Below are positions 1 through 64,000 of a stretch of 64,000 nt of DNA, piece by piece; the stretch's first letter is position 1; the number at the start of each line of letters is the position of its first letter. The position numbers and the translations under genes are program-made. The DNA comes from Sandaracinaceae bacterium. Its GTDB lineage: Bacteria > Myxococcota_A > Polyangia > Polyangiales > Sandaracinaceae. The notes beneath the pieces are model-generated. The model did no database searches. It had not been told where the DNA came from and worked only from the letters and a program-made list of their open reading frames with translations. The stretch covers positions 1 to 64,000 of the forward strand of contig JAVJQK010000100.1 of assembly GCA_040218145.1 (NCBI GenBank), given 5' to 3'.

Positions 1-3024
<3,024 letters not shown>

Positions 3025-3058
3025 ACCTCGACGGGCGCCGCCGTGGCAGAATCGCCGC

Positions 3059-4027
3059 GTGTCGCCCACTCGAGCTGTGATCACGGCGCTGCTCGCGCTC
3101 GGCGCGTGCGCGAGCCCGTCGGCTGGACCGACCCGGCCGGCGGCGACGGCCCCGCACAAGAGCGAGAAGCCAGCGGTCGACGTGCCCATCGCCGACCCGC
3201 TCCCCATCGGCGAGCCACTCCCGGCCGAGCCGGAGCCCGAGCCGGCCGGCGACGCGCGCGAGGTGCACCCGCTCTACGCCTCGGAGCCGCCCTCGTGCGA
3301 TCCCCCGCCGAGCTGTCAGCCGCCGCGCGACGGGCGCTGCCGCGCGTTCTTCGGGTACTACTGGCTCGGCGAGCGATGCGGCGGCTTCTCCGGTTGCGGC
3401 GGACCCACCGGCGATTGCGGAGCGCGGTTCGCCGAGCTCGACGAGTGCCAGCGGCGGTATGCGCACTGCGGCGCCCGGCCCCGCGGGACGACGAGCGACT
3501 TCGCGCGGGTGACGTTCGAGCTGACCTCGGGCGGGGCGGAGGCCCGCGCCTTCCTCGAGCGAGTCCGCGCGACGGTGCAGAGCAGCTACGGCTCGTCCTG
3601 CCACGCGGCGCGAGAGCCGAGGCTGGTCGAGCGTCCGACCACGAGCCTGACGACCCATCCGGACCGGCCCGCCGAGTACGAGCTCCGCGGGGCCGGGCCC
3701 GGGGCCGACCATCTCCGCGCCGCGCTCCAGAGCGGCCGGACGACGCGCGTCACCGAGAGCCGCTCCACATGGCGGATCGAGTGCGTCGAGCCCCCGCCTC
3801 CCCCTGCGCCGGTCCTCGTTCACCTCCGCACGTCGGAGCCGGCGTGGATCACGGACATGGATGGCCGCGGCATGGGGCAGAGCCCGGTGAGCGTGTCTCT
3901 ATACCCGGGGTCGTTCTGGGTCATGGTCCACCCGGAAGAGGGGATCGCCGAATCCCACGAGATCACCGTCCCGCCGCGCGGCCCGGCCCGGCTCTCGATT
4001 CGCGTGGAGGGGGCGTCCGGCCGATAG
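3059..4027 (+). CDS. Lipoprotein with Kunitz-like Cys spacing and PEGA-like C-terminus
   Basis: I chose the GTG at 3059 because it gives a short signal peptide ending in LGAC, a type II lipobox; the open frame upstream has none. A Pro/Glu linker follows. Residues about 75-140 contain six or more cysteines around FFGYYWLGERCGGFSGCGG and a terminal CQRRYAHC, whose spacing recalls Kunitz/BPTI domains. The last 70 residues (from VLVHLRTSEPAWI to the end) resemble PEGA surface-protein domains. It is 34 bases downstream of the preceding surface-repeat gene and may be cotranscribed with it. The function is unknown, and the Kunitz comparison is by eye only. Confidence 0.75.
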   Translation: MSPTRAVITALLALGACASPSAGPTRPAATAPHKSEKPAVDVPIADPLPIGEPLPAEPEPEPAGDAREVHPLYASEPPSCDPPPSCQPPRDGRCRAFFGYYWLGERCGGFSGCGGPTGDCGARFAELDECQRRYAHCGARPRGTTSDFARVTFELTSGGAEARAFLERVRATVQSSYGSSCHAAREPRLVERPTTSLTTHPDRPAEYELRGAGPGADHLRAALQSGRTTRVTESRSTWRIECVEPPPPPAPVLVHLRTSEPAWITDMDGRGMGQSPVSVSLYPGSFWVMVHPEEGIAESHEITVPPRGPARLSIRVEGASGR

Positions 4028-4056
4028 GTCAGGGGCCAGAGTGCTATCATCGCGCG

Positions 4057-4245
4057 GTGTTTGCCGAGACGCGCGCGCTCGCGGCCGCGCTGCTGCTGTT
4101 GGGGTGCTCGCTGCCGTTCGACCCGCAGCACCTGCCCGACTACGACGCGGGACCGAGCGACGCCGGCCCGCGCGAGATGTGCCCCGAGCCTCCGAGGGCC
4201 GCCTCCTGCGTGGGCGAGACCGACGGCGCGCTCTGCACCCGGTGA
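4057..4245 (+). pseudogene. Truncated lipoprotein N-terminus
   Basis: A GTG at 4057 opens a 62-codon frame with a clear lipoprotein signal (LLLLGCS) and the Asp-Ala-Gly-rich linker typical of lipoproteins here. It then stops after a few cysteines (SCVGETDGALCTR). Cys-rich domains of this kind are normally much longer, so this looks like the surviving 5' end of a larger gene cut by a deletion. It could still make a 62-residue lipoprotein. Confidence 0.5.
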
Positions 4246-4554
4246 CTCGACGCCGGGGCGCGGTCGGGAGGCGTTCGCGCGCGGAGAGTACGACGCCGCG
4301 CTCGTCCGCCTCCGCACCGCGAACGAGCTCGCGCCGCACGACGTCGTCCGCTTCAACATCGCGCTGCGGCGTCGGGCTCGCCGCGTCCATCGGTATGGGC
4401 GTGCACGCGACGTCGCGGGAGCGAGACCAACCTCGCGTTGCGCGAGGAGGGCCTCCTCTACCGTGACCTGACGAACGGAGCCATCGCCGTGGCCGTGGGA
4501 GGCCTCGTGCTCCTCGCGGTGGACGTGATCTGGGCGCTCACCCGACTCGAGTGA
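4246..4554 (+). pseudogene. Decayed TPR/membrane protein fragments in shifting frames
   Basis: Three recognisable pieces lie in order but in different frames. The first is a TPR helix pair (REAFARGEYDAALVRLRTAN) at about 4265-4365. The second is a Gly-rich hydrophobic piece (VGLAASIGMGVHATS) at about 4370-4415. The third is a C-terminal tail with one membrane helix (AIAVAVGGLVLLAVDVIWAL) from 4423 to the stop at 4554. Together they resemble the remains of one TPR lipoprotein/membrane protein with at least two frameshifts. Sequencing error could produce the same picture. Confidence 0.5.
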
Positions 4555-4557
4555 GCG

Positions 4558-4863
4558 CTACTCGTAGGTGCCGTCGAACAGGAGCTGCCAGAGGATCACC
4601 GCGACGAAGGGCAGCAGGAGCCACAGCATCACCAGGTTGGCGGAGCGGGCGGGCTGCTTGTCGGCCCACTCGTCGGTGACGGCGGCGGGCGGCGCGACCG
4701 TTGGCGGCTGGCTGGCCGGCGCCTTCGCGACCACGGGGGCCGGCGTGGCGATCGGCGGCAGCTCCAGGAGCTCAGGGTCGAGCGGCTGCATGACGATGGA
4801 CGGGGGGACGGACGGTTCCCAACGCGGCGCTGCGCGCCGACGCTTACGGGCTGCGGATGCCAT
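4558..4863 (-). CDS. Small Pro-rich protein with C-terminal membrane helix
   Basis: About 101 residues starting at MASAARKRRR. The N-terminus is basic, the middle is a Pro/Ala/Val-rich linker, and the C-terminus has one membrane helix (NLVMLWLLLPFVAVILWQLL) ending just before the stop, as in a tail-anchored protein. The ATG at 4863 is preferred over one eight codons upstream because the basic cluster then sits at the N-terminus. No family recognised. It ends three bases from the end of the convergent pseudogene remnant. Confidence 0.55.
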   Translation of the reverse strand: MASAARKRRRAAPRWEPSVPPSIVMQPLDPELLELPPIATPAPVVAKAPASQPPTVAPPAAVTDEWADKQPARSANLVMLWLLLPFVAVILWQLLFDGTYE

Positions 4864-4943
4864 GACTCTCTTCTCCTCGACGAACACGAACCTTCACGGG
4901 GCGGAGGGAGCGTCGGCGCACCATGCGCGGACGCTCGGCCCGT

Positions 4944-5270
4944 TCACGGATCGGGGTCGAGGAAGAGCCGAGGGATGGTCAGCCGGCGCCGAGGTGTGCG
5001 AGGCCGCTGCACCTGCGTCGGGACGGGAGCGGTAGTGACCGCCTGAGCGAAGACCCCATCGGTCCGAGGCAGCGCAGCGACCCGAGGGCTGGTGGGCGTC
5101 GGCGTCGAGCCCGGCCCGACCGCGTCACTCCCGACCCCCACCTCATCCGCGCGCGAGTCGTCCGCCGCGCCCGAAGGCGCCAGCACGACCCACACCGCGA
5201 AGGCGAGCGCCGCGAGCTTCACCACGCCGCCAATCTGCGTCGCGCCAAACCCCCACGCCACGAAATTCAT
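4944..5270 (-). CDS. Small membrane-anchored protein, unknown function
   Basis: From the ATG at 5270 the product is about 108 residues. It has a hydrophobic N-terminal segment (GGVVKLAALAFAVWVVLAP) and a low-complexity Ala/Pro/Thr tail ending in basic and then acidic residues. The frame continues upstream into the REP-like repeat region, so the internal ATG directly before MNFVAWGFG was chosen. No family recognised; moderate doubt that it is expressed. Confidence 0.45.
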   Translation of the reverse strand: MNFVAWGFGATQIGGVVKLAALAFAVWVVLAPSGAADDSRADEVGVGSDAVGPGSTPTPTSPRVAALPRTDGVFAQAVTTAPVPTQVQRPRTPRRRLTIPRLFLDPDP

Positions 5271-5301
5271 CCGCCCCCCCCGACCTCCCCGTTCCAGGAC
5301 T

Positions 5302-5418
5302 AGGGGACGGTGTTTACATGTTAACTTGATACCTGAAAAGTTTGCGTACCCCCGCTCGGGGGTGTGCATGCCGTGCAAGCATGGTTGACGAGAGCTCAAC
5401 AACCGAACACCGTCCCCT
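5302..5418. repeat. REP-like element with terminal inverted repeats
   Basis: A 13-base inverted repeat, AGGGGACGGTGTT at 5302-5314 and its complement at 5406-5418, brackets 91 bases. The inside contains two smaller hairpins: 5348-5353 with 5358-5363 (ACCCCC/GGGGGT), and a CATGC/GCATG pair around 5367-5382. A related single arm is present at about 7509-7538. This organisation resembles REP elements associated with IS200-like (RAYT) transposases, but no transposase is in the window. Confidence 0.6.
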
Positions 5419-5471
5419 GGCCTCAGCCGCCCTTCGGGTTGGTGCTAGCGTGCGCCGGGAGGAGACCGCCG

Positions 5472-5882
5472 ATGCAGGAGTACCGAGGCGAGTGTTTGTG
5501 CGGCGCCGTGCGCTACCGGGTCCGCGCCGAAGCCCCGCGGGCGATGTACCTCTGTCACTGCACACGCTGCCGCAAGGAGACGGGCACGATCCACGGGGCC
5601 AACGTGTTCTTCCGCGACGGTGAGCTCGAATATGAGCGCGGCGAGGCGCAGCTCTCCCGGTTCGCGCTCGAAGGGACACGCAAGAAGCGCGTGTTCTGCA
5701 GCACGTGCGGGAGCCCGATGCCGCGCCAGGACCCGAACGGCATGATCGTCCTGCCCGCCGGGAGCCTCGACGACGATCACGGGCTGGAGCCGACGGCGCA
5801 CATCTTCTGCGACAGCCGCGCCGGCTGGACCGACCGGGCCGAGCGCGCCGAGCGCCTCCCCGAGGGGCCTCAGCGCGGGTAG
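5472..5882 (+). CDS. GFA/CENP-V domain protein
   Basis: 136 residues from the ATG at 5472, chosen because GGAGGAG lies just upstream and the domain begins at once. Zinc-ligand motifs of the GFA (glutathione-dependent formaldehyde-activating, CENP-V/GFA) family are visible: CLCGAVRYRV, CHCTRCRK and FCSTCGSP. Family members bind zinc, sometimes with glutathione; the substrate of most is unknown and no formaldehyde pathway is adjacent. The 3' end overlaps the convergent gene by 13 bases. Confidence 0.85.
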   Translation: MQEYRGECLCGAVRYRVRAEAPRAMYLCHCTRCRKETGTIHGANVFFRDGELEYERGEAQLSRFALEGTRKKRVFCSTCGSPMPRQDPNGMIVLPAGSLDDDHGLEPTAHIFCDSRAGWTDRAERAERLPEGPQRG

Positions 5883-7000
5883 GTCGCGGCCGGCAGCGCG
5901 TGCGAGACCGGGTGGTAGCTCGCCTGCCCGTGCAGCTCGGCCGCGAGCGGGTAGCGGTCCGGATCGAGCCCGTGCAGGTCCTCCTCGCAGCGCTCGGCCC
6001 ACTCGCTCGCGACGCCATGATGGCTCGCCCACTCCACGCACGTCTCGAGGTGCGCGCGCGCCTCGTCGTAGCCGGGCCGATCGCTCCCGTCGTTCACGAG
6101 CGCCCGCAGCCACTCGCTCTCGGGCAAGGTCAGCTCCGCGTGCAGCGAGGCCTGGTGCCCGTACATCTCGCCGATGCGCGCCGCCGCGATGACCGAGTGC
6201 CGCGGCGAGCCCAGCTCGTACACGGACTCCAGCTCGACCCGCGCGAGCAGCAGCCGCCGCCGCGTGCGCACCAGCCACGGGCTCATGGTCCGGCTCCACC
6301 AGCGGGCGTCGTCGTCGATGCGCCCGGCGCGCGGGGCGCGGGTGGCCAGGAAGCGCTCGACGTTCGCCTCCGCCCGAGAGAGCCGACCCTCCGCCACGGT
6401 GGCCCGCACCCACGCGACCGGCACCGCGCCGTCCTCGTCGAGCTCCGCCCGGGCGTGCTCCCAGCGCCGCTCCACCCGCCGCCACAGCTGGTGCGCGCGG
6501 CGCGTCCGGCCGAGCTCCGTGGCGACCCGCGCGCGCATCCCGTCAGCCACGATCGCGAGCCCGGGCGGCGGATCCGGCAGCAGGCCCTCGAAGCGGTCGA
6601 GCGCGAGCAGGGCGCGGCGCGGGCGGTCCCCCTCGAGGTGCATCTCCGCGAGATCGTAGGCGATGCGCATGGCGCGGCGCGGGCGCGCGTACAGGAAATG
6701 GGCCGTGAAGGCCTCGGCGTCCGCGTCCGCGCGCTCGGCGTCCCCGAGGGCCCGTCGCAGCTCGAAGGCGCGCGCCAGCGCCCGGTCGGTCCGCTCGCAG
6801 GGGCGCTGCGCGTCGAGCACGGCGGTGGCCGAGGCGAGGCAGGCCTCGGCGTACGACTCGTACGCGCTCGCCGCCGCGGCGTAGTCGGTCGTCGCGTCGA
6901 GGGCCTCCGCCCGCTCGAAGCTCTCCGCCAGCTCGCCCTGTTGGGCAGCGGCGTGAGCGGAGGTGAGGAGGATCAGCGAGAGGATGGACGCGCGCTTCAT
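5870..7000 (-). CDS. Exported TPR-like alpha-helical protein
   Basis: The start at 7000 (MKRASILSLILLTSAHAAAQ) gives a Sec signal peptide with an AHAAAQ cleavage site. The mature part, about 355 residues, is almost wholly helical and Ala/Arg/Glu-rich, with recurring helix pairs such as DYAAAASAYESYAEACLASA that read as divergent TPRs. It is probably periplasmic. No catalytic motif is visible and the partner is unknown. Confidence 0.7.
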   Translation of the reverse strand: MKRASILSLILLTSAHAAAQQGELAESFERAEALDATTDYAAAASAYESYAEACLASATAVLDAQRPCERTDRALARAFELRRALGDAERADADAEAFTAHFLYARPRRAMRIAYDLAEMHLEGDRPRRALLALDRFEGLLPDPPPGLAIVADGMRARVATELGRTRRAHQLWRRVERRWEHARAELDEDGAVPVAWVRATVAEGRLSRAEANVERFLATRAPRAGRIDDDARWWSRTMSPWLVRTRRRLLLARVELESVYELGSPRHSVIAAARIGEMYGHQASLHAELTLPESEWLRALVNDGSDRPGYDEARAHLETCVEWASHHGVASEWAERCEEDLHGLDPDRYPLAAELHGQASYHPVSHALPAATYPR

Positions 7001-7099
7001 GGTGCCTCGGCGGGAAACGGGTGCGGTGCGCGCTCCGGCCACCGATGCGCGCATCGGTAGCGACGTCCCGCCGCGGCGAAGGTTTGGGTTTTTTCTTCG

Positions 7100-7486
7100 T
7101 CAGGAGGGCGGCACGACGCGGAGCCACACCTCTCGCTTGGCGCGGCACGCCTTGCAGCGGGCGCTGACCCGCCGCAGCACGCCCGAGCCCGCGCGCTCGG
7201 CGGCGTGGTCGATCAGGGCCAGCTCGCCCTCGCAGCGCGCGCACCCGAGGCCGAGCGCGGTCAGCTCCACGACCGCCGCGGTGCTCACCTCGAGGGGCCG
7301 CTCGGGCGCGCCGCCGGGGGAGAGCCCGGCCAGCTTCTCCCGCGCGTCGCCGATCTTGTCGAGCGCCCGCTCGGTCGCACGCCGCGACACCCGAGCGCGC
7401 CGCGCCCGCTTCTTCGTCTTCTTCTTCTTCGCCGCCACGTCTTCCTTCGCCCGTCGATCTTCAGCGCGATATCGGCCGGTCGCCAT
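7100..7486 (-). CDS. Small basic protein with Zn-ribbon-like CxxC pairs
   Basis: 128 residues. The N-terminal 40 are extremely basic (AAKKKKTKKRARRARVSRRA). The C-terminal half has two CxxC pairs (CARCEG and CKACRA) about 30 residues apart, consistent with a zinc ribbon. It could be a nucleic-acid-binding protein. No family recognised. Its start faces the REP-like arm at 7509-7538. Confidence 0.6.
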   Translation of the reverse strand: MATGRYRAEDRRAKEDVAAKKKKTKKRARRARVSRRATERALDKIGDAREKLAGLSPGGAPERPLEVSTAAVVELTALGLGCARCEGELALIDHAAERAGSGVLRRVSARCKACRAKREVWLRVVPPS

Positions 7487-7508
7487 CGATCGTTCGCAAA
7501 GCCTACTG

Positions 7509-7538
7509 ACAACAAGTCAACAAGTAAACACCGTCCCC
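7509..7538. repeat. Solitary arm of the REP-like element
   Basis: Read on the minus strand this is GGGGACGGTGTT followed by TTACTTG and TTGACTTGTTG, sharing the 12-base core and AT-rich tail of the arms at 5302-5418. It lies in the 103-base gap between divergent genes. There is no second arm within 150 bases. Confidence 0.5.
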
Positions 7539-7589
7539 CCCCGCAGTGTCTCTGGGCCGCGCTGGGCGCTCCGTGGGAGACTGGCACGC

Positions 7590-8870
7590 ATGCGAGCGAA
7601 CCGAGTCGAGGGCTGGGCGCTGATCGCGCTGCTCATGGCTGGCTGCGGCGATGGCGCGCCGCGCTGCGTCCCGAACGAGACGCGCGCGTGCCTCTGCCCG
7701 CCGGACGTCGACGGCGTGCAGGTCTGCGACGCGAGCGGCGAGGCCTACGGCGCGTGTGACTGCGGACCGTCGCCCATGGACGCCGGATCGACCGACGCCG
7801 CCGCCCCCACCGACGCTGGCGGCCCGCCCGACGCCGCCAGCGAAGCATGCCCGGCGGACCGCCCGTGGGAGTGTCTCCTCCAGAACATGATGGGCTTCGC
7901 GGCCGCGGCGGGGACCACCGGCGGGGCGGGCGCCACCGGGGAGCAGCTGATCACCGTGACCAACGCGGACGCCTCCGGCCCGGGCAGCCTGCCGCACGCG
8001 CTGCGCGAGGTCGCCAGCGACGCGCCGACGTGGATCCGCTTCGACCTCGGCGACGCGCCCGTGAACATCGACATGGGCGGCGCGATCGTGACCGTCCCAC
8101 CCAACACCACGATCGACGGGCGCGGCGCCAACGTCACCCTCGACCGGGTCCGTCTGTCGCTCTCGACCAACAACGTGATCCACGGGCTGCGATTCGGCGC
8201 CTACACGGTGCAGGACTACGTGCTGATCACCGAGGGCGACGATCAGATCTGGATCGACCACTGCACCTTCCTCGGCCCCACCGAGGGCAACGACGCGGTG
8301 AACATCAGCACCGGCGCGCCCAGCGGCGAGGCGCCCGACGGCATCACGCTGAGCTGGTGCCACTTCGAGGGACAGGACGTGGACAAGGGCATGAACATCG
8401 GCTGGGACGACTCGCACGTCGCCGACCGCGCCACCACCGTCACGCTCGCCTACAACTACTACGCTGGCATCGTCTCCCGAGCGCCGCTCCTGCGACACGC
8501 CCGCGTGCACTCCTACAACAACCTCCACCGACAGTGGCGCGGGGTCACCGGCGCGGTCGGGCTCGGCACCGGCGCGCGCTACGTCTCCGAGCGCAACCTC
8601 TACGACTCCGACGGCACGGGCCTCGGCCCCGCCGCTGACCTCGCGCTCCGCAACGCGATCGGCGACGCGGAGTTCAGCTCCATCGAGGACGATCTCGAGG
8701 CGGGCTCGGTCCGTTGCCGCGTCGACGACGCCGCAGGCCCCGGCTTCGACACCGCCGCCGCCTATGCGGAGTACCCTCACGCTGCGCGCGTCGCCCCGGC
8801 TCCCGCCGACGACGCCCTCCGGGCCCGCCTCGAGGCGAACGTGGGCCAGCGCGCCGATCCGCGCTGGTGA
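7590..8870 (+). CDS. Pectate lyase family 1 (PL1)-like secreted lipoprotein
   Basis: 426 residues from the ATG at 7590, chosen for the signal peptide ending LLMAGC (lipobox). A Cys-rich and Asp-Ala-Gly linker (to about residue 85) precedes a right-handed beta-helix. PL1 hallmarks are visible: TTIDGRGANV, IWIDHCTF (about residue 219), DKGMNIG and SRAPLLRHARVHSYNN (about 296), the region carrying the catalytic Arg in pectate lyases. The family cleaves polygalacturonate by Ca-dependent beta-elimination; the real polysaccharide here is unproven. It probably sits on the outer surface. Confidence 0.85.
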   Translation: MRANRVEGWALIALLMAGCGDGAPRCVPNETRACLCPPDVDGVQVCDASGEAYGACDCGPSPMDAGSTDAAAPTDAGGPPDAASEACPADRPWECLLQNMMGFAAAAGTTGGAGATGEQLITVTNADASGPGSLPHALREVASDAPTWIRFDLGDAPVNIDMGGAIVTVPPNTTIDGRGANVTLDRVRLSLSTNNVIHGLRFGAYTVQDYVLITEGDDQIWIDHCTFLGPTEGNDAVNISTGAPSGEAPDGITLSWCHFEGQDVDKGMNIGWDDSHVADRATTVTLAYNYYAGIVSRAPLLRHARVHSYNNLHRQWRGVTGAVGLGTGARYVSERNLYDSDGTGLGPAADLALRNAIGDAEFSSIEDDLEAGSVRCRVDDAAGPGFDTAAAYAEYPHAARVAPAPADDALRARLEANVGQRADPRW

Positions 8871-8890
8871 TGTGAGATGCTGTCCGCGCG

Positions 8891-9220
8891 ATGACGCTCT
8901 CCCGAGACGAGCAGATCCTCCTCGCGGCGCTCGCCCGCCTGGTGATGATCGCCGACCGCGAGCTGTCCGAAGCCGAGGCGCGCCACGCGTCCGACCTCGC
9001 CCGGAAGCTCGAGCTCGCGCCCTCCGAGTGGGAGGCGATCTGGGACGAGGCGACCCGCACGCTCCCGAGCGCGCCCGCCACCCTCGCCGCGGCGGAGCAG
9101 CTCGAGCGCGTCGAGGCGCGCGAGGCGATCTACGAGCTCGTCTACCAGCTCGCCGAGGAGGCCACGATCGTCGACGACGAGTGGGACCTGCTCGAGGCGC
9201 TCGACGAGCGCTGGCGATGA
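8891..9220 (+). CDS. TerB-like helical protein
   Basis: 109 residues, all helical. It starts LSRDEQILLAALARLVMIAD followed by acidic ELSEAEA, and its second half has the VDDEWDLLEAL repeat of that pattern. This layout (helix, acidic loop, helix, twice) matches TerB/DjlA-like domains. A related protein is encoded at 35041-35499. Known TerB domains bind metal and are membrane-associated. The gene follows the lyase by 20 bases and may share its mRNA. Confidence 0.6.
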   Translation: MTLSRDEQILLAALARLVMIADRELSEAEARHASDLARKLELAPSEWEAIWDEATRTLPSAPATLAAAEQLERVEAREAIYELVYQLAEEATIVDDEWDLLEALDERWR

Positions 9221-9224
9221 GCGC

Positions 9225-10484
9225 TCAGCGGCGGGTGGAGGTCGGGTACCAGCGGAGGTCGACCACGAAGGCGTCGCGCAGCCGGGTGCGCCGCCCTGCG
9301 CGCTGAACGCGGCCGACGACCCACACCCGGTCCTGCTCGCCGCGGGCCCACTCGGGAGAGGGCGTGGCCAGGCGCGCGTCGACGTTGATGTCGCTGCGCT
9401 CCGTGCGGTAGCGGCAGTCCTGCGCGAACCGGAGGTCGCCCGTCTCCCAGTCGATCCCGATCACACGGCGGGAGCGGCGGCAGTTGTACGGGACTCGCCA
9501 CGTGTCGTGATAGTCCATGCGGACCCGGTCCTCGCCCACGTCGGCTTCCCGGAGCTCCATGCGCACCCAGTCGCCGCGGCTCGGATCCGACGCGCCCGCC
9601 TGGACGACCGGCACGCGATCGTTGGTCCAGTGGATCAGGCCCACCGCGAGCCGCTCGGGCTCGGCGCCCAGGCTCTGGATCTTCGCCTCCAGGTGTCGCC
9701 CGGCCTGCTGGATGGGCGGGGTGACGGCGCCTCCGAAGTAGCCGCCGAACTGCGCGCGTCGCTGGATGCCGACCCAGAGGAGCCGCTCGCTCGCCTCGTC
9801 GCCCGGCGCGCGGCGATGACGGAGCGCCTCGGCCAGCTCGTAGAGCGCCTGGTAGGACCCGGCCTCCGCGGCGACGGAGGCGGCGGCGCGGATCAGGGGC
9901 GTCTCGGCGTCCGCCGCGATCAAGGCCGGGCGCTCACCCGGCGGCACGGTGGAGATCGCCGCGCGGAGCGCCTCGAGGTCCGTCCCGTGATCGCGGACGA
10001 GCGCAGTCACCTCGCTCTGCCGGCGCGCGTACGCGCTCCACGCCCGGCCGAACTCGGAGCCCCCGTCGACGATGGCCTGAAGGATCTCGCTGAGCCGCGG
10101 CTCACCAAGCCGGAAGTACGCGCGCCACGCGGCGGCGAGCAGAGACAGGGGCGCGCCCTGTACGGTGGTCTCCGCCGAGATCTCGTGATCGAGACCGAGG
10201 CTCACGCGCGCCGCGAAGGCCTGCGCGACGGAGAGGTCGCCGCTCTCCAGGCTCGCCTCCAGCGCGGCCCTGCGCGCGGCGGTGATCGCAGGGCTGGACT
10301 CGATCATCTGACCGATGCGCGCGCCGAGCGCTTGCCCCGCAGTCGCCTGCTTGGTGCCTGTCGACTTGACGACGTGTCGCGCGCTCGAGAGCGTCGAGCC
10401 GCGCCCGTGCGCGGCGCCCAGCGTCGCGCAGCCAGAGGTCAGCGCGGCGGCGATCAGCAGCGCGAGCGTCGTTCGATTCCACAT
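9225..10484 (-). CDS. Lipoprotein, unknown function
   Basis: 419 residues with a lipoprotein signal (LLIAAALTSGC). The first 230 mature residues are Ala-rich helices; the last 130 are beta-rich with several Trp/Tyr/Arg and one pair of cysteines, ending DAFVVDLRWYPTSTRR. No catalytic motif or family recognised. It converges with the TerB-like gene, four bases apart. Confidence 0.7.
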   Translation of the reverse strand: MWNRTTLALLIAAALTSGCATLGAAHGRGSTLSSARHVVKSTGTKQATAGQALGARIGQMIESSPAITAARRAALEASLESGDLSVAQAFAARVSLGLDHEISAETTVQGAPLSLLAAAWRAYFRLGEPRLSEILQAIVDGGSEFGRAWSAYARRQSEVTALVRDHGTDLEALRAAISTVPPGERPALIAADAETPLIRAAASVAAEAGSYQALYELAEALRHRRAPGDEASERLLWVGIQRRAQFGGYFGGAVTPPIQQAGRHLEAKIQSLGAEPERLAVGLIHWTNDRVPVVQAGASDPSRGDWVRMELREADVGEDRVRMDYHDTWRVPYNCRRSRRVIGIDWETGDLRFAQDCRYRTERSDINVDARLATPSPEWARGEQDRVWVVGRVQRAGRRTRLRDAFVVDLRWYPTSTRR

Positions 10485-10681
10485 GGGTCACTCCTTCGGG
10501 CGAGAGGCGGGCAACGCGGCGCCGCCTGGTTGTGCCCGAGGTACGTGGGGCGAGGCGCGCTCTCGCCCGCGTGGCGCGAACTGCGTGATCCCTGTCGCGA
10601 ACGGCGTGACCCGAGCCGCCCGCGAATGACGAATGACGAGGATCGTCCCCGGATCTCGCCGCCCCGGTCGAGCCACATCGC

Positions 10682-10966
10682 TCAGCGGCGACAGAACAAG
10701 ATCGTGCCGTGGTCCAGGCGCCCGCTGCCGCCGCCGGACACGACCTCGTAGCCGCGCGGAACCCTGATGGTGTACGCCCGCGAGGGCGTCGCGACGACAC
10801 CGTTGGCGTCGATGTCGACGGTCTCCTGCCTTCCGAAGAAGCACTGCGTGTAGCCGCGCGGCGCTTGCGCGCTGGCGGGCTCGGCGCCGAAGAGATGTGC
10901 GCCCGCGATGACGCCGACGATGGCGATGCCTGCGGCCACGAACGCCGCGATCCAGCTCTGCTTCAT
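10682..10966 (-). CDS. Small exported protein
   Basis: 94 residues from MKQSWIAAFV, with an N-terminal hydrophobic helix ending in EPASAQA, which may be cleaved. The remaining 45 residues are beta-rich with two cysteines (TQCFFG and FCRR) that could form one disulfide. No family recognised. The ATG at 10966 is preceded by GGAGG about 8 bases upstream. Confidence 0.6.
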   Translation of the reverse strand: MKQSWIAAFVAAGIAIVGVIAGAHLFGAEPASAQAPRGYTQCFFGRQETVDIDANGVVATPSRAYTIRVPRGYEVVSGGGSGRLDHGTILFCRR

Positions 10967-11023
10967 GTGGGAACCTCCGTCGGCGCAGGGTCCCACGCGA
11001 GGTCGGTGCATGGCAAGTCTAGT

Positions 11024-11917
11024 TCAGTTGTCTCGGAAGGCTTGCGCGGCGAAGTCGAGGAAGGCGCGGAGCTTCGCGGAGAGGTGCTGGCGCGCGGGGT
11101 AGACGCCGTAGACCGAAGCCGGCTCGGCCGTCCACGGCTCGAGGCAGGGGACGAGGCCGCCGTCGGCGAGGGCGTCCGCCACGACGAAGCGCGGGGTGAG
11201 CGTCAGGCCCAAGCCGGCGAGCAGGGCGCCGCGCAGCGCGAGGCTGCTGTCGACGTCGAGCGGGCCATCGACCCGCACCGTCTCCTGGGCGGCGTCGGGC
11301 CCGTAGAACGTCCAGGCCGCGGCGTCATGGAGCCGCGTGTATCGCAAGCACGCGTGCGTGGATAGATCGGACGGCACGCGCGGCGCGCCGCGCGCGGAGA
11401 GGTAGGCGGGCGCGGCCACGAGCACGCGCGGGGCGTCGGCGAGGCGCCGCGCGATGAGGCTGGAGTCGGGGAGCGCGCGCGCCACCCGGATGGCCACGTC
11501 GACGCCCTCCTCGACGACGTCCACGAAGCGATCCGTGAGCGCCAGGTCCACCTTCACGTCGGGGTGCGCGCTGAGGAAGGTGGGCAACGCGGGCGCGAGC
11601 CGAGCGAGGCCGAACGACATCGGCGCCGTCACGCGCAGCGTCCCGCGAGGCGTCTCGCCCCCCTCGCGCAGCTCCCGCTCGAGCGCGTCGATCTCGTCGA
11701 GCAGCGCGGTGGCGCGCGCGTAGTAGGCGCTCCCCTCGGGCGTCAGCCCCAGGCTCCGGGTCGTCCGATGCAAGAGGCGCGTGTTCAGCGCGTCCTCGAG
11801 GGCCGCCACGTGCTTGCTGACGGCGGCGTTCGAGAGCCGCAGTCGCCGCGCCGCTCGCGCGAACGCGCCCTCGTCCACCACCGCTCGGAACACCCGCATG
11901 GAGGTCAGTCGGTCCAT
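11024..11917 (-). CDS. LysR-family transcriptional regulator
   Basis: 297 residues. The N-terminal winged helix (SMRVFRAVVDEGAFARAARRLRLSNAAVSKHVAALE) is typical of LysR, followed by the linker helix and a periplasmic-binding-type effector domain (LRVTAPMSFGLARLAPALP and so on). It is divergent from the EamA-nitroreductase-NAT operon starting 82 bases away, the usual arrangement for a LysR protein controlling its neighbour. It is closest in feel to the AaeR/DsdC-like group often linked to efflux and aromatic compounds. The effector is unknown. Confidence 0.93.
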   Translation of the reverse strand: MDRLTSMRVFRAVVDEGAFARAARRLRLSNAAVSKHVAALEDALNTRLLHRTTRSLGLTPEGSAYYARATALLDEIDALERELREGGETPRGTLRVTAPMSFGLARLAPALPTFLSAHPDVKVDLALTDRFVDVVEEGVDVAIRVARALPDSSLIARRLADAPRVLVAAPAYLSARGAPRVPSDLSTHACLRYTRLHDAAAWTFYGPDAAQETVRVDGPLDVDSSLALRGALLAGLGLTLTPRFVVADALADGGLVPCLEPWTAEPASVYGVYPARQHLSAKLRAFLDFAAQAFRDN

Positions 11918-11999
11918 GGTTCATTGATTACCAAGCGTGAACGGTGCCGTCACGATCGAATGGATTATCCGTTCGCGGTGCACGGCCTACCTTCCGGTC
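11918..11999. promoter_or_regulatory. Divergent LysR-controlled promoter region
   Basis: The 82 bases between the LysR gene and the EamA exporter are the least GC-rich part of the neighbourhood. They contain the imperfect dyad TTCATTGATTACCAAGCGTGAA near 11921-11942, a candidate LysR-box, and a second AT-rich stretch (GGATTATCC, itself near-palindromic) at about 11963-11971. No confident -10/-35 pair was picked. Inference from position and symmetry only. Confidence 0.4.
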
Positions 12000-12905
12000 A
12001 TGCAGCCTTCACCCCTGGCGCTCTCCATCGGCTCACCGCGGGACCGCGCGTGGCTGACGCTGCGGACGGCGCTGGCGCCGATGGCGTGGGGCGCGACCTA
12101 CTGGGTCTTCACCGAGACGCTGCCCACGAGCCACCCGCTCACGGTGGGCGCGCTCCGATCGGTGCCGGCGGGGCTCCTGCTGCTCGCCTTCGCCCGGCCG
12201 CGCCTCCCGCGGCGCGGTGCGTGGCTTCGCCTCGGCGTGCTCGGGCTGGCCAACATCGGCCTGTTCTCGGCGCTGCTCTTCGTCGCGGCCGCGCGCCTGC
12301 CCGGGGGGACCGCGGCCACGCTCATCTCGACCCAACCGCTCATCGCGACGCTGGTCGCCTGGCCCGCGCTCGGTCACCGCCCGTCGGTGGCCGCCCTGGG
12401 TTGCGCGCTCTTCGGCGTCGTCGGCGTGGCCTTGCTCACCAGCGGCGCCGACGCGACCGACACGCTCGGGGTCGTCGCCGCGCTCGGGGCCGCCCTGAGC
12501 ATGGGGACCGGGACGGTGCTGGTGAAGCGCTGGCGTGGCCTCGCGCCGCCGCTGTCGCTCGCCGCCTGGCAGCTGATCCTCGGCGGCCTGGCCCTCGCCC
12601 CGGTGGCGTTCCTGCTCGAGGGCCCGCCCCCGCCGCCGACCGTCACCCACCTCGTCGGTCTCGCGCTGCTGGTGACGGTGGGCACCGCGCTGACGTTCGC
12701 GCTCTGGATCCGCGGCGTCGCCGTGCTCGGCCAGGACGCGGCGTTCCTCGGGCTGCTGAGCCCGCTCGTCGCGGCCGCGATCGGGGCGCTGCTGCTCGAC
12801 CAATGGTTTTGCGGCGAGCAGCTCGTGGGCGTCGCCCTCGTGCTGCTCGCCGCGGTAGGAGGCGCCGCCCTCGGCCGCGCCCGCACAGCTGGAGGAGAAT
12901 CATGA
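12000..12905 (+). CDS. EamA-family (DMT superfamily) transporter
   Basis: 301 residues with about ten membrane helices in two EamA repeats. Each repeat carries the expected features, such as WGATYWVFTETLP in the first and a second-half start near LGVVAALGAALSMGTGTVLV. DMT exporters move small metabolites. First gene of a three-gene unit whose stops and starts overlap (TCATGA with the next gene). It could export acetylated or reduced products of the two downstream enzymes. The ATG at 12000 was chosen because membrane helix one begins soon after. Confidence 0.9.
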   Translation: MQPSPLALSIGSPRDRAWLTLRTALAPMAWGATYWVFTETLPTSHPLTVGALRSVPAGLLLLAFARPRLPRRGAWLRLGVLGLANIGLFSALLFVAAARLPGGTAATLISTQPLIATLVAWPALGHRPSVAALGCALFGVVGVALLTSGADATDTLGVVAALGAALSMGTGTVLVKRWRGLAPPLSLAAWQLILGGLALAPVAFLLEGPPPPPTVTHLVGLALLVTVGTALTFALWIRGVAVLGQDAAFLGLLSPLVAAAIGALLLDQWFCGEQLVGVALVLLAAVGGAALGRARTAGGES

Positions 12906-13483
12906 ACGACCGAACCCCCGACCACCCGATCGACCCCCTCTTCGTCCGCCGCTGGTCGCCGCGCGCCTTCGAGCCGACGCCGATGCCCGAGGCCGATCTG
13001 CTGCGCGCGCTCGAGGCGGCCCGCTGGGCGCCGTCTGCGTACAACGTGCAGCCGTGGCGCTTCCTGTACGCGCTGCGCGGCGACGCCCACTGGGACGCCT
13101 GGCTCGATCTGCTCGTGCCCTTCAACCGCTCGTGGGCCGAGAACGCGTCGGCCCTGGTCTTCGTCGTGTCCGACTCGCTCCTGCGCTACGAGGGCGAGGA
13201 GACGCCGTCTCGCAGCCACAGCTTCGACACGGGCGCCGCCTGGGCGCAGCTCGCCTTGCAGGCCGCGAACCTCGGCTACCACGCGCACGGCATCGGCGGC
13301 CTCGACTACGAGCGCGCGCGCGAGGTGCTCGGCGTCCCGGACAGCTTCCACGTGGAGATGGCGGCCGCGATCGGGCGCCGCGCCTGCCCCGACACGCTCC
13401 CGGAGGGGCTCCGCGAGCGCGAGCACCCCAGCCCGCGTCGCCCCACGCACGAGAGCGCGTTCCGCGGAGCGTTCCCGCGATGA
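12902..13483 (+). CDS. Nitroreductase-family flavoprotein
   Basis: 193 residues from the ATG overlapping the upstream stop; GGAGGAGAATC precedes it. Family signs are the N-terminal RRWSPRAFEP FMN-binding Arg-rich segment, EAARWAPSAYNVQPWRFL, and the C-terminal AAIGRRA. Members are FMN-dependent NAD(P)H oxidoreductases that reduce nitro groups or quinones, usually as homodimers. Overlap with both neighbours (ATGA) implies translational coupling. Confidence 0.88.
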   Translation: MNDRTPDHPIDPLFVRRWSPRAFEPTPMPEADLLRALEAARWAPSAYNVQPWRFLYALRGDAHWDAWLDLLVPFNRSWAENASALVFVVSDSLLRYEGEETPSRSHSFDTGAAWAQLALQAANLGYHAHGIGGLDYERAREVLGVPDSFHVEMAAAIGRRACPDTLPEGLREREHPSPRRPTHESAFRGAFPR

Positions 13484-14313
13484 CCCCCGAGGAGCTCGAC
13501 GCCTACCTCGCGCGCGTCGGATACCAGGGCGAGCGAGCGCCGCGCGTCGCGGTCTTGAACGCGCTGATGGAGGCGCACGTCCGCGCGATCCCGTTCGAGA
13601 ACCTCGACGTGCTGCTCGAGCGCGAGATCTCCCTCGCGCCGGACGCCGTGCTGGACAAGCTCGTGCGCCGCCGTCGCGGTGGCTACTGCTTCGAGCACAA
13701 CGGCCTGTTCGCGCGCGTGCTCGGAGCGCTCGACTTCCGGGTCCGTCTCCTCGCCGCGCGAGCGCGCGTGGGTCGTGAGCGGCGCGAGACCCCGCCGCGC
13801 ACGCATCTCTGCCTCGAGGTCCAGGCGGAGGGTCGGCCATGGCTGGTCGACGTCGGCCTCGGCGGCCTCTCGCTGACGGAGGCGATCCCGTTCGAGCGCG
13901 ACACCGTGCACGCGACGCCGCACGAGCCGCGCCGCCTGCTGTGGGAGGGCGAGCGCTGGTTGCACCAGGCGTGGCTCGGCGATCACTGGGCCGACGTGTG
14001 CGAGTTGACGGGCGAGACCATGCCGTCGATCGACCAGGAGATCGCCAGCTGGTACGCGAGCACGCACCCGGACTCGGCCTTTCGCCGCGAGCCGATGGTC
14101 GCGCGCGCGCTCCCCGACGGCGGCCGCCTGACGCTCCGCGGAGACACGCTCACCCTGCGCCGCGGAGAGCATGTCGCGCGGACCCAGGTGGGCTCGGCCG
14201 ACGCGCTCCTCGCCGTGCTCGACGAGCACTTCGGCCTGCGCCTCTCGCCGGGGACCGTGTTGCGGGGCTGCCGCGTTCCCCGAGTCGCCGGGCGCCCCCA
14301 AGGGCTCGGCTGA
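13480..14313 (+). CDS. nat: Arylamine N-acetyltransferase
   Basis: 277 residues. The full Cys-His-Asp triad of the NAT family is present: Cys70 in RGGYCFEHN, His109 in RTHLCL and Asp124 in VDVGLGG, with the family's N-terminal IPFENLDVLL motif. The enzyme transfers acetyl from acetyl-CoA to arylamines or arylhydrazines. The start overlaps the nitroreductase stop (ATGA), completing the exporter-reductase-acetylase operon: nitroarene to arylamine to acetamide, then possible export. Confidence 0.93.
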   Translation: MTPEELDAYLARVGYQGERAPRVAVLNALMEAHVRAIPFENLDVLLEREISLAPDAVLDKLVRRRRGGYCFEHNGLFARVLGALDFRVRLLAARARVGRERRETPPRTHLCLEVQAEGRPWLVDVGLGGLSLTEAIPFERDTVHATPHEPRRLLWEGERWLHQAWLGDHWADVCELTGETMPSIDQEIASWYASTHPDSAFRREPMVARALPDGGRLTLRGDTLTLRRGEHVARTQVGSADALLAVLDEHFGLRLSPGTVLRGCRVPRVAGRPQGLG

Positions 14314-14340
14314 GCCCCGGGGCGCGCGGGCCGGTCCGAT

Positions 14341-16821
14341 TCAGTTGAGGCGGAGCCGGTACATCGGCCGACCGCCGAGATCGGTCATGTAGAGCCAACC
14401 ATCCTCATGAACCGAGCATGAAGCGTTGCAGCCGTGGTCGACCGGGTAGTCGGGGATCCGCCGCCAGCTGTTGCCCGCGACGTCGTACTGGAAGAACGTG
14501 CTCCCGCCGCAGCCGAGCGCGGCGTAGATGTGGCCGGAGTGGTCCGAGCACATCGCGTCGCTGAGGTTGGCCTCCGGGAGAGGGGCGACGCTGGAGTCGA
14601 GGGTCGAGGTGTCGATGTCCCAGCGATACAGAGGGGTGCTGAAGGCGCCGCCGAAGAAGATGCTGTTCGTCGTGGGGTCATAGACCACGCGCGTCTGAGT
14701 CGTGGCCGACACCCCGGTGGGGAAGTAGCTCAGGGTGTCCGCGACGGGATCGTACCGAACGAGCTGGTTGCTGCTGTTGTAGCTCCAGATCCGGCCGCTC
14801 CCGTCGGTCGCGTTCTGGGCGTCCGTACGGCTCCCCATCACATCCGAGCGCACCGTGCTCCACATGCTCGTGGCGATGTCCCAGCGCGAGATGCTCGGGT
14901 TCGTGATCCCCCAGATGGCTCCCCCGGAGTGGGCCGGGGCAGCGAAGCTGCCGAAGCTGGCCGGCGAGCTCGCGATGGAGCTCCACGTCTGGGTCGCGAT
15001 CTGCCAGCGATGAATGCTGCTGCCGCCCGCCGCGTACATGTGGGTCTGGCCGAGCGGGACCCACGACTGCAGCCCACGCACGGGAGCGGTGCCGGGCATC
15101 AGCTCCCAGGTCGCCCCGGTCGTTCCGTCGAATCTCGTCGTCGCCCGGCACGTGCCCGACACGCAGGCCTGCCCGATTCCGCACGCGTTGCCGCACGCGC
15201 CGCAGTTGGCGGGGTCGTTGGCCGTGTTGGTGCAAGTGCCACCGCAGAGCGTCGAAGGCGCGGCGCAGGTCGGCGTGCAGGTGCCCGACGAGCAGTACTC
15301 CGCCATGCCACATGCGACACCGCAGCCACCGCAGTGCGCAGGGTCGTTGCTGGTGTTGGTGCAGGTGCCGCTGCAGTCGCTCAGCGGCGCGGGGCAGGTC
15401 GGGGAGCAGGTCCCCATCGCGCAATACTCGCTCGCGCCGCACGCCACGCCGCAGCCCCCGCAGTTCGAGGGGTCACTGGAGGTGTCCACGCACGCGCCGC
15501 CGCCGCAGTCCGTTCGCGGCGCGGCGCACAGGGCCGCGCAGCTCCCCATCGCGCAGTACTCACCCGCCGCGCACGCCACGCCGCAGCCGCCGCAGTGGGA
15601 CGGATCGCTCACGGTGTCGACGCAGGCGCCGCCGCAGTCCGTCCGTGGAGGCGCGCAGAGCGGGGTGCAGCTGCCGGACGCGCAGTACTCGCCCGCGCCG
15701 CACGCGACGCCGCAGCCGCCACAGTTGGCCGGGTCACTCGAGGTGTCGACGCAGGCGCCGGCGCAGCCGGTTCGGGGAGAGGGGCACACCGCGGTGCAGC
15801 TGCCGGACGCGCAGTACTCGCCCATCGTGCACGCGACCCCACAGCCGCCACAGTTGGCCGGATCGCTCGCGGTATCCACGCAGGCGCCGCCGCCGCAGTC
15901 CGTTCGCGGAGCCGGGCAGAGCGCCGTGCAGCTGCCCGCCGAGCAGAACTCGCCGCTCGCGCACGCCATCGCGCAGCCCCCGCAGTTCGCCGGATCGTTC
16001 TGGCTGTCCACACACATGGTGCCGCAGATCGTCGTGCCGCCGACACAGCTGAGGCCGCAGGTGCCGCTCGAGCAGACCTCCTCGGCGCCGCAGGCCGCGT
16101 CGCAGGCGCCGCAGTGGGCGGGATCGGTTCGGACGTCGACGCAGCTCCCATCGCAGAGCGTCGAGCCCCCCGCGCAGGTGAGCCCGCAGGTTCCATCCGA
16201 GCACACCTCGCCTGGCGCGCAGGCCGTGTCGCAGCCGCCGCAATGGGCCGGGTCCGTGTCGGTGTCGACGCAGGCGTCGCCGCAGAGAGTCGTGCCGCCC
16301 GAGCAATCCAGACCGCAGCCGCCCACGGAGCACACGAGGCCCGCGGTGCACGCGCTGTCACATCCCCCGCAGTGCGCCGCGTCGGTGTCGGTATCCACAC
16401 ACTCGTCGCCGCAGAGAGTCGTGCCGCCCGTGCAGCTCAGCCCGCATGTCCCTCCCGAGCAGACCTCCCCGTCCGCGCAGGCGGCGTCGCACGCCCCGCA
16501 GTGGCTCGGGTCGAGATCGGTGTCGACGCAGGAGCCGCCGCACTCCGTGGTGCCAGGCCCGCAGAACACCGCGCAGCTGCCCGCGGAGCAGACCTCACCC
16601 TCGGCGCAGGTGGTGCCGCAGGCTCCGCAGTTCGCGGGATCGAGCCCGGTGTCGACGCACACCCCGTCGCAGCGCTCCTCGTCAGCGGCGCACGCGGCAG
16701 GACCCGAGTCCGACCCGTCGCCAGCGTCCACACCACCCTCGTCGGTGATGCGCGCGCCGCAGCTGGCCAGGAAGAGGCACGCCGCGGGAGCGAGCCAGAG
16801 GATGCATTGGTTGCGGTTCAT
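14341..16821 (-). CDS. Lipoprotein with 12 Stig1-like Cys-rich repeats and a propeller-like C-terminus
   Basis: 826 residues. Lipobox at CLFLASC. Residues about 40-550 hold 12 tandem units of about 43 residues with eight cysteines, patterned CxxxxTxCGGxCVDTxxDPxHCGGC then CxxGEVCSxGTC; this resembles Stig1-like domains of myxobacterial and plant secreted proteins. The last 280 residues contain repeated W and YDPxxDTL blades that read as a Kelch-like beta-propeller. The start lies five bases after the OmpA stop, with GGAG inside that stop region, so the two are one operon. Likely role: surface adhesin or matrix protein bound with the OmpA protein. Confidence 0.85.
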   Translation of the reverse strand: MNRNQCILWLAPAACLFLASCGARITDEGGVDAGDGSDSGPAACAADEERCDGVCVDTGLDPANCGACGTTCAEGEVCSAGSCAVFCGPGTTECGGSCVDTDLDPSHCGACDAACADGEVCSGGTCGLSCTGGTTLCGDECVDTDTDAAHCGGCDSACTAGLVCSVGGCGLDCSGGTTLCGDACVDTDTDPAHCGGCDTACAPGEVCSDGTCGLTCAGGSTLCDGSCVDVRTDPAHCGACDAACGAEEVCSSGTCGLSCVGGTTICGTMCVDSQNDPANCGGCAMACASGEFCSAGSCTALCPAPRTDCGGGACVDTASDPANCGGCGVACTMGEYCASGSCTAVCPSPRTGCAGACVDTSSDPANCGGCGVACGAGEYCASGSCTPLCAPPRTDCGGACVDTVSDPSHCGGCGVACAAGEYCAMGSCAALCAAPRTDCGGGACVDTSSDPSNCGGCGVACGASEYCAMGTCSPTCPAPLSDCSGTCTNTSNDPAHCGGCGVACGMAEYCSSGTCTPTCAAPSTLCGGTCTNTANDPANCGACGNACGIGQACVSGTCRATTRFDGTTGATWELMPGTAPVRGLQSWVPLGQTHMYAAGGSSIHRWQIATQTWSSIASSPASFGSFAAPAHSGGAIWGITNPSISRWDIATSMWSTVRSDVMGSRTDAQNATDGSGRIWSYNSSNQLVRYDPVADTLSYFPTGVSATTQTRVVYDPTTNSIFFGGAFSTPLYRWDIDTSTLDSSVAPLPEANLSDAMCSDHSGHIYAALGCGGSTFFQYDVAGNSWRRIPDYPVDHGCNASCSVHEDGWLYMTDLGGRPMYRLRLN

Positions 16822-16826
16822 CGGTT

Positions 16827-18137
16827 CTACTCCGTGGTTTCTGCGCGCTCGAGGACAGTGAAGATGACGCGGCGGTTCTGCGCTTCGTCGTCTTCGGAGC
16901 CGCCCGTGAACTCGGGGTTGGTGTCGCCGAACGCCTGCAACTCGAGGCGCTCGACGGCCACGCCCCCGCGGACGAGGAGGTCGCGAACACGCTCTCCGCG
17001 GCGCCGGCTCAGCTCGAGGTTGTACTCGGAGCTGCCGGTCGTGGAGGCGTGCGCCTCGATCCGGATCCGCGCGATCTCGGGGTGGGCGTTCAGCAGCGCG
17101 ATCACCCTGCGAAGAACGCTGCGCGAGCTTCTGGTGGGCCGCACGCGATCGTTCGGGAAGAGGATCCGCTCCGAGAGACGCTGCAGCTCCTGCTCCGATT
17201 CGGGCGCCTCGTCCGGACAGCCGTCCTCATCCCGATAGTTGTTCGGGCTCTCGGCCTCGTTCGGGCACTGGTCCGCTCCGTCGAGGATCGAGTCCTGGTC
17301 GTTGTCCGGGTCGGGGCAGCCGTTGTCGTCTTCGAATCCGTCTCGGTCTTCGGCTTCGAGCGGGCACTCGTCCGACTCGTCGGGCACGCCATCTGCGTCG
17401 TTGTCCGGATCGGGACAGCCGTCGTCGTCCTCGAACCCATCAGCGTCCTCGGCCTCGTCCGGGCAGCCATCCGCGTCATCGTTCAAGCCGTCACCGTCGC
17501 GATCGGACGGCGGCGCCGGCGGCGGCGCTTCCTCTTCGACCGGCTCTTCCTCGACGGGCTCTTCGCCGAGGAACGCGAACGAGACACCCATCTGCAGGAA
17601 CCCCGCGCTCGCGGCCCCCGGCAGATCGCTCAGCTCGAAGACGTGCTCGTACCGAACGAAGGGACCCGCGCGCAGCCACCAGAGCAGCTCGAGCTCGAAG
17701 CCCACTGCGACCTCGAGGGCAGGGAGCGGGGCGCCATCGGTGATGGAGGCGCCGCCGCCCGCCTGGATCCAGAGGTCACCCAGCTCCAGGTCGGGCAGGG
17801 GGTGGAGGCGCAGACCGAGCGTCGGGGTGTAGGCCGCGCCGTACCCATCGACCGTCGGCTGCGCGGGCGTAGACGGGAAGAAGAACGCCGAGAAGCGCGC
17901 CTCGACGCCCAGGTAGGGGATGAACCGGAGCTCGTAGCCCAGCGCGCCACCCCCGCCGAAGTCGTATTGCTGGGTCTGCGGCTCGGTGAGCATCAGCGCG
18001 CCAGCGCCTTCCACCCTCACCGTGTGCAGGCCCGGGCTGGCGCTCGCGGTGACGGGAAAGGCCGCCAGGGCCACGATGGCAACCAGAAACGGGGCAAGCG
18101 AAAGCCACACTGCGCGCCACCTCGTATCGGTTCTCAT
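16827..18137 (-). CDS. OmpA-family outer membrane protein with TSP3 calcium-binding repeats
   Basis: 436 residues from MRTDTRW (start at 18137, with a GGGGGAG-containing leader). Signal peptide ending ASAS, then about 180 residues of beta-barrel. An acidic Pro/Glu hinge (EEPVEEEPVEEEAPPP) follows, then four to five thrombospondin type 3 repeats (DRDGDGLNDDADGCPDEAED and relatives) that bind calcium. The OmpA peptidoglycan-binding domain ends the protein (IRIEAHASTTGSSEYNLELS, RRGERVRDLL, NRRVIF). It ties the outer membrane to the cell wall. First gene of an operon with the Cys-repeat lipoprotein. Confidence 0.92.
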   Translation of the reverse strand: MRTDTRWRAVWLSLAPFLVAIVALAAFPVTASASPGLHTVRVEGAGALMLTEPQTQQYDFGGGGALGYELRFIPYLGVEARFSAFFFPSTPAQPTVDGYGAAYTPTLGLRLHPLPDLELGDLWIQAGGGASITDGAPLPALEVAVGFELELLWWLRAGPFVRYEHVFELSDLPGAASAGFLQMGVSFAFLGEEPVEEEPVEEEAPPPAPPSDRDGDGLNDDADGCPDEAEDADGFEDDDGCPDPDNDADGVPDESDECPLEAEDRDGFEDDNGCPDPDNDQDSILDGADQCPNEAESPNNYRDEDGCPDEAPESEQELQRLSERILFPNDRVRPTRSSRSVLRRVIALLNAHPEIARIRIEAHASTTGSSEYNLELSRRRGERVRDLLVRGGVAVERLELQAFGDTNPEFTGGSEDDEAQNRRVIFTVLERAETTE

Positions 18138-18179
18138 GGTCTGCTCCCCCTGAGAGGCCGCTGACCCCCCTGACTGGGA

Positions 18180-18225
18180 CGACCGTCTCATATATATCGG
18201 AAAAATCCAATGTTTCTGGCCGCCA
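18180..18225 (-). promoter_or_regulatory. Promoter-like AT-rich region before the OmpA operon
   Basis: A stretch with GATATATATGAG read on the minus strand, about 50-60 bases before the OmpA start, is by far the most AT-rich sequence in a 270-base gap of otherwise high GC. It could supply a -10 element; no convincing -35 was found. The remainder of the gap to 18407 holds one GTCCGCCG/CGGCGGAC stem (18369-18376 with 18393-18400) just downstream of the next gene's stop. Confidence 0.35.
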
Positions 18226-18407
18226 GAGGCGGGATATTCCACGCAGACGCGCGCGGCTGGGGCCCGTCCCGAGACGAGCGCAGACCCAACCGCGCGTCTG
18301 GCCTCACCGCCCTGCTCGAGCGACGTCGCCCCGCCACAGCGGCGCCCTGACCCCCGACAGAGCGCTGCGTCCGCCGAAGCCTGCGCGCGCTCCGGCGGAC
18401 CTGGGTC

Positions 18408-19898
18408 TCAGCGGAGTCGACGGCGCACGAGCGCCAGGCCGAGCAAGCCGAGCAGACCGAACGCCCAGCCCGCGGACTGGCCGCTGGCGTCACTCGGGAC
18501 CGTGACGCGACAGCTGCAGCCGCCGCCCGCCGCCATCGGGTCGGTCCCCGCGTCGGCGCCGCCGGTGCCCGCGTCCGCGCCGATCGCGCCGCTGTCCGTG
18601 TCCCCACAGACTCCGTCCTCGTCGACGCTCATGTCGCAGTCGTCGTCGATGCCGTCGCAGGTCGAGTCGTCCGCGGCCGGCGTCCCGGGCACGCACGCGT
18701 CTTCGGTCATGCCGTCGACGCAGGTGCTCGACACCATCGTCATGCAGGCGCCGACGCCGCACGTCGTGGCTTCGCCCACGAACGCCTCGTCGACCATGCC
18801 GTCGCAGTCGTCGTCCATGGCGTCGCAGGTCGTGTCCTCGCCCGCCGGCGTGCCGGGCATGCACGTGTCCATCTCGACGCCCTCCACGCAGGAGCTCGTC
18901 CCGGTCGCCGCGCAAGGGCCGAGGCCACACATCGTGTCGACGGAGGCGTAGTCCTCGTCCGCCATCCCATCGCAGTCGTCGTCGACGCCGTCGCACGTGG
19001 CGTCGTCCGGGGCCGGCGCTCCCGCGACGCAGGTGTCGTCCTCGACGCCGGCCATGCACGTGGTCATGCCCGCGCCTTCGCACGCGCCCACGCCACACGT
19101 GGTGGCGGTGCCCATGAACCCGTCGTCGGCCGTGCCGTTGCAGTCGTTGTCGACCCCGTCACACACCATGTCGGGCGCGCCGGGGAAGACCGTCGCGTCG
19201 AAGTCGTCGCAGTCCGCGGGCGCGTCCACGCCGTCGCCGTCGGCGTCGGGCCCGAGCAGCGCCCGGATCTCGTTCAGGAAGAACCTCTGCAGGTCCGCGC
19301 CGCCCGTGTCGAAGAGCATCCCGTTGATGATCGTGCGACCGCTCGCCGAGCGCACCGCGCCCGCGCCCGTTCCGAGCCTCGCGATCGAGGTGGCGCCTCC
19401 CGTCGGGGCGAGCGTCATCGTGTACGTGCCCCAGCCGGGGTTCATCAGCGTGATCGGGTTGGCCGTGAGCCCCGCGTCGAAGGGCGCCACGACGGTGAGC
19501 GTCGTGGCGTTCGTCTCGGTCGTGTAGGTGGCTTCGAACATCGCCGCGTTGGCCGCGTCCCGGTTCCACTCGGTGAAGATGGTGCGCCCCCCACCCATCA
19601 CGTGCGCGTCGAAGTTGGGCGTCGTGTACGGACCGCTGCCTTGCACCGCCACGATCACCAGGTCGAACGTGGTGCCGGCGAGCGCCGTCTCACACGCCGT
19701 CAGGCTCGTGTCGTCGAGGTTCCGCGTCACCGTCGCCATCGGGCTCATCGCCGTGAAGTCCATGAGCGCGGCGTCCATCGCGTCCGTGCCCGAGTTGGAG
19801 TCTCTACAGTAGAGGACGTCCTGCGCGTCGGCGGTGATCGGCATCGACAGCCCCGTGAACGCGAACGCCACCATGAACGGACCAAGTAAGTTTCTCAT
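18408..19898 (-). CDS. Secreted MopE-type repeat protein with MYXO-CTERM-like tail
   Basis: 496 residues, signal peptide ending ADAQ. The N-terminal 210 residues form a Rossmann-like or ThuA-like exported domain (DVLYCRDSNSGTDAMDAAL, GGGRTIFTEW). Then come about five repeats of the MopE putative metal-binding type (DCDDFDATVFPGAPDMVCDG, DNDCNG, DDDCDGMADE), spaced by CGVGACxxxG units. The tail has GGGCSCR, a hydrophobic helix and RRRLR, a MYXO-CTERM-like sorting signal. Probably cell-surface or matrix, metal-binding. Confidence 0.85.
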   Translation of the reverse strand: MRNLLGPFMVAFAFTGLSMPITADAQDVLYCRDSNSGTDAMDAALMDFTAMSPMATVTRNLDDTSLTACETALAGTTFDLVIVAVQGSGPYTTPNFDAHVMGGGRTIFTEWNRDAANAAMFEATYTTETNATTLTVVAPFDAGLTANPITLMNPGWGTYTMTLAPTGGATSIARLGTGAGAVRSASGRTIINGMLFDTGGADLQRFFLNEIRALLGPDADGDGVDAPADCDDFDATVFPGAPDMVCDGVDNDCNGTADDGFMGTATTCGVGACEGAGMTTCMAGVEDDTCVAGAPAPDDATCDGVDDDCDGMADEDYASVDTMCGLGPCAATGTSSCVEGVEMDTCMPGTPAGEDTTCDAMDDDCDGMVDEAFVGEATTCGVGACMTMVSSTCVDGMTEDACVPGTPAADDSTCDGIDDDCDMSVDEDGVCGDTDSGAIGADAGTGGADAGTDPMAAGGGCSCRVTVPSDASGQSAGWAFGLLGLLGLALVRRRLR

Positions 19899-19946
19899 CT
19901 CTCCGCACCTCCTGGTTCGGAGCCTATACCCTCCGGCGAATGGGGG

Positions 19947-21116
19947 TCAGTCGAACGTGCACACGATGCGCGCGATGAGCGGGCGGGTCTCGGTGCCGCT
20001 GACGGTGCCGACCGCGACGTAGAGCGCGCCCGGAGTCTGGAGCACGCTGCCGCTCGGGCCGTTCACGCGCGGGCCGTCGGGGCGGATGACGATCCGCGCG
20101 TGCTCGGTCGCGAGCTCCTCGCCGAAGTCGTCCATGCGCAGCTCGCCTTCGGTCGCGTGCCCCACGAGGAGCCGGCCGCCGAGCGCGCCGACGAAGAAGG
20201 GGCGGCTGTCACGCGCCGGGTGCACGAAGCGCTCGAGCAGCTCGAGCGAGTCGACATCGGTCACCTGAAGCACGAGCGCGTCCCCGTGGTGCACGACGAC
20301 GAGGCGCTCCCCGATGCGCACCGGCAGCGCGAGCTGATCGCCGTCCTCGCCGAGCATGCGCTCCGGCCCCAGCGCGCCCGTCGCGTGGAGCGCGCTGACG
20401 TACGCGTTCCGAACCCCACGCGGCCCCTCCCGCGGATACGTGATGACGTGCGAGCGGCGATCCGGCCGCGCGATCGCGCCGTGACCCGAGCCATACCGCC
20501 CGAGCGGCACCCTCGCGGGCGGATGCGGGAGCACCCCCGAGGGCTCCACGTGCGCCATCACGAGCGTGTTGTCCTCGCGCATGTCGAACGCCATCCAGAA
20601 GAGCGAGCCCGCCGCCGCTCGCAGCACCGACGGATGCCGGAGCGGCACGATCGAGCGCGGCCCGTTCGGCGCTCCGTCGGCGTCGACCGGCTGCAGCACG
20701 CTCCCCTCGTCCCCCGCTAGCCCCCACGCCACGAAGAGCGCGCCGTCGAGCGACACCGGCTCCGCCCACGTGAACGAGTCGGTCGCGACCGTTCCGCTCG
20801 AGATCGGCGTCAGCGTGGCGTCGAGCCGATCGAACCGAACCCGCGTCGGCGAGCCGTCCCGCGACACGTGCACCACCCCCACGTCGCCGCCCGGCAGCGC
20901 GACCAGCCGCGGCGTCACGCTCGGCGCGCCCTCGATCAGCCGCGTCTCGGCGAGCCGCACTCCGGTACACCCCTCGACCCGCGCGTCCGGCGTCGCCGCG
21001 TCGACCCGGATTCCGGAGTCCCGGCGGGTCCCGGCGTCGACGTCGACGGCCTCCTCTCGTCCGTGCGAGAGGTAGCAGCCTGAGAGAAGGGCGGCCGCGA
21101 GGACGAAGCGAAGCAT
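19947..21116 (-). CDS. Propeller-like lipoprotein, unknown function
   Basis: 389 residues from MLRFVLAAALLSGC (lipobox). The mature part begins with an Asp-Ala linker, then repeats four-stranded motifs such as FDRLDATLTPISSGTVATDS and SLDGALFVAWG, resembling a beta-propeller of the WD40/FG-GAP type. The start at 21116 was chosen over an upstream ATG since it places the lipobox properly. No enzyme motif. Oriented like the MopE-type gene, which begins 48 bases downstream. Confidence 0.7.
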   Translation of the reverse strand: MLRFVLAAALLSGCYLSHGREEAVDVDAGTRRDSGIRVDAATPDARVEGCTGVRLAETRLIEGAPSVTPRLVALPGGDVGVVHVSRDGSPTRVRFDRLDATLTPISSGTVATDSFTWAEPVSLDGALFVAWGLAGDEGSVLQPVDADGAPNGPRSIVPLRHPSVLRAAAGSLFWMAFDMREDNTLVMAHVEPSGVLPHPPARVPLGRYGSGHGAIARPDRRSHVITYPREGPRGVRNAYVSALHATGALGPERMLGEDGDQLALPVRIGERLVVVHHGDALVLQVTDVDSLELLERFVHPARDSRPFFVGALGGRLLVGHATEGELRMDDFGEELATEHARIVIRPDGPRVNGPSGSVLQTPGALYVAVGTVSGTETRPLIARIVCTFD

Positions 21117-21188
21117 GAGCGCCACGGTAGCGGCGCGACCGCGCCTGGCCCACCTCATGATCACGCGACGGTCGCGGTTGGACGGTCC

Positions 21189-21422
21189 TCAGGCCCAGCG
21201 CTCGACCTCGTAGAAGTCACCATCGACCGGGTCGTCGAGGACCACGTCGAGCACCACCCCGCCGCTCAGGTCGGACCTCACGACGGAGAACCCGTCCGGC
21301 CACCGTTGAAGACAGCAGAGTAGGAAGCCGGGAGACATCGAACCGGCCAAGAAGTCCTGGTACCCCCCGAGGTCCGGTGAACGCTCGCTGAGCTGAGCGC
21401 CGCTCGCGTGATGGTTCGGTAC
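21189..21422 (-). pseudogene. C-terminal remnant of an immunity-like protein
   Basis: Directly after the TGA of the preceding 21423-22331 gene the same frame stays open for 77 codons, ending at 21189. The product reads naturally (GYQDFLAGSMSPGFLL, then VVLDVVLDDPVDGDFYEVER) and is acidic and compact, like the end of an immunity protein. No start codon with an RBS is seen within it. Either it is a remnant whose 5' end was lost, or the upstream TGA is a nonsense mutation in a longer gene. Confidence 0.4.
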
Positions 21423-22331
21423 TCAGAGCCGATCAAAGCCTTGAAGCGCCTCCGATAGCTCCCAGCGACGTCCACCCAGCGTATACGTGGACCGTTCCTC
21501 GACCACCGCGGCGAACGTGAGGTCCTCGAGCAACCAGAGTTGCCGAGCGCCGTCACTCCAGACTTTCCATGCGGGCTCCGGTCCCGTGGGCGTCGCGAGC
21601 GACGTACGTACGGGGCGTTGCTCCACTTTGAGGTCTCGCCCAGCGCTCGGCAGGGCCGCAAGGGTGTAAGCTCTGGCGAACAGCGGTCCGACAGATCTCC
21701 TGTTCGTGAGGGGTCTCGCGTACCAACTCCCACTAGGCGCGCTCCACACCAGGACGCTCGCCAAGGAGCCGTCGACACACAGCACGTGTTCCATCTCTTC
21801 GAGGGCATCGGCCAGCGCATCACGCTGGTCGAGCCGCACCGATGGAAGAGCGGGCCACAAGCGCCCGGATGCGACCGCGCCAGGGCCGATACGAATAACA
21901 TCGACGCGGAGTTCGTCAGGAGTGGTTGGCTCGAGCGAGGGCGACCAACGCTCCCGCGCGAGTTGCAGCTGCCTTCGAGCCTCCAGGACCGAAACGCTCT
22001 CCACCGCACTCAACCGCTTGATAGCAGAGCGCACCGCCGTCGCGTCCCCGTCCTCGACCGCCCCCTCAAACAGTGCATCGTCCAGGGCGCCAAGAGAGCG
22101 ACGCACGTCTAGCCGCCGTGCTTGCCGTTCCAGATGGCCTAGCTGGATGCCCAAGAACGCTCGGAGCCGGAGCAATCGGCGCCACCCGGCTGCGAGGCGT
22201 AGTTGCTGATCTGATCTGGGTCCCCCCGAGAGGGTTTGTCTTGTGATCGTTGAATGCTCGCGAAGGCATCCCACAACCGAAGCCAGGACGCCGTCACTCT
22301 CGTCTCGACTCGAGTTCTCAGGCGCCTTCAT
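21423..22331 (-). CDS. Orphan protein of the Rhs island, unknown function
   Basis: About 302 residues from the ATG at 22331; a TTG at 22373 would add 14. Arg/Leu-rich helices fill the first half (RRLLRLRAFLGIQLGHLERQ) and a mixed alpha/beta second half ends TYTLGGRRWELSEALQGFDRL. No family recognised. Base composition is lower in GC than the flanking core genes. It follows a displaced Rhs core fragment (22466-22671) on the same strand, the position expected of an orphan toxin or immunity gene. The frame continues past its stop (see 21189-21422). Confidence 0.5.
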   Translation of the reverse strand: MKAPENSSRDESDGVLASVVGCLREHSTITRQTLSGGPRSDQQLRLAAGWRRLLRLRAFLGIQLGHLERQARRLDVRRSLGALDDALFEGAVEDGDATAVRSAIKRLSAVESVSVLEARRQLQLARERWSPSLEPTTPDELRVDVIRIGPGAVASGRLWPALPSVRLDQRDALADALEEMEHVLCVDGSLASVLVWSAPSGSWYARPLTNRRSVGPLFARAYTLAALPSAGRDLKVEQRPVRTSLATPTGPEPAWKVWSDGARQLWLLEDLTFAAVVEERSTYTLGGRRWELSEALQGFDRL

Positions 22332-22465
22332 AGTGCGTCTGGTGTCGGCAGATAGGTTGTCATCGGCTTGCAAGCTCTATGTCGAGTCCCACTCGGATGA
22401 CGATCCTCTGCCAGTAGTGTGTGTTCGCCCGGGATCCGAACTGATGCGCCCAAGCTCGTCCAGCT

Positions 22466-22671
22466 GGCCGCGCTCGTCGAGGTCGAAGCGATAGCGTTCG
22501 CCGTGCTCGTTCTCGGCCGCGAGGAGCTGGTCCTCGTGTCGTAGTGGAAGCGGATCGCCTGCGCGCCTCGAGGCGCTCGTGGAGGCGGTGGTAGCCGGCG
22601 TACGTGAAGGAGATGTCGCGCAGGCTGTCGACGGCGCGGGTGAGGTTCTGCTCCTTGTCGTAGGTGAAGGT
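22466..22671 (-). pseudogene. Displaced fragment of the Rhs core
   Basis: About 206 bases are nearly identical to 26668-26874 inside the full Rhs gene, with only scattered substitutions, one single-base deletion (CCTCGTGTCG against CCTCGGTGTCG) and a scrambled block near 22558. Read on the minus strand it encodes FTYDKEQNLTRAVDSLRD and the next 25 residues of the core before the frame breaks. There is no start signal and no downstream toxin in frame. This is a remnant left by duplication or recombination of Rhs tips. Confidence 0.85.
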
Positions 22672-22757
22672 GCTCACGCTATCGTGCGGCTAGTGATCCG
22701 TTGCCTGGACCGTTGTCGGGAAACGCTGTTCTGACTCGACCGTGGCAGGTACGAAGG

Positions 22758-23276
22758 CTACTCGAACACGTCCAGAACCCGCATCGGGTGTCCGGTGTCT
22801 GCGGTGACGGCTGGCAACCTGGGCTGCTTCTCCAGGGTAAAGACATAGCCGGCATCGATAATCTCGCCGGCCACCCGTCGCTGGAACCCCGCGACGGATA
22901 CCGCGTAGATTCCACATGGCACAGGCGCGGCGAAGCCCTCACGGGCGTGTGCGTCCGACCATTCCATGAGCTGCGCAATGTCTGCGACCACGACTCCTTC
23001 CTCAACTCTAAGTGCGTATACCGCATTCGTGCAAACGATGTTCTCGAGCACGGCTGGTTCCGTGGAGACGCTCACGGAATAGGTGTCGGCGTCAATGGCT
23101 AGGATAGGTACCACCAACCCTGAGCGCAGAGCTTCGTCGCCGCAATCATCCGAGAGGTACTCCTGCAGAAGGTTTCTACCATCCCGCAAGGATGCACCGT
23201 AGGCAGCGCGAAACACCGTTGGATCGTACATGAAGAGTCCGTTCGCATCTGTTGTCACGTGCCCACGCCAGATCAT
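22758..23276 (-). CDS. Orphan immunity-like protein
   Basis: 172 residues from MIWRGHVTTD. The start was chosen because GAGGGGAGG lies nine bases before this ATG; earlier ATGs in frame lack that spacing. The protein is acidic, soluble and mixed alpha/beta (LLQEYLSDDCGDEALRSGLV, VAGEIIDAGYVFTLEKQ), the usual look of a toxin-neutralising immunity protein, though no Imm family could be named. Composition is less GC-rich than the core genome. It has no recognisable toxin partner left next to it. Confidence 0.6.
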   Translation of the reverse strand: MIWRGHVTTDANGLFMYDPTVFRAAYGASLRDGRNLLQEYLSDDCGDEALRSGLVVPILAIDADTYSVSVSTEPAVLENIVCTNAVYALRVEEGVVVADIAQLMEWSDAHAREGFAAPVPCGIYAVSVAGFQRRVAGEIIDAGYVFTLEKQPRLPAVTADTGHPMRVLDVFE

Positions 23277-23653
23277 CTCGAGCATCCTCCCCTCGTCGTC
23301 CGGCGCTCTCGCTGGAACCATTTCATGAGTTCATCGAGGGGCTGCGTCGGCGTGGCGTTCGTGGGTAGTACTTCTCCCGTTGCCGGTACCCGAAGATCTC
23401 CACGCTCGTGAGCCACACGATCAGACCAGCGCGCGAAGCGCGGAGTACCGACGCACCAGACCCTTCTCCTGGGACCCTGCAACGGCCGGATGTGCGGGCG
23501 CTGCGTGCGACGAGCGTCTCGTGCAGCCCGGCTCGTAGGGCGAGGGCGGCCTCGGCCCCGCCGGCCGTCGTGGCGCCGGCGGCGCGCTCTTCCTCGTACT
23601 CATCAGAACGCCAGGTTAGAGCGCGAGGCGTCAACGGCTCCACGGCACAGTTA
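23277..23653. other. Gap in the Rhs graveyard with no convincing gene
   Basis: Between two immunity-like genes. One minus-strand frame is open (about 23323-23718) and ends in KYYPRTPRRRSPSMNS, but it overlaps the neighbouring gene by 65 bases, lacks a good start and is low-complexity in the middle (Ala/Arg/Gly). It may be a decayed orphan toxin tip. I do not call it as a gene. Confidence 0.4.
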
Positions 23654-24136
23654 TCACCGGTCGCCAGACAGGGAGAGAGCGATGGGATCTCCGGACTGGT
23701 TGAGAAAGAGTACCGCATGGCGCGTCTTCAGCTGAATACCGTGATCATCGCGAAGATGACACACTGAGTCCGAGAGGGACGAACTCAGGTAGGTATCGGA
23801 AGCACTCACATCCAGAGTTCGGATGGGCGAGAGGTCGACCGGCCAATCACCGTCCTCGAACTCCAAATGAAAATACTCGACGCAGCCCTGAAATACTCCG
23901 ACTTGAAGGTTCCCAGCCTTCGCAATGAAACGCCCACCGCTTGGGTTGCTGTAGCGCCACAGATCATGGGGCAAAGAATCCGGAAGAACGAACGCGGACC
24001 CCAGCTGTAGACTGTCAAATGCGCGCTCCTCAAGGAACCTGCGCACGCTCCGCCCGAGACTAGCCACCACAGCCACCTCGCCGATGAACTCGATCTCGTA
24101 GGCCGAGGATTCCAGCCATCGTCGCGACGAAATCAT
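23654..24136 (-). CDS. Orphan immunity-like protein
   Basis: 160 residues starting MISSRRWLES. Acidic, mixed alpha/beta, with YEIEFIGEVAVVASLG at the N-terminus, YFHLEFEDGDWPVDLSPIRT in the middle, and a beta-rich end. Size, charge and context fit an immunity protein; no family recognised. The sequence is clearly less GC-rich (many A/T third positions) than surrounding core genes. A 61-base displaced Rhs core fragment lies just upstream (24273-24333), as if a toxin tip formerly linked them. Confidence 0.6.
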   Translation of the reverse strand: MISSRRWLESSAYEIEFIGEVAVVASLGRSVRRFLEERAFDSLQLGSAFVLPDSLPHDLWRYSNPSGGRFIAKAGNLQVGVFQGCVEYFHLEFEDGDWPVDLSPIRTLDVSASDTYLSSSLSDSVCHLRDDHGIQLKTRHAVLFLNQSGDPIALSLSGDR

Positions 24137-24272
24137 CCACCCGACGAATCGCCCGGGCGAGCATGCGGGTCTCCAGCGACTTGGCTGGAACGCCGAGCTG
24201 CCGCAATCAGGCTTGTCAGAGCCCCCGGGTTTGGGTCTCGATCGCAGCCCCGTGGATCTCGCTCACAGCCCC

Positions 24273-24333
24273 CTTGCCGAGAGGGTCGCGCTCGAAGTGG
24301 ACCTCGGCCGCGTCGTTGCTCGCCTGGATGAGT
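24273..24333 (-). pseudogene. Second displaced Rhs core fragment
   Basis: About 61 bases match 26418-26478 of the Rhs gene with about three mismatches. On the minus strand they encode ASNDAAEVHFERDPLGK, the same residues as the intact core, then run into GAVSEIHGAAIETQTRGL and a stop. The rest of 24137-24350 holds no gene I can support. Confidence 0.75.
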
Positions 24334-24350
24334 GGAGCTTGCTCTCGCGC

Positions 24351-24899
24351 TCACATGAAGGGGAGGCTGGACCCGCCTTGTCGGTGACGACCCTCGAAGT
24401 ACACCACTTCGTTCGCTCCGACCGGGCCCCGGAAGTGAGGCCGCTGCCGACTACCTATAGACCCGCTTGGGGCGGGTACGCCCGATGAGCCGGCAGCGAC
24501 CGCGTTCCAGATCCCGATCCACCCATAGGGAAGGAGATCGTCTAGCCCCAAGATCAGTCGTTCAGCGAGATCCTCCATGCCCTCGGTGGCGAGTGCCATG
24601 AAGTTGCGACCGCTTACCGGCCCCGGACGCCACAGTCCGGCCGGTTCCAGCAGAGGTAAGATCGCTCTTGTGCCCGTCAGCTTCCCGACATCCTCGTCGG
24701 CCACGGCGATGAAAAGCCGCAGTGGAGGGGTCGTCCTTTCACTGTCTATGAGCCGCACAAAGGGCGAGGGCGGCGCAACGCGTGGTCGGCACTCACCACT
24801 GATGTAGGCATCCCGCAGCGCATCTGTCGCAACACGGGTCAATCCTTCGACGCCGCGCTTCGGCGCCCCCTTGAGTAGGAAAGCTGTTACTCGGCTCAT
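24351..24899 (-). CDS. Probable cognate immunity protein of the Rhs tip
   Basis: 182 residues. The ATG at 24899 overlaps the Rhs stop (TCATGA), so the gene is translationally coupled to the toxin, the standard place for its immunity gene. The protein is soluble and mixed alpha/beta (MSRVTAFLLKG, TPPLRLFIAVADEDVGKLTG, MEDLAERLILGLDDLLPYGW). The last 30 residues (from HFRGPVGANEVVYFEGRHRQ) are of a different style and may have been added by a recombination at the border with the displaced core fragment. No Imm family recognised. Confidence 0.65.
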   Translation of the reverse strand: MSRVTAFLLKGAPKRGVEGLTRVATDALRDAYISGECRPRVAPPSPFVRLIDSERTTPPLRLFIAVADEDVGKLTGTRAILPLLEPAGLWRPGPVSGRNFMALATEGMEDLAERLILGLDDLLPYGWIGIWNAVAAGSSGVPAPSGSIGSRQRPHFRGPVGANEVVYFEGRHRQGGSSLPFM

Positions 24900-27800
24900 G
24901 ATCGTGGAGTTCCATACCAAACGTGTCCGCCCGGTCTGCCCGGAGGGTGGAAGTGTGAATAGTTGCCGCTTCGGGACCCCGATGCACGATTCAGATGCGC
25001 AACGTCATGAAGCGCCCTGCCTCCGGCTCTGCCCCTTCCCACACGGCGAGCTAGCGACCGCGCGTCGCGCGAAGCGACCGTGTAGATGCCGCCGTGCCCA
25101 CCGTCCCTGATGATGCGTCGCAGCCGAGCGACCGCTTCCTGGGCAGAAAGGGGGCCCGACACGACGCGCAAGACACCATCGTCTCCGATGACGGCTTCGA
25201 AGAACTGTCCCCGGCGGTTGTCGCGAGCAGCCTGAGCACAGGTCTTGAGGCCCAGAGGATCCGCCCAGCTGAGCGGGTCTGCCGGGTAGGCGAAGAGGCT
25301 GATTGACCCGCTGAGTCCGAGCGGGTCTACCGAGACGAAGGCGCCAGTTGGGGGAGAATAGTATCGGTGCCGGTTGTATGACAGGCGGAGTTCTTCGTCC
25401 CAGCGCTGGCCGGGCCACCGGAACGGAAGTGCTAGCGCCGCAGTCGCAAGCGCCGCCTCCCCGTGCACGTCCAGGAAGCCGGACCAGACGCACTCACCGG
25501 CCTGGTCGAAGAGCTGCGTCGGCACATCGATCTGGTCCGTCAAGGCGCCATCGATTCGGTCACCATCCAGGCTTGCGACTAGGGCGAGACCGTCAGGCTC
25601 GAACAACCAGGCCCGCATGCCTATTTCGCTGTCGTAGTCAGCCAGAGGTTGATTTCCGTCCCACGTATACCTCGTTTGACTGCCATCGGTGCAACGCTCC
25701 GAACACACTCTGGCTAGTCTTCGGGCCATGACGTCGTACTCGAACGACACCTCCTTGCCGTCGGGGAGCAGGACGGAGTCGAGCATGCCGGCGCCGTTCC
25801 AGCGGTAGAGGGTGGTGTCGCCGAGGACGTCGGTCTTCTCGACGAGGTTGCCGTCTTCGTCGTGGCGGTAGGCGGTGCCGTCGGCCTCCTCGATGCGGCC
25901 GCCTTTGCCGTAGCGGCGGTCGGAGAGATCGGGGCTGCGGAAGATGTTGCCGACCGCGTCCATGGCGCGGTGCTGTTCTTCGCCCCACGGCATGCGGCCC
26001 CAGACGAGGCGGCCTCGGGCGTCGTGCTCGTAGTGGGCGTCGCCGTGCTGAGGGTCGAGGATGGCGCGGATCTGGTCATCGCCTTCCCAGACGTAGCGCT
26101 TGTCGTCGAGGACCTTCTCTCCCTGGTAGGTGACGGTGCGGCGCATGGGGCGGCCGACGACGTCGCGCTCCCAGCGTGAGGTGATGCCGTTGGGGAAGCT
26201 GCGGCTGAGCTCGAGGCCGAGAGGGTCGCGCTCGAAGTCGACGTGCCAGCGGTTGCCCTCGAGCTCGACGCGGGTGACGTCGCCCGCGAGGTTCCGGTGG
26301 ATGTGGTGCATGTGGCCGTCGCTGGACTCGACGCGCACGCGGTGGCCGTCGGGGCCGTAGCCGCTCCGGACCCAGTGCTCGGTCCCGTCGGGCAGACGAG
26401 TGAGCTCGCGGACGACCTTGCCGAGAGGGTCGCGCTCGAAGTGGACCTCGGCCGTGTCGTTGCTCGCCTCGATGAGCGAGCCGTCGGCGCGGTAGCGGTA
26501 GCGCTCGAAGGTGCCGTCGGAGTGGGCGACGTCGGTGATGCGGCCGGCCGCGTCGTAGGTGAGCTGGTCGACGCGGCCGCTGGGCTTGTCGACCTGTGTG
26601 ACGCGGCCGGCGGCGTCGCGGGTGTAGCGGCGGGTGAAGTCGTCGAAGCCGGTCTCGCTGCGGACGAGGCCGCGCTCGTCGAGGTCGAAGCGGTAGCGCT
26701 CGCCGTGCTCGTTCTCGACCGCGAGGAGCTGGTCCTCGGTGTCGTAGTGGAAGCGGATCGCGGTCCCCGCCTCGAGGCGCTCGTGGAGGCGGTGGTAGCC
26801 GGCGTAGGTGAAGGAGATGTCGCGCAGGCTGTCGACGGCGCGGGTGAGGTTCTGCTCCTTGTCGTAGGTGAAGGTTCGGACGACGCCGTGCGGCTCCTCG
26901 ACGCGCATGAGATTGCCGAGCGCGTCGTACTGGCGCCGCTCGACGCCGCCGCGCGGGTTGACGAGCTTGGCCACGCGGCCGAGGCGATCGTGCTCGAAGC
27001 GGACCTCGGCGCCGGTGGCGGTGATGACGCGCGCGACGTTGCCCGCGTAGTCGTAGGAGAGGGCGGTCTCGGCGCCGCCCGGGGTGCTGGCGCGGGCGAG
27101 CCGCTTGTCCTCGTACTCGTAGCGGGTCCAGTGGCCGAAGGGGTTCGCGCGGCCCTTGATGCGGCCGAAGTCGTCGTACTCCCAGCGCCACTCGCCGCCG
27201 TTGGGGTCGACGGCGAGGACGGGCGCGTCGAAGCGGGGGTGGGGCTCGAGGGTGGTCACCGCGCCGTCGGGGGCTTCGATGCGCGTGGTGTTGCCGCGGC
27301 GGTCGTAGGCCCAGCGGGTGGTGTGGCCGAGGGCGTCGGTCTCCGCCGTGCGCTGGAGGCTGCGCGGGTCGTACTCGTACTTCGTCACGCCGCCGTGGGC
27401 GTCGATGACCTCGGTGACGCAGTGGATCTCGTTCTGGCGGTAGGTGGTGACGGCGCCGAGCGAGTTGGTGACGCAGGTGGTGCCGCCCTGCTTGTCGTAG
27501 AGGATCTCGTGGTCGTAGATGCCGCCGTCGCCCCATGTGCGGATGCAGTAGGCGCCCTGACCGATGCCGTCGTAGCCGAAGTAGAAGCTGAGGCCTTCTC
27601 GATCGGTCTCGCGGGTGAGGAGGTGCGAGGTGTACTCGAACTCCCAGAAGGAGCCCGCGGCGTCGGTGACCCGGACGAGGTCGCCGCGCTCGTCGTAGCT
27701 GTAGCGGAGGTGCTCGAAGTGACCTTCGCCGCGCGAGACGGGGAGCTTGATCTTGGTGAGCCGGCCGTGGGCGTCGTTCTCGAAGAGGACGCGGCGGCCG

Positions 27801-28942
27801 CCCGAGTCGCGGAGCCAGCTCAGGCGCGCGTGCTCGTCGTAGTGCAGCTCGATGCGGTGGTCGTCGCGGGTCCGCATGCGCGTGAGTCGCGCGACCCCAG
27901 CATCGCCGCCGGGGAGCGGCTCGAAGTCGTGGCAGAGGCCGTCCGACGTCCAGACCTCCCAGGTGTTCTCGCCGCGGCACTTAAGGGTGAGGCGATCGAT
28001 CGGGTAGTAGACCTCTTCGCCCGGCTCGATGCGGTGGTTCGGGAAGTCGAAGGTGTCGAACTCGACCTCGCGGCCGTCCTCGGTGAGGTAGACGACCTTG
28101 CCGCGCTCGCGCCAGACCTTCTGCTCGAGGCTGTGGCTCCAGCCGTGGCCGAGGGCGCCCGCGCGGTCGGCGAAGCCGGAGTTGTAGACGCGCTCGATCT
28201 TCAGAGGCAGCGGGCCAGGCAGCTCGACGTCGACGTGGTCGGTGAAGACGCGACCGGTCGCGACGTCGACGGGGTGGCCGGTGAGGAAGCAGATGGCGCG
28301 GCTCAGGAGGTTGCGCAGGCGCCCTGGGCCGACGACGCGCGAGAGCAGGTTGTTGAGCTGGTGGCTCATCCACTTCGTGCGGATGAAGGCGCCGAGCGCG
28401 GCCATCGCGTCGAGGGTGGGCGGGCCGCCGACGAGGACGGGGAGGCCCTTGGGCATCGCGAGGATGGTCGAGCTCGGGAGGCGCACCGGCTCGCTGCAGC
28501 TCATCACGAAGTCCCCGAACCGCGCGAAGTTGGAGCCCATCGCGTGCACGGTCAGGCTGCCGGTCACGACGATGCCGTCGTCGTCGGGCATGGCCGGGTT
28601 GTCGGGCCCCGAGGGCGTCTCCTTCGGGAGGACGAGGGGCATGACGCTCGGCATCGGCGCCCACGAGGTGCCGGGCGGGATGAGGATGTGCCCGAACCCC
28701 ATCGCCTCGGTGCCGGTGTTCGTCGCCGGGAGGAAGTTGACGATGACCGCGCCGGTCGGAGGTGCGCCACACAGCTCGGAGATCACCGCGCTGATCACGG
28801 CGCCGACGGCGAACCCGAGCGGGTCCATGATCAGGCCCACGAAGGGGTTCGGGAGCGGCGTGGGGACGGGCGCGGGCATGGGCACCATCTCCCAGTGGAT
28901 GTCGACGCCGATGACCCCGTCGGTGTTCTTGGAGGCGAGCAT
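24896..28942 (-). CDS. PAAR-like/Rhs polymorphic toxin (T6SS effector)
   Basis: 1348 residues from MLASKNTDGV at 28942. Order: an N-terminal PAAR-like region (residues about 60-190, GTEAMGFGHILIPPGTSW), a DUF6531-type start of the shell (HPVDVATGRVFTDHVDVELP), then about 25 YD/Rhs repeats, and the core-terminating PTGAFVSVDPLGL and DPLSWADPLGL, after which the core is normally autocleaved. The 115-residue tip ends HFHPPGRPGGHVWYG, a His-rich motif suggesting a nuclease-like toxin; class not assigned. The start overlaps the adaptor stop by one base. GC drops sharply below about 25735, so the distal core and tip look exchanged. Confidence 0.9.
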   Translation of the reverse strand: MLASKNTDGVIGVDIHWEMVPMPAPVPTPLPNPFVGLIMDPLGFAVGAVISAVISELCGAPPTGAVIVNFLPATNTGTEAMGFGHILIPPGTSWAPMPSVMPLVLPKETPSGPDNPAMPDDDGIVVTGSLTVHAMGSNFARFGDFVMSCSEPVRLPSSTILAMPKGLPVLVGGPPTLDAMAALGAFIRTKWMSHQLNNLLSRVVGPGRLRNLLSRAICFLTGHPVDVATGRVFTDHVDVELPGPLPLKIERVYNSGFADRAGALGHGWSHSLEQKVWRERGKVVYLTEDGREVEFDTFDFPNHRIEPGEEVYYPIDRLTLKCRGENTWEVWTSDGLCHDFEPLPGGDAGVARLTRMRTRDDHRIELHYDEHARLSWLRDSGGRRVLFENDAHGRLTKIKLPVSRGEGHFEHLRYSYDERGDLVRVTDAAGSFWEFEYTSHLLTRETDREGLSFYFGYDGIGQGAYCIRTWGDGGIYDHEILYDKQGGTTCVTNSLGAVTTYRQNEIHCVTEVIDAHGGVTKYEYDPRSLQRTAETDALGHTTRWAYDRRGNTTRIEAPDGAVTTLEPHPRFDAPVLAVDPNGGEWRWEYDDFGRIKGRANPFGHWTRYEYEDKRLARASTPGGAETALSYDYAGNVARVITATGAEVRFEHDRLGRVAKLVNPRGGVERRQYDALGNLMRVEEPHGVVRTFTYDKEQNLTRAVDSLRDISFTYAGYHRLHERLEAGTAIRFHYDTEDQLLAVENEHGERYRFDLDERGLVRSETGFDDFTRRYTRDAAGRVTQVDKPSGRVDQLTYDAAGRITDVAHSDGTFERYRYRADGSLIEASNDTAEVHFERDPLGKVVRELTRLPDGTEHWVRSGYGPDGHRVRVESSDGHMHHIHRNLAGDVTRVELEGNRWHVDFERDPLGLELSRSFPNGITSRWERDVVGRPMRRTVTYQGEKVLDDKRYVWEGDDQIRAILDPQHGDAHYEHDARGRLVWGRMPWGEEQHRAMDAVGNIFRSPDLSDRRYGKGGRIEEADGTAYRHDEDGNLVEKTDVLGDTTLYRWNGAGMLDSVLLPDGKEVSFEYDVMARRLARVCSERCTDGSQTRYTWDGNQPLADYDSEIGMRAWLFEPDGLALVASLDGDRIDGALTDQIDVPTQLFDQAGECVWSGFLDVHGEAALATAALALPFRWPGQRWDEELRLSYNRHRYYSPPTGAFVSVDPLGLSGSISLFAYPADPLSWADPLGLKTCAQAARDNRRGQFFEAVIGDDGVLRVVSGPLSAQEAVARLRRIIRDGGHGGIYTVASRDARSLARRVGRGRAGGRALHDVAHLNRASGSRSGNYSHFHPPGRPGGHVWYGTPRS

Positions 28943-30357
28943 CAGAAGAGCGCCTCCGCCGCGGCGCGCGTGTCGCCCTGCTCGATGCGGTTGGCCTGGT
29001 GCTCGAGCGACTCGGCCTGCGCGCCCAGCCCGCGGGCTCGGAGCAGCGCAGCCAGCTCCCGCGCGGCCCGCGGGGCGCTCGAGGTCTTGGCCACGTCGGG
29101 GGCCGCGCCCTCGGCCAGCTCGATCGCCTGGCGCCAGCACTCGGTGGCCCGGTCTCCGAGCTGCGCCTCGGCAGCCATCTGTCCCGCGAGCCGCCAGCAC
29201 TCGATGGCCAGCCCCGTCGCGTTGGCCTTCAGCGCGTGCTCGGCGCTCCGCGCGTACTGCCCCGCCGCGTCGGGGTGTCGGCCCGCGCGCGCGTCCATCA
29301 GCGCCAGGGCGAGACCGGCCTGGGCGCGCTCGAGGTGGAGCTCCAGCTCCTCGGCCTTCTGCGCGACGCCCGCGTACTGGCGATACGACTCGTCCTCCCG
29401 ACCGAGGGCGAGCTCGTACCCCGCGAGCACCATCCACTGCAGCACCAGCTCGCGCTCTCCCTGCGCTTCGGCCGCGATGCGACACGCCTCGCGCTGGTGC
29501 TGAATGGCGAGCTCTCCGTTGCCGAGCTTCATCTGCACGGCCGCGGCGAGCATGTACTGCTGCATGCGCGCGCCCTGCGAGCCCGCGAGCGCGGGGCTCA
29601 TGCCCGCGGCGGCCAGCTCGACGTCCACCTCGGCCTGCTGCTCCACCGTCGGCGTTCGGTCGCCCTTGCGAGGTGGAGGGATGATGCCGCGAGGCCAGGC
29701 CGCACCGGCGCGCGCGGGCCCGGGCAGCTCTGGGTCGACCGACGCCATCATGGCGTTCAGGTCCTGCACGAAGGCCGCGTCGTCCCGGACGCAGGCGTTC
29801 TGCATCGCCCGGGCCCCCAGCTCCTCGTGCAGGGCCGCGAGCGGCGCCTCCTGCATGTCCATCACGATCCAGCGCGCGGCGGCGAGCTCGGGCTGCATCA
29901 CGAGCTCACGCAGCTCGGCTTCGAACAGCCCACCGTCTTCGATGAGCGCGGGCGCGAGCACGATGACGAGGCCTTCGAGCGGCGGCCGCACGCACTGCAG
30001 GACGAGGTTCACCCAGCCGCCGAACGCGGCGTGGGGATCGGGCGAGGCGGGCGCGCGCCCGGAGAGCGAGCCGAGCTCGATGCCCTCCTCGCTGAGCACC
30101 CTGCGCCGGCCCTCCCAGTGCTCGGCGAGCCGCTGGGCGCGCACCCGCCAGCCGCCGTCCGCCAGCCGCCACGCGTCCTCGAGCACGACGAACGGGCTCT
30201 GATTGTCGAGGCTCAGCTCGCCCGCCGCGAGCAGCTTCAGCGCGCTCTTGCGCAGCGCGGCGCCGCAGCGGACATGAAGCAGCTTCACCTCCGTCGCGCG
30301 CGCGAACCACGACACGTCCTCGTGCAGCGCCCGCAGGGGGCGTGCCATCGACTCCAT
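28942..30357 (-). CDS. TPR-type effector adaptor between VgrG and Rhs
   Basis: 471 residues. The N-terminal 180 residues form a mixed alpha/beta domain (ATEVKLLHVRCGAALRKSAL, LEGLVIVLAPALIEDGG, WIVMDMQEAPLAALHEELGA). The C-terminal 240 residues are TPR-like helices (LAIQHQREACRIAAEAQGE, YRQYAGVAQKAEELELHLER, LAIECWRLAGQMAAEAQLGD). It lies between VgrG (12 bases) and Rhs (one-base overlap), where T6SS adaptors (DUF4123, DUF1795, DUF2169) usually sit. It matches none of those by eye, so it may be a different, lineage-specific adaptor that loads the Rhs effector on VgrG. Confidence 0.65.
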   Translation of the reverse strand: MESMARPLRALHEDVSWFARATEVKLLHVRCGAALRKSALKLLAAGELSLDNQSPFVVLEDAWRLADGGWRVRAQRLAEHWEGRRRVLSEEGIELGSLSGRAPASPDPHAAFGGWVNLVLQCVRPPLEGLVIVLAPALIEDGGLFEAELRELVMQPELAAARWIVMDMQEAPLAALHEELGARAMQNACVRDDAAFVQDLNAMMASVDPELPGPARAGAAWPRGIIPPPRKGDRTPTVEQQAEVDVELAAAGMSPALAGSQGARMQQYMLAAAVQMKLGNGELAIQHQREACRIAAEAQGERELVLQWMVLAGYELALGREDESYRQYAGVAQKAEELELHLERAQAGLALALMDARAGRHPDAAGQYARSAEHALKANATGLAIECWRLAGQMAAEAQLGDRATECWRQAIELAEGAAPDVAKTSSAPRAARELAALLRARGLGAQAESLEHQANRIEQGDTRAAAEALF

Positions 30358-30369
30358 CGCCTGTCCCCC

Positions 30370-32688
30370 TCAGTTGATCTTGACGAGCAGCCCCGTGATC
30401 TCGTTCATGGTCTGCGCGGACGAGGTGACGGTGGAGCCCGACGTGGTCACGCCGCTCGGACCGAGCTCGATCGACGACGACCCGGCGGAGAGCGTGATCT
30501 TCTCCGTCGTCATCTCGATCTTGCAGGCGCCGACCTCGAGCTCGATCTTCGTGTCGCCCGCGAGCTTGATCTTGCCGTCGTTCTTCATCAGGAGATGCGA
30601 GCTGCCGGTCTTGGCGTGCACCTCCTTCGCCGACTCGACGTAGGTCTTCTGGCTGCCCTGCGTGAACTTCTCGGTCTCGCCCTGCACCAGCGTGTAGTGC
30701 GCGCCGTCGACGGTGACGTTGTACTGCCCGGTGATGTGCTCGTTGCGGTTCGCGCCGTCGAGCACCTTCAGGTTGTCGAACTCCTTGACCTTCACCTCGC
30801 GGCCGCCGTCGAACGTCTCGAGGTCCTTGCCCGTCTGGACATGGATCTTGCGGTGTCCGTCCTGGACCGTGAGCAGCTCGTCGTCCTTCACCGTGCGGGC
30901 GCGCTGGCCCTCGATGACCCAGTCCTCGTTGCCGTGCACGATCTCCGAGCGGTAGTGCCCGACCTCCACCCACTCGTCGTGGTCGACGGTGTGGAAGCGA
31001 TCGTTGTGCACGGTCATCCGTTGGTCGTTCCCGACCGTCTCGGTCTGGTCCACGTCGACCGTGTTGGACTGGTTGTTCTTCACGTGGGTCGAGTGATCGT
31101 GCTCGACCTCCTCGTTGTAGTCCTTCTCGGCGTGAACGTAGATGAACTCGTTGCCCGCCTCGTCCTCGAACCGCATCTCGTTGAAGCCATCGCTCCGCGG
31201 CGACGACTTCGTCCGTATCAGGCTCTGCGTCTTCTTCGCCGGAACCTCTGTTCCGTTCCTGTTGTCCCCGTTGTATACGCAACCCACGATCAATGGAGAG
31301 TCTGGATCTCCGTCCAGAAATGAGACGACTACCTCCATACCGACTCGCGGTATGAATGACGAGCCGAATCCCGCGCCAGACCATGAGTGCATGACTCGAA
31401 TCCACGCGCTACATTTCGAGTGCTGCGCATCATCGTGATCGGTGTCCCAATGAAACCGTACTCTGCAGCGCCCATGCTCGTCAGTGTAGATCTCTTCATT
31501 TGGTGGCCCGACCACCCTGGCCGTCTGATGTCCGGAGACGATGGGTCGGGGCGCTCGCTTGGGAGGGCGGAACTGCCGTGACTTCGGCACCACGGTGAGC
31601 CGCGCCGAGTAGCTCCCGTGTCGGCCTCGTCTCCCGCCTTCCGCAGCACAGGCGACGACAAGGTATGGGCCGTCCAACGAACCGTCAGGACAACCTACTA
31701 CCTCGATGATGTGTCCGGGGGTCAGCCCGACACAAAGGCTGCGGAGTTCCCATGAACGGTCGCGTAGCGCCAGCACTTCGAGGCCAATTCGTGCTTGGTG
31801 AGTGGCGTCATGGTCGGTGAAAGCGCCGTCCTTGTATCCCGTCATCGCGACGGCAGCAACGTGTTGCTGGTGCCTTCCGTACAACCCAGACGAATCGTCC
31901 GTATCGGCAGCGATAGATGCCCCGATCTGAACTCGCGGAGAGGTCCAATCGTATCCAATACAAGAAACCTCTGCGGTCCCAATCTCTCGGAAATGCCGTG
32001 CCGCGAACACCCCCTCTCCTGTCGGGGGCGGGGTTTGAGGGTTGCACCAACGCACTACTCCGTCTTCTGCACTTGCCCCGGCTTCGAGAGAACTGTTCGA
32101 GTCACACAAGACGAGTGTTTCGTACTCATCCTCGAAGCGAAAGTAGTAGAATATGCCCTCTTGCTCGAGCCGTCTTTGGATGAACGTCAGGTCCGATTCA
32201 TCGAACTGGATCAGAAGCTCATGCGCTGCATAGGTGCGCGTAAGCTCGTTCGAAACGGACCGGTGGCGACTTCCTAGATGTTCTAGGTAGATCGACTCCA
32301 CGAGAGCAGGGATGGTCGTATCGGTGAAGACGCGCGAACGAACCGTCTTCGAGAGTAGCCAAAGAGCCGGCACGATGTGCAACGACACCTGGCCCCCCTC
32401 CTGGTATAGATCGTCTCGGCTGGACGCGTGTCGAATGACGCCATGTATCATTCGACTCGTGGTTCCGCGCGAGATCAAGACGTGAGCCTCGGATCCCAGT
32501 AGCGCGTCGGGATCTGGTGGAGTCCCGTCGACGACGGTGGCTCTCAGGAAGCAGTCGAACGTCTCGCTGAGTGCCTCGTGAAACTCGAGAGCATCGACAC
32601 TACAGTCCGAACTCGAGCCCTCGATGCTCAACTGAAAGTCAACGTCGACTCGAGAGGCGAGGTTGTCGAATGTATGATGATCACTCAT
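30370..32688 (-). CDS. vgrG: VgrG type VI secretion spike protein
   Basis: 772 residues from MSDHHTFDN. The N-terminal gp27-like region (FQLSIEG, RRLEQEGIFYYFRFED) leads to the gp5-like OB fold with the hallmark HGRCRVRFHWDTD, IRVMHSWSGAGFGSSFIPRVGMEV and DPDSPLIVGCVYN. A long gp5-type beta-helix of VxxNxxxxV repeats follows (HVKNNQSNTVDVDQTETVGN) and a C-terminal tail. It trimerises as the puncturing tip of the T6SS and carries the Rhs effector. The 5' two-thirds (from about 31230 to 32688) is visibly less GC-rich than the 3' part, suggesting a chimeric gene. No other T6SS core gene is in the window. Confidence 0.93.
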   Translation of the reverse strand: MSDHHTFDNLASRVDVDFQLSIEGSSSDCSVDALEFHEALSETFDCFLRATVVDGTPPDPDALLGSEAHVLISRGTTSRMIHGVIRHASSRDDLYQEGGQVSLHIVPALWLLSKTVRSRVFTDTTIPALVESIYLEHLGSRHRSVSNELTRTYAAHELLIQFDESDLTFIQRRLEQEGIFYYFRFEDEYETLVLCDSNSSLEAGASAEDGVVRWCNPQTPPPTGEGVFAARHFREIGTAEVSCIGYDWTSPRVQIGASIAADTDDSSGLYGRHQQHVAAVAMTGYKDGAFTDHDATHQARIGLEVLALRDRSWELRSLCVGLTPGHIIEVVGCPDGSLDGPYLVVACAAEGGRRGRHGSYSARLTVVPKSRQFRPPKRAPRPIVSGHQTARVVGPPNEEIYTDEHGRCRVRFHWDTDHDDAQHSKCSAWIRVMHSWSGAGFGSSFIPRVGMEVVVSFLDGDPDSPLIVGCVYNGDNRNGTEVPAKKTQSLIRTKSSPRSDGFNEMRFEDEAGNEFIYVHAEKDYNEEVEHDHSTHVKNNQSNTVDVDQTETVGNDQRMTVHNDRFHTVDHDEWVEVGHYRSEIVHGNEDWVIEGQRARTVKDDELLTVQDGHRKIHVQTGKDLETFDGGREVKVKEFDNLKVLDGANRNEHITGQYNVTVDGAHYTLVQGETEKFTQGSQKTYVESAKEVHAKTGSSHLLMKNDGKIKLAGDTKIELEVGACKIEMTTEKITLSAGSSSIELGPSGVTTSGSTVTSSAQTMNEITGLLVKIN

Positions 32689-32990
32689 CTGAGGTGCCTT
32701 CACAGCCGCGAGACCGGCCAGCCAAGGGTCGTCCTTGGACTTTAGTTCTGTGGGCATGGGTCGTTGCGGTAGTGGCCATCTCCGCTGGTGTCGGAGCCGG
32801 CACATCCGTCACCCCCCGTGTGGGAGTGTGGCTTGCTATCTGTTGGGCGTCTGCAGGCATGGGAGTTCTGGTCTCAGCACGTGGGAAGATCCGCACGCAG
32901 GTATACTGGAGAGCGTTCCTCTCGTTCTTACTGGTGCTTGGAACTGCAGGCTGGATCTACATCAGTGTTTCAGGGCCACTATCCAGATAG
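32670..32990 (+). CDS. Small three-helix membrane protein abutting the caspase-like gene
   Basis: 106 residues. A polar N-terminus (MYDDHSSEVPSQ) leads to three membrane helices: WTLVLWAWVVAVVAISAGVG, VGVWLAICWASAGMGVLVS, and AFLSFLLVLGTAGWIYISV. GAGGCGAGG before the ATG is a good RBS. It is divergent from vgrG, with the two 5' ends overlapping by 19 bases, and its TAG stop directly touches the stop of the caspase-like gene at 32991. Pairing with a possible effector suggests a membrane immunity protein, but this is inference; no family recognised. Confidence 0.6.
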   Translation: MYDDHSSEVPSQPRDRPAKGRPWTLVLWAWVVAVVAISAGVGAGTSVTPRVGVWLAICWASAGMGVLVSARGKIRTQVYWRAFLSFLLVLGTAGWIYISVSGPLSR

Positions 32991-33803
32991 TCAGCGGACT
33001 CTCCACGCACCTAGGTTCGGTATCACACGCTGCGCGGCATCGAGTTCGTTGCATGCCCGAAGTAGCGTGGAGTACCTTTGCTGTGAGCCCACCAGAAATC
33101 CTTGCGCCCGTTCGATGTGCCTGCTGGCCTCTGCGGCGTTTGTGTGGTCCGCTCGGCGCCCATACCCGTTCGCGTGGTGATGGCGCTGAAGGCGTCGTGT
33201 TAGCTGGTGCGCTCTTTCCCTCAGTCTGGGTAGCGACAGTGCGCGGGCATTGTGTAGGACGACGTGACCGTCACTGACATGTGCCTCGACACGGTCCCAG
33301 GCATCCGGGATCCGTAGCGGCACTTCCGTGAAGTCGTAGGAATAGGCCAGCGAGCGGTAGCCCGAGACCACTCCCCCGGATGCACGAAGGAAGATCCATG
33401 CGGTGTGGACAAGAAAGTACTCACCCCTTCCTTCTGAAGCGATCGAGCAGCCGTGAAACTCGATCTCCGCTCCGGGGGAGAACATTCTCCTGTAGGACTC
33501 GTCATCGAACTCATGCCAGTTGTCGACCGTCTCATGGCCATCCCATAGCGAGCCCTCACCCAGTACAAGTCTTCCGGGAGCACCGTGGCTGTGAAAGTCC
33601 ATGTACTCGAGACGGGATCCCTCATCGCGGAGTCGTCGAAGGGTCATGGACAGGTCAGCGCGGCTGTTGAGCCTAATGGCTTCGGCGGTGGGGTGTTGCG
33701 CGTTTGCGTGGCGTCGCGCTTCGTCAATGTACAGTGGTGCCCCCGGAACGTCGCCATAGACGCCGGCCCGGGCGGAGCCGAAGTGAATACGATGGGATGG
33801 CAC
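32991..33803 (-). CDS. Caspase-like (DUF4347-like) protein, candidate effector
   Basis: 270 residues from a GTG at 33803. Residues about 66-150 carry a clan CD cysteine-peptidase pattern: a hydrophobic strand then His73 in DFHSHGAPGRLVLG, and about 45 residues later a strand then Cys119 in AEIEFHGCSIASEGRGEYFL, with GGVVSGYRSL following. The His-Gly/Gly-Cys spacing and surrounding glycine pattern match DUF4347/CHAT-type domains. The last 80 residues are Arg/His-rich helices. It lies upstream of vgrG in the same orientation, with a convergent membrane protein between. Less GC-rich than the genome average. Protease activity is predicted only. Confidence 0.6.
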   Translation of the reverse strand: MPSHRIHFGSARAGVYGDVPGAPLYIDEARRHANAQHPTAEAIRLNSRADLSMTLRRLRDEGSRLEYMDFHSHGAPGRLVLGEGSLWDGHETVDNWHEFDDESYRRMFSPGAEIEFHGCSIASEGRGEYFLVHTAWIFLRASGGVVSGYRSLAYSYDFTEVPLRIPDAWDRVEAHVSDGHVVLHNARALSLPRLRERAHQLTRRLQRHHHANGYGRRADHTNAAEASRHIERAQGFLVGSQQRYSTLLRACNELDAAQRVIPNLGAWRVR

Positions 33804-34076
33804 GCTAGCAATCTAAGTTACTAGGAGGGGCGGGGGCTGGTCAAGGCGGCTGCGACTTGTGGTGGCAGCCGCAAGTCTGAACACAAACGCAAGTGTACGT
33901 CCTAGGGGTCGAGAATCGGGCGGTGAACGACGATGACATCGTCAAGGCGGGGCAGATTCGGCAACTCGCGCTCTCCCGGTACTGCACGAGGTACTCGCCT
34001 TCTGCAGGTTCCCCGCCGAGAGGCCGCCTCGGCAGGACGGATGGGCCGGACTTCGATGGCTGCGCTGCCATGACCC
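33804..34076. other. Gene-free stretch with one stem-loop
   Basis: 273 bases between the caspase-like gene and a possible lipoprotein. An eight-base stem GCGGCTGC/GCAGCCGC (33846-33853 with 33865-33872) lies 43 bases before the GTG of the caspase-like gene and could be a leader structure or a terminator of earlier transcription. Otherwise I see only weak open frames on both strands. Confidence 0.4.
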
Positions 34077-34286
34077 ATGACGACATCGTTCGCGCGCCGG
34101 GATCGGTTGATTGCGCTCGCCGCGACGGCGGCAGGAGTCGCCGGATGCTCAGAGGTGGAGCGGCGGAAAGCAGAGCAGCCGAAGCCGGCCGTCGAGGAGA
34201 CGACTGGTCCCCGCCTCCTCGGGACGAGCCGCCGCGGCCGTCGCTGCACCCGTGCCTCTCGCTGTTCGGCAAGCCTTGAAAGGTAA
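34077..34286 (+). CDS. Short lipoprotein, possibly frameshifted
   Basis: 69 codons. The first 45 residues look like a lipoprotein start (basic MTTSFARRDRL, hydrophobic LIALAATAAGVAGC lipobox, charged linker). The rest turns abnormally Arg/Ser-rich, as when a high-GC gene is read out of frame. Another frame stays open to about 34374. The gene may be decayed or contain an indel. Confidence 0.35.
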   Translation: MTTSFARRDRLIALAATAAGVAGCSEVERRKAEQPKPAVEETTGPRLLGTSRRGRRCTRASRCSASLER

Positions 34287-34323
34287 GCTGACGGGCTTCG
34301 TCGCCGGCAACCGAGCAGCGGTT

Positions 34324-34848
34324 CTACTTCGGGCGGAGTCGCTCCCGACACCGAACGCCGCAGAGGACGGATAGCCCGAGAATGAGCGGAATCGCAGGAT
34401 CACTTCCGGCGAGCGGGCTCGCCGAACAGAGCATCGGCCGACTCGAACGCTCTTCGGTGGCTGGTTCCGCCTCTCGCTCGGGGCGCCGGCAGTAGACGCC
34501 TCTCGACCCGCTCTGGCATCGGCGCCGGAACCCTGCATATCTGAGCAGGTCGCAGTTCCCACCTGCTGCCCGGATCTGGCCCGGGGCTGTCAGAGAGGGT
34601 GGAGGCCGCGGCGGGGGGGCGTCGGGTCTGCCTTCGTAGCCTCGGCGGCTCTCCATTGGACAGTAGTGACACTCGGTCCATGAGCCTCGCGTCATGTTCT
34701 CGGGAGTGCACTCCGGGTCGAATGCCTGGCGCGGGATCGTCGGGTTCGCGCGTGCGGTCCCCGCGATGCTCAGGAGCAGCGCGGCCGCCAGGATGCATCG
34801 CCCGTTCGCGCGCCGCGCTTCAGTGTTCTTCCTTCTCCTGTCGCACAT
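34324..34848 (-). CDS. Small secreted Cys-rich protein with MYXO-CTERM-like tail
   Basis: 174 residues from MCDRRRKNTEARR. Signal peptide (CILAAALLLSIAGTARAN) cleaved after ARA. Eight to nine cysteines in the mature part (TECHYCPM, GNCDLLRY, RRCQSG, VYCRR). The end CSASPLAGSDPAIPLILGLS, followed by a basic RCRERLRPK, is a Cys/hydrophobic/Arg C-terminal sorting signal. No domain recognised. The 190 bases upstream to 35040 contain no gene. Confidence 0.6.
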   Translation of the reverse strand: MCDRRRKNTEARRANGRCILAAALLLSIAGTARANPTIPRQAFDPECTPENMTRGSWTECHYCPMESRRGYEGRPDAPPPRPPPSLTAPGQIRAAGGNCDLLRYAGFRRRCQSGSRGVYCRRPEREAEPATEERSSRPMLCSASPLAGSDPAIPLILGLSVLCGVRCRERLRPK

Positions 34849-35040
34849 CTGGAAATGCTCCCCGGCTGTTCGATCGAGGAGGGCATCGTCGTCTCGGGGA
34901 AGTGGTTTCGCCCGACGCCGAGAAAACTTCACCCCCCACGGTGCGACCTGGCTCGGTGACAAGTTGTCGCAGGGGCTGGACACTCGGAATCGATGGGCCC
35001 CAAGAACCGTTCGACCTCCCGGATGAGGAAGGACGACGGT

Positions 35041-35499
35041 ATGACCGCTCTGCTCACGCTCGATCCCGCCGCGCGCCGCTCGGTGCTCGCTCTGCTCGGT
35101 TGCATGGCCGGCGCGGACGGCGACGTCTCCGAGGAGGAGAGCGAAGCCCTCGCGGGCGCGGCGCTGGCCCTCGGGGTGACCGACGGCTCCATCCTCACGG
35201 TGCCCACGCTCGACGAGATCGACTTCGAGGGCATGGACCGGCAGGCGCGGCTGCTCGCCTACGCGGGCGCGGTCTGGATGATGCTCGCGGACGGGCTCAC
35301 GCTCAGGCGCGAGTCGTCGCTGCTGAGCCACCTCGCGGAGCGGCTGCGGGTGGGGCCCGACATGGCGCGCTTCCTCGGCTCGTTCGCGCGCTGGGTGCGC
35401 ACGGAGACGGAGCTCCCCTGGCACCGAGAGGCGGACCTGCTCTTCACGGAAGCGGCGCGTCGGCTCGCTCGGGTCGAGGCGCATCAGCGCGCGGCCTGA
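35041..35499 (+). CDS. TerB-like helical protein
   Basis: 152 residues from the ATG at 35041, with AAGGA about nine bases upstream. Two helical repeats, each with an acidic loop (SVLALLGCMAGADGDVSEEE and RLLAYAGAVWMMLADG), match the TerB domain pattern. Related in layout to the 8891-9220 gene. Its last 56 bases overlap the 3' end of the convergent hydroxylase gene. Confidence 0.6.
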   Translation: MTALLTLDPAARRSVLALLGCMAGADGDVSEEESEALAGAALALGVTDGSILTVPTLDEIDFEGMDRQARLLAYAGAVWMMLADGLTLRRESSLLSHLAERLRVGPDMARFLGSFARWVRTETELPWHREADLLFTEAARRLARVEAHQRAA

Positions 35500-36145
35500 G
35501 GGTCCGGAAGACCCAGTCCCAGAGCGGGCTCGAGATGCCCCAGCGCGCCGCGCCCGCGTGCTCGTAGTGATGCGCGAGGTGGTGACGCTGGATCGCGCGC
35601 AGCAGGCGCGAGCGCGGCCGCCCGTGGTGCGCGATGTGGTGCACGGCCTCGTACGCGAGGTACGCGACCAGGAAGCCGGCCATCGCGCTCATCCACGCCG
35701 GGCCGAGCGTCCACTGGAAGACGCCGAGCATCAGCAGCGCGAGCGAGCCGATCTGCACGGGCGTGGCCGCCAGGCGCGAGGGCTCCTGCGGCGAGACGTG
35801 ATGGTGGCCGTGCACGATGAAGGTCGTGACCTTGCCCGGGTCACCCTGGCTCGGGAAGTGGAAGAGCCAGCGATGCATGGCGTACTCCACGAGGGTCCAG
35901 CTCAGCGCGCCCAGCAGGAACACGGCCGGCGCCCAGGCGTGCGTCGGGGCGTGCTCCAGGAGCCAGCCTACGAACGGCGTGACCAGCAGGAACGGCAGGG
36001 CCGGGTGTCCGCCGAAGATCAGGTGCTCGGGCACGAAGTCTCGAAAGAGCCGCACCCGGGACGCTGCGCGCGGCCCCTTGCGCGGCGTCCACGAGCGCCG
36101 CGCCGCCTCGACGCACTCCTCGGTGAAGGGTCCCGTTCCGCTCAC
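35444..36145 (-). CDS. Fatty acid hydroxylase/sterol desaturase family membrane enzyme
   Basis: 233 residues with four hydrophobic segments and the di-iron His clusters of the superfamily: EYAMHRWLFH, HGHHHVSP, EAVHHIAHHG and RHHLAHHYEHAG. Members are membrane-bound di-iron oxygenases that hydroxylate acyl chains, sphingoid bases or carotenoids. The small size and the spacing of the His boxes fit 2-hydroxylases of the FA2H/Scs7 type without a cytochrome b5 domain. Substrate not predictable. Its 3' end overlaps the TerB-like gene. Confidence 0.88.
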   Translation of the reverse strand: MSGTGPFTEECVEAARRSWTPRKGPRAASRVRLFRDFVPEHLIFGGHPALPFLLVTPFVGWLLEHAPTHAWAPAVFLLGALSWTLVEYAMHRWLFHFPSQGDPGKVTTFIVHGHHHVSPQEPSRLAATPVQIGSLALLMLGVFQWTLGPAWMSAMAGFLVAYLAYEAVHHIAHHGRPRSRLLRAIQRHHLAHHYEHAGAARWGISSPLWDWVFRTLRPRADAPRPERADAPLP

Positions 36146-36181
36146 GCCAGAAGTATGGGGGCAGATCCGCCGGGCGCCGAG

Positions 36182-36325
36182 TCAGGGAGCTCTGCTGCGG
36201 CTCATGTGCCAGAGCGCCAGGATCTGGAACGCATGCGGCGCCTTGTCGCGGTTCTTCAGCCACCATCTGCGCGCAAGCTCGATCTCTCGAGCAGCGCGCC
36301 GCGCGATCTCAACCTTCGGAATGGT
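36182..36325 (-). pseudogene. Truncated ParE/RelE-like toxin
   Basis: The frame overlapping the antitoxin stop begins IPKVEIARRAAREIELARRW, the start of ParE/RelE-type toxins (first strand and two helices), possibly from an ATT. It stops after about 48 codons (FQILALWHMSRSRAP), whereas full toxins are about 90-100 residues with a C-terminal basic strand. It is probably inactive. Confidence 0.5.
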
Positions 36326-36536
36326 CGACCGCTCCCCGTAGCTGTCGCAGGAAGGTGTTCGCGTCGACGACCTCGCCCCGGTCGCATTCGGTCTCTCGCT
36401 CGCGAAGCGCCGCCACGTCGTCCTCGGAGAGATCGAAGACCTCCTCGGAGAACTCGCGGAGGGCGGCCCGCGCGAGGTCGAGGTCATCCTCGTCCAGGTC
36501 GTCCACCAGGGCGTGCAGGTGCTGGCGCGCGTTCAC
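36309..36536 (-). CDS. Antitoxin of a ParDE/RelBE-like module
   Basis: 75 residues from a GTG at 36536. Acidic, all-helical, starting VNARQHLHALVDDLDEDDLD and ending DRGEVVDANTFLRQLRGAVD, the form of small antitoxins with a C-terminal toxin-wrapping helix. It is followed and overlapped by a truncated ParE-like frame. The module sits between two unrelated genes and may be a relic, since only the antitoxin is complete. Confidence 0.65.
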   Translation of the reverse strand: MNARQHLHALVDDLDEDDLDLARAALREFSEEVFDLSEDDVAALRERETECDRGEVVDANTFLRQLRGAVDHSEG

Positions 36537-36602
36537 CTCACGAGTATAGCCCGTCGTCGGTCGACGACGAACGGGCCCGGCGCGCTGGGCTACGCTCCCA
36601 CG

Positions 36603-38162
36603 ATGCGTCGACGTGAGCTGCTCGAGCTCCTGGGCTCCGCCGCGCTGCTGGCTGGCTGCGGTGAGGAGGACGCGACGCCGCCGCGCGCTCCTGCGGTGGA
36701 AGAGGCGCCGCCGCCGCCGCCGGTCGAGCGCCGGAGCGAGCCTGTGCCCGAGACCCGCCCGGCGACGGACGCGGATTGGGCGCGGCTCGCCGAGCGCCTC
36801 GAGGGGGAGGTGGTCCGTCCGGATGCCGAGCGCTACGCGGTGGCGCGTAGGCTGTTCGACCCGCGCTTCGACTCGCTCGAGCCCCAGGGCGTCGCGTACT
36901 GCCGCTCGGAGTCGGACGTGCAGCGCTCCGTCGCGTTCGCGCGGGCGCACGCGCTCCCGTTCGCGGCCCGCTGCGGCGGCCACAGCTACGGCGGATACTC
37001 GAGCGGCGAGGGCTTGGTCTGCGACGTCGGGCCCATGTCCGCGGTGGCGCTCGACGGATCGGGCGCCATGGCGAGCGTCGGCGCGGGCGCGAAGCTCATC
37101 GACATCTACGCGCAGCTCGCCGCGCGCAGCCTGGTCATCCCCGGCGGGACCTGTCCGAGCGTCGGGATCTCGGGGCTGACGCTCGGCGGCGGGCAGGGCG
37201 TGTTCGGACGCAAGCTCGGGCTGACCTGCGACGCGGTGGACGCGATGCGGATCGTGACCGCGGACGGGGTGATCCACGCGTGCGACGCCGAGACGGACGC
37301 CGACCTGTTCTGGGCGAGCCGCGGCGGAGGCGGCGGGAACTTCGGGGTGGTCACGCAATTTCGTTTCCGAACCCACCATGTCCCCCGGATCACGCGCTTC
37401 GCGTTGCCGTGGCGCTGGGGCGCGGCGGCGGACGTCGTCGCGGGCTGGCAGGAGTGGGGACCGGACGCGCCTCGGGAGATCTGGTCCAAGTGCGAGCTCG
37501 GGAGCCGCGGCGCGGATCGCTCGGTCGCCATCCACGGGGTGTTCCCCGGGGACGCGTCATCGCTCGCCCCCCACCTCGACGCCCTCATCGCGCGGGTGGG
37601 CTCGGCGCCACGACGGCGACGCGTGGAGAGCGCGGCGCTCCTGGACACGATGCTCGTCCTCGGCGGCTGCGCGCGTCGCACGTACGAGGAGTGCCACATG
37701 CCGCCCGAGGGCACGCTGGGGCGGGGTATGAAGCGGACGCGCTCGCACGTGGTCCAGACGTCGCTCTCTCCGGGTGGCATCGAGACGCTGCTGGAGGGGC
37801 TCGATCGCTCGGGCCTCGCGGAGGGCTCGGGCCGCGTGGGGCTCGACGCGGTCGGGGGCGCGATCAACGCGGTCGACCCCGACGCGACGGCCTTCGTGCA
37901 CCGGCGCGCGCGCTTCATCGCGCAGTACGCGACGTACTGGTCGCGGCGATCGAACGCGGCCGAGGCGAGCGAGCGCTGGCTGGATCAGCTCTACGCCGCG
38001 ATGCAGCCGCACGCGGGCGGCGCCTACGGCAACTACATCGATCCGCGGCTGAGCGACTGGGAGCGCGCGTACTACGGGGCGAACCTGCCGAGGCTCCGCG
38101 CCATCAAGCGTCGCCACGACCCGGACGACTTCTTCCGGTTCGCGCAGAGCATCCGCGGCTGA
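36603..38162 (+). CDS. FAD-linked oxidase (berberine bridge enzyme-like) lipoprotein
   Basis: 519 residues. Signal peptide with lipobox (GSAALLAGC) and a Pro/Glu linker, then a PCMH-type FAD-binding domain and a C-terminal BBE element (GAYGNYIDPRLSDWERAYYG). Two covalent FAD attachment residues of the family are visible: His127 in RCGGHSYGG and Cys184 in GGTCPSVGISGLTLGGG, so bicovalent flavin is likely. Such enzymes oxidise sugars or alcohols to lactones or acids with oxygen as acceptor. Export as a lipoprotein implies an extracytoplasmic substrate. Confidence 0.9.
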   Translation: MRRRELLELLGSAALLAGCGEEDATPPRAPAVEEAPPPPPVERRSEPVPETRPATDADWARLAERLEGEVVRPDAERYAVARRLFDPRFDSLEPQGVAYCRSESDVQRSVAFARAHALPFAARCGGHSYGGYSSGEGLVCDVGPMSAVALDGSGAMASVGAGAKLIDIYAQLAARSLVIPGGTCPSVGISGLTLGGGQGVFGRKLGLTCDAVDAMRIVTADGVIHACDAETDADLFWASRGGGGGNFGVVTQFRFRTHHVPRITRFALPWRWGAAADVVAGWQEWGPDAPREIWSKCELGSRGADRSVAIHGVFPGDASSLAPHLDALIARVGSAPRRRRVESAALLDTMLVLGGCARRTYEECHMPPEGTLGRGMKRTRSHVVQTSLSPGGIETLLEGLDRSGLAEGSGRVGLDAVGGAINAVDPDATAFVHRRARFIAQYATYWSRRSNAAEASERWLDQLYAAMQPHAGGAYGNYIDPRLSDWERAYYGANLPRLRAIKRRHDPDDFFRFAQSIRG

Positions 38163-38168
38163 CGTTCG

Positions 38169-39746
38169 TCAGTCCACGACGAACTCGTCTTCGCCGGGCG
38201 GGGTGTAGACGACCTTGTAGAGGTCGGTGCGGCGGTCGAGCCAGTTCTGGACGGTGCCGGTGCGGCGGGCGCGGCGGAGGAGCTCGAGATCGACGTCCTG
38301 GAAGAGCACGGTCTCGACGTTGGGCTCCGCCTCGACCGCGACGCCGTCCCGCGCGAAGGGGATGTCGCTGGGCGTGAAGATGCCGCTCTGCGCGTAGTGG
38401 GTGTCGGCGTTCTCCACGAGGGGGAGGTTGCCGACGCAGCCCGCGTTGACGACGTAGACCTGGTTCTCGATCGCGCGCGCCTGGCAGCAGAGGCGGACGC
38501 GGAGGTGGCCGTGGCGGTCGTTGGTGTTGGAGGGGACGAAGAGGATCTTCGCGCCCTTCTTCACCGCGACGCGCGCGAGCTCGGGGAACTCGCTGTCGTA
38601 GCAGATGAGGATGGCGACCTTGCCGAAGTCGGTGTCGAAGATCTCCACCTTGTCGCCGCCGGCGATGCCCCACCACTTCGCCTCGTTCGGCGTGACGTGG
38701 ATCTTCTTCTGCTTGCCGATCGAGCCGTCGCGGCCGAAGAGGTAGGCGATGTTGTAGAGGAGGCCGTCGTCCTCGAGCGCGAGCTGGCTGCCGCCGATGA
38801 TGTTGATGTTGTAGTGGGTCGCCAGGCGGCCGAAGAGCTCGAGGTAGCGCGGGGTGAAGTCGGCGAGGCGGCGCGCGCCCTCGGCCGGCCGGCGCTCGTC
38901 GATGAGCGAGAGGAGCTGCACGGTGAACAGCTCCGGGAAGCAGAGGAAGTCGGCCTTGTAGTCGCTCGCCGTGTCGACGAAGAACTCGCACTGCCGCTCG
39001 AACTCCTCCCAGCTCTCGAGGAGGCGCATCTTGTATTGCACGAGTGAGAGGCGCACCGAGAGCACCGAGCGCCGCATCTTCTTGCGGCGAGACTTCGGCA
39101 CGTAGTCGAGGTTCGGCCACTCGAGGCAGGTCGCCCAGCCGCCCGAGTCCTCGTCGTTGGGGAGGTAGTCCTCGATGAGCTGGCGCAGCTGGAAGCCGTT
39201 GGAGAGCTGCGTGGTCAGGACGGGGTCGTAGAGCTGCTTCGTGATGACCCTCTCGACGTACTCGTGCGCGCTCAGCTCGTCCCTGTGCTTCGCGTAGCCG
39301 GGGATGCGCCCGCCGACGATCATGCGCGCGCAGTTGAAGTCGCGCGCGATGCGCTTGCGCTCCTCGTACAGGCGCCGGGCCAGCTTCTGCCCGCGGTAGT
39401 CGGGGTCGACCATCATCTCGATGCCGTAGAGCGTGTCGCCCTCGGGGTCGTGGTTCTCGAGGTAGCCGTTGCCCGAGATCTCGAGGTAGTCGTGCCAGTC
39501 GGTGTAGTCGTCGTACTGGACGATGAGCGCGGAGCTGCTCGCCACCATCTCGCCGTCCACCTCGATGCAGACCTGCCCCTCGGGGAAGCGGGAGATCATG
39601 CTCTCCATTTGCGCGGGCAGCCACGGCTTGAGCGTGGGGAAGCACCGCGTCAGCAGGGCCTTCCACTCGTCGTAGTCCTCGAGCCGGAGCTGGCGGACAC
39701 GGATGCGGGTCTCGAAATCGCTGAGGTCAATCTTCACGCGGCGCAT
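38169..39746 (-). CDS. GNAT acetyltransferase-nitrilase fusion
   Basis: 525 residues. The N-terminal 170 residues form a GNAT fold (IRVRQLRLEDYDEW, MMVDPDYRGQKLARRLYEER for acetyl-CoA binding). From about residue 230 there is a carbon-nitrogen hydrolase with the Glu-Lys-Cys triad in FPELF, KKIHVT and ILICYDSEFPEL. This fusion is a known family found in diverse bacteria and yeasts; its substrate is not settled. The stop is seven bases from the convergent oxidase gene. Confidence 0.93.
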   Translation of the reverse strand: MRRVKIDLSDFETRIRVRQLRLEDYDEWKALLTRCFPTLKPWLPAQMESMISRFPEGQVCIEVDGEMVASSSALIVQYDDYTDWHDYLEISGNGYLENHDPEGDTLYGIEMMVDPDYRGQKLARRLYEERKRIARDFNCARMIVGGRIPGYAKHRDELSAHEYVERVITKQLYDPVLTTQLSNGFQLRQLIEDYLPNDEDSGGWATCLEWPNLDYVPKSRRKKMRRSVLSVRLSLVQYKMRLLESWEEFERQCEFFVDTASDYKADFLCFPELFTVQLLSLIDERRPAEGARRLADFTPRYLELFGRLATHYNINIIGGSQLALEDDGLLYNIAYLFGRDGSIGKQKKIHVTPNEAKWWGIAGGDKVEIFDTDFGKVAILICYDSEFPELARVAVKKGAKILFVPSNTNDRHGHLRVRLCCQARAIENQVYVVNAGCVGNLPLVENADTHYAQSGIFTPSDIPFARDGVAVEAEPNVETVLFQDVDLELLRRARRTGTVQNWLDRRTDLYKVVYTPPGEDEFVVD

Positions 39747-39852
39747 CTTAGTCGCGGCGCGCCCGTTCGCACGAGAGGAACGTGAGCGGGCATTGATTCG
39801 GGGGATTGACTTCGGGCTGGCGATGCATCATCTATCCGGTGGAGCCTCTGTC

Positions 39853-39978
39853 ATGACGCCCCGGACCATCACGACCGACCTCACGCGAGTCCTCCGCTTC
39901 GGCGGGCGGGCCTGCGGGCGGCGCGATCTGTCCGGCCCGTCGTACGCGCTCCTGTCGGTCTGGCCGGTATCGCGCTGA
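39853..39978 (+). CDS. Putative leader peptide before fusA2
   Basis: 41 residues (MTPRTITTDLTRVLRFGGRA then CGRRDLSGPSYALLSVWPVS and R). GGTGGAG lies eight bases upstream of the ATG, a good RBS. It has eight arginines and stops one base before the first strand of a 10-base stem. A ribosome stalling or finishing here would affect the downstream stem. No homology claimed. Confidence 0.4.
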   Translation: MTPRTITTDLTRVLRFGGRACGRRDLSGPSYALLSVWPVSR

Positions 39979-40038
39979 CCGCGGCGGGAATCTCCGCGTA
40001 GAGCCGCCCGAGCTGCGCTCTACGTGCCCCCGCCGCGG
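39979..40038 (+). promoter_or_regulatory. Nested hairpin upstream of fusA2
   Basis: Outer stem CCGCGGCGGG (39979-39988) pairs exactly with CCCGCCGCGG (40029-40038). Inner stem CGTAGAGC (39997-40004) pairs with GCTCTACG (40017-40024) around a 12-base loop. There is no U-tract, so it is more likely an RNA regulatory stem than a simple terminator. Confidence 0.65.
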
Positions 40039-40137
40039 ATGGTCCGAACCGTCCGACGTCCGTCCGGGCGTCGATCTCCGCACGCGCCGATGAGCCGGCG
40101 CGCGGCGCGTGCACCCGTGTGTCTTTCGGAGGTCATC

Positions 40138-42135
40138 ATGACCGGAACAATCGCCATTTCTCGCCAACGCAACCTCGGAATCATCGCTCATGTCGACGCG
40201 GGCAAGACCACGCTGACCGAGCGGATCCTCTTCCACGCCGGCCGCATCCATCGGATCGGCGGCGTCGACGAGGGCACCACCACCACGGACCACCGACCCG
40301 AAGAGCAGGCCAAGGGCATCACCATCACCGCCGCGGCGGTCTCGTGCGCCTGGGGCGATCACGCGCTGACGCTGATCGACACCCCCGGTCACGTGGACTT
40401 CACGATGGAGGTGGAGCGCTCGCTGCGCGTGCTCGACGGGGCCGTCGTGCTCCTCGACGCGGTGGCCGGCGTGGAGCCGCAGACCGAGACGGTGTGGCGA
40501 CAGGCCGAGCGGCACGGGGTGCCTCGGATCGCGTTCGTGAACAAGCTCGACCGCGCCGGGGCCGACCTCGACCGCGCGGTGCGCTCGCTGCGAGACCGAC
40601 TCGGGGTGCGCCCGCTCGTGCTCACGCTGCCCGACGGAGAGACCCTCTCGGCGATCCTCGACGTGGTGAGACGCGAGCGCGTGACCTTCGATGACGAGGG
40701 CCGCGTGGCGTCGCGCGTGCCGTGTGACGATCCCCGGATCGACGCGGCGCGCGAGGCGCTCGTGGAGGCGTGCGCGGAGCTCGACGAGGCGCTCCTGGAG
40801 AGCTTCGTCGAGAGCCGCGACGTCAGCGCCGAGGCGCTGCTGGCTGCGTTGCGGCGCGGGACCCTCGAGGGTCGCTGGCTGCCCGTGCTCGCGGGCTCGG
40901 CGTACCGGAACGTCGGCGTCCCGCTCCTGCTCGACGCGGTGGTCGCGCTGCTCCCCGATCCGTCGGAGGCGGCGCCTCTCGCGGAGGGCTGGGCACGCGC
41001 GGCCGACGCGCCGCTCGCCGGGCTCTGCTTCAAGGTCGACTTCGACACCTTCGGCGCGCTCGCCTTCGTGCGCGTGTACGCGGGCGTGCTGCGCCGCGGA
41101 GACGTCGTGGCCGTGCAGTCTCGGAAGCTCCGCGTCGGTCGCCTCGTTCGGCTCTTCGCCGCTGAGCGCGAAGACGTCGAGGAGGCGCCCGCGGGGAGCA
41201 TCGTGGCGCTGGTCTCGGCCGATCTCTCGACCGGGGACACGCTGTCCGAGCCGTCCCATCCCATCTCGCTCGAGCCGGTCCGCGCACCCGACGCGGTGAT
41301 GCGCGTGGCCATCGAGCCCAGGACCCGCAGTGATCGCGATCGTCTCCCGAAGGCGCTCGCGCGGCTGCGGGTCGCCGACCCCTCCCTCCGCGTGATCGCC
41401 GACCCCGACACGGGGCAGACGCTCCTCGGGGGCATGGGTCAGCTACACCTCGAGATCGCGGTCAGCCGGCTCTCCACCGAGCACGGCGTGACCGTCGACG
41501 TCGGCGCGCCCCGCGTCGCGTACCGCGAGACGGTCTCGTCCCGCGCGCGCGTCGATGAGGTGCTCCGGAAGCAGACCGGCGGCCCGGGTCTCTTCGCCCA
41601 CGTGGTGATGGAGCTCGAGCCGGCGTCGCCCGGAGAAGGCTTCGTCTTCGAAGACCGGATCCGCGGCGGCGCGATCCCGCGCGAGTACGTCTCGGGCGTC
41701 CGGAAGGGCGTCGAGGCGGCGCTCGGGTCCGGTGTCCTCGGCCACCCCGTGGTCGACGTGCGGGTCCGTCTCCTCGACGGATCCACCCACCCCAACGACT
41801 CGAGTGAGCACGCCTTCGCGCTCTGCGCGGAGCAGGCCTTCCGCGCCGCGCTGCGGCAGGCGGGCCCGGTGCTCCTCGAGCCGCTCGTCCGTCTCGAGGT
41901 GCACGCACCCGAGGCGCACGTCGGCGACCTGATCGGGGACCTGTCCGCGCGCCGCGGCCGGATCCTCGGGATGGAGACCGAGCGCGATCTCGTCCGCGTG
42001 GAGGCGGAGGCGCCGCTCGCCGAGCTCTTCGGCTACGCGACCGACCTCGCCAGCCTCGCGCGCGGCCGGGGCACGCATCATCTCGAGCTCGCGCGCTATG
42101 CCCCGGCCCCCGAGGGTGTGCGCGTGCGCAGCTGA
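40138..42135 (+). CDS. fusA2: Elongation factor G paralogue (EF-G2 type)
   Basis: 665 residues from the ATG after GGAGGTCATC. GTPase motifs are intact: AHVDAGKTTLTE (G1), KGITITAA (switch I), DTPGHVD (G3), NKLDRAG (G4). Domains II-V follow, with GGMGQLHLEIAVSRL in domain III and the EFG IV segment ending in the C-terminal VPLAELFGYATDLASLARGR-like fold. About 665 residues against 690-700 for housekeeping EF-G; the context lacks ribosomal protein genes. It belongs to the EF-G-like GTPases that may act in translocation under stress, ribosome recycling or antibiotic protection. Confidence 0.9.
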   Translation: MTGTIAISRQRNLGIIAHVDAGKTTLTERILFHAGRIHRIGGVDEGTTTTDHRPEEQAKGITITAAAVSCAWGDHALTLIDTPGHVDFTMEVERSLRVLDGAVVLLDAVAGVEPQTETVWRQAERHGVPRIAFVNKLDRAGADLDRAVRSLRDRLGVRPLVLTLPDGETLSAILDVVRRERVTFDDEGRVASRVPCDDPRIDAAREALVEACAELDEALLESFVESRDVSAEALLAALRRGTLEGRWLPVLAGSAYRNVGVPLLLDAVVALLPDPSEAAPLAEGWARAADAPLAGLCFKVDFDTFGALAFVRVYAGVLRRGDVVAVQSRKLRVGRLVRLFAAEREDVEEAPAGSIVALVSADLSTGDTLSEPSHPISLEPVRAPDAVMRVAIEPRTRSDRDRLPKALARLRVADPSLRVIADPDTGQTLLGGMGQLHLEIAVSRLSTEHGVTVDVGAPRVAYRETVSSRARVDEVLRKQTGGPGLFAHVVMELEPASPGEGFVFEDRIRGGAIPREYVSGVRKGVEAALGSGVLGHPVVDVRVRLLDGSTHPNDSSEHAFALCAEQAFRAALRQAGPVLLEPLVRLEVHAPEAHVGDLIGDLSARRGRILGMETERDLVRVEAEAPLAELFGYATDLASLARGRGTHHLELARYAPAPEGVRVRS

Positions 42136-42141
42136 GACCGA

Positions 42142-42173
42142 AGGCGGCGCGCCCATCCGCGGGCGCGCCGCCT
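42142..42173. terminator. Hairpin after fusA2
   Basis: A perfect 13-base stem AGGCGGCGCGCCC/GGGCGCGCCGCCT with a 6-base loop, seven bases after the fusA2 stop. It is followed by CCTTCCG instead of a run of T, so termination may be weak or factor-assisted. Confidence 0.6.
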
Positions 42174-42270
42174 CCTTCCGTCGTCGCGCTTCGGCGGGCG
42201 TCTTGTGGCCTGAACGGTGGGACCTACGTCGCTCAGCAGCCACTCCCGATCCCTCTGCAGTAAGGCCAAC

Positions 42271-43430
42271 ATGCTCGAGACCGCGGCGGCGTACACGCGA
42301 CAGGTCGATGGGGCCGCGGCCGGCCGCGAGCTCGGTGAAGCGCTCCGTCGCGAGCTCGGTGAAGACCTCCACGCGGTGGTGGTCTTCGCTTCCTCACGCT
42401 TCGACCACGAAGCGTTGCTCGCCGCGCTCCACGACGCGGCGTCACCGAAGATCCTCATCGGCGCCTCCTCCGCGGGCGAGTTCACGCAGAAGGAGCGCGG
42501 GGAGGGGACGGCGTGCGCGCTCGCCATCCGCTCCGACCACCTTCGGTTCTCGTCCGGTCTCGGGAGGCGTGTCAGCGAAGACCCGACCCGGGCCGCGCGG
42601 GAGGTGGTCGATGGCTTCGTCGGCGTGGACGCGCCCGAGTACCCGCACCGCGCGGCGCTGGTGATGACCGACGCGCTCGCCGGCCACAGCGACAACCTCG
42701 TGGAGCAGCTCACCGTCATGACGGGCGCGCGCTACGAGTTCGCCGGCGGAGGCGCGGGGGACGACGCGCAGTTCAAGCGCACGCACGTCTTCTGCGGGAC
42801 CGAGGTGTGCACGGACGCGGTGGTCGCCCTCGAGATCCTCAGCGAGAAGCCGCTCGGGGTCGGCGTCGGCCACGGCTGGCGACCGGCGAGCCGGCCCTTT
42901 CGCGTCACCAAGGTCGAGGGCAAGCGCCTCGTGAGCCTCAACGGGCTCCCCGCGATCGAGGTCTTCGAGGAGCACGCGGCGAGCTCGGGGCAGGCGCTGG
43001 ACCGGGCCGACCCGCTCCCGTTCTTCCTGCACAACATCCTCGGCGTGGAGACCGAGGAGGGGCACCGCCTCCGGGTGCCGCTCTCGGTCGGTGACGACGG
43101 AGCGGTCGCGTGCGCGGCGGAGATCCCCGAGGGCGCGCGGGTGCGGATCATGAGCGCGACCAACGACTCCGCGGTCGAAGCCGCGGGGAACGCCGCGCGC
43201 TCGGCGGTTCAGGCCCTCGGGGTCGAGAAGCCCGGCGCGGCTGTGTTCTTCGACTGCGTCGCCACCCGGCTTCGCATGGGGGACGTGTTCGGCTTCGAGC
43301 TGGACAGGGTGGCCGAGGCGCTCGGGGAGGCGCGCTTCGTCGGGTGCAACACCTACGGGCAGATCGCGCGCGGCGCCGGGCAGTTCGGCGGCTTCCACAA
43401 CTGCACCGCAGTCGTGTTCGTCTTCCCGCG

Positions 43431-43434
<4 letters not shown>
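42271..43434 (+). CDS. FIST-domain sensory protein
   Basis: 387 residues from the ATG at 42271, with TAAGG upstream. FIST N-terminal part: HAVVVFASSRFDHEALLAAL, KILIGASSAGEFTQKERGEG, EFAGGGAGDDAQFKRT. FIST_C part: HSLNGLPAIEVFEEH-like segment, FFLHNILGVETEEGHRLRVP, GAAVFFDCVATRLRMG and ending GQFGGFHNCTAVVFVFPR. FIST domains are predicted to bind small ligands such as amino acids. The stop overlaps the next gene's start (ATGA), so it is probably the input module for the hybrid kinase. Confidence 0.88.
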
Positions 43435-45119
<1,685 letters not shown>

Positions 45120-45165
45120 ATCTCGGGCCTTGACGAGGTGTTGCGAAGCTGTCAGCTCATGTTTC

Positions 45166-45534
45166 ATGAAACGAACGCTCGTCCTCGGGGCGCTGCTCGC
45201 CCTGTCCGCGTGTGACGCGTCGCCGCTGACGTGCATGGAGGCCGACCTCGCGATCTCGGCCCGCTTCGAGGAGGCCCTCGCGCCGCACCGCGCGTGCGAG
45301 GTCGACGCCGACTGCGGGCTCTTCTCCCCGCGCGTCGAGTGCGCCGACTCGCAGTTCGCGTTCTGCCCCAGCTCGGCCCGGACCGACTCGCTCGAGGACG
45401 CGCAGCGCGACGTGCAGGCCCTGGGCGAGGCCGACTGCGTGCGCGTGTCCCCCGGCTGCGTGTCGTCCGCGATCTGCGCGCCCGCCACGGCCGAGTGCGT
45501 CGAGGGCGTCTGTCGGGCCGTCTCCAGCCCCTGA
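45166..45534 (+). CDS. Small Cys-rich lipoprotein
   Basis: 122 residues from the ATG at 45166, with LVLGALLALSAC lipobox. About ten cysteines in the mature part (CEVDADCGLFSPRVECADSQ, FCPSS, GCVSSAICAPATAECVEGVC) likely paired as disulfides. This pattern, with VECADS and a GVCR ending, occurs in many myxobacterial lipoproteins. Function unknown. Confidence 0.75.
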   Translation: MKRTLVLGALLALSACDASPLTCMEADLAISARFEEALAPHRACEVDADCGLFSPRVECADSQFAFCPSSARTDSLEDAQRDVQALGEADCVRVSPGCVSSAICAPATAECVEGVCRAVSSP

Positions 45535-45570
45535 CGCGCGCCTGGCCGGGCCGTGTAGAGTCGCCCTGCC

Positions 45571-46833
45571 ATGCGTGACTTTCCCGAGGGCTTCCTCTTC
45601 GGCGCCGCGACCAGCAGCCACCAGGTCGAGGGCGGCAACGTGCACAACGACTGGTGGGACTGGGAGCAGGCCGGGAAGATCGAGGACGGCACCACCAGCG
45701 GCGACGCGGCGGGCTGGTGGGCGGGGAGGGCCGAGGAGGATCTCGCGAAGGCGGCGGAGCTCGGGCATCGCGCGCATCGGATGAGCCTCGAGTGGAGCCG
45801 GCTCGAGCCCGAGGTGGGGCGCTTCGACGGTGACGCGTTCGAGCGATACCGGGAGATCCTGCGCTTCGCCGCGAGCCGCCACATCACCATCCTCTGCACC
45901 CTCAACCACTTCACCCTGCCCCGGTGGATCGCGAAGATGGGCGGCTGGACACACCCCAACGTGCCCGCGCTCTTCGAGGGCTTCGCCACGCGCGCCGCGG
46001 ACGCGCTCGGCCCGCACGTGGCGCTCTGGGCGACGCTCAACGAGCCGAGCGTGCTCGCCTACATGGGCTACGCGGGGACGCGCTGGCCGCCGGGGCGCGG
46101 GAGCATGCGGGCCTGCTTCACCGCGATGCGGCACATGCTCGACGCGCACGCGCTGGGCTACCGCGCGCTGCACCGCACCTTGCCCCAGCCGCGGGTGGGG
46201 ATCGTGCTGAACATGCCGCGCTTCGCGCCCGCCGATCCCTCGCGCGCGCTCGATCGCTGGGCCGCCGCGGCGCAGGACTGGGCGTTCAACGGCGCGGCGC
46301 TGCACGCGCTGGCGGAGGGGCGCTACGCCTTCCCGCTCAAGGCGATCCCCGCGGCCGCGCCGCTGCTGCAACGCAGCTTCGACTGGGTCGGTCTCAACTT
46401 CTACGGCCGCTACGACGTGCGCTTCGACCCGAGCGCGGTCGGCGAGGCCTTCGGCCGCCACGTGCAGACGCCGACGGTGCGCACCGAGCACAACGACTGG
46501 GGACAGCCCGATCCCGGCGCCATGGTCGCCCAGCTCGAGCGATTGTCCGCGCTCGGCGTGCCGCTCTACGTGACCGAGAACGGCACCTGCGACGAGACCC
46601 AGCGGACCGACTACCTGCGCAGCCACCTCGAGGCCATCGCCGACGCCGTGCACGAGGGGCTCGACGTGCGCGGGTACTTCGCGTGGTCGCTCGTGGACAA
46701 TTTCGAGTGGGCGGAGGGCTGGAGCACGCGCTTCGGCCACCTCGCGCTCGATCGCGAGACCCAGGCGCGGACCGAACGTGAGACGGCGAAGGCGTACGCC
46801 GAGGTCATCGCGAGGGGCGCCCGCGCGGATTGA
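45571..46833 (+). CDS. Glycoside hydrolase family 1 beta-glycosidase
   Basis: 420 residues. GH1 signature at the N-terminus (FLFGAATSSHQVEGGNVHND), acid/base Glu in WATLNEPSV, nucleophile Glu in YVTENGTCDE, and the substrate-binding Trp region YFAWSLVDNFEWAEGWSTRF. No signal peptide, so cytoplasmic. GH1 enzymes hydrolyse beta-glucosides or beta-galactosides; the specific sugar cannot be told. RBS is weak (GTAGAG). No sugar transporter is adjacent. Confidence 0.93.
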   Translation: MRDFPEGFLFGAATSSHQVEGGNVHNDWWDWEQAGKIEDGTTSGDAAGWWAGRAEEDLAKAAELGHRAHRMSLEWSRLEPEVGRFDGDAFERYREILRFAASRHITILCTLNHFTLPRWIAKMGGWTHPNVPALFEGFATRAADALGPHVALWATLNEPSVLAYMGYAGTRWPPGRGSMRACFTAMRHMLDAHALGYRALHRTLPQPRVGIVLNMPRFAPADPSRALDRWAAAAQDWAFNGAALHALAEGRYAFPLKAIPAAAPLLQRSFDWVGLNFYGRYDVRFDPSAVGEAFGRHVQTPTVRTEHNDWGQPDPGAMVAQLERLSALGVPLYVTENGTCDETQRTDYLRSHLEAIADAVHEGLDVRGYFAWSLVDNFEWAEGWSTRFGHLALDRETQARTERETAKAYAEVIARGARAD

Positions 46834-46946
46834 GCCGTGGCGGAAGCTTCCGTCAGATCTGCGGAGAAAACGACCTTGCGTGGGGGAAAACCCCCGTCTG
46901 GTGACATGTTCAGCGCAGCACATCTGGCATAGGCTCGACGCGCGCC

Positions 46947-47564
46947 ATGTCCCTTCGTGAGGTCATTCAGCTCCCGCACGCGCGGGTGGTGGTCGAGGCC
47001 CGAGACACCCACCTCTTCCTCCTGGAGGAGGGCGAGCTGCGCTCGGTCGACGAGGTCGACCGCTACACGCGCGCGGTAGACCGGGTGATCGCGAAGACGC
47101 GCCTGAAGAAGGGCGTCATCGACGCCCGGGGCGAGATCGGCGAGCCCAGCAAGGCGGTCCGCGAGGCGATGTGGGGGTGGATCCTCGCCCCGGACCGTGG
47201 CTTCAACCAGGTCGCGTTCGTGCTGCCGTCGGAGATGGCGGTCGCGCGGGTGAACATGACCGCGCTCGCGCAGCGCGCCTTCGTGCGGGCGTTCGAGAGC
47301 GACTTCGCGGCGCAGCGCTGGCTGGTCCGGCCCCGCATGAGCACGGGGAGCTTCCGGCCGCCGTCTTCCCGGCCGCCCCCGATGACCGCGCCGCCCACGC
47401 GCTCCGACAGCCCGGGGCTCTACTCGTCGAGCGACGTGTCCAGCGAGGACACGCGCCGCCGGCCGCCGCGCGCCAGCCGTGAGGTGTCGAGATCGGGAGA
47501 GCGGCCCGCGCTCGGCCCGGACGGCAAGCCGCGGCCGCCCTCGGCCAAGTCCAAGGGCGCCTGA
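46947..47564 (+). CDS. SpoIIAA/STAS-like protein with disordered tail
   Basis: 205 residues. Residues 1-130 are a compact alpha/beta domain (VVVEARDTHLFLLEEGELRS, KKGVIDARGEIGEPSKAVRE, MAVARVNMTALAQRAFVRAF), similar in order to SpoIIAA-like STAS folds. The last 75 residues are Pro/Ser/Arg-rich and disordered. No catalytic residues. Upstream (46834-46946) there is a GGGGGAAAACCCCC hairpin at about 46880-46893 and an AT-poor promoter area. Confidence 0.65.
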   Translation: MSLREVIQLPHARVVVEARDTHLFLLEEGELRSVDEVDRYTRAVDRVIAKTRLKKGVIDARGEIGEPSKAVREAMWGWILAPDRGFNQVAFVLPSEMAVARVNMTALAQRAFVRAFESDFAAQRWLVRPRMSTGSFRPPSSRPPPMTAPPTRSDSPGLYSSSDVSSEDTRRRPPRASREVSRSGERPALGPDGKPRPPSAKSKGA

Positions 47565-47567
47565 GGC

Positions 47568-47954
47568 TCAGCCGGGCAAGACGCCGGGCTGCTGGGCCGC
47601 GAGCGCCCGCTTCGCGCCGACGTAGGACGTGACGTTCATCGGCAGCGTCACCAGCGTGACGAAGAAGCTGACGATGCCCCACCAGCCGAAGAAGCCGGTG
47701 ACCAGGGTCTTCGTCCAGAACTCGCTGTCCACGCAGCGCGCGCAGAAGAGGCCCTCGGTGCGCGAGCCAAAGCGCATCACGAGCAGGCCGACGTTCTGGC
47801 CGAACGAGACGTGGGCGAGGGGCTCGTCGGCGCCGCAGCCCTGGCAGCAGCCAGGCGCGAAGCCGTCGTCGTAGTAGCCGTCGTCATGCGGCGTGAGGCC
47901 TTCGTTGCGGAAGCTGGACTGGATGGCGCCCTGGCGCTGCGGGTCGTAGTGCAT
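47568..47954 (-). CDS. Small membrane protein with zinc-finger-like Cys cluster
   Basis: 128 residues. Residues 35-75 have CCQGCGAD and CARC, a plausible zinc-binding pair, followed by two membrane helices (TLVTGFFGWWGIVSFFVTLV, LPMNVTSYVG region) and a short tail. Resembles small DUF-type membrane proteins with an N-terminal zinc ribbon. Function unknown. It converges with the STAS-like gene, three bases apart. Confidence 0.65.
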   Translation of the reverse strand: MHYDPQRQGAIQSSFRNEGLTPHDDGYYDDGFAPGCCQGCGADEPLAHVSFGQNVGLLVMRFGSRTEGLFCARCVDSEFWTKTLVTGFFGWWGIVSFFVTLVTLPMNVTSYVGAKRALAAQQPGVLPG

Positions 47955-48030
47955 GACCCGTCTCTATACGAGCCGGCCCGGACCGGCTTCCCCGACGCCG
48001 CTCTTTTCAGGATCTTTTAGAGCGCGGTCG

Positions 48031-48516
48031 TCAACGAACCTTGGTCTTCGCGCCCGCGAGCTTCAGCACCTTCCGGAAGTGCTCCTTCTCGACCGGCTGC
48101 ACGCTGAAGCGGATCCCGCGCTTGATCACCATCATGCCCTCGAGGGCGTCGGCGTGCTCCTTGAGGACGTCTAGCCCGAGCACCTCGTCGAACTTCTCCA
48201 CGAAGGAGAGGTCCACGAGGTGCCAGCGCGGCGCCTCCTCGGTGGCCTTCGGGTCGTGGTATTTGCTCTTCGGATCGAACTGCGTCGGGTCCGGATACGC
48301 CTCGGTCGCCACCTTCGCCACGCCGGCCACCCCCGGGGGCTTGGCGTTCGAGTGGTAGAAGAGCACGAGGTCGCCGACGGCCATGTCGTCGCGCATGGAG
48401 TTGCGCGCCTGGTAGTTCCGCACCCCGTCCCACTCCGCCTGGCCATCGCGCTCCAGGTCCTCGATGGAGTAGGCGTCCGGCTCGCTCTTCACCAGCCAGT
48501 AGCGCCGCTTCGCCAC
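48031..48516 (-). CDS. EVE-domain protein
   Basis: 161 residues from a GTG at 48516. The EVE fold (YTH/PUA-like) is evident: YWLVKSEPDAYSIEDLERDG, EWDGVRNYQARNSMRDDMAV, GDLVLFYHSNAKPPGVAGVA and the C-terminal VQPVEKEHFRKVL. EVE domains read modified bases in nucleic acids, mostly by an aromatic cage, and are enriched in restriction contexts. The GTG overlaps the stop of the thioredoxin gene by one base (TAGTG), so the two are coupled. Confidence 0.92.
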   Translation of the reverse strand: MAKRRYWLVKSEPDAYSIEDLERDGQAEWDGVRNYQARNSMRDDMAVGDLVLFYHSNAKPPGVAGVAKVATEAYPDPTQFDPKSKYHDPKATEEAPRWHLVDLSFVEKFDEVLGLDVLKEHADALEGMMVIKRGIRFSVQPVEKEHFRKVLKLAGAKTKVR

Positions 48517-48896
48517 TACTCGGCCTCTTTCGGGATCCCGAAGAGCTCCTCGATGCTCTGCTCGTGAAAGAGGCTGCCGCGCATGCCGACGACGCGCTCC
48601 TTCTCGCGGCCGCCCTTGAAGTAGAGCACCGTGGGGGTGCCCTTGACCTTCAGGCGCATCGCGGTGCGAGGCGCGTCCTGGCTGTTCAGCTCGCAGACCT
48701 TCACGCGCCCGTCGTACTCCGCGGCGAGCTGCATGATGATCGGCTCGAGCTTCTTGCAGGGCTGACAGTTCGGGCCCCAGACGTCGAGGATCACCGGCTC
48801 CTTGGACTGGAGCACCTCACGCTGGAAGTTGTCGTCGTCGATGTGGAGGGGCTGCTTCTTCGGCGTGATGCCGAGCAGCTTGGTGAAGAAACCCAT
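48516..48896 (-). CDS. Thioredoxin-family protein
   Basis: 126 residues from MGFFTKLLGI. Thioredoxin fold with a CQPC active site in DVWGPNCQPCKKLEPI, followed by KVCELNSQDAPRTAMRLKVK and cis-Pro TPTVLYFKGG. The usual WCGPC is altered to WGPNCQPC, keeping two redox cysteines two residues apart. It has a 20-residue N-terminal extension. It reduces disulfides in the cytoplasm. First gene of a pair with the EVE protein. Confidence 0.88.
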   Translation of the reverse strand: MGFFTKLLGITPKKQPLHIDDDNFQREVLQSKEPVILDVWGPNCQPCKKLEPIIMQLAAEYDGRVKVCELNSQDAPRTAMRLKVKGTPTVLYFKGGREKERVVGMRGSLFHEQSIEELFGIPKEAE

Positions 48897-48975
48897 GCCG
48901 CGGTTGATAGCGGGAGAGAGGCCCGTCGACCAGTGACCCGCGTAAGGGCCCCCGGGAACGCGCCCCACAATAGTG

Positions 48976-49005
48976 AAGCGCCCCGGGCCGAGACCCGGGG
49001 CGCTT
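48976..49005. terminator. Strong bidirectional hairpin
   Basis: A perfect 12-base stem AAGCGCCCCGGG/CCCGGGGCGCTT with a 6-base loop. It lies 80 bases before the thioredoxin start and about 280 bases beyond the ExbD stop, directly next to the long palindrome. TT on each side gives only a short U-tract. It could end transcription coming from exbD. Confidence 0.6.
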
Positions 49006-49006
49006 T

Positions 49007-49166
49007 AGAACCTCGCCACAGCGTTTCTGACCGTTCGCCGCGGCCCTCGGCGCGCGACTCAGCGTCGCTCCTCCTCGGAATACTTCGAGTATTCCTCGTC
49101 GTCGCTCCTCGATTCGCACGCCGATGCCTCGCGGCGAATCGGTCATCTCCCCTGTGGCGAGGTTCT
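49007..49166. repeat. 160-bp imperfect palindrome
   Basis: The whole stretch is symmetric about 49086. The end arms AGAACCTCGCCACAG (49007-49021) and its complement (49152-49166) match 15 of 15. Next, 49029-49042 pairs with 49130-49144 with one bulge; 49043-49053 with about 49118-49129 less perfectly; and the apex GGAATACT/AGTATTCC (49077-49084 with 49088-49095) has a three-base loop. It contains no gene. Either a structured RNA, a MITE-like element or a long cruciform. The remaining bases to 49288 hold no gene. Confidence 0.75.
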
Positions 49167-49288
49167 GGATGGATGGATGAATGAACGGAGCTTCGACTTC
49201 ACCCCGCGCCGGGCCATTCCGACGCGGACGAGGACCTCATCGCAGTGACCCGACGGCGGTTGCGTCCTTGGACAAAAAAAAGAGACGA

Positions 49289-49828
49289 TCAGCGCACGCC
49301 CGCGCTGAGCCGGACGCGCGGGAACCAGAGCGTGTGGTCGTCGCCGCGGGCCGCGTCCATCGCGCGGATGACGTCGGCGTAGGGGACGGCGGGGTCCGCG
49401 GTGAGGATGAGCGAGTCCTCCTCCGGGAAGCGCTGGTGCACCTGGCTGAGGCAAGCGCGCAGCGCCTCGAAGTCGTGGCCCTCCGTCGTGCGGGGCACCG
49501 TGACCACCGCGCGGGGCGTCGTCTCCGCGCACCCCGGCGCGAGGTGCGCGCCTTCGCCCGAGACGAACACGCCCTCTTCGGCCACGGTGACGGAGAGGTT
49601 GAGGCTCCGCGTCCGCCCGCCGCACCCGACGCAGGTGGCGGGGAGCTCCACGTCGACCTGGGCGACGGCGATGGCCGCGGTGGTGGTCGCGAGCAGGAAG
49701 AGCATCACGTTCACGACGATGTCGAGGAACGGCACGATGTTCAGCTCGCCGCCCTGCTCGGACGGATCGAGGTGTCTGGGTCGGGTGGCCCGGCGGATCT
49801 GGCGGCGCTGCCGCGGCGTGAGCGTCAT
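49289..49828 (-). CDS. ExbD/TolR-family biopolymer transport protein
   Basis: 179 residues. Typical ExbD/TolR start: short basic N-terminus, one membrane helix with a conserved Asp (NIVPFLDIVVNVMLFLLATT), then a periplasmic domain (SLNLSVTVAEEGVFVSGEGA, LTADPAVPYADVIRAMDAAR). With ExbB/TolQ and TonB/TolA it harvests the proton gradient for outer-membrane processes. It has a CVGCGG insert in the periplasmic part. The partner ExbB gene is not seen here. Confidence 0.9.
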   Translation of the reverse strand: MTLTPRQRRQIRRATRPRHLDPSEQGGELNIVPFLDIVVNVMLFLLATTTAAIAVAQVDVELPATCVGCGGRTRSLNLSVTVAEEGVFVSGEGAHLAPGCAETTPRAVVTVPRTTEGHDFEALRACLSQVHQRFPEEDSLILTADPAVPYADVIRAMDAARGDDHTLWFPRVRLSAGVR

Positions 49829-49879
49829 GGCCCGACCGACACTGTCCGGGGCGCCGAGTTCCCGGGTATCCTCGCGCCC

Positions 49880-50635
49880 GTGGTGCGCACCCTCTCGGTT
49901 CTCGGCCTGCTCGTCTCGCTCGTCTCGCTCTGGGCCGCGCCCGCGATGGCGCAGGACGACGCGCTGGACGACATCCCCATCGCGAGCCAGCGCCCGACCT
50001 CGGGCGAGGCCTCGCTCCTCAGCGGCCGCACGCTGGGCGTGGGCGAGGTGATGGTCGCCGCGGCGGCGGGCTGGCCCTGGATCTGGGCCCAGGTCGAGCT
50101 GGCGCTCACCTCGAGCTTCAACCTCGGGATCCGCCCCGCGCTGATCTACGGCTCGCCCTTCATGGCGCTCGAGCCGGGGGTGGGCGGTGAGCTGGCGGTG
50201 CCGATGCGCATCCACCTCTACGGCGAGGGCGACCTGGACCTCGCGGCCTTCATCACTCCGGCCTTCGCCATCGGCGAGGCGGCGGCGACGGCGGGCGAGG
50301 GCGGTACCGTCCTGGCGGGGGACCTCGGCATCGGGAGCCGGCTCGAGCTGGGCGCGCGCCTCGGTTTCCGCGCCATGGAGGGGCTCACGCTCCTCGTCGG
50401 CGCGGGCGGGCACGTGGGCTTCGTCTACGCGGAGGCGGCGGGCGCGGCCGAGGTGATCGGCGCGGCCTTCCTGCAGGCGGGCATCGAGGGGCTGATCTCC
50501 CGCGACACCATGCTCTTCGCGCTGATCGACGGCGGGATCGGCTTCGCCCCGAGCCGGGGCGCGGGCTTCCCGCTCTTCCGGGAGAGCGTGCCGCCGCTGC
50601 TCCGGATCTCGCTCGGCGTCGCCTACCTGCTTTGA
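49880..50635 (+). CDS. Exported outer-membrane-type protein, unknown function
   Basis: 251 residues from GTG 49880 (or 49883). Signal peptide (SVLGLLVSLVSLWAAPAMAQ) cleaved after AMA. The mature part is Gly/Ala/Leu-rich with alternating strands and Tyr/Phe, ending in RISLGVAYLL, a C-terminal beta-strand like those of outer membrane barrels. No further family. Divergent from exbD by 51 bases; the shared region may hold both promoters. Confidence 0.65.
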   Translation: MVRTLSVLGLLVSLVSLWAAPAMAQDDALDDIPIASQRPTSGEASLLSGRTLGVGEVMVAAAAGWPWIWAQVELALTSSFNLGIRPALIYGSPFMALEPGVGGELAVPMRIHLYGEGDLDLAAFITPAFAIGEAAATAGEGGTVLAGDLGIGSRLELGARLGFRAMEGLTLLVGAGGHVGFVYAEAAGAAEVIGAAFLQAGIEGLISRDTMLFALIDGGIGFAPSRGAGFPLFRESVPPLLRISLGVAYLL

Positions 50636-50666
50636 CGAAGCGCCTCCGCTGCCCCACACCGCTGGC

Positions 50667-51347
50667 GTGCTGGTCGACGTCGTCATCCCCGCCCTCGACG
50701 AAGAAGAGGCGCTCCCGCACGTGCTCGCGGCCATCCCGTCCGGGCTGGTGCGGCGGGTGGTGGTCGCCGACAACGGGAGCCGGGACCGCACCGCGAGCCG
50801 CGCGCGCGAGGCGGGGGCCGAGGTGGTCTCCGAGCCGCGGCGGGGCTACGGCGCCGCCTGCCTGAAGGCGCTCGCCCACCTGCGCGCCGACCCGCCCGAC
50901 GTGGTGGTCTTCCTCGACGGCGACCACAGCGATCACCCCGAGGAGCTGCCCTCGCTGCTCGCGCCGATCTCGGCTGGTCACGCCGACTTCGTGGTGGGCT
51001 CGCGCGCGCTGGGAGTGTCCGAGCGCGGGTCGCTCACCCCCCAGCAGCGGGTCGGCAACGCCATCGCGTGCGTCGCGCTCCGGCTCGTCTACGGCGCCCG
51101 CTACACCGACCTCGGACCCTTCCGGGCGATCCGCTGGGACGCCCTCGAGCGGCTGGGGATGGTGGACCGCGACTACGGCTGGACGGTGGAGATGCAGATC
51201 AAGGCCGCGCGCCGACGCGTCCCCCACGCCGAGGTGCCGGTCTCGTACCGGCGCCGCATCGGCGTCTCCAAGGTGAGCGGCACGCTGCGAGGGACCCTGG
51301 GCGCGTCTCGGAAGATCCTCTGGGTGCTGGCTCGCCATGCGCGTTGA
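50667..51347 (+). CDS. Glycosyltransferase family 2
   Basis: 226 residues from a GTG start. GT-A fold: DVVIPALDEEEALPHVLAAI, VVVADNGSRDRTASRAREAG, then the nucleotide-sugar motif VVFLDGDHSDHPEELPSLL with a DxD-like DGD. Conserved YRRRIGVSKVSGT-type end. No membrane helices. The next gene overlaps it by 11 bases; pairs of GT2 and DUF2064 proteins recur in bacteria (TIGR04283 and TIGR04282). Confidence 0.88.
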   Translation: MLVDVVIPALDEEEALPHVLAAIPSGLVRRVVVADNGSRDRTASRAREAGAEVVSEPRRGYGAACLKALAHLRADPPDVVVFLDGDHSDHPEELPSLLAPISAGHADFVVGSRALGVSERGSLTPQQRVGNAIACVALRLVYGARYTDLGPFRAIRWDALERLGMVDRDYGWTVEMQIKAARRRVPHAEVPVSYRRRIGVSKVSGTLRGTLGASRKILWVLARHAR

Positions 51348-51969
51348 GGTCGCCGTCTTCGCCCGGGCGCCCCGGCCGGGCGCCACGAAGACGCGGCTCA
51401 TCCCGGCCCTCGGGGCGGCGGGCGCCGCGGCGCTCTACGGGGCGTTCCTCGAAGACACGCTGGCCAAGCTCGAGGGGCTGGACGCGCGGATCTGGGCCGC
51501 CTCGGCCGACGACGTCGAGGCGCTCTCCGCCCACGGCCTCCCGGTCTCGCTCCAGCCCGACGCCGACCTCGGCGCGCGCATGGAGGCCGCGATGCGGGTC
51601 GCGCGGGGCACGCACGACGCGGGGCTGGTGATCGGCACGGACGCGCCGACGCTGCCCGCGACCCGGCTGCGCGAAGCCATCGACGCGCTCACGCGGCACG
51701 ACGTGGTGATCGGGCCCTCGGCCGACGGGGGCTACTACCTGATCGGGGCGCGCGAGCCGCTGCGCTTCGCCGAGGTGCGCTGGTCGACTCCCCACGCCCT
51801 GGCCGACACGCTCGCGTCGATCGGCGAGCGCCGCGTGCGGCTGCTCCGGCCTCACTACGACGTCGACACGCCCGAGGACCTCGCGCTCCTGCGGACCCAC
51901 CTGCGGCTGAAACCGCGCGCCGCGCCGGCCACGGCCAGACATTTTGACCGGGTCGGCGGCGACGGTTAG
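51337..51969 (+). CDS. DUF2064/TIGR04282-family glycosyltransferase-like protein
   Basis: 210 residues. Begins VEVAVFARAPRPGATKTRLI, as in the TIGR04282 nucleotidyl/glycosyltransferase-like family. Further conserved parts: DAGLVIGTDAPTLPATRLRE, VVIGPSADGGYYLIGAREP and YDVDTPEDLALLR. Members often sit next to a GT2 enzyme and radical-SAM or arsenosugar genes; only the GT2 is present here. The start overlaps the GT2 stop by 11 bases, so coupled. Confidence 0.88.
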   Translation: MRVEVAVFARAPRPGATKTRLIPALGAAGAAALYGAFLEDTLAKLEGLDARIWAASADDVEALSAHGLPVSLQPDADLGARMEAAMRVARGTHDAGLVIGTDAPTLPATRLREAIDALTRHDVVIGPSADGGYYLIGAREPLRFAEVRWSTPHALADTLASIGERRVRLLRPHYDVDTPEDLALLRTHLRLKPRAAPATARHFDRVGGDG

Positions 51970-52017
51970 CCTAGGGACGTCCGTCATCGGCCGCCGTGCG
52001 TCCGTGCCGGCGGGTTC

Positions 52018-52677
52018 GTGACCATGGCCGACGACCAGCTCTTCGCACGATTCGGCAAGACCTGTGAGCCGGGTGAGGTGCTCTTCCGAGAGGGAGAGCA
52101 CGGAGAAGAGATGTACGTCCTGCAGGAGGGCGCCATCCGGATCACCAAAGCGGTGAAGGGTGAGGAGAAGACCCTCGCGCTCCTCGGGCCGGGTGAGTTC
52201 TTCGGAGAGATGGCCATCCTCAACGCCAAGCCGCGCACCGCCACCGCCGTCGTCGAGCAGCAGGCGAAGGTGCTCGTGCTCGGCGCGAAGGCGTTCGAGC
52301 GTATGGTGGTGAGCAACGCGGAGATCGCGGTGCGCCTCATCAAGCGGCTCGCGCGGCGCCTCGACTCGGCCAACGAGCTGATCGAGGTGCTCATGCACCG
52401 CGACCCGAAGGCGCGCGTGATCCTCGGGCTCAGCCGCGAGGCGCAGTTCCTCGGCCAGCCGCAGGACGACGGATCGGTCGTGGTGCCGCTCACCGAGGCG
52501 GAGCTCGCGGAGCAGGTCGGCCTCTCCGAGTCGGAGACGGTCGAGGTGCTCAAGCGCTTGAGGCGCCTCCAGATCGTCGATCCGGCGACCACCGACAGCA
52601 TCGTCGTGCGCGACGTGTCTCGCCTCGACGAGTTCTACGAGTTCCTCGAGATGCGCGAAAAGTTCGGAGACGGCTGA
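52018..52677 (+). CDS. CRP/FNR-like cyclic-nucleotide-binding regulator
   Basis: 219 residues from GTG 52018; the ATG at 52024 is equally likely. N-terminal cNMP-binding beta-roll (GEVLFREGEHGEEMYVLQEG, LALLGPGEFFGEMAILNAKP, RTATAVVEQ with the phosphate-binding Glu-Arg), then the dimer helix (FERMVVSNAEIAVRLIKRLA) and a winged helix with PLTEAELAEQVGLSESETVE. Overlaps the phosphodiesterase start by one base (TGATG). Probably senses cAMP or another cyclic nucleotide that the next gene degrades. Confidence 0.9.
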   Translation: MTMADDQLFARFGKTCEPGEVLFREGEHGEEMYVLQEGAIRITKAVKGEEKTLALLGPGEFFGEMAILNAKPRTATAVVEQQAKVLVLGAKAFERMVVSNAEIAVRLIKRLARRLDSANELIEVLMHRDPKARVILGLSREAQFLGQPQDDGSVVVPLTEAELAEQVGLSESETVEVLKRLRRLQIVDPATTDSIVVRDVSRLDEFYEFLEMREKFGDG

Positions 52678-53444
52678 TGGAGCTTCGCGTACTCGGCTGT
52701 CACGGCGGCGAGACCCCCCGCCACAAGACCTCGAGCTTCCTGCTCGACCAGCGCGTCGCCATCGACGCGGGCGCGGTCACGAGCATGCTCGAGCTGCCCG
52801 AGCAGAAGAAGGTCGAGACGGTGCTGGTCAGTCATCCGCACCTCGACCACATCAAGGACCTCGCGACCCTCGCCGACAACCGTTGCCAGCAGGGCGGGCC
52901 CACGCTCACCGTCGCCGGCGTCCCGGCCACCATCGCGGTGCTCCGCCAGCACTTCTTCAACGACCTGCTCTGGCCGGACTTCTCCCGGATCCCGGCTGGT
53001 GATGGGCCGACCCTGCGGTTCGAGACGCTCCAGCCGGAGACGCCCACGCAGATCGGCGACGTCGAGGTGCGCGCGGTCATGGTCGACCACACCATCGACA
53101 CCTCCGCCTTCATCATCCGCAACGCGAAGGGCTCGATCGCCTACAGCGGCGACACGGGGCCCACCGACCGCTTCTGGGAGGTCCTCGCCCAGACCGAGGA
53201 CCTGCGCGCGCTCTTGATGGAGGTCTCGTTTCCCGACGAGCACCATCACCTGGCCAAGGTCTCGGGGCACCACACGCCCGAGACGCTCGCGGTCGATCTC
53301 TCGAAGCTCGACGGCAAGCACGGCCTGCCGGTGCTGCTCTATCACATCAAGCCGGTCTTCGAAGACGCGGTCGAGAAGCAGCTGACCAAGGTGCGCGGGC
53401 AGAACATGGAGATCTGTCGCCTCGGCGATCAGTTCCTCCTGTGA
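52677..53444 (+). CDS. cpdP: Class II 3',5'-cyclic-nucleotide phosphodiesterase
   Basis: 255 residues, metallo-beta-lactamase fold. The zinc motif His53-x-His55-x-Asp57-His58 is in VSHPHLDHIKDL; other parts are AVMVDHTIDTSAFIIRNAKG, IAYSGDTGPTDRFWEVL and GHHTPETLAVDLSKL. This is the PDE class II type (yeast PDE1/bacterial CpdP). It hydrolyses cAMP or cGMP to the nucleotide 5'-monophosphate. The coupling with a CRP-like protein suggests a sensor-degrader unit. Confidence 0.9.
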   Translation: MELRVLGCHGGETPRHKTSSFLLDQRVAIDAGAVTSMLELPEQKKVETVLVSHPHLDHIKDLATLADNRCQQGGPTLTVAGVPATIAVLRQHFFNDLLWPDFSRIPAGDGPTLRFETLQPETPTQIGDVEVRAVMVDHTIDTSAFIIRNAKGSIAYSGDTGPTDRFWEVLAQTEDLRALLMEVSFPDEHHHLAKVSGHHTPETLAVDLSKLDGKHGLPVLLYHIKPVFEDAVEKQLTKVRGQNMEICRLGDQFLL

Positions 53445-53459
53445 ACTCACTGCTGTGAA

Positions 53460-54008
53460 ATGACGCGCCGCGACCCCATGGTGCGTCGCATGCGAACGCT
53501 GATTCTCTTCACCGCCCTGTCCCTCTCCGCGTGCGGCGCGACCCAGAGCGGCTCGGGCGGGCTCCTGGCGGAGGGCGCCGAGGCGCCTGACTTCGTCGCG
53601 CAGGACCAGGACGGCGAGATCCGCCAGCTCCGCGCGCTCCGACGCGATCGGCCCGTGGTGCTGTTCTTCTATCCGCGGGACGGGACGCCGGGCTGCACGG
53701 CCGAGGCGTGCGCCTTCCGCGACGCGTGGGAGCGGTTGCAGGAGACGGGCGCGACCGTGGTCGGCGTGTCGACGGACGACGTGGCCGCGCATCGCCAGTT
53801 CGCCGAGGAGCATGGCTTGCCGTTCCCGCTCCTCGCGGATCCCGAGGGCGAGATCCTCGAGAAGTACGGCGTGCCCAGCCGCATGGGCATGGCGGCGCGG
53901 GTCACCTTCCTCATCGACGGTCAGGGACGCATCGCGCGCGTGTTTCCCGACGTCGACCCGGCGGTGCACGTCGACGAGGTCCTGGCCGCGATCGCTGCGC
54001 TCGAGTGA
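53460..54008 (+). CDS. Peroxiredoxin (BCP type) lipoprotein
   Basis: Up to 182 residues; starts at 53460, 53478 or 53490 are all possible. A lipobox LSAC follows a hydrophobic segment (TLILFTALSLSAC), so the protein is exported. Peroxiredoxin body: peroxidatic Cys in DGTPGCTAEACAF with a second Cys five residues on (BCP type), VVLFFYPRDG, and FPDVDPAVHVDEVLAAIA. Reduces peroxides with a periplasmic reductant. Only 15 bases after the phosphodiesterase. Confidence 0.87.
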   Translation: MTRRDPMVRRMRTLILFTALSLSACGATQSGSGGLLAEGAEAPDFVAQDQDGEIRQLRALRRDRPVVLFFYPRDGTPGCTAEACAFRDAWERLQETGATVVGVSTDDVAAHRQFAEEHGLPFPLLADPEGEILEKYGVPSRMGMAARVTFLIDGQGRIARVFPDVDPAVHVDEVLAAIAALE

Positions 54009-54205
54009 AGCGGTTGCGTCGGAGGGCTGACATTCGTGTCGGTCCACCCACGCCCCCATTCGCGGGGTGAGGCGCGTGAGTCGCGGGTTTCTTGCCCGAT
54101 CGTGGCCTTTTCCCTCATGGCTAGGGGCGGGGCGCCTCGGCTCGGCTTTGGATCGGTCGTTGCAAACTCCACGAGGCGAGAGCGACGACGAGAGGGAGCC
54201 GGACC

Positions 54206-54517
54206 ATGATGCACGCCAACGACAGCCGAGAAGACATCCTCACCCGCCGCGCGCGGCGACATGCCCGCAAGGGTGACTACCGAAAGGCCGCGCTCGCGCT
54301 GCGAGAGCGAGTGGCCCTGCGGGGCGACGCCGCCTCCTGGGTCGCGCTCGGAGACATGCTGCGCCGCGCGCGCCGCGTCCCCGAGGCGGTCAAGGCGCTG
54401 AAGCAGGGCATGTACCTGCACCGTCAGCGTGGCGCCGAGGGCCGGGTCCGCACCGTGGCCCGCATGCTGGTCGCGCTCGATCCCTGGCACTCCAGGGTCA
54501 CCGACATGGTCGCCTAG
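54206..54517 (+). CDS. Small TPR-like protein
   Basis: 103 residues from ATG 54206, with GAGGGAG upstream. Basic N-terminus (LTRRARRHARKGDYRKAALA) followed by two TPR helix pairs (SWVALGDMLRRARRVPEAVK, LKQGMYLHRQRGAEGRVRTV). Possibly a small adaptor. The 197 bases upstream have no gene; 54551-54582 downstream is a terminator. Confidence 0.65.
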   Translation: MMHANDSREDILTRRARRHARKGDYRKAALALRERVALRGDAASWVALGDMLRRARRVPEAVKALKQGMYLHRQRGAEGRVRTVARMLVALDPWHSRVTDMVA

Positions 54518-54550
54518 GATCCGCTCGTCCAGTTCCCCCTCTCACGCAAG

Positions 54551-54582
54551 AACGCGGAGGCCCCGACCGGGTCCTCCGCGTT
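54551..54582. terminator. Terminator hairpin between convergent genes
   Basis: Perfect 10-base stem AACGCGGAGG/CCTCCGCGTT with a 12-base loop; TTT follows on the plus strand. Located between the stop of the TPR gene and the stop of the convergent VWA gene, so it may serve both. Confidence 0.7.
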
Positions 54583-54601
54583 TCGCATTCCGTCCGGGTG
54601 A

Positions 54602-56020
54602 TCAGCGCGACTCGCCCTGGATGACCCCCATCGCGTCGTGGTGCGCGCGCCGGATCACCGCGGCGGGCGGCGCCGCCATGGGCGCGGCCTCCTCGTCGCC
54701 CGCGTAGTCCTGGCTCGGGTAGTCGGCCGCGGCCGACTCGGGCGCCATCGAGGGGAGCGCCTGCCCCAGCACGCGCATGCCGCTCACCTGCTCGCGGACC
54801 GCCTCGTCCTGCGCCGCGTACTGCTGCGCCTCTCGCTCCGCGCGGTCGAGGATGGCGCGGGCCTGCACGATGTCGCCTTCGCGGGCCCGCTCGATGGCCT
54901 GGACCGTCTGCACCGCCGCGAGCATTCGCGCCGCGGCGCGCTCGACCTCTTCGTCCCGCCCGGACTCCATGTCGGCGTCGTCTCGGGTGGCGCGCGCGCC
55001 CAGGAACACCCGCCGCTCGAGCCTTCCTGCGTCGACCACTGCGTCGTCGAACGTGAGCACCGCGTCCATCAGCTCGACCACCGCGCCCGCGCGCCGTGGG
55101 TCGGCCTGGAGCCGGACGATCACGTCGCGCTGCTCGCCCTCGCTCACGTCGCCGAGCGACACGCGGACCGCGCCGCCGCCCGCCTGCATCGCCTGACCGA
55201 CCACGCCCGCGATGCGCACGCCGGGTCCGGGTCGGAGCTCGAGGGTGAGGTTGCGCGCGAGCAGGCGCTCGAAGCGCAGGACCTCGTCGCGGAAGACGCC
55301 GGCCACCTGCTCGGACGCCTCGACGAAGTGGAAGCGGCCGCCGCTGCGCTGCGCGATGTGGCCGAGCAGGGTCTCGTCGTAGTCGAGGCCCAGGCCGAGC
55401 GCGGTGATCCGGATGCCGCGCTCGCCCGCCGCCTGCGCCAGCGGGAGGATCTGCGAGGCGTCGTTGGGCACGCCGTCGCTCAGGAGCACGAGCCGGTTGA
55501 TGCCCTCGGGCTCGTAGTGCGAGACGAGCTCCTCGAGGCCCGACTGGAGGCCGCCGGCGAGATCCGTGGTGCCGCGCGCCTCCATGCGACCGATCTGGCG
55601 GCGGAGCTCCCCCACGTCCGCGCCATCGAGGCGCGTCGACGGCAGCAGGACCTCGGTCTCCGAGTGGAACGCGATGACCGAGAGCCGATCCTGCGGCCGC
55701 ATGATGTCGAGCAGGTCGAGCGCGGCGGCGCGCGCGTCGGCGATGGGCGCGCCGTCCATCGAGCCCGAGGTGTCGACGACCAGGGCGAGGTTGATCGGCG
55801 GGCGCTGCACGTTCTCGAGCGCGCGGGTCTCGATGCGGATGCGCGAGATCACCTCCGCGCTCTCCCCCGCCATCACGAAGGCGTTTCCGAGGTCGCCGTG
55901 CAAGACCACCACCTCGGGGTCCTCGCCCTCGCCCGCGCCCTGCGCGCCGCCGCAGCCCATCGCCGCGAGCCCCAGCGCCACCGTCCAGCAAGCCAATCGA
56001 ATCGTTCGCGTCGTCATCAT
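54602..56020 (-). CDS. Von Willebrand factor A-domain lipoprotein
   Basis: 472 residues. Lipobox around Cys23 (GLAAMGCGG). N-terminal beta domain, then a VWA domain with an intact MIDAS: Asp83-Thr-Ser-Gly-Ser in LALVVDTSGSMDG, GTTDLAGGLQSGLEELVSHY, and LLSDGVPND. The C-terminal part has a beta-sandwich and a helical segment (RMLAAVQTVQAIERAREGDI) plus an acidic tail. Chloride-channel/BatA-like myxobacterial VWA lipoprotein; surface adhesion or complex assembly is a guess. Confidence 0.9.
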   Translation of the reverse strand: MMTTRTIRLACWTVALGLAAMGCGGAQGAGEGEDPEVVVLHGDLGNAFVMAGESAEVISRIRIETRALENVQRPPINLALVVDTSGSMDGAPIADARAAALDLLDIMRPQDRLSVIAFHSETEVLLPSTRLDGADVGELRRQIGRMEARGTTDLAGGLQSGLEELVSHYEPEGINRLVLLSDGVPNDASQILPLAQAAGERGIRITALGLGLDYDETLLGHIAQRSGGRFHFVEASEQVAGVFRDEVLRFERLLARNLTLELRPGPGVRIAGVVGQAMQAGGGAVRVSLGDVSEGEQRDVIVRLQADPRRAGAVVELMDAVLTFDDAVVDAGRLERRVFLGARATRDDADMESGRDEEVERAAARMLAAVQTVQAIERAREGDIVQARAILDRAEREAQQYAAQDEAVREQVSGMRVLGQALPSMAPESAAADYPSQDYAGDEEAAPMAAPPAAVIRRAHHDAMGVIQGESR

Positions 56021-56107
56021 CGAGCCTCCCGGTCAGGCCCAGACGAGCGATGCGCGATTTGGGTCTACGGCGGTCCCGCGACGGAACGACACGCGACGGA
56101 AAAGATA

Positions 56108-56137
56108 CGGGGCGGCTCCCATCATGGGGCCGCCCCG
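56108..56137 (-). terminator. Rho-independent terminator on the minus strand
   Basis: Stem CGGGGCGGC/GCCGCCCCG (56108-56116 with 56129-56137) and loop of 12; on the minus strand it is followed by TATCTTTTCC. It lies 23 bases beyond the stop of the small minus-strand frame at 56161 and 88 bases before the VWA gene start. This implies that a minus-strand transcript ends here. Confidence 0.7.
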
Positions 56138-56628
56138 CTGCTCGGAAACCGGGAGGAGGATCAGCTCGTGCGCTGCACCTCCAGGGCACGGGTCCGAGCA
56201 TGGTGGGTACCACTCATAGAGCTATGGTTCACGTTTACAATCCCTCCTCCGGCAGTCGCCGGCGTCCCGGGGGCCTGGCCGTCCAACACGGGCCGGCCCT
56301 CCTGCGGACGTTCCTGGGTGGGAACGCCCCTCACCATGAGGAGCGCTCGCGTCATCGCGGCACGATTCCGGAAGGATTTCACACCATTGTGGGGAGAGGT
56401 TCCCATCGGCCACGGCTCGCGGGTCGACGGTATCGACCCAACGGCAAGATAACACGCGAAGCCCCGATAGCTTTCCAACCGCGCACATTTCGTACTCCCA
56501 TTCGGGGCGAGCGCAGGGCGCCGCTTGGAGGAAAGCCCAACGATTCTCACCGATTGTTGTGAATCGTCGAGTCCGCGTGAGGGGACCCGTGGACGGATCG
56601 GGCGTGGTCGGCTGGGCGGGTTCGTGCG
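56138..56628 (-). other. Short minus-strand transcription unit with unclear coding
   Basis: 491 bases before the terminator, less GC-rich than the neighbours. Three minus-strand candidates share it. One is a frame to 56161 that could start at 56406 or 56355 (81 or 64 codons). Another is a 23-codon version of that frame from a GTG at about 56232 with GGAGGAGG ahead (NHSSMSGTHHARTRALEVQR). The third is an 88-codon frame 56222-56488 with GGGAG before its ATG. I cannot tell which is translated; a small RNA is equally possible. Confidence 0.4.
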
Positions 56629-57162
56629 ATGGTCGCGCCGATGAAGCGCCATGACGCCGACTCCGCCGAGGTCCGGATCTTCACCTACAAGGAGGGGCTG
56701 CTCTCCGCGGTGGCCCACGACCTCCAGCTCGAGGTGACGCGCTTCGAGATCCAGGTCGCCGACGACCGGTCGATCGTCGCCACCTTCGAGCCCGGCTCGA
56801 TCCGGGTGCTCGACGCGATGATCGACGGACGCCTCTCTCCCGGCACCTTGAGCGCCAAGGACAAGGAGAAGATCCAGGGCAACATCGTCAAGGACGTGAT
56901 CCCGGTGCGGAAGCACTCCGAGATCCGCTTCGAGTCGAGCGAGGTCCGCGAGGTCGGCGCCGGCTGGGAGATCCGCGGCAAGCTCACCCTCGCGGGCCGC
57001 ACCCGCGACATCACGGTGCCCGTGCACCGCGACGACGGACACTGGGTCGGCGAGGTCTCCCTCCATCAGCCGGACTGGGGCATCAAGCCGTACTCGGCGA
57101 TGCTCGGCGCGCTGAAGATCCAGCCCGGCGTCCGGGTCCGCGTGAGCGTCCCGGCCGACTGA
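56629..57162 (+). CDS. YceI-family protein
   Basis: 177 residues; ATG 56629 or 56641. YceI-like barrel features: VRIFTYKEGLLSAVAHDLQL, FEPGSIRVLDAMIDGRLSP, IRFESSEVREVGAGWEIRGK, LTLAGRTRDITVPV and DWGIKPYSAMLGALKIQPGV. These lipocalin-like proteins bind long-chain isoprenoids or amphiphiles. Most are secreted, but no signal peptide is seen here. It converges with ychF, four bases apart. Confidence 0.87.
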   Translation: MVAPMKRHDADSAEVRIFTYKEGLLSAVAHDLQLEVTRFEIQVADDRSIVATFEPGSIRVLDAMIDGRLSPGTLSAKDKEKIQGNIVKDVIPVRKHSEIRFESSEVREVGAGWEIRGKLTLAGRTRDITVPVHRDDGHWVGEVSLHQPDWGIKPYSAMLGALKIQPGVRVRVSVPAD

Positions 57163-57166
57163 CCGT

Positions 57167-58273
<1,107 letters not shown>

Positions 58274-58480
58274 GTCGTCCTCGGTGAAAGGGGACGCGTG
58301 ATAGCGCAGCCCGCCACCAAGCGGCAACCAGACCGCGCTCGGGCGGGGGTTCTCGTCGGCTCGGGGAGCGCTATGGTGTGGCCATCGGCCTCGCCGATCC
58401 CCGGTGTGACATGTTTCCCTCGCGTGACACCGGCGGGTCACGGAGCCGTTGCCCGAGCGGTCCAGCCTCGCGGAGCTTTG

Positions 58481-59167
58481 ATGTCCGAGCACATACTCAT
58501 CGTCGACGACGAGCCCGACATCGTCGAGCTGATCGACTACAACCTGACGAGCGCGGGATACAGCGTCACCACCGCACGCGACGGCGCGTCGGCCATGGCG
58601 GAGGTCCGCCGACAGCGGCCGGATCTGATCCTGCTCGACCTCATGCTGCCCGACGTCTCCGGGACCGAGGTCTGCCGTCGGCTGCGGAAAGACCCCTCCA
58701 TGGAGGGCGTGCCGATCATGATGATCACCGCGCGCGGCGACGAGATCGACCGTGTGGTGGGCTTCGAGCTGGGGGCGGACGATTACGTCACCAAGCCGTT
58801 CAGCCCGCGCGAGCTGGTGCTGCGGGTGCAGGCGGTGCTCCGACGCACTAAGCCGAAGGCCGCGACCAAGAGCGAGCGTCTCCAGATCGGGGTGCTCGAG
58901 ATCGACGTGCCGAGGCACCGTGTCCTGGTCGAGGACGAAGAGATCAGCCTCACCGCGCTCGAGTTCAAGCTCCTGCTCGACCTCGCCAGCCGGCGCGGCC
59001 GGGTCCAGCCCCGTGACTCGCTGCTCGAGCGGGTCTGGGGCTACGCGCCCGGCATCGAGACCCGCACCGTCGACACCCACGTCAAGCGGCTCCGCGAGAA
59101 GCTGGCCGGCGCCCGCGACTACATCGAGACGGTCCGGGGCGTCGGGTACCGCATGCGCGACGAGTGA
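58481..59167 (+). CDS. phoB: PhoB-like response regulator
   Basis: 228 residues from ATG 58481 with CGGAG upstream. REC domain with Asp53 phospho-acceptor in LILLDLMLPDVSG, Lys in YVTKPFSPRELVLRV; OmpR-type winged helix with LTALEFKLLLDLASRRGRVQ and VDTHVKRLREKL. The next gene is the matching kinase and phoU is convergent, the standard phosphate-starvation set. Transcription of this pair starts in the 207-base gap upstream, which shows a GGTGT/ACACC dyad (about 58402-58432). Confidence 0.93.
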   Translation: MSEHILIVDDEPDIVELIDYNLTSAGYSVTTARDGASAMAEVRRQRPDLILLDLMLPDVSGTEVCRRLRKDPSMEGVPIMMITARGDEIDRVVGFELGADDYVTKPFSPRELVLRVQAVLRRTKPKAATKSERLQIGVLEIDVPRHRVLVEDEEISLTALEFKLLLDLASRRGRVQPRDSLLERVWGYAPGIETRTVDTHVKRLREKLAGARDYIETVRGVGYRMRDE

Positions 59168-59205
59168 CGTCGGCGTGATCGGGGGTACTCTCCCGCGGAC
59201 GCCTC

Positions 59206-60864
59206 ATGACCCGCAGCCTGCGCGCTCGACTGCTCGGCTCGATGTTCGTCGTCACCGCGCTCGTCGTCGGGTCGGCGCTCTTCATCGCCGACCCGCTGGT
59301 GCGCACGCGCGCGAAGGACGACGTGGTGCGAGCGCTGGACCTCGCGGCGGCGGACGCGCTCCGTGGCGGCGACCGCGACCCCGCGGCCCACGTCACCTGG
59401 ATCGACGCGGAGGGCGAGATCGCCTCCCGGACCGGCGGGCCCGGCGGCGGCGTGGCCGACCTCGACCACGTGCGGCACGCGGGGCGCGATCTCCGCGAGC
59501 TGCGCGACGACGAGGGCCGACGCTGGCTGCAGCTGAGCCTCGCGCAGGATGACGGCCGCGTGCTCCGCGTGGCGCGGCGCTTCCCGGAGCGGAGCGCGGC
59601 GCGCACCACGATGTGGCAGGTGCTGCTCTTCGCCGGCTTCATCGCCCTGCTCGCGTCGGCGCTGCTCGCCGAGTACCTGACGCGCTCGCTCGCCCGGCCG
59701 CTCGCGGAGATGACCCGCGCGGCGGACGCGCTGAAGGGCGGCGACATGAGCGTGCGGGTGCGCTCGCGGCGGCACGACGAGCTGGGCGCGCTCGGCGCGG
59801 CGATCGATCAGATGGCCGATCAGCTCTCGGAGCGATACGAGGCCGTCCGTCGCGAGGAGGAGCGGCTGCGCACCATCCTCGACGCGATGATCGAGGGCGT
59901 CTTCGTCACCGACGCGAACGGGCGCATCGTGCTGACCAACGCGGCGCTCGCGCGGCTCGCGGGAGACGACCTCGAGGGGCGCACGGCGGTCGAGGCGATC
60001 CGGAGCGCGGAGCTGCACGGCGCGGTGCGGCGGGCGACCGCGGGCGAGGCGGGCGCGGTGGACTTCGAGATCGTCGCGGGCGGACAGCGCCGATCGATCG
60101 CGGCCCAGGTCGCGCCGCTCGAGGATCGCGAGGGCGTGGTGGCGGTGCTGCACGACGTGAGCCAGCTCAAGCGCGCGGACGCGGTGCGGCGTGACTTCGT
60201 CGCCAACGCGAGCCACGAGCTGCGCACGCCGCTGACCGCCATTCGAGGCTTCGCCGAGACCCTGCGCGATGGGGCGCTGTCGGACGAGCGCATGGCGAAG
60301 CGCTTCACGAGCAACATCGCCGACAACGCGAAGCGGCTGGAGAACCTGGTCGGTGATCTGATCGAGCTGAGCAAGGCCGAGTCGCCCGACAGCCGCGTGG
60401 ACCTGATGGCGACGGACGTCGTCCAGGCCATCGCGAAGGTGCTGCGCGGATTCGAGACGCGCGCGAGCGACAAGGGGCAGCAGCTCGAGCTGACCGACGC
60501 GGGGGTCGTCCTGCGCGCCTGGGCCGACGCGCGGGCGCTCGACCAGGTGCTGCTCAACCTCGTCGACAACGCGATCAAGTACACGCCGGAAGGTGGCCGG
60601 ATCACGGTCGGCGCGCGGCTCGACGAGGACAAGATCATCGTCGAGGTCAGCGATACGGGGCCCGGGATCTCGCGCGCCCACCTCGATCGGATCTTCGAGC
60701 GCTTCTACCGCGTGGACAAAGGGCGCGCCCGCGACCAGGGCGGCACGGGCTTGGGCCTGAGCATCGTCAAGCACCTCGTCTCGCGCATGGACGGGGACGT
60801 GACGGTCGAGAGCGAGGTCGGGGAGGGCACGACGTTCCGGGTGACCCTCCAGGCCGCGGCGTAG
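59206..60864 (+). CDS. phoR: PhoR-like sensor histidine kinase
   Basis: 552 residues. Two membrane helices (LGSMFVVTALVVGSALFIAD; VLLFAGFIALLASALLAEYL), HAMP, PAS (RTILDAMIEGVFVTDANGRI), HisKA with His337 in VANASHELRTPLTAIRG, HATPase_c with NLVDNAIKYTPEGG, DTGPGISR and GGTGLGLSIVKHLV. Phosphorylates PhoB when phosphate is low. Follows phoB by 38 bases. Confidence 0.92.
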   Translation: MTRSLRARLLGSMFVVTALVVGSALFIADPLVRTRAKDDVVRALDLAAADALRGGDRDPAAHVTWIDAEGEIASRTGGPGGGVADLDHVRHAGRDLRELRDDEGRRWLQLSLAQDDGRVLRVARRFPERSAARTTMWQVLLFAGFIALLASALLAEYLTRSLARPLAEMTRAADALKGGDMSVRVRSRRHDELGALGAAIDQMADQLSERYEAVRREEERLRTILDAMIEGVFVTDANGRIVLTNAALARLAGDDLEGRTAVEAIRSAELHGAVRRATAGEAGAVDFEIVAGGQRRSIAAQVAPLEDREGVVAVLHDVSQLKRADAVRRDFVANASHELRTPLTAIRGFAETLRDGALSDERMAKRFTSNIADNAKRLENLVGDLIELSKAESPDSRVDLMATDVVQAIAKVLRGFETRASDKGQQLELTDAGVVLRAWADARALDQVLLNLVDNAIKYTPEGGRITVGARLDEDKIIVEVSDTGPGISRAHLDRIFERFYRVDKGRARDQGGTGLGLSIVKHLVSRMDGDVTVESEVGEGTTFRVTLQAAA

Positions 60865-60874
60865 CAGGTCGCCG

Positions 60875-61594
60875 TCAGTGAACGCGCCGCGCGCCGTGCC
60901 GCACGTCTTCGCCCTCGACCATGTAGACGACCATCTCCGCGATGTTCGTCGCGAGATCGGCGATCCGCTCGAGGCACTTCGCGCTCGAGGTCAGGCCCAT
61001 GCCGACGTCGGCCATCATCGGGTTCCGCTTCATGAAGGCGATGCTCCGCGCGAGCGCGCGGGCGTGCATCGCGTCGACGGCGTCGTCCATCACGAGCACG
61101 CGGTGGGCCCGCTCGGCGTTCCCGTCGACGAACGCGTCGAGCGCGAGGTCGAGCATCTCGGCTCCGCGTGAGCCCATCTCGTGGAGGATGGCCTTGATCC
61201 CGCGGACCTCCTCGGCGTCGGTGGCGAGGGTCCCGGCGCGCTCCGCCACGTTGACGGCTTCGTCCCCGATCGTCTCGAGGGACGCGACCACCTTGAGCGC
61301 GGTGACGAGCAGGCGCAGATCGCGCCCCACGGGGGAGCGCAGCGCGAGGATGCGCACCGCGAGCTCGTCGCACGCCAGCTCGTCCGCGTTGACCAGACGG
61401 TCGGCGTCGTCCACGGCGCGGGCCCGCTTCACGTCGCCGTCCTCGATCGCGCCGAGCGCCTCGGCGATGAGCCGCTCGCAGCGGCCGCCCATGGCGAGGA
61501 GCCGGTCCTTGAGCTCGCGGAGCTCGGCGTCGAAGTGGCGGTCTGTGTGGCGGAAGGGCGAGGTGGGCTCCGAGGCTGAACGGGATCGTGTCAC
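60875..61594 (-). CDS. phoU: PhoU phosphate signalling regulator
   Basis: 239 residues from a GTG at 61594. PhoU family pattern: FDAELRELKDRLLAMGGRCE, RARAVDDADRLVNADE, and twice LRLLVTALKVVASLETIGDE/GLTSSAKCLERIADLATNIA, ending VVYMVEGEDVRH. Bridges PhoR and the Pst transporter to repress the Pho regulon. Its 3' end is 10 bases from the phoR stop (convergent), unusual since phoU is commonly behind pst. Confidence 0.92.
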   Translation of the reverse strand: MTRSRSASEPTSPFRHTDRHFDAELRELKDRLLAMGGRCERLIAEALGAIEDGDVKRARAVDDADRLVNADELACDELAVRILALRSPVGRDLRLLVTALKVVASLETIGDEAVNVAERAGTLATDAEEVRGIKAILHEMGSRGAEMLDLALDAFVDGNAERAHRVLVMDDAVDAMHARALARSIAFMKRNPMMADVGMGLTSSAKCLERIADLATNIAEMVVYMVEGEDVRHGARRVH

Positions 61595-61619
61595 AGCTGG
61601 CGTGGCCGCCAAACGAAGA

Positions 61620-61648
61620 AAGCCGCCGCCCCATCGGGACGGCGGCCT
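61620..61648 (-). terminator. Terminator after the beta-helix lipoprotein gene
   Basis: Stem GCCGCC(G)CCC/GGG(A)CGGCGGC at about 61622-61646. Read on the minus strand the T-rich TTTCTTCGTTT follows it. It lies about 18 bases beyond the stop of the 61666-63057 gene, so it ends the receptor-lipoprotein transcript. Confidence 0.65.
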
Positions 61649-61665
61649 CCTCGGGGAAGGTGAGC

Positions 61666-63057
<1,392 letters not shown>

Positions 63058-63108
63058 GGATCCTCGTTTCAGGGTGTCTGTAGAGGATCTCTTGGATCCT
63101 CTGCAAAA

Positions 63109-64000
63109 TCAGTGGTTGTACTGGAGGCTGAGGCTTCCGCTCATTCCGGGATCTACACGGTTCTCCAGGAAGTCTCCCTGGTAGTAGTCCTGGGTCTGGA
63201 AGAGGAGGTTCTTGAGCTTCAGCCTCAGCATGAAGTGCTCCTCGAAACGCCAGCCGACGACGAGGTCGAGCTGGTGAAAGGGGGCACGCTCGATGTTTGG
63301 AAGGATCGAATCGTTCACACGGGTACCGACGTCGGTAATCCGTGGTCCGACGACGTTATAGACCAGAGATGCGGTCACGCCCGCGTCGGGCTCGTCGAAT
63401 TGAAGTGACAGGTTGGCTACATACGGCGCCTGGCCGTAGAGCGGGCGGACCGCCTGCACGGCGCCCGAGATCTCGTCGGGAAGCTCGACGGTCGACCATA
63501 TGAGCGCCAGGTTGGCTCCGACGCTGAAGTTTCCGAGTACGTCGTGCAAATGCCTGAGGTTGAAGCGGAGCTCGGCCTCGCCGCCGACGTTGTGAGCGAA
63601 GTTGGCGTTGACGTACTGAGCGTCGTAGTTTCCAGGGTTGAAGATCTGCAGCTCGATCGGCCGATCGAAGTACTTGTAGAACGCGCTCAGCGCGACGATC
63701 TCGCCCTCTCCGAAGAACCACTCCCAGCGGAGGTCCGCGTTCTGGATGGTGGTTCTCTCGAGGTCGGGGTTGCCCTGGATGTTCCGATCTCGCACGAAGT
63801 CGTAGTACTGGTACGGCGCGAGCTCGCGCACCTGCGGGCGCGCCACGGTCATGCCGTACGCGGCTCGGAGGAACATCCGGTCCATCACCTCCAGGCGGAG
63901 GGCCGCGCCCGGGAGCACGTCGATGTCCGTGCGGTCGGTCCGGTTCATCTCGGCGGCGGCGGGGTCGGCGTCCTCTTCGAACGGGCTCTGGGACTGCACG
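63109..64000 (-). CDS. TonB-dependent receptor, C-terminal part (truncated at window end)
   Basis: About 297 residues of the 3' end. Alternating beta-strands of a barrel with ARPQVRELAPYQYYDFVRDR, NPDLERTTIQNADLRWEWFF and LKLKNLLFQTQDYYQGDF, typical of the last ten strands of a TBDR, ending SGSLSLQYNH (C-terminal strand). The N-terminal plug and TonB box lie beyond the window. Followed in the same orientation by the beta-helix lipoprotein. Confidence 0.88.
   Translation of the reverse strand, partial: VQSQSPFEEDADPAAAEMNRTDRTDIDVLPGAALRLEVMDRMFLRAAYGMTVARPQVRELAPYQYYDFVRDRNIQGNPDLERTTIQNADLRWEWFFGEGEIVALSAFYKYFDRPIELQIFNPGNYDAQYVNANFAHNVGGEAELRFNLRHLHDVLGNFSVGANLALIWSTVELPDEISGAVQAVRPLYGQAPYVANLSLQFDEPDAGVTASLVYNVVGPRITDVGTRVNDSILPNIERAPFHQLDLVVGWRFEEHFMLRLKLKNLLFQTQDYYQGDFLENRVDPGMSGSLSLQYNH

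Follow-up and report, generated by a model that had tools for sequence, protein, structure and literature searches.

The window, a stretch of 64,000 nucleotides from a Sandaracinaceae bacterium, contains a gap between an exbD gene (PF02472, stop at 49289) on one side and a thioredoxin gene (PF00085) on the other, both on the minus strand. Within this gap lies a palindrome described in an initial annotation, the outer arms of which (49007-49033 and 49140-49166; 27 nt, 81% complementarity) were borne out by our analysis. The interval 49007-49166 forms a single continuous hairpin about a centre at 49086. Its apex, at 49077-49095 of the minus strand as determined by folding, consists of an 8-bp stem (49077-49084 paired with 49088-49095) and a 3-base loop (49085-49087). 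RNA folding of the interval, a check proposed in the initial annotation, placed the 160-nt hairpin well beyond chance. The minus-strand RNA had a minimum free energy of -108.3 kcal/mol (z -14.0), compared to a mean of -60.1 and a standard deviation of 3.5 for shuffled sequences, none of the 200 shuffles being as good; the plus-strand RNA had a minimum free energy of -90.4 kcal/mol (z -9.0 relative to shuffles). A scan of the palindrome against Rfam gave nothing above chance and no family at its gathering score.

The natural unit of this copy is a mobile hairpin element of 162 bp, at about 49006-49167 with the minus strand as the structured strand, a length that includes the TA positions at both ends and matches both a second copy in the same genome (on contig C12) and the median element length. 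The element is opened by a TA at 49006-49007, and the right-hand TA has mutated to TG; the ends of the window copy are decayed and its target duplication is no longer preserved. The outer arm, or tip, at 49007-49035 belongs to a tip family designated A (consensus TAGTACCTCGCCACAGCGTTTCTGACCG), carrying AGAACC here instead of AGTACC, and the second tip at 49140-49166 is an inverted copy of this arm. Between the tips is a conserved core domain (49036-49139, minus strand) that matches our covariance model R1 at 112.9 bits (E 5e-21). The core includes the two strands of a G.A-mismatch zipper, the 5' strand at 49096-49111 (CGAGGAGCGACGACGA) and the 3' strand at 49062-49076 (GAGGAGGAGCGACGC), both given on the structured minus strand.

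Two other features border the element. A 12-base hairpin at 48976-49005, noted in the initial annotation as lying beside the palindrome, is present but is a separate structure that is absent from the other copies. Its GC stem of 12-13 bp is perfect, TTTAG follows on the plus strand, and the hairpin directly abuts the element; it resembles an older terminator whose T-run served as the insertion site of the element. Just outside the right end, at 49167-49185, is a short tandem GGAT repeat (ggatggatggatgaatgaa).

The core of the element has a strand-specific structure. Read on the minus strand of the window (R), the apex runs CGA CGA CGA, stem, loop, stem, GAG GAG GAG. Folding of R predicts a Watson-Crick pair at every third position with 5'-GA-3'/3'-AG-5' in between, so that, under the short stem, the apex motif alternates three tandem G.A/A.G mismatches with isolated Watson-Crick pairs. 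In an alignment that was not fitted to the structure (A1), compensatory two-sided changes were found at 20 of 25 pairs. In a model-fitted alignment of 95 distinct sequences (A2), 93.5% of the cells pair and 612 cells are two-sided, compared to 209 in shuffled and 77-140 in slid controls, pair counts that lean towards the structure because A2 was fitted to the model. When we considered the 46 sequences below 80% identity, the unpaired zipper columns were mostly 89-100% conserved, with columns 40 and 114 at 76%, and the intervening pairs of the zipper flipped from C-G to G-C (columns 38/115, 41/112, and 44/107). R folds more stably than its complement in all 84 of 84 copies, with a mean difference of 19.5 kcal/mol; the complementary strand, whose mismatches are T.C, gives a weaker fold. 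The stability of the R strand and the fixed mismatches speak against both a simple double-stranded binding site and a codon-based origin of the triplet spacing. That the zipper apex is kept by selection is strongly supported. The complementarity of the arms could be kept in part by hairpin-templated correction instead of selection.

The palindrome is one member of a repeat family. The initial annotation had proposed a search of the genome for copies and would have been contradicted by a lack of copies elsewhere together with a lack of transcripts and of conservation in relatives; this is clearly not the case, as we find a repeat family with a phylum-wide core. A BLAST search of the interval against its own genome (11.06 Mb) yielded at least 22 copies. 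The copy on contig C12 is 94% identical across 162 bp, tips included; others have only the inner 92 bp (49041-49132) in common with the window copy, their outer arms being different. Core relatives are present in other genera and families. The covariance model R1, built from 25 copies, was run on 377 sampled genomes of the phylum, and 65 of them gave at least one match at E <= 1e-3. At E <= 1e-4 it had 43 matches in the own genome, 131 in the 5.4-Mb genome G017, 29 in G022, 27 in G102, and 21 in G002; these counts are of model matches, diverged and partial copies included, and the E-values are rough. Searches of plasmids and phages gave no match to the element, and a viral scan likewise gave none. 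The ends could be placed by script in 84 copies, for which the median length was 162 bp, and full-length bounded copies nearly all measured 159-166 bp whatever the tip; the length survey also held 51 further copies without placed ends, and some of its entries of 114-129 bp represent inner false ends. The family is short (<200 bp), multi-copy, non-coding, and bounded by terminal inverted repeats, as is characteristic of a MITE.

The flanks of the elements record their insertion. In tip families of the GG type, 17 copies have TWA (TTA or TAA) as the three bases just beyond each end; the repeat is direct in all 17 and inverted in none, and this direct, never inverted arrangement is the mark of a 3-bp duplication. 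Families of the CTAG type fit a TA duplication, L129, L178, and L199 being flanked by CTA at one end and by TAC at the opposite end, an assignment that is less certain because the site is palindromic. A search with joined flanks in sister species identified two empty sites. An insertion in G102 (contig C22) is absent from the orthologue in G242 (C64), and an insertion in G382 (C3) lies exactly at the stop codon of a gene whose orthologue in G267 (C248) is without it. The tip supplied the stop codon of a long, codon-biased open reading frame at 25 of 124 element ends, compared to 7.2% of control TAG/TAA sites. Of the genes ended in this way, 10 were sense and 15 antisense to R (p 0.42). These data show, or strongly support, that the element targets TA or TWA and duplicates it on insertion, and that the site is often a stop codon, which the TAG or TAA of the tip restores. 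Such a mobile hairpin explains why many genes in myxobacterial genomes end at hairpins of this type.

In contrast to the core, which is conserved across the phylum, the ends, where a transposase would be expected to grip, differ between families. In the own genome the tip families that we distinguished include A (TAGTACCTCGCCAC), B (CTAGTCACCCGGAACAGC), and C (CTAGATGTCCTCCGCGG), plus a family with CTAGGACTACTTGGTCACA and another with CTAGCAGCCCGTTGAAG. Overall, a common core carries tips of many families, which between them use at least two types of target (TA and TWA). Some of the tips resemble the ends of IS630 elements. The tip from G290 agrees with the terminal repeat of an IS630 from G042 at 20-21 of 24 bases, whereas the best among 1644 control windows reached 16-17, and a tip from G052 matches an IS630 from G006 at 18 of 24 bases, where control windows overall reach at most 14-17. 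The tip family of the window copy agrees at 16 of 24 bases with the single IS630 in its genome, compared to a control maximum of 14. The similarity between the element tips and the IS630 of G186 was not significant. For some of the tip families, these similarities support recognition of the IS630 type. Copy number does not follow the presence of IS630 or DUF772 transposases, and in many of the genomes rich in copies neither an IS630 (PF13358) nor a DUF772 transposase could be recognised. We identified no autonomous element that shares its tips with the copies in its genome. In G017 (tips GGGCCCGCGGAAGAA), one 16-base tip is present in 102 exact copies; at the 32 of these places that were read, all lacking an obvious intact element, there were only truncated, apex-deleted, or hybrid copies and no transposase gene between matching tips. 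The mobilising agent may have been lost, have collapsed at contig ends, or belong to another transposase family.

Two copies are tip chimeras. In L339, the left arm of one G017 tip family is joined to an arm of another, and L344 ends in two dissimilar tips, each flanked by TAA. The common G017 tip is also found on a different hairpin core, in L361 (158-345) and L352. The chimeras, and the sharing of one core by many tips, support an exchange of tips by recombination. The apex of the different core in L361 and L352 reads GGAATAGC AGC GCTATT and was missed by model R1; this hairpin is possibly a second core type. An extreme internal deletion is seen in L346 near 1690-1720, where only the two tips are left (GGGCCCGCGGAAGAATAACCGCGGGCCC) with TAA on either side. 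Elements also occur next to one another. In two genera (L013 and L010 on contig C93 of G000, and L118 in G002), a tip-B element is followed by or abuts the tip of a CTAGCAGCCCGTTGAAG element with one CTAG shared, and in L087 an element is inserted at a TA beside a decayed tip. A separate short repeat (the region of AAACACCGCGGCCAGGATGCGC), with more than 10 matches in G382 and G267 and present on many G382 contigs, adjoins element L251.

The initial annotation had offered three readings of the palindrome: a MITE-like element, a long hairpin RNA, and a structure that arrests transcription after exbD. The first of these is upheld by the many copies, target duplications, empty sites, and tips resembling those of insertion sequences. 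An ordinary MITE with no function in its core would account for many of these features, since bacterial MITEs routinely have long stem-loops, ends of TA, and duplicated targets (PMC2229807), and the copies decay through truncation. According to this explanation, palindromic MITEs arose separately from several unrelated families of insertion sequences and owe their common core only to descent and recent spread. However, conservation of the G.A columns is mostly 89-100% in many families and in several classes, while adjacent pairs and entire arms have been substituted, and a near-constant length under different tips is hard to obtain without constraint. We consider an ordinary MITE of this kind unlikely. 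A processed or trans-acting hairpin RNA, with a transcript of the structured strand as the functional product, is given somewhat more weight, although we regard it as doubtful. The conserved, covarying structure on one strand makes the long hairpin RNA of the initial annotation possible in principle; this strand accommodates G.U pairs, GU being commonest at columns 49/103, and in the window it is sense to exbD. Against such an RNA, the orientation to abutting genes is random, the element has no Rfam relative, and a scan of the gap for sigma-70-like promoters, the one promoter type covered, identified none.

The excess of tips that serve as stop codons (25 of 124 ends versus 7.2%) could also point to a role at the ends of genes, as a cis-acting terminator or a stabiliser of mRNA. 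This preference is accounted for by the TA-rich nature of stop codons in a GC-rich genome, the 10:15 division between sense and antisense is that of a random orientation, and the hairpin is without a T-tract, leaving this explanation very improbable. An intrinsic terminator, consisting of a GC hairpin and a T-tract in the sense orientation, was rejected as a candidate. The proposed arrest of transcription after exbD is not supported, on the same grounds of orientation and T-tract. In addition, exbD has a terminator-like hairpin of its own that overlaps its end (49308-49289, minus strand), and its transcription therefore probably ends before the palindrome. The triplet periodicity of the zipper raises the further idea of a peptide-coding palindrome similar to an RPE, with the apex triplets as codons (DDEEY...FEEEQR), and one of six frames is open in 52 of 77 copies, compared to 30.7 for shuffled sequences. 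However, the DDEE frame itself is open in just 30 of 77 (23 expected), the spacing between the zipper arms varies modulo 3 (77/35/13), changes in the apical stem are compensatory and not synonymous, and the copies lie at or outside gene ends. Direct coding tests found no coding constraint, and RPE identity, which involves in-frame insertion and an open frame, was dropped; the element almost certainly does not code for a peptide.

The repeat family, its structure, its target duplications, its empty sites, and its occurrence throughout the phylum are direct observations, and the palindrome is probably a copy of a 162-bp MITE whose core would act single-stranded and whose ends would be exchangeable. 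In such a MITE one particular strand folds, arm to arm, into a hairpin about 75 bp long with the G.A zipper at its apex, and DDE transposases acting in trans would recognise the tips. The core, as a single-stranded structure in extruded or lagging-strand DNA or in RNA, may aid the spread of the element and could bind, for example, a host protein or one acquired by the element. Recombination through the common core would swap the tips, allowing one core to ride different transposases. We extend this model more tentatively to a phylum-wide hairpin that is indifferent to the identity of its transposase, with the G.A-zipper core as the heritable functional unit, which would survive by taking on, one after another, the terminal repeats of unrelated transposons when it recombines across its core. 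A single core with a strand-specific folded motif appears to have outlived many sets of ends across the phylum, which makes testable the idea of a short DNA element that is selected for its own structure and switches transposases. The covariance model R1 also annotates a copy-rich repeat of myxobacterial genomes that has so far been unlabelled.

Bacterial MITEs are generally regarded as what is left of a single insertion sequence after deletion and decay. A repeat of Myxococcus xanthus, RMX, has reportedly been described in older work. Our survey of open-licence papers found no description of the element or of a G.A-zipper core under exchangeable ends; the kind of element, a bacterial MITE, is already known (PMC2229807, PMC10969869). 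The RUP element of Streptococcus pneumoniae, a MITE proposed to be moved by IS630-Spn1, is likewise short and non-coding, with TA termini, a target duplication, and IS630-like ends (PMC2229807). RUP differs in that no phylum-wide common core with different tips has been described for it, and its sequence is probably unrelated. A RUP-type, IS630-derived MITE with TA duplication only does not describe the whole family, several tip families having a 3-bp TWA duplication and the CTAG-tip families fitting TA. The enterobacterial repeats ERIC/IRU (RU-1) and YPAL (RU-2, 168 bp) are likewise intergenic elements of 127-168 bp whose transcripts form long stem-loops, but each family as described has one set of tips. 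To our knowledge, neither has a conserved tandem G.A apex. REP/RAYT elements (REPINs) are similarly palindromic and intergenic, with possible single-strand recognition. We know of no target duplication made by Y1 transposases. REPs are 20-40 bp long and carry GTAG or CGTC tags (PMC3733652), and identity with REP/RAYT is ruled out by the length of 162 bp, the terminal inverted repeats, and the TA/TWA duplication. The Correia/NEMIS elements of Neisseria are also palindromic MITEs with TA ends, of about 107 or 155 bp, the long form of which contains an internal IHF site; that site is double-stranded DNA, whereas the conserved part of the myxobacterial element is a predicted single-strand structure.
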